Positions 1-11,552 of a stretch of 11,552 nucleotides of DNA are shown here, one piece after another. The stretch is from Coprothermobacter sp. GTDB taxonomy: Bacteria; Coprothermobacterota; Coprothermobacteria; Coprothermobacterales; Coprothermobacteraceae. The stretch covers positions 7,765-19,316 of the forward strand of contig DMVM01000060.1 of the NCBI GenBank assembly GCA_003476705.1, written 5' to 3'. The notes beneath the pieces are model-generated. The model worked only from the letters and a program-made list of their open reading frames with translations, searched no databases and had not been told where the DNA came from. The stretch's first letter is position 1. Each line of letters begins with the position of its first letter. A program made the translations under genes and the position numbers.

Positions 1-1022
1 GCGTCGATCCACTTGTTATCAAAAGCCGTCCTTGCAAGATCGGAGAGTTCGGGTGCGAACTTTCCGAAATTGGTCACAATGTAGTCCCGTGCATCATTTA
101 TGCTGAACTTACGGCTGCTTCTGCCTACAGGTGCAAAAAGATCATACCAAGGCAATTGTTCTCCATGTCCGAGAATTTCCGCCTTGATTTTCAGGTACCT
201 ACGGAATACGGGCAAACTCTCATTCATGACATCCATGAGAGTGTCAAAAATTGCCCTATCCATCTTTGCCGTTTCCAGTGTGGCTTCTAGCGGGTCGTTG
301 TAACCACGCTTCTTGGATATGGTCAAAAACTCCCCTTTGATACCGTTTAGGCTAGATGCAACCGCCTCATCAATTTTCTCATAGGCCTTGAGCTCAGCCT
401 CATAAGCTGCCATGCGCACGTTCCTATCTTCGTGGTAAGCCATATTGCGCACAACCGTGAGCGGAAGTTTTTCTTCTTTGCCATCCTTCTTCATGTCCAC
501 AAGCAGCTTAGCTGTGAGGTTACCTTGCAACCTTGACCAAGCCAAACTGCCTGTGCTTTGCAATTTGCTTATGAGCTCTTCCTCTTGCTCGCTTAGCAAC
601 CTACGAGCATAACGCACGGAATCCCTTATGAAATACTCATGTTCTTTAAGTAATGCGGATTTTCCAATAACCTCATCAAGGTTTTCCAAACCCGCCAGCC
701 ACTTCTTAAACCTTGTGTCACCCAGAGCCATATCGGCTACTACGGTGTGCACACGATCGGCTGCCTTCGCTGCCTGCTCGTTATAGGCCTCCACACTAAT
801 GGTCAGCTGCGCAAAAGCGCCCAGTTTCTCATAAAGCTCAGCAATAGCCATGGTATGTTTAATGCCTGCTTCTGCTTTAGAAACGGGATCAGTGTAATCC
901 TTTAAGGCTCCTTGGGACCAGTCGTTAAACTCTTTAACACGGTTTTCCAGCTCCTTCAAATCCCCTTGAAACTCAGGAGAATCAAAAGTGGGATAAAGTT
1001 CACGTAAGGACCATTCCATCAT
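1..1022 (-). CDS. M3-family oligoendopeptidase (PepF-like), N-terminal part, cut by window edge
   Basis: This reading frame translates without interruption for 340 codons and runs off the left edge, so its C-terminus is missing. The opening (MMEWSLRELYPTFDSPEFQG) and the acidic helical N-terminal half, with blocks such as 'Y-E-K-L-G-A-F-A-Q-L-T' and 'P-L-T-V-V-R-N-M-A-Y-H-E-D-R-N-V-R', are typical of the PepF/M3 oligoendopeptidase family. These are cytoplasmic zinc metallopeptidases that cut short peptides. Full-length members have about 600 residues, and the HEXXH zinc motif lies in the C-terminal half, so it is not visible here and catalysis cannot be confirmed. Start choice: two ATGs are adjacent (1022 and 1019); a strong GGAGGTGA lies eight bases before the first. 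The gene is divergent from birA and the two promoters share about 60 bp. Family assignment is confident; the exact subfamily is not. Confidence 0.85.
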   Translation of the reverse strand, partial: MMEWSLRELYPTFDSPEFQGDLKELENRVKEFNDWSQGALKDYTDPVSKAEAGIKHTMAIAELYEKLGAFAQLTISVEAYNEQAAKAADRVHTVVADMALGDTRFKKWLAGLENLDEVIGKSALLKEHEYFIRDSVRYARRLLSEQEEELISKLQSTGSLAWSRLQGNLTAKLLVDMKKDGKEEKLPLTVVRNMAYHEDRNVRMAAYEAELKAYEKIDEAVASSLNGIKGEFLTISKKRGYNDPLEATLETAKMDRAIFDTLMDVMNESLPVFRRYLKIKAEILGHGEQLPWYDLFAPVGRSSRKFSINDARDYIVTNFGKFAPELSDLARTAFDNKWID

Positions 1023-1049
1023 GGTTACCTTCACCTCCACTTTCAGTTT

Positions 1050-1070
1050 AACACTGTTATAATGTGTCAA
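1050..1070 (-). promoter_or_regulatory. Candidate promoter elements for the M3 peptidase gene
   Basis: On the minus strand a perfect TTGACA lies at 1070-1065, but no -10 sits at normal spacing behind it; the nearest, TAAACT, is only 14 bases away. Alternatively TATAAC at 1061-1056 could be the -10, overlapping the birA -10 on the other strand. One of these probably drives the peptidase gene, but which one cannot be decided from sequence. Confidence 0.25.
1055..1063 (+). promoter_or_regulatory. Extended -10 promoter of birA
   Basis: The sequence TGTTATAAT is a perfect extended -10 box (TGn followed by TATAAT at 1058-1063). No good -35 stands 16-18 bases upstream, which is common for extended -10 promoters. 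Initiation about seven bases downstream would give a leader of only about 15 nt that begins almost directly with the AGGGGGTG ribosome site. The position fits birA. The start point is inferred. Confidence 0.5.
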
Positions 1071-1084
1071 AGGGGGTGCTCACC

Positions 1085-1786
1085 ATGAGAATACAGAAGT
1101 TCGAAGTGGTGGAATCCACAAACGACCTTGCTCGCAAATATATTTTGGATGGTAACAAAGAACCTGCGGCTTTTGTGGCGGAGCATCAAACCAGGGGCAA
1201 AGGTCGTCTGGGTCGAGTGTGGCAAGACGATCCAGGGAAAAGTCTGTTGGTAAGCTTCGCTTTACCAGGCAGTGTCTACAGTAATCCACCTTTGCTTGGA
1301 CTTGCTACTGCTGTTTTTGTTGGGGAGTATTTGGATTTACTCCCACTTCCCTGGGAAACCAAGTGGCCCAATGACGTACTAATCCAGGGTAAGAAGGTGG
1401 CAGGCATTCTGCCTGAAGGAATCTGGGAAGATGGACTTCTGGGTGTGGTGGTGGGTGTTGGCATCAATGTTAATCAAGATGAGTTTCCTAACGATACTGA
1501 GGCAACCTCTATAAAACGCGTATTCGGACAGGCTTTGCCAGTAGAACAGCCACTCATGTATCTAATCTACCGCATGGAGCAGGTGTACGAGCAAATCGTT
1601 GATTTTTCGGAAATCCTTACCACGTTCAAAGACAAATTCAGATCCATGGGAAAGAAACTGCGGGTGCGTAGCAACGATCAAGTTTGGGAAGGAACCGCTG
1701 TGGACATCGAAGAAGATGGAAGTTTGGTCCTTAACATGGAAGGTAAACTGGTAACGTTAGGTTGGGGTGAGGTTACGCTGCGGTAA
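1085..1786 (+). CDS. birA: Biotin--[acetyl-CoA-carboxylase] ligase, short form without HTH
   Basis: A 233-residue biotin protein ligase. It activates biotin with ATP to biotinyl-AMP and transfers it to a lysine of biotin carrier domains (acetyl-CoA or pyruvate carboxylase, decarboxylase pumps). Visible signatures: ESTND near residues 10-14, the nucleotide-binding loop GKGRLGRVW at 38-46 (a variant of GRGRxGRxW), KWPND at 93-97 and KKVAGILPE at 103-111. A small SH3-like C-terminal domain fits from about residue 190. The protein begins directly at the catalytic domain, so the N-terminal winged-helix repressor domain of E. coli-type BirA is absent (a class I ligase), and it should not regulate biotin synthesis itself. 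Start: ATG at 1085 is preceded by AGGGGGTG at good spacing; the in-frame GTG at 1064 lies upstream of that site and is rejected. It overlaps the 3' end of the convergent methyltransferase gene by 14 bp. Confidence 0.93.
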   Translation: MRIQKFEVVESTNDLARKYILDGNKEPAAFVAEHQTRGKGRLGRVWQDDPGKSLLVSFALPGSVYSNPPLLGLATAVFVGEYLDLLPLPWETKWPNDVLIQGKKVAGILPEGIWEDGLLGVVVGVGINVNQDEFPNDTEATSIKRVFGQALPVEQPLMYLIYRMEQVYEQIVDFSEILTTFKDKFRSMGKKLRVRSNDQVWEGTAVDIEEDGSLVLNMEGKLVTLGWGEVTLR

Positions 1787-2501
1787 TTTTCTCAAACACA
1801 GCGACAGTCCTCGGGGCTTCAGGGTAAAAAGGGTTGCCATTTAAGTCGCGGTAAGCAACTCTGAGGAAAAGCTGATAAGGTTCTGCCAAAGCCTGCAAAT
1901 CTTCTAAAGTATAGAGTCTTAGCTGCCTGGTTACCTTGTAGGTGCTCCCTGCATCCAGAAGAAATTGCCGTGTTGTGGTAAGTTTGCTACCTTTGAGCGC
2001 ATGCTGGTCAAGAACGTAACCACCATCAACTCTTTCCCACCACTTTCTGCAAAAGCGTGCTTGCCAACCTTCAAGGTTATCTACATCCAGCAAAAGTAAA
2101 CCACCAGGCGAAAGGAATTCTGACAATTTTCTGAACAGCTCTTGTTCTTCCTGATCACTTTGATCCCAGCCAATGCTGGTCCACAAGCTCACCACAGCTG
2201 AAAACTGCTTGAATACATTGATATTTTGCAGTTTGTTATGTATGATACGATTTGACCACAAAGGATTACGTTCTTTGAAAATTTGCACAAAAAACGGGTT
2301 CGGTTCCACCCCCCAGGCATCCAACCCCCAACGAAGGAAGTACTGCAAGTGACGTCCCCAACCGCAACCCACGTCCAAAATGCTGCGAGGCGAATCAAGT
2401 AGCTTCAGCGCAAGACGTGCCTCCCGCTCAGAGCGCTGCTCCAGTTTAGTTGCAAAGCATTTGTAGTAAAGCTCACCAAAGTAGTCAATACCATTTTCCA
2501 T
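1773..2501 (-). CDS. Class I SAM-dependent methyltransferase, substrate unknown
   Basis: A 242-residue Rossmann-fold methyltransferase. Counting from ATG 2501, motif I is ILDVGCGWGRH (41-51), the acidic residue that holds the SAM ribose is in GVEPN (64-68), the motif IV region is SLWTSIGW (105-112), and the post-I beta strand is SPGGLLLLDVDN (131-142). The C-terminal third has aromatic-rich strands (YRDLNGNPFYPEAPR) that probably bind the substrate, which I cannot name. The frame is open further upstream to a GTG at 2555, but those 18 codons lie in the right end of a transposable element and are unlikely to be native. The ATG at 2501 has no Shine-Dalgarno at normal distance: the only one, AGGAGGT inside the element end, is 15 bases away. 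No promoter of its own is visible, so expression may come from the element. The last 14 bp overlap birA on the opposite strand. Confidence 0.8.
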   Translation of the reverse strand: MENGIDYFGELYYKCFATKLEQRSEREARLALKLLDSPRSILDVGCGWGRHLQYFLRWGLDAWGVEPNPFFVQIFKERNPLWSNRIIHNKLQNINVFKQFSAVVSLWTSIGWDQSDQEEQELFRKLSEFLSPGGLLLLDVDNLEGWQARFCRKWWERVDGGYVLDQHALKGSKLTTTRQFLLDAGSTYKVTRQLRLYTLEDLQALAEPYQLFLRVAYRDLNGNPFYPEAPRTVAVFEKITAA

Positions 2502-2511
2502 ATAAAAGCAT
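2485..2511 (-). CDS. Eight-codon mini-ORF at the element junction (tentative)
   Basis: ATG at 2511 stands five bases after the GGAGG of the element's right end and encodes MLLYGKWY before a TGA at 2487-2485. It overlaps the methyltransferase start (2501) in another frame. The Shine-Dalgarno is better placed for this ATG than for the methyltransferase ATG, so ribosomes may load here and reinitiate. It may equally be untranslated; there is no evidence for a functional peptide. Confidence 0.2.
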   Translation of the reverse strand: MLLYGKWY

Positions 2512-2522
2512 TGTGACCTCCT

Positions 2523-2542
2523 CCCACCCCTAAAGGGGTGAG
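2523..2542 (-). repeat. Right-end hairpin of the IS605-type element
   Basis: On the minus strand CTCACCCC pairs with GGGGTGGG around a TTTA loop, giving eight pairs including one wobble. The guide tetranucleotide GAAG abuts its 5' foot (2546-2543) and the cleavage tetranucleotide TCAC (2516-2513) lies just 3'. In IS605 elements such a subterminal hairpin is what TnpA binds in single-stranded DNA; in the RNA it would be the last stem before the guide. Confidence 0.7.
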
Positions 2543-2566
2543 CTTCCTCTTTCACCGAGGAAAGCT
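2541..2566 (-). repeat. Penultimate stem-loop of the omega-RNA scaffold
   Basis: AGCTTTCCTC pairs with GAGGAAGCT with one bulged T around the loop GGTGAAA, a nine-pair stem on the minus strand. It overlaps the base of the right-end hairpin by two bases and contains the GAAG guide and the TGA stop of the tnpB remnant, so forming it may compete with guide/cleavage-site pairing. Confidence 0.5.
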
Positions 2567-2680
2567 TACGCGGATGTAGGGGCTGCTCCCCCGTATCTGC
2601 GCAGCGGCCTTCCTCTCCGGAGGCTTGAGTTCGGGCCGGTCCAGCCCTACGGCCTGTTCGAGACCCAGGCCAAACTTTCT
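2552..2680 (-). pseudogene. tnpB remnant, last 42 codons only
   Basis: The frame from 2680 to the TGA at 2554-2552 reads RKFGLGLEQAVGLDRPELKP and continues to the C-terminal residues RVSFPR. It has no start codon and is closed upstream by two TAA codons. A proline- and charge-rich tail right before a hairpin-bearing right end is what TnpB (OrfB) genes look like. Everything needed for catalysis (RuvC aspartates and glutamate, zinc ribbon) is missing, so no nuclease is made. The part probably survives because the DNA doubles as omega-RNA. Identity as TnpB is inferred from position, composition and tail character. Confidence 0.55.
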
Positions 2681-2682
2681 TT

Positions 2683-2688
2683 ATTATA
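2683..2688 (-). promoter_or_regulatory. Candidate -10 box inside the element
   Basis: A perfect TATAAT on the minus strand (2688-2683) sits exactly at the join between the AT-rich left end and the GC-rich tnpB tail. The -35 region is poor (TGTAGA at 16-base spacing, three of six matches). Initiation near 2676 would give the omega-RNA and could read on into the methyltransferase gene, which shows no other promoter. Confidence 0.35.
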
Positions 2689-2745
2689 CTACGAATGTTA
2701 CTTCTCTACACCATATCTAACAGTCTAAGCCAGGATGCCTTTCAT

Positions 2746-2765
2746 CCCACCCTTAAAAGGGTGGG
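2746..2765 (-). repeat. Left-end hairpin of the IS605-type element
   Basis: CCCACCC pairs with GGGTGGG around TTTTAA on the minus strand. Guide AAAG (2769-2766) abuts the 5' foot, and TTAC (2787-2784) is 18 bases further upstream. Two accessory small hairpins flank it: CCCG/CGGG at 2780-2770 and GGATG/CATCC at 2747-2733. Confidence 0.7.
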
Positions 2766-2783
2766 CTTTCCCGGCACGGGATT

Positions 2784-2788
2784 GTAAA
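2784..2788 (-). other. Target/TAM site TTTAC flanking the element's left end
   Basis: On the minus strand TTTAC (2788-2784) immediately precedes the element. IS605 elements insert 3' of such a tetra- or pentanucleotide, which stays in the empty site and serves as the TnpB target-adjacent motif. It is formed by the tail of the terminator U-tract. Confidence 0.6.
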
Positions 2789-2826
2789 ACAAAAGAGGGC
2801 GCCTGTAGGTTTTCATGCGCCCTCTT
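2786..2826 (-). terminator. Rho-independent terminator of the tkt-to-SIMPL gene cluster
   Basis: On the minus strand AAGAGGGCGC pairs perfectly with GCGCCCTCTT (2826-2817 with 2802-2793) around a 14-base loop and is followed by TTTTGTTTT. It lies 57 bases after the stop of the SIMPL gene and is the only strong terminator in the window. On the plus strand there is no T-run after the stem, so it acts one way. Confidence 0.88.
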
Positions 2827-2882
2827 CCCCAGCAAGTGACTTGCTAAACGTTCTTACAGCACAGTACTCTTTTAGTGCCCTA

Positions 2883-3614
2883 TTATTGATTGATGACGTA
2901 AGAAACAGATACACTGACGCTTATTTCTTGAACACCGGGCATGATGTTGATGTCCTGTGCCATTGCTTGTACATCCTTGGATAATGAGCTCTGGCTTTGC
3001 CAAATTGGTGTAAAGCTATCTAAAACCTGTACACTGGCTAATTTACCTGGTGTGGCATGCTCAACAGACAAAGCCACTTCAGCTTTGTGACGAGCGTCAG
3101 CCATGGCATCCTTGATAAGCTGGTCCATGACAGAAGCGGTCTTCGAGTACTCGTATGTGATGCCGCTCATTCCAGTAGCACCCGCAGTAAATGCTGCATT
3201 AATGATTGAAGGAAGGTCTTCTACGGAAGACTTAACAGAAATCTGCACAACTGCCCTGTATCCCAAAAGCTCAGTACCTTTTTCGGTGTAGTCGTACCAA
3301 GGGTAAACGCTTACATTACTGGTGTTTATGTTCTTTTCGTCCTTTACAATATCTTTTACAGCTTCCACTACGGCGTTGGTACCTTTGGTTACCTCAGCCA
3401 TGGCCTTCGAAGCTGTCTCCTGCGTTGTTTCTACTACAAACTTCACCGTACCGATGTCAGGAACAACTTCAACTTTTGCTATACCATTTACTGAAATGGT
3501 GGGTGTTTCCTGTGAATCCGTGCTGGCTGCTCCTACCGGTAATAGCCAAGCACCTAGTAAAACTGCCGCCACCACTGCCAATGCCAGCAGTGGACTGCTG
3601 TAGAACTTTTTCAT
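2883..3614 (-). CDS. Secreted or membrane-anchored SIMPL-domain (DUF541) protein
   Basis: A 243-residue exported protein. Residues 1-30 form a signal sequence (MKKFYSSP followed by the hydrophobic run LLALAVVAAVLLGAWLLPVG) with probable cleavage near GAA-STDS; it lacks a lipobox cysteine. Residues about 38-243 match the SIMPL/DUF541 family: ISVNGIAKVEVVPDIGTVKFVVET at the front, YRAVVQISVKSSV with GYRA-type strands in the middle, DAMADARHKAEVAL, and a closing beta strand EISVSVSVSYVI. SIMPL proteins in bacteria are cell-surface or periplasmic proteins of unclear biochemical role, some linked to oxidative stress. ATG at 3614 is set by GGAGGT eight bases upstream, but that site is buried in a hairpin (3620-3653), so translation may be conditional. 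It is the last gene of the cluster, 45 bases after the CvpA-like gene, and is followed by the terminator. Confidence 0.87.
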   Translation of the reverse strand: MKKFYSSPLLALAVVAAVLLGAWLLPVGAASTDSQETPTISVNGIAKVEVVPDIGTVKFVVETTQETASKAMAEVTKGTNAVVEAVKDIVKDEKNINTSNVSVYPWYDYTEKGTELLGYRAVVQISVKSSVEDLPSIINAAFTAGATGMSGITYEYSKTASVMDQLIKDAMADARHKAEVALSVEHATPGKLASVQVLDSFTPIWQSQSSLSKDVQAMAQDINIMPGVQEISVSVSVSYVINQ

Positions 3615-3619
3615 TTTGT

Positions 3620-3653
3620 ATCACCTCCGTAAAGTAGACGCACACGGAGGCAA
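3620..3653 (-). promoter_or_regulatory. Hairpin sequestering the SIMPL gene's Shine-Dalgarno (possible RNA thermometer)
   Basis: On the minus strand, right after the stop of the upstream gene, CCTCCGT (3650-3644) is perfectly complementary to ACGGAGG (3630-3624). The helix extends to about ten pairs with wobbles (TTGCCTCCGT with ACGGAGGTGA) around a 13-base loop. The whole GGAGGT ribosome site is inside the 3' strand. Such a layout is typical of translational switches and thermosensors. Function is inferred. Confidence 0.5.
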
Positions 3654-3659
3654 AAAGTT

Positions 3660-4130
3660 TCACACAGCCGTCACATTGCCAAAAATTGTCTCAAGTAGCC
3701 TAAAAGTCTGAGTTCCTTGGAAGTATGGAATGAGCCAGATGTAACTCTGCCATGAGCTTCTCAGCAGGGCGTTAAGCAAGTAAAGGTAAGCATAGCCGTT
3801 CACAATCACGCTACCCACAGCGTAAATAACTCTGCCAATGCCTGCCCTTGGCAAGATAAAGCCAAGTAAAGCCCTTAAAACTAGACGAGCAATAACGAAA
3901 AACAGGAGAAATGAAAGAACCAATGATAGAGGCTGACCATAAGAAGGATCTGCGCCCAGACTGGAGATGAGCTGAAAAACCCAGTGAGTAAGCTGTGTAG
4001 TTATAAAGCTACGCGATGCCACAGTGATAAACACACTCAAGGTGGTTGCCAGTGCACCTGCGCCACTGAGAAGGCCAGAGACAGCAAAGTAAACCACTAC
4101 TGCGGCAGTGATCCAATCAAGTGGAGCCAT
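3660..4130 (-). CDS. CvpA-like integral membrane protein
   Basis: About 156 residues with four likely membrane segments (roughly residues 6-22, 26-43, 68-92 and 102-124 counted from ATG 4130). The N-terminus APLDWITAAVVVYFAVSGLLSG, the third segment LVLSFLLFFVIARLVLRALLGF and a glycine-containing stretch before the fourth (GIGRVIYAVGSVIVNGYAY) follow the CvpA pattern. CvpA is an inner-membrane protein first found through colicin V production and later linked to envelope homeostasis; its molecular role is unsettled. Start is ambiguous. ATG 4130 lies two bases after the endonuclease III stop. A TTG at 4136 overlaps that stop and has AGGA six bases upstream. Translation is probably coupled to nth. 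Family assignment is moderate because the sequence is short and hydrophobic. Confidence 0.65.
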   Translation of the reverse strand: MAPLDWITAAVVVYFAVSGLLSGAGALATTLSVFITVASRSFITTQLTHWVFQLISSLGADPSYGQPLSLVLSFLLFFVIARLVLRALLGFILPRAGIGRVIYAVGSVIVNGYAYLYLLNALLRSSWQSYIWLIPYFQGTQTFRLLETIFGNVTAV

Positions 4131-4132
4131 TG

Positions 4133-4780
4133 TCAAAAACTATCCTTTTGGTCACTAATGCTGCCTGCATTACTGCTGGGGCAGCAATCCTTTAAGGGGC
4201 ATTTGTCACACAAGGGCTTTCTTGCCAGACAAATAGTTTTACCATGTCTCATAAAAGAATAGGAAAGCCTACCCCAGTACTCTGCTGGGAGCATTTTTCT
4301 GATTTCTTCTTCAGCTACATCGGCATCTTTGAAACTAAAACCCAGTCGGTTCAGTACTCTGAGTACGTGACGGTCCACAACCACAGCAGGCTGACCGAAA
4401 GCGCCCAGCACAACCATGGACGCCGTTTTCTTACCCACACCCGGAAGTTTTGTCAGATCTTCAATGCTGTTTGGTACCTCACCATGAAACTCCTCAACCA
4501 ACGCTTGACAACACTCTTTTAGTCGCTTGGCTTTGGTCTTGTAAAAATTCACCGGATAAATGGCCTTTTCCAGCGTTTCCACGCTGGCTTCGGCCATAGC
4601 TTGCGCAGATGGAAACTTAGGGAAGAACCCTTTGGTGATTTCGTTAACGGATTCATCGCTAGCCTGAGCAGCCAGCAGAGCGGCTATGAGAAGCTCATAA
4701 GGGCTACTAAATTCCAGGTCAAAATGCAAATCGTTCTTGTGGGTTTCAGATAAGATCTCCACTGCTTTTTGCAGCTCCAA
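4133..4780 (-). CDS. nth: Endonuclease III (DNA glycosylase/AP lyase)
   Basis: A 215-residue base-excision-repair enzyme that removes oxidised pyrimidines and nicks the resulting abasic site. Helix-hairpin-helix LPGVGKKTA spans 112-120 with the catalytic lysine K118; the catalytic aspartate is D136 in VVVDRHVLRV. LLAAQASDESVN (36-46) is the damage-pocket segment equivalent to LLSAQATDxSVN. A complete [4Fe-4S] cluster motif, C-x6-C-x2-C-x5-C, uses C184, C191, C194 and C200. Length is normal. The start is TTG 4780 with GGGAGG nine bases upstream; there is no ATG nearby. The first 35 bases overlap the 3' end of the upstream RNA methyltransferase gene, so translation is likely coupled. A 15-residue polar tail after the cluster is unremarkable. 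Confidence 0.95.
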   Translation of the reverse strand: MELQKAVEILSETHKNDLHFDLEFSSPYELLIAALLAAQASDESVNEITKGFFPKFPSAQAMAEASVETLEKAIYPVNFYKTKAKRLKECCQALVEEFHGEVPNSIEDLTKLPGVGKKTASMVVLGAFGQPAVVVDRHVLRVLNRLGFSFKDADVAEEEIRKMLPAEYWGRLSYSFMRHGKTICLARKPLCDKCPLKDCCPSSNAGSISDQKDSF

Positions 4781-5507
4781 TTTTCGTCCCCTCCCACATC
4801 AGTATGGCACTAGTAACTGATACATTGAGAGACTCCACTTTTGAAGGTATCCAGGCGTTGGCTTTCGCAATACGTCTCCAGGATTCGGTAAGCCCTTGCC
4901 CCTCATTGCCCAAAACAATGGCAAAGGGTTGCCGCCATCTGAAATCCGCGTTTTCTGAGGATTTGTAAGTAGTGACAACAAACAGAGTTTTGCAAAGCTC
5001 CAGGGCTTCGCTGCCAGTCATGTAGACAAAAGGAACTAGAAAATTGCCTGCCAAAGCACGCACAACCTTGGGATTGTAAACGTCAGCACTTCCAGTAGTT
5101 AGTATGACCCCGTAATCAAAGGCCGCTGCCGTTCGAAGTATGGTGCCCAAGTTACCTGGATCTTGAAGCTGTTCCAAAACCACAATACGCTTACGCTTTA
5201 GGACCTGCTGGGGTGTCCAATCCCTTTTCTGAGCAACGGCGATGATACCCTGATCCCCTGCTACATCACTTACAGCTTCCATGACCCCTGGAGCGCACTG
5301 GGTAACTACGGCGTTTACTTTAGGCAAGTCTTTGGCATCTTTACTGTAAAGGAGTTCTAAAACCTTCCCACCTGACTGAACGTAAGCTTCAATGGCTTTC
5401 GGACCCTCCAAAACAAACTGACCCTTTTCGTCACGTTCTTTCTTACTACTTAGCAGTTTCTTGATTTCCTTTATTTTCGGATTCTTTGGACTCTCTATGA
5501 ATCTCAC
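4746..5507 (-). CDS. SpoU/TrmH-family RNA 2'-O-ribose methyltransferase
   Basis: A 253-residue SPOUT-fold (alpha/beta-knot) enzyme that transfers a methyl group from SAM to a ribose 2'-OH in rRNA or tRNA. The N-terminal part (RFIESPKNPKIKEIKKL, then FVLEGPKAIEA) is the substrate-binding domain seen in RlmB/TsnR-like proteins. Knot motifs: motif 1 LEQLQDPGNLGTILRT at 111-126 (N119, catalytic arginine R125), motif 2 IVLGNEGQGL at 197-206, motif 3 IPSKVESLNVSVTSAILMWE at 220-239 (N228). The family does not reveal the target nucleotide; RlmB-like 23S rRNA methylation is one possibility. The GTG start at 5507 overlaps the pncA stop in a GTGA and has AGGAG eight bases upstream, inside pncA. Confidence 0.9.
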   Translation of the reverse strand: MRFIESPKNPKIKEIKKLLSSKKERDEKGQFVLEGPKAIEAYVQSGGKVLELLYSKDAKDLPKVNAVVTQCAPGVMEAVSDVAGDQGIIAVAQKRDWTPQQVLKRKRIVVLEQLQDPGNLGTILRTAAAFDYGVILTTGSADVYNPKVVRALAGNFLVPFVYMTGSEALELCKTLFVVTTYKSSENADFRWRQPFAIVLGNEGQGLTESWRRIAKANAWIPSKVESLNVSVTSAILMWEGTKIGAAKSSGDLI

Positions 5508-6085
5508 GGAAGCAACTCCTGAGAAAGTATGACCTTACCGCCCATATCCTTGATGTGCTGCAGCGCCTTCTGGGAATCATCAGGATTGACATTCACACCC
5601 TTTACTGCGTCAGCCACAACAAAGGTTTCATATCTGTAGCGCAGCGCGTCAACAGCCGTTTCTTTTACGCAGTAGTCAGTAGCAAGACCCACAACAAAAA
5701 CCCTGTTTACGCCATGATCCTTAAGAATTTGATGCAGCCCCGTACCTTGAAAACCACTATATGCTTCAAACTCAGAATGCGTGCCTTTGTCTAAAATGAT
5801 GCCCTTTTCAGAAAGATAAAGATTGGGGTGAAATTCAGCACCTGGTGTCCACTGCACACAGTGAGATGGCCAAATACCACCATATGCTTTGAATGAAAGA
5901 TGATTTTCCGGATGCCAATCTCTGGTGTAAACGATTACTGAACCAGCTTCTTCTGCCTTCTTAATGATCCTGTTTACCCCATCGATTATTTCATCTCCCT
6001 GGGGCACCGCTAAGGTGCCCCCAGGACAAAAATCCCTTTGAATATCAACCACAATGAGCCCGTCGGTGGGCTGAAAATCTATCAT
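5504..6085 (-). CDS. pncA: Nicotinamidase, isochorismatase-like hydrolase
   Basis: A 193-residue cysteine hydrolase that deamidates nicotinamide to nicotinate for NAD salvage. The catalytic triad is visible: D14 in VVDIQRDF, K100 in ILDKGT and the nucleophile C139 in GLATDYCVKETA. Metal ligands fit D56, H58 and H62 in TRDWHPENH, with H75 in WPSHCVQ as the fourth. The segment CPGGTLAVPQGDEI is typical of nicotinamidases and separates this protein from generic isochorismatases. ATG 6085 starts eight bases after the transketolase stop, with a modest GGTGA ribosome site lying over the end of that gene. The 3' end overlaps the next gene by four bases. Cytoplasmic; salvage would feed NAD synthesis. 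Confidence 0.93.
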   Translation of the reverse strand: MIDFQPTDGLIVVDIQRDFCPGGTLAVPQGDEIIDGVNRIIKKAEEAGSVIVYTRDWHPENHLSFKAYGGIWPSHCVQWTPGAEFHPNLYLSEKGIILDKGTHSEFEAYSGFQGTGLHQILKDHGVNRVFVVGLATDYCVKETAVDALRYRYETFVVADAVKGVNVNPDDSQKALQHIKDMGGKVILSQELLP

Positions 6086-6093
6086 TTAATGCT

Positions 6094-8379
6094 TCACCAT
6101 CCCAGCTCTTTTAGGCGAGCCAACCTTTTTTCACGGTCACTAACAAAGCGCTCGATGCCCTGGAATATGGACTGAGGATCCAGGTGCGCCTCCTCGATGA
6201 CTTCTTCAAGGGTGCCACCAGTTCTCCAATTGTTATCCCAGTCACTGGATAGAGAATACTCCTCATTCAGCTTGGAGAATAACCACGGCTGCATTAATGA
6301 AAGAGCCTCGTTGGTAATGACCATGGAGTCAGCCCAATCAGTGGATGGCAAAATCTGCATGCGGTAATGTTCAGGCTGCATGTCAAAGAGTTCTCTACTT
6401 ATGGCCGCAATGATTTTCACATTGAAAGCTTTTCTTATTTCAGGCAGTATGCTTATGAGGTTAGCAGTAACACTTGTTCCCCTGACAATAACTGTACCCT
6501 GCTTAGGACGAGCTGGATCAAAATCGTTGATGAGATAAGCTCCCTTCGCGGCCTCAAAATAGTGAGCAATGCCCATTGCCTTTCTATCAGGTATGGTTAT
6601 GGGTGGCCTAGTTAAGTGCAGAGCGACGATGGGAACATCCTTACTAAGCGCTTCGCCCAGAACTACTGGCACTTCGTTGTGCTCCCAAGGGTAAAGGTTG
6701 ATTATCTTTCCCTTGGGGAATAGCTGAGAGACACCGGGAGCGAACACACCAAAGTGCGTGCGGGAATCTTCAGCAGTCTCAGGACCAGAGTGACCAACGA
6801 CCCAAATGACCTTTCCCACCTTTAGTGGGCAATCCTGAGCTAGCTGACTGAGAAGCCTCATGGGACCGTATTTAAGGTAAGCAAAAGAGCCGTAGGTGGA
6901 CATGATGACCCAGTAGCCGTTGAATTCTTCGTATGGGTTCTCAGCCATGTTCACAGTTACCATACCAGCAGCTACACCGGAGTTCATGAACTCCGTTATT
7001 TCAGAAGGAAGTATGGCACCATCAATGTTGGTGGAACGGTCATACCAACCCCAACCTGGGTTGTCGCCCCAACCTTGGCCGAAGCCATGCAGGTTAGTGG
7101 ATTCAGTTAGGTCGGCTGAGGTGGCTATGATTAAAGGTCTGTTGTACTTACGACCGATGACAGCGTTCACATAGCTGCCCCACTTTATCAAAGCTGCGCG
7201 GTTAGGCACCTTTTCACCAGGCTGCGCAAACATTTCCTCAGGGTACTTAGTGTAGTCAAAGATGTCAGGATCTTTGTATGGGTTCACATCCAGCTTGAAG
7301 GTGGGGACAGCCTTAGGTAGGCTTTCACCAATTTCAGTAAGCCTATCGGTGATGTATTCCACCAGTTCACGGTCATTACGCAGCACACTTAAGGCAATGT
7401 CAATATTATTCTTGAACTGCTTCAGCTCTTCTTCCTTATCTTCGGGAGCGGGTTTGCCAAAACCATCATACTCCACACCATATTTCTCCATGAATCCTTT
7501 ACGTATTTCCCAAAACAAAGGTGCATTCTTCTTTATGGGCGTACCATGGGATTTATTGTCATAGACACCATAACCATGACCTTTTCTGGTCTTGAAGTAC
7601 ATGGCTGTGGGAAGTAATTCATCGGGGTGATCCAAAGCGTCCACAAAGACATTCCATATGTGGTCCCAGTCGTGGCCTTCTAAGGTACCGAATACTCTCC
7701 AGCCGTGCGAAGCAAACCATTCATCAGGTCCACCAAAGACCACTGAAGATGTTCTTCTATCATCAATGCCAAAATCATTCCAGTCCACCAGCCAGTAAAG
7801 GTTGCCAAGACCATAGCCCCATGCACCATTCTTAGCTTCATGTGATCCGCCTGCCGTTAGGGCTCCTTCACCTTCAATGGCAAACACTTTGAACTCTGAC
7901 AAACCAGCTTTTTTCAAAGCCAGTGCTTCTCCCACGGAGGCAGGTAAACCGTGGGCCGATGGACCCGTGTTGAACTTGAGGAACATGGTCTTGCCACCAA
8001 ACTCAGCGTGACCCGGCAATCCATCGCGGTGCCTAAAACGAAGTAAGTCTTCTGGCAATACAATCCTTTCGGGAGCGATGAAAAACCGTTGATCACCCGT
8101 ATCTGTGAAACGTAGGCGGAAAGCATCTCCGATCATGGCAAGCACGGCATCTACCACCGGAACGGTATGTCCCGCTGCCAAAATGAAACGGTCGCTAAAA
8201 CGATATTCAGGACGACGAATGTCGTACCGCATCTTGCCACCAAACATGAGAGCTAAAAGCATCTGAGTCTTGGAGTGGCTTCCGCCTGGATGACCACTCT
8301 GCCTGTAATTCAGCATGATATCCATGAGCTCGAAAGAGATGTCCTTCATCTTCTCCCAGTATTTGAAGTCATTTTGCAT
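6094..8379 (-). CDS. tkt: Transketolase, single-chain, long variant
   Basis: A 761-residue thiamine-diphosphate enzyme that moves two-carbon ketol units between sugar phosphates in the non-oxidative pentose phosphate pathway. Conserved positions by comparison with E. coli TktA: H30 in SGHPGGS, H71 in LAAGHT, H124 in GHAEFGG, E463 (the cofactor-activating glutamate, in ITEFMNSG), H530, D538 and H542 in GHSGPETAEDSRTH, R394 and R591 for sugar phosphate. The diphosphate-binding motif reads GEG (170-172) rather than GDG, with N201 as the second metal ligand in DWNDFGID. The usual GPLGQG is GPSAHG (139-144). It is about 100 residues longer than common transketolases, with extra sequence around 86-118 and 340-395. 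ATG 8379 has GGAGGT six bases upstream. It heads the minus-strand cluster. Phosphoketolase was considered and rejected. Activity is likely but the motif change deserves care. Confidence 0.88.
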   Translation of the reverse strand: MQNDFKYWEKMKDISFELMDIMLNYRQSGHPGGSHSKTQMLLALMFGGKMRYDIRRPEYRFSDRFILAAGHTVPVVDAVLAMIGDAFRLRFTDTGDQRFFIAPERIVLPEDLLRFRHRDGLPGHAEFGGKTMFLKFNTGPSAHGLPASVGEALALKKAGLSEFKVFAIEGEGALTAGGSHEAKNGAWGYGLGNLYWLVDWNDFGIDDRRTSSVVFGGPDEWFASHGWRVFGTLEGHDWDHIWNVFVDALDHPDELLPTAMYFKTRKGHGYGVYDNKSHGTPIKKNAPLFWEIRKGFMEKYGVEYDGFGKPAPEDKEEELKQFKNNIDIALSVLRNDRELVEYITDRLTEIGESLPKAVPTFKLDVNPYKDPDIFDYTKYPEEMFAQPGEKVPNRAALIKWGSYVNAVIGRKYNRPLIIATSADLTESTNLHGFGQGWGDNPGWGWYDRSTNIDGAILPSEITEFMNSGVAAGMVTVNMAENPYEEFNGYWVIMSTYGSFAYLKYGPMRLLSQLAQDCPLKVGKVIWVVGHSGPETAEDSRTHFGVFAPGVSQLFPKGKIINLYPWEHNEVPVVLGEALSKDVPIVALHLTRPPITIPDRKAMGIAHYFEAAKGAYLINDFDPARPKQGTVIVRGTSVTANLISILPEIRKAFNVKIIAAISRELFDMQPEHYRMQILPSTDWADSMVITNEALSLMQPWLFSKLNEEYSLSSDWDNNWRTGGTLEEVIEEAHLDPQSIFQGIERFVSDREKRLARLKELGW

Positions 8380-8422
8380 GAAAAAACCTCCTTTAATTGA
8401 TGGTAAAAAGCTGCATAAGTTA

Positions 8423-8452
8423 ATTATAATTTAAACAGTGCCCCATTGTCCA
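8423..8452 (-). promoter_or_regulatory. Sigma-A-type promoter of the transketolase cluster
   Basis: On the minus strand TGGACA (8452-8447, five of six to TTGACA) is followed after 18 bases by a perfect TATAAT (8428-8423). Transcription should begin near 8416, giving a leader of about 35 nt before the ATG at 8379. Confidence 0.65.
8425..8430 (+). promoter_or_regulatory. Candidate -10 box of the flavin reductase-like gene
   Basis: A perfect TATAAT on the plus strand overlaps the transketolase -10 of the other strand, because the core TTATAA is palindromic. No convincing -35 is present at 16-18 bases (TTGATG stands at 22). Expected leader is about 37 nt. Confidence 0.35.
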
Positions 8453-8473
8453 AAAAAGGAGGTTTCAGTGTAC

Positions 8474-8971
8474 ATGAAAGAGCTCTTAACCACACGTGAG
8501 GATTATCATCTGCTGCATCCGCGCCAAGTAATCATGCTGGTGGTTGGCAGTTTTGAAAGAGCAAACATGATGCCCCTGGGGTGGCATACCATCCTCTCAA
8601 GAAACCCGTTTTTGGTTGGACTGGCTATTTCCCCTAAACGTTTTAGTCACAGCGTGCTCATGGATTTCCCTTTCGCCACCATAAACCTAGTAGACAGATC
8701 TTTTGAAGAACTGGTTGAAAATACAGGAAAATGCTCAGGAAAGAACGTGGATAAGTTTGAACAGTTCCACGTTAATAAGGTACTTGCGGAGAATGGTAGT
8801 GCCTACATTGAAGGCATACCAGCTTACATGGAAGCGACCAGAAAAGGTTATTTTGAAACAGGCGATCACACACTCTTTGTGCTGGAAATTACAAAATCTG
8901 TGTTAAAACGTCCGTTTTGCCCACTGTTCCAGATAGCAGGTAACCAGTACCAGCGGTTCGTAGTTGAATGA
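8474..8971 (+). CDS. Flavin reductase-like, FMN-binding split-barrel protein
   Basis: A 165-residue protein of the flavin reductase-like domain family (FMN-binding split barrel). The N-terminal block HPRQVIMLVVGSFERANMMP followed by GWHTILSRNPFLVGLAISPKRFSHSVL, the central ATINLVDRSFEELVENTGKCSG and the late GDHTLFVLEI (130-139) are characteristic. Members bind FMN and use NAD(P)H or accept electrons from other proteins; in anaerobes some act as NADH:flavin or ferric reductases or partner rubredoxins. The exact partner cannot be read here. Start: ATG 8474 lies ten bases after GGAGGT, the same spacing as the peptidase gene; GTG 8468 at four bases is the alternative. A farther in-frame GTG at 8438 precedes the ribosome site and is rejected. 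It is monocistronic, divergent from tkt and convergent with ogg, with 41 bases between the stops. Confidence 0.87.
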   Translation: MKELLTTREDYHLLHPRQVIMLVVGSFERANMMPLGWHTILSRNPFLVGLAISPKRFSHSVLMDFPFATINLVDRSFEELVENTGKCSGKNVDKFEQFHVNKVLAENGSAYIEGIPAYMEATRKGYFETGDHTLFVLEITKSVLKRPFCPLFQIAGNQYQRFVVE

Positions 8972-9012
8972 ACACAAAAAAAGCGCGTAACCTTTGTGAG
9001 TTTTGTAAAAGA

Positions 9013-9681
9013 TCACTTATCTACGGTGTTCTTGACAGCGTACCACAGGTAAAGATCCATTTCACCTAAATCCGCCTGAAGCTCCTGCGCAATGGGAATA
9101 AGCAACTGTTCATGCGCTTCATAGCGAGCTCTGGTCCAGCCTTTGGGCATGTTTTCGATAAGCTTGTAGTGGTGCATGAGCCTGAGGATGTGCTTGTCAA
9201 GGATTGCCACGTCAAGTAACCCCACGTTTCTTAGGAAGTGACTGGCTTCTTTCCAACCGATGCCCTTAAAGTTTTTGACCAACATGCTGCGAGCCTCTGG
9301 TGAAGACAGACTACCGTTCACGATTGAAGGAAGTAAATGAGCTCGCTGACGGTTTTCCAGGATGAAACGAGCACGTTGGTAAGCAAAGCGGTGCCCCACA
9401 CTACGTAAAGCATCCTCAAGATCCTCAGGAGGCATGGTTAGGAAACCCTTGTCTATGAGCTCCTGAGCACGCATTCCACCTTGAGCGCTCCAGTTCGCAG
9501 TAAGCACACAAAAACAGAGTTCGGAAAACAAATTACTCACATCATGGCGTGGGAAGTTTTTGAACTGTGCAATGCGCTGAGAAACAAGGTCCTTAGCTTC
9601 GTCCTTGACAAGACTTACAAGCTCTTCTAGTGAGTTAGCTATTTCTAATCTTGCGGAAAGAGCACTGGAATTTCGCGCCAC
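9013..9681 (-). CDS. ogg: Archaeal/thermophile-type 8-oxoguanine DNA glycosylase/AP lyase (Ogg2-like)
   Basis: A 222-residue helix-hairpin-helix glycosylase that excises 8-oxoguanine and cleaves the abasic site. The hallmark block is KGIGWKEASHFLRNVG (139-154) followed by DVAILDKHILRLM (157-169), giving the catalytic lysine K144 and aspartate D162. ELCFCVLTANWSAQGGMRA (54-72) is the conserved front segment. There is no iron-sulfur cysteine set, unlike Nth. This subfamily (N-glycosylase/DNA lyase, Ogg2) is best known from archaea and thermophilic bacteria such as Thermotoga. The start is GTG 9681 with an excellent GGAGGAGA seven bases upstream. It overlaps the sfsA 3' end by 37 bases. Last gene of its operon; no strong terminator follows. 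Confidence 0.93.
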   Translation of the reverse strand: MARNSSALSARLEIANSLEELVSLVKDEAKDLVSQRIAQFKNFPRHDVSNLFSELCFCVLTANWSAQGGMRAQELIDKGFLTMPPEDLEDALRSVGHRFAYQRARFILENRQRAHLLPSIVNGSLSSPEARSMLVKNFKGIGWKEASHFLRNVGLLDVAILDKHILRLMHHYKLIENMPKGWTRARYEAHEQLLIPIAQELQADLGEMDLYLWYAVKNTVDK

Positions 9682-10304
9682 GGCCTTATCTCCTCCTTTG
9701 TTACTATGCAGTTCACAGCTTTAAAACTTATACCCTTCTTCTTTGCCCATTTCATGGCACTTGCAAATTCCTCGTCCATGGCACCGTGAAATGTGACAGC
9801 TTCTGCATCACACCGCTGCACCACAAAGACCACCAAGCCTTCACCTTTGTCAGCAAGGTCGTAAAGATGTTTAGTTCCACGTTTTGTGGGGGCATCAGGG
9901 AACAAGCCCAATCCATCTTGAACCAACGTTACAGACTTTACCTCCACCAAACGCCCGCCAACGGAAAAATCTAAACGCGAATGCCCCAGACTAACTTCTT
10001 TGAGCAACTGAACATTACCGCCTAAACCAAGCAGATCAAGACTTTCCAGAAACAATTTGTTTGCCAAAGCGGCATACAAACAAACCGGGACAGAATCATA
10101 GCCAAGAACAGCCTCATGGGTGAGCTTGCGTTTTACGGAGTGCACAGGCTTTAACCACACAGGAGCTCCCGGGTAAATGAGTTCACGTAGCCGCCCCGGA
10201 TTAGGCAGATAAGCCCAGTCCAAATGGTCGTCAAAGTCAACAAGCAGTTTGAATCGTTTTTGACGCTCTACGACCGTCCCAAAATGCAGGGGTGGAAACT
10301 TCAT
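9645..10304 (-). CDS. sfsA: SfsA, sugar fermentation stimulation protein homolog
   Basis: A 219-residue SfsA family protein. An N-terminal OB-like part carries YLPNPGRLRELIYPG (32-46), the family signature. The C-terminal part has a nuclease-like core, SRLDFSVGGRLVEVKSVTL (109-127), with D112, E121 and K123 resembling a PD-(D/E)xK site, followed by APTKRGTKHLYDLADKGE (138-155). E. coli SfsA was named for stimulating maltose use when overproduced and binds DNA non-specifically; its real function is unknown, and the fold suggests a nuclease. Length is normal. ATG 10304 overlaps the upstream stop in an ATGA, so translation is coupled. It is followed by the overlapping ogg gene, which makes a role in DNA metabolism worth considering. 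Confidence 0.92.
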   Translation of the reverse strand: MKFPPLHFGTVVERQKRFKLLVDFDDHLDWAYLPNPGRLRELIYPGAPVWLKPVHSVKRKLTHEAVLGYDSVPVCLYAALANKLFLESLDLLGLGGNVQLLKEVSLGHSRLDFSVGGRLVEVKSVTLVQDGLGLFPDAPTKRGTKHLYDLADKGEGLVVFVVQRCDAEAVTFHGAMDEEFASAMKWAKKKGISFKAVNCIVTKEEIRPWREIPVLFPQD

Positions 10305-10915
10305 AGTGCAATCGCAAAAGCCCTGACAGGAGCCCCACTACAGCCTTCCAGCTTCAGTGGAGCAACCACCAAGAAATACTCCTGTTTTTCATTTAGCATG
10401 TGAAGGTTAGACAACCCCTCCACAATGAGTACCCCAGAAGAAAGAAGCTGTTTGTGAACCACCAAATCATCACTATGCTCCACGCTCATTGCATCCACAC
10501 CCAGCAGTTTTACACCACCAGTAGTGAGCACCTCGACTTCTTCGGGTGTAACATTCGCAGATAGCTTCTGATTAGTACTCAGAAGTAATGCTTTATCTTT
10601 TAAGTCCGTAAAACGCTCCTTTAGCTTAGCTAGGCGGTCTTCCTTCTTTGACAAGGCGGACATGTCCACATACACACAGGGCAACATGAGCTGTTCTAAG
10701 GCAATAGCGTTTACGTCAGCACCGCCCATAAGAACGTGGTAGGGAGCATCCAAGTGAGTGCCTGCATGAGAGGACATGCAAACTCGCTCCAAAACAAAAC
10801 CGTTTTCCAGCGTGGACAAAATATGCACCTCAACTGGTGGATCACCTGGATATACCTGCAGATTTTCAGAAATGGTTTGGGTTAGATCGATTACGCTCTT
10901 AGCTTCTAACTGCAT
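10301..10915 (-). CDS. Cyclase-family metal-dependent hydrolase (kynurenine formamidase-like)
   Basis: A 204-residue member of the cyclase family (Pfam Cyclase). The metal site HxGTHxDxPxH is complete: H50, H54, D56 and H60 in SSHAGTHLDAPYH. The front VIDLTQTISENLQVYPGDPP and the end VAPLKLEGCSGAPVRAFAI are also diagnostic. Characterised relatives are bacterial kynurenine formamidases (KynB), isatin hydrolases and cyclase-like amidases, mostly manganese or zinc enzymes. No tryptophan-degradation gene is visible nearby, so formamidase activity is only one possibility and no symbol is given. The ATG overlaps the end of the lipM-like gene by ten bases, with only a weak purine-rich site upstream (GCGGGAAA), suggesting translational coupling. 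Cytoplasmic. Confidence 0.87.
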   Translation of the reverse strand: MQLEAKSVIDLTQTISENLQVYPGDPPVEVHILSTLENGFVLERVCMSSHAGTHLDAPYHVLMGGADVNAIALEQLMLPCVYVDMSALSKKEDRLAKLKERFTDLKDKALLLSTNQKLSANVTPEEVEVLTTGGVKLLGVDAMSVEHSDDLVVHKQLLSSGVLIVEGLSNLHMLNEKQEYFLVVAPLKLEGCSGAPVRAFAIAL

Positions 10916-11552
10916 ACAGCGTATTTCCCGCTAAACGAGGCAGCCTGAGAAAGTTCCTTCGAGGAAAACTCAGCCTTGGTAAAGCGCAAATCCAGAGCAT
11001 CCTCAAATCCTTCACGCAGAGCATTTTCAAGTACACCCATGGTTATATCGGGAAGTAGCTCCCGAAGGGCAATAGCGTGAGCTCTTATCTCAGATTCCTC
11101 AATGGAAAAAAGCTGAGCCATCTCATGATATATGGGTTCCACCATGATGGATCCATGCTGCAAGAAGCCCCATGGCTTTCTTGCTTGAGCTGACCCGATG
11201 AGCTTCTTCCCTGCTACACCAACTTCATGCCCTGACAGGTGAACAAAACAGCTTGATGGATCATCCTTACTAGGCAAAGGTGCCGGCAAAAACCCGGCAG
11301 GTATTCCCAAAAGCTCAAGACCCTTGATAAGTCCCTGAGACACAAGAAAATAGGTTTCCAAAACACTGTTTCCAAAACCGCTGAGAGGTCCAACAAACGA
11401 GTAACTCACATCGAGCAAATGAAGAACAGCTTTTCCACCCGTGGGACGCCGAACCACGGGGTAAGGAGAATGTTGCTGCTGCCACTTTTGGAACAGACCA
11501 ATGGACACAGTGGCTGGACACCAAGTGTAGAATCTCAGGAACGCCTGTTCCT
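10906..11552 (-). CDS. lipM: LipM-like octanoyltransferase / lipoate-protein ligase family, 5' end cut by window edge
   Basis: The frame is open to the right edge and translates upstream of the GTG at 11508 as EQAFLRFYTWCPATVSIG, matching the start of the biotin/lipoate A/B ligase domain (LRFYxWxPxxVSxG), so the gene starts outside the window. Visible 215 residues include VRRPTGGKAVLH (R-R-x-T-G-G), AGKKLIGSAQAR with the active-site lysine region, and LQHGSI. DPSSCFVHLSGHEV places a cysteine (codon 11250-11248) where B. subtilis LipM has its nucleophile in the SCF motif. That favours octanoyl-ACP:protein octanoyltransferase (LipM), which supplies octanoyl groups to GcvH or lipoyl domains, over an ATP-using LplA. 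The C-terminus is short (TKAEFSSKELSQAASFSGKY). First visible gene of a four-gene operon. LipM versus LplA is decided only by this cysteine context. Confidence 0.82.
   Translation of the reverse strand, partial: EQAFLRFYTWCPATVSIGLFQKWQQQHSPYPVVRRPTGGKAVLHLLDVSYSFVGPLSGFGNSVLETYFLVSQGLIKGLELLGIPAGFLPAPLPSKDDPSSCFVHLSGHEVGVAGKKLIGSAQARKPWGFLQHGSIMVEPIYHEMAQLFSIEESEIRAHAIALRELLPDITMGVLENALREGFEDALDLRFTKAEFSSKELSQAASFSGKYAVCS

Follow-up and report, generated by a model that had tools for sequence, protein, structure and literature searches.

A 271-bp segment of the Coprothermobacter sp. DNA that we analysed (the window, a stretch of 11,552 nucleotides) is a complete, non-autonomous, ends-only element of the IS200/IS605 type, PATE-like in organization and lying on the minus strand between positions 2513 and 2783. 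Its transposase and nuclease genes are gone, and both ends, a promoter-like box and the full guide-RNA part have been retained. The original prediction had described a solo omega-RNA at 2513-2676, that is, a guide-RNA scaffold kept without its TnpB nuclease gene. The latter part of that description stands: the right end is kept and the core is deleted. The word "solo" has to be given up, because the scaffold is bounded by both transposon ends, with 2676 not the limit, and belongs to a three-copy family. The left end, which runs with its hairpin to 2783, rules out a bare or truly solo RNA gene and makes the object an ends-only element. The features are as follows (a slash marks an insertion point).

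2513..2783, minus strand: non-autonomous IS200/IS605-type element, 271 bp (copies C123 and C143; empty sites in genomes G002 and G003)
2783 (left end) and 2513 (right end), minus strand: element ends
2784..2787, minus strand: TTAC target site, the expected TAM, outside the left end (left flanks; empty site TTAC/AATGC in G002)
2746..2765, minus strand: left-end near-terminal hairpin CCCACCCTT-TT-AAGGGTGGG (by eye; similar in C55, C83 and C98)
2683..2688, minus strand: -10 box TATAAT of the ancestral tnpA promoter (comparison with C55, C83 and C98)
2674..2682, minus strand: junction left by the loss of tnpA and most of tnpB (comparison with C55; AAAG microhomology by eye)
2513..2673, minus strand: right end, 161 bp, with the last 40 tnpB codons in a decayed frame plus the 3' flank (94% identical to C55)
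2513..2655, minus strand: omega-RNA scaffold covered by covariance model R1, with the conserved core GTAGGG from 2650
2523..2542, minus strand: terminal hairpin of the right end, with 10 nt between it and the guide boundary at 2513/2512 (folding, covariation)
2497..2512, minus strand: built-in guide, 16 nt of flanking DNA, overlapping the start of the host gene (empty site in G002)
1773..2501, minus strand: host gene, coding for a protein with a methyltransferase domain; its ATG (2501) lies 11 nt past the right end (Pfam PF13489/PF13649)

The right end terminates ...GGAGGAGGTCAC at 2513, and the flank AATGCTTTTATATGG begins at 2512, directly beyond it. Near-terminal palindromes are present (2746-2765 and 2523-2542), the element ends are by eye not complementary, and none of the 25 inverted pairs listed out of 38 lies inside the element. 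At 271 bp the element is too short for a transposase, and its tnpB frame is broken. The minus-strand frame that had been read as a tnpB tail is indeed open for 42 codons, the homologous coding part of an intact copy being 40 codons plus a stop; the claim that it represents the end of tnpB is likewise upheld, since the genome also contains an intact tnpB whose 3' end, together with the right end that follows, is 94% identical (152/161 bp) to positions 2513-2673 (minus strand). No Rfam family matched the window at the gathering threshold. Elsewhere in the window, two separate open reading frames (4133-4780 and 9013-9681, minus strand) look by eye like endonuclease III/HhH-GPD glycosylases.

We searched the element's own genome (G000; 79% complete, 163 contigs) with window positions 2480-2800 and, with E allowed up to 1, obtained 11 matches. 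Apart from the window itself, the three strongest have E = 1e-67 to 3e-115. These E values, two precise empty sites and an R1 score of 162 bits together argue that the features are not due to chance. Both ends and the same core deletion occur in three copies, namely the window copy, C123 and C143, which stand at unrelated sites; identity to the window copy is 93% and 92% for the other two. The intact relative, on contig C55, is a 1791-bp element with both ends, between which two proteins are encoded intact, TnpA (133 aa; Y1_Tnp, E 1e-41) and TnpB (412 aa; PF07282, PF01385), and its right end is 94% identical to that of the window. Both ends of the window element are thus common to C55, as in a core-deletion derivative of an IS605-type element. 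Two further matches (C83, C98) terminate in the left end plus 25 tnpA codons and a third (C81) starts within the right end; these are probably further full copies broken by assembly, and the weak matches C31 and C9 are likely chance. The C143 copy adjoins cold-shock-protein-like sequence (L014 1-575; two sub-threshold Rfam cspA matches), and in C55 the intact element lies within the 3' end of an open reading frame (L012 12-560) that resembles a solute-binding protein by eye.

Finding the same core deletion in three copies at unrelated sites suggests that the deleted form has probably been mobilised. The three mini-elements differ from the full copies at four fixed positions, two per end, and by eye they lack the GGG found after AAAG ahead of the C55 right end. 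By left end the mini-elements are nearest one another (0.93-0.94). By right end they do not form a group: that of C123 is 0.968 identical to C55 and 0.984 to C81, against 0.962 to the window copy and 0.936 to C143. A simple single origin does not fit this position of C123 nearer the full copies; the three are most simply explained by a single deletion and subsequent movement, and recombination or independent deletion may instead account for them. The match in C57 comprises the last 40 bp only. At that locus (L018 1034-1074, about 41 bp) TTAC stands directly before the terminal right-end hairpin and the scaffold is absent, so C57 is possibly a minimal ends-only copy; it was rejected as a proven one, the corresponding place in G002 being diverged and giving no clean empty site.

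Precise empty sites were found for two of the three mini-element copies. The methyltransferase ortholog of G002, which we take to be C. proteolyticus, is 97% identical to that of the window, and its empty site for the window copy reads ...TTTTGTTTTAC/AATGCTTTTATATGG. The C143 copy also has an empty site in G002, TTAC/CAATAAAGAAGCC; none was found there for C123, where the match is limited to the flank beyond the right end. The element is also missing from G003, with the site TTTTAC/AATGG, and from G001, apparently Coprothermobacter platensis, with a different site sequence. At both sites with an empty allele a target duplication is absent, and insertion occurred 3' of TTAC. The proposed TTTAC motif is partly retained: TTTAC precedes the element in 4 of 6 left flanks, and the motif common to all six is the shorter TTAC.

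The TATAAT box that had been placed directly before the scaffold is present at 2688-2683, 38 nt before the scaffold core, from where transcription would start near 2676. It is not newly gained, since it corresponds to the ancestral -10 box of tnpA, with the tnpA ATG 6 nt after TATAAT in C55, C83 and C98; acquisition of a new promoter is excluded by the box standing in the same place before tnpA of the full copies. Related, -10-like hexamers at this place are TAAAAT in L035, TATGAT in L036, TATAAT in L038 and TATAAG in L040, and in the other mini-elements TATAAT (C123) and TATAAA (C143). The -35 sequence for the window box is poor, and a promoter consensus scan of 2300-3000 flagged the plus strand alone, at two sites.

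The tnpB tail and right end are RNA-like, as judged from fourfold-site agreement of 80% versus 40% and from covarying stems. We compared six tnpB genes (L037 from residue 11; a seventh, L040, left out, having stops in the frame used) at fourfold sites whose codons begin with the same two bases. They agree in 194/242 comparisons (80%) over the final 40 alignment columns (C55 codons 374-412) and in 583/1455 (40%) over the rest of the gene. By bin, synonymous-codon agreement is 0.29-0.57 up to codon 374, 0.61 at codons 375-380, 0.91 at codons 381-387 and 0.63-0.70 thereafter. The deletion point in the window is codon 373, and constraint is strongest downstream of it, from about codon 381. In the RNAalifold consensus of 11 right ends, at least one compensatory change is seen in 10 of the 47 pairs, four of these ten lying in the terminal hairpin (alignment columns 124, 125, 126 and 128). 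The window RNA alone folds only moderately better than its shuffles (z = -2.0; 8/200 equally good), and covariance model R1, whose training set includes the window row, scores the window at 162.3 bits. Permutation tests of pair retention after TnpB loss were not significant for the own copies (P = 0.22, 0.20, 0.10) and gave a nominal P = 0.014, uncorrected for the number of tests, pairs being kept better than random, for a separate mini-element of C. platensis (L022), part of whose divergence may predate TnpB loss. Selection on the scaffold after TnpB loss was set aside as a claim, the own copies being not significant and L022 nominal only.

The idea that the built-in guide addresses the empty site is borne out in G002, where TTAC plus the first 15 guide nt equals the empty site with 0 mismatches over 19 bases, which is what the anatomy requires of a guide directed against the empty allele. 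In its own genome, guide plus TTAC matches only the element's own junction, with 1 mismatch (TCAC), and no second target with up to 3 mismatches was found in that 79% complete assembly. There is no target in G001, and G003 has one match with 3 mismatches, not at the orthologous site. A second target across G000-G003 was accordingly rejected, the matches being the own junction, the G002 empty site and this non-orthologous G003 site only.

The original prediction had named beforehand, as what would count against it, the lack of any TnpB with a matching C-terminal tail in the species; an intact TnpB with such a tail is encoded by C55 in the same genome. It is the only TnpB found there with the query used, the other four matches being tails. 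We aligned it with others, 14 TnpB sequences in all, hand-picked from 120 listed proteins, two loci and C55. Asp207 of RuvC-I is present in 14/14, the Glu position of RuvC-II is occupied by Gln (Gln287) in 14/14, and the RuvC-III motif DRDxN is found in 12/14 including C55 (DRDVN), with DRNxN in P0049 and P0060. The C55 protein thus departs from the canonical RuvC D-E-D triad, and the Gln at the RuvC-II Glu position makes its cleavage activity uncertain. TnpB clades with a rearranged RuvC-II have been described, and one RII-r5 member is active, according to the part of Nety et al. 2023 (PMC10278001) used here.

TnpB-less scaffolds recur, in C. platensis and in three stretches of the distant genome G018. 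A search of 386 genomes with R1, scoring up to eight candidates in each, gave at least 49 matches in 20 genomes, with at least 8 each in G018 and G097, and 48 of 49 regions were viewed (one G046 copy was left out); R1 finds only scaffold-keeping copies, and these counts say nothing of how often the scaffold is lost. The separate C. platensis mini-element (L022 1455-1636) has TTTAC, a left-end hairpin and the scaffold directly after it, starting at about codon 378-381, and has no promoter region. It lies at the 3' end of a helicase-like open reading frame, cas3-like by eye, in a partly masked locus, and near CRISPR-like repeats. In G018 (one contig, 1.54 Mb), three of the eight matches listed share a 316-bp stretch with left and right ends (L089 1542-1857, L090 1546-1861 and L093 832-1147, the last on the minus strand); the three are 99-100% identical at unrelated sites, have TATAAT 149 nt before the scaffold core, and are uncertain in their exact first base owing to a shared TTTAGG. 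The other five of these eight match TnpB, among them L091 and L092, which bear TnpB, are closely related to the 316-bp mini-elements and are alignable over 1764 bp. The middle 125 bp of the 316-bp stretches has at most 14 bases matching L091 or L092. Three of the eight matches listed for G097 have the TnpB tail only (L103, L104, L105), and L104 and L105 carry, within putative boundaries, TATAAT 36 nt ahead of the core. Of the five G149 matches, two are tail only and share 644 bp. Because a different TnpB could escape the three TnpB queries, we left uninterpreted the 12 R1 loci that match none of them (L068, L069, L072, L073, L074, L076, L077, L087, L099, L100, L107 and L109).

We consider it likely that the window element is a PATE-like deletion derivative that TnpA would move in trans, whose scaffold RNA would be made from the tnpA promoter and whose retention would be favoured through use of that RNA by the C55 TnpB. 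An internal deletion would have taken tnpA and most of tnpB out of an intact IS605-type element, so that a left end carrying the hairpin and the -10 box of tnpA is now joined to a right end that encodes the omega-RNA scaffold. TnpA from intact copies such as C55 could then act on the hairpin ends and move the element to new TTAC sites, as the copies and empty sites suggest. From the tnpA promoter, which now adjoins the 5' side of the scaffold, transcription would yield about 165 nt of RNA followed by a guide templated by the flanking DNA. Paired with this guide, the C55 TnpB would bind or cleave the empty allele (TTAC plus AATGCTTTTATATGG), and action there would favour retention of the element. 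An ends-only element of this kind would rely on intact copies for both movement and retention. Weighing against this reading are the poor -35, the TATAAA of C143, the promoter region missing from the C. platensis copy, the RuvC-II Gln of TnpB, the right-end identities of C123, the lack of significant pair retention in the own copies and the possible scaffold-less remnant C57. We infer transcription, TnpB use in trans and cleavage from an arrangement of ends, scaffold, promoter box and guide whose anatomy they fit.

As to function, such a guide RNA acting in trans is about as likely as an inert passenger, that is, an element that moves through its hairpin ends only, its scaffold having been kept by the chance position of the deletion end and giving no working guide RNA. 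Taken by itself we regard the inert passenger as a serious explanation, just short of an even chance. Ends-only IS605 elements of Haloquadratum go down to 52 bp and are perhaps mobile, in the part of PMC3119063 that we draw on, and C57 may be a minimal scaffold-less form in the window's own genome, which suggests that the scaffold may be dispensable for movement. The -10 sequence is changed in one of the three own copies (C143), and these copies lack significant pair retention. Against an inert passenger, the scaffold is kept in separate lineages, although a covariance search detects only scaffold-keeping copies, and pairs are retained in L022, with the reservation about its divergence given above.

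A different emphasis would make the element a portable promoter or leader, its main effect being on the methyltransferase gene, co-transcribed from the tnpA promoter. The element does lie 11 nt before the ATG and just behind a terminator-like hairpin (2784-2827, by eye), with GGAGGAGG near the methyltransferase start; the gene, however, is present in G001, G002 and G003 without the insertion, and a terminator scan of 2300-3000 found none, so we think this effect improbable. That the RNA represses a target together with a cleavage-dead, TldR-like TnpB, as the Gln at the RuvC-II Glu position of the only TnpB found might suggest, is most improbable, given that the guide finds only its own junction in the 79% complete G000, that this TnpB sits within a mobile element with tnpA and keeps the RuvC-I Asp and RuvC-III DRDxN, and that the RII-r5 member mentioned above is active.

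Returning to the guide RNA in trans, TnpB and the RNA it uses probably aid the persistence of the element that carries them. If the proposed mechanism is true, an element of RNA and promoter only would make this benefit usable in trans by nuclease-less copies, which could help account for the persistence of ends-only copies. More tentatively, and with some doubt, ends-only IS605 elements may form a class of stand-alone guide-RNA transposons that keep a promoter and a complete omega-RNA, depend in trans on TnpA for movement and on TnpB for retention, and direct the guide of each insertion against its own empty site; some archaeal HgcC RNAs might be the same, which would offer a possible identity for this orphan RNA family.

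Archaeal HgcC RNAs have long been known and, to our knowledge, have no function assigned. The HgcC model (RF00062) matches the right ends studied here at 28.9 bits at best, below its gathering cut-off of 50, and HgcC and the TnpB-family right ends share a 3' hairpin followed by GAGGAGGUCA. In five genomes, at E up to 10, 18 of 21 HgcC matches overlap R1 matches and C57 overlaps a weak one; the same loose search gave matches in 10 of 14 control genomes, above the cut-off in one. Sub-threshold HgcC-like right ends or omega-RNAs were seen at L014 567-693 (minus strand), L103, L104, L105 and L109. HgcC is archaeal (Thermococcales and other archaea), whereas the window element has a bacterial right end with sub-threshold likeness only. 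In the part of PMC4247193 consulted, 5 of 7 HgcC RNAs of T. kodakarensis are confirmed as expressed, HgcC1-3 being transcribed in sense within transposase genes and HgcC4-5 expressed without one. For P. furiosus the same source describes HgcC as antisense to the transposase gene, and that copy is therefore a misfit with a sense omega-RNA. We offer as a hypothesis that HgcC could be an archaeal TnpB omega-RNA, and no paper naming both HgcC and TnpB was found in the literature searched.

A guide RNA kept by ends-only elements was not found in the titles and abstract openings of the papers listed on TnpB together with MITE, PATE or non-autonomous elements, which include the two PATE studies compared below; an earlier description may exist in Meers 2023, reportedly on the selfish spread of TnpB, or in Altae-Tran 2023, said to concern TnpB classification. 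A term search of a review of prokaryotic MITEs (PMC10969869) returned neither TnpB nor IS605.

It is instructive to set the element beside known systems, each as described in the portion of the source that we cite. The PATEs of Haloquadratum walsbyi (PMC3119063, a 2011 study that predates omega-RNA) likewise have near-terminal palindromes and neither terminal inverted repeats nor target duplication, are too short for a transposase, and include some IS605-type core-deletion derivatives; one of them, HqIRS71, also keeps a disrupted C-terminal coding part. In contrast to these PATEs, the window element has promoter and complete scaffold side by side, and an intact partner. A PATE-like copy of about 271 nt in Halanaerobium hydrogeniformans joins a left-end hairpin to the last 58 nt of tnpB and the whole 160-nt right end (PMC7290912); it differs in being a single copy with only 28 nt of left end, so that the tnpA promoter is presumably gone, and a guide-RNA role is not discussed in the portion cited. 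In IS200/IS605 TnpB/omega-RNA systems (PMC10278001), as here, the scaffold ends at the right end with a hairpin within 10 nt of the guide, the guide lies outside the element, and TAMs are at most 5 nt, mostly AT-rich and shared with TnpA; there the nuclease and RNA come from one locus, whereas the window has the RNA part without the gene. A PATE-like element is thus of a known kind, and what is unusual here is the promoter-plus-scaffold arrangement, the intact partner in the same genome and the recurrence.
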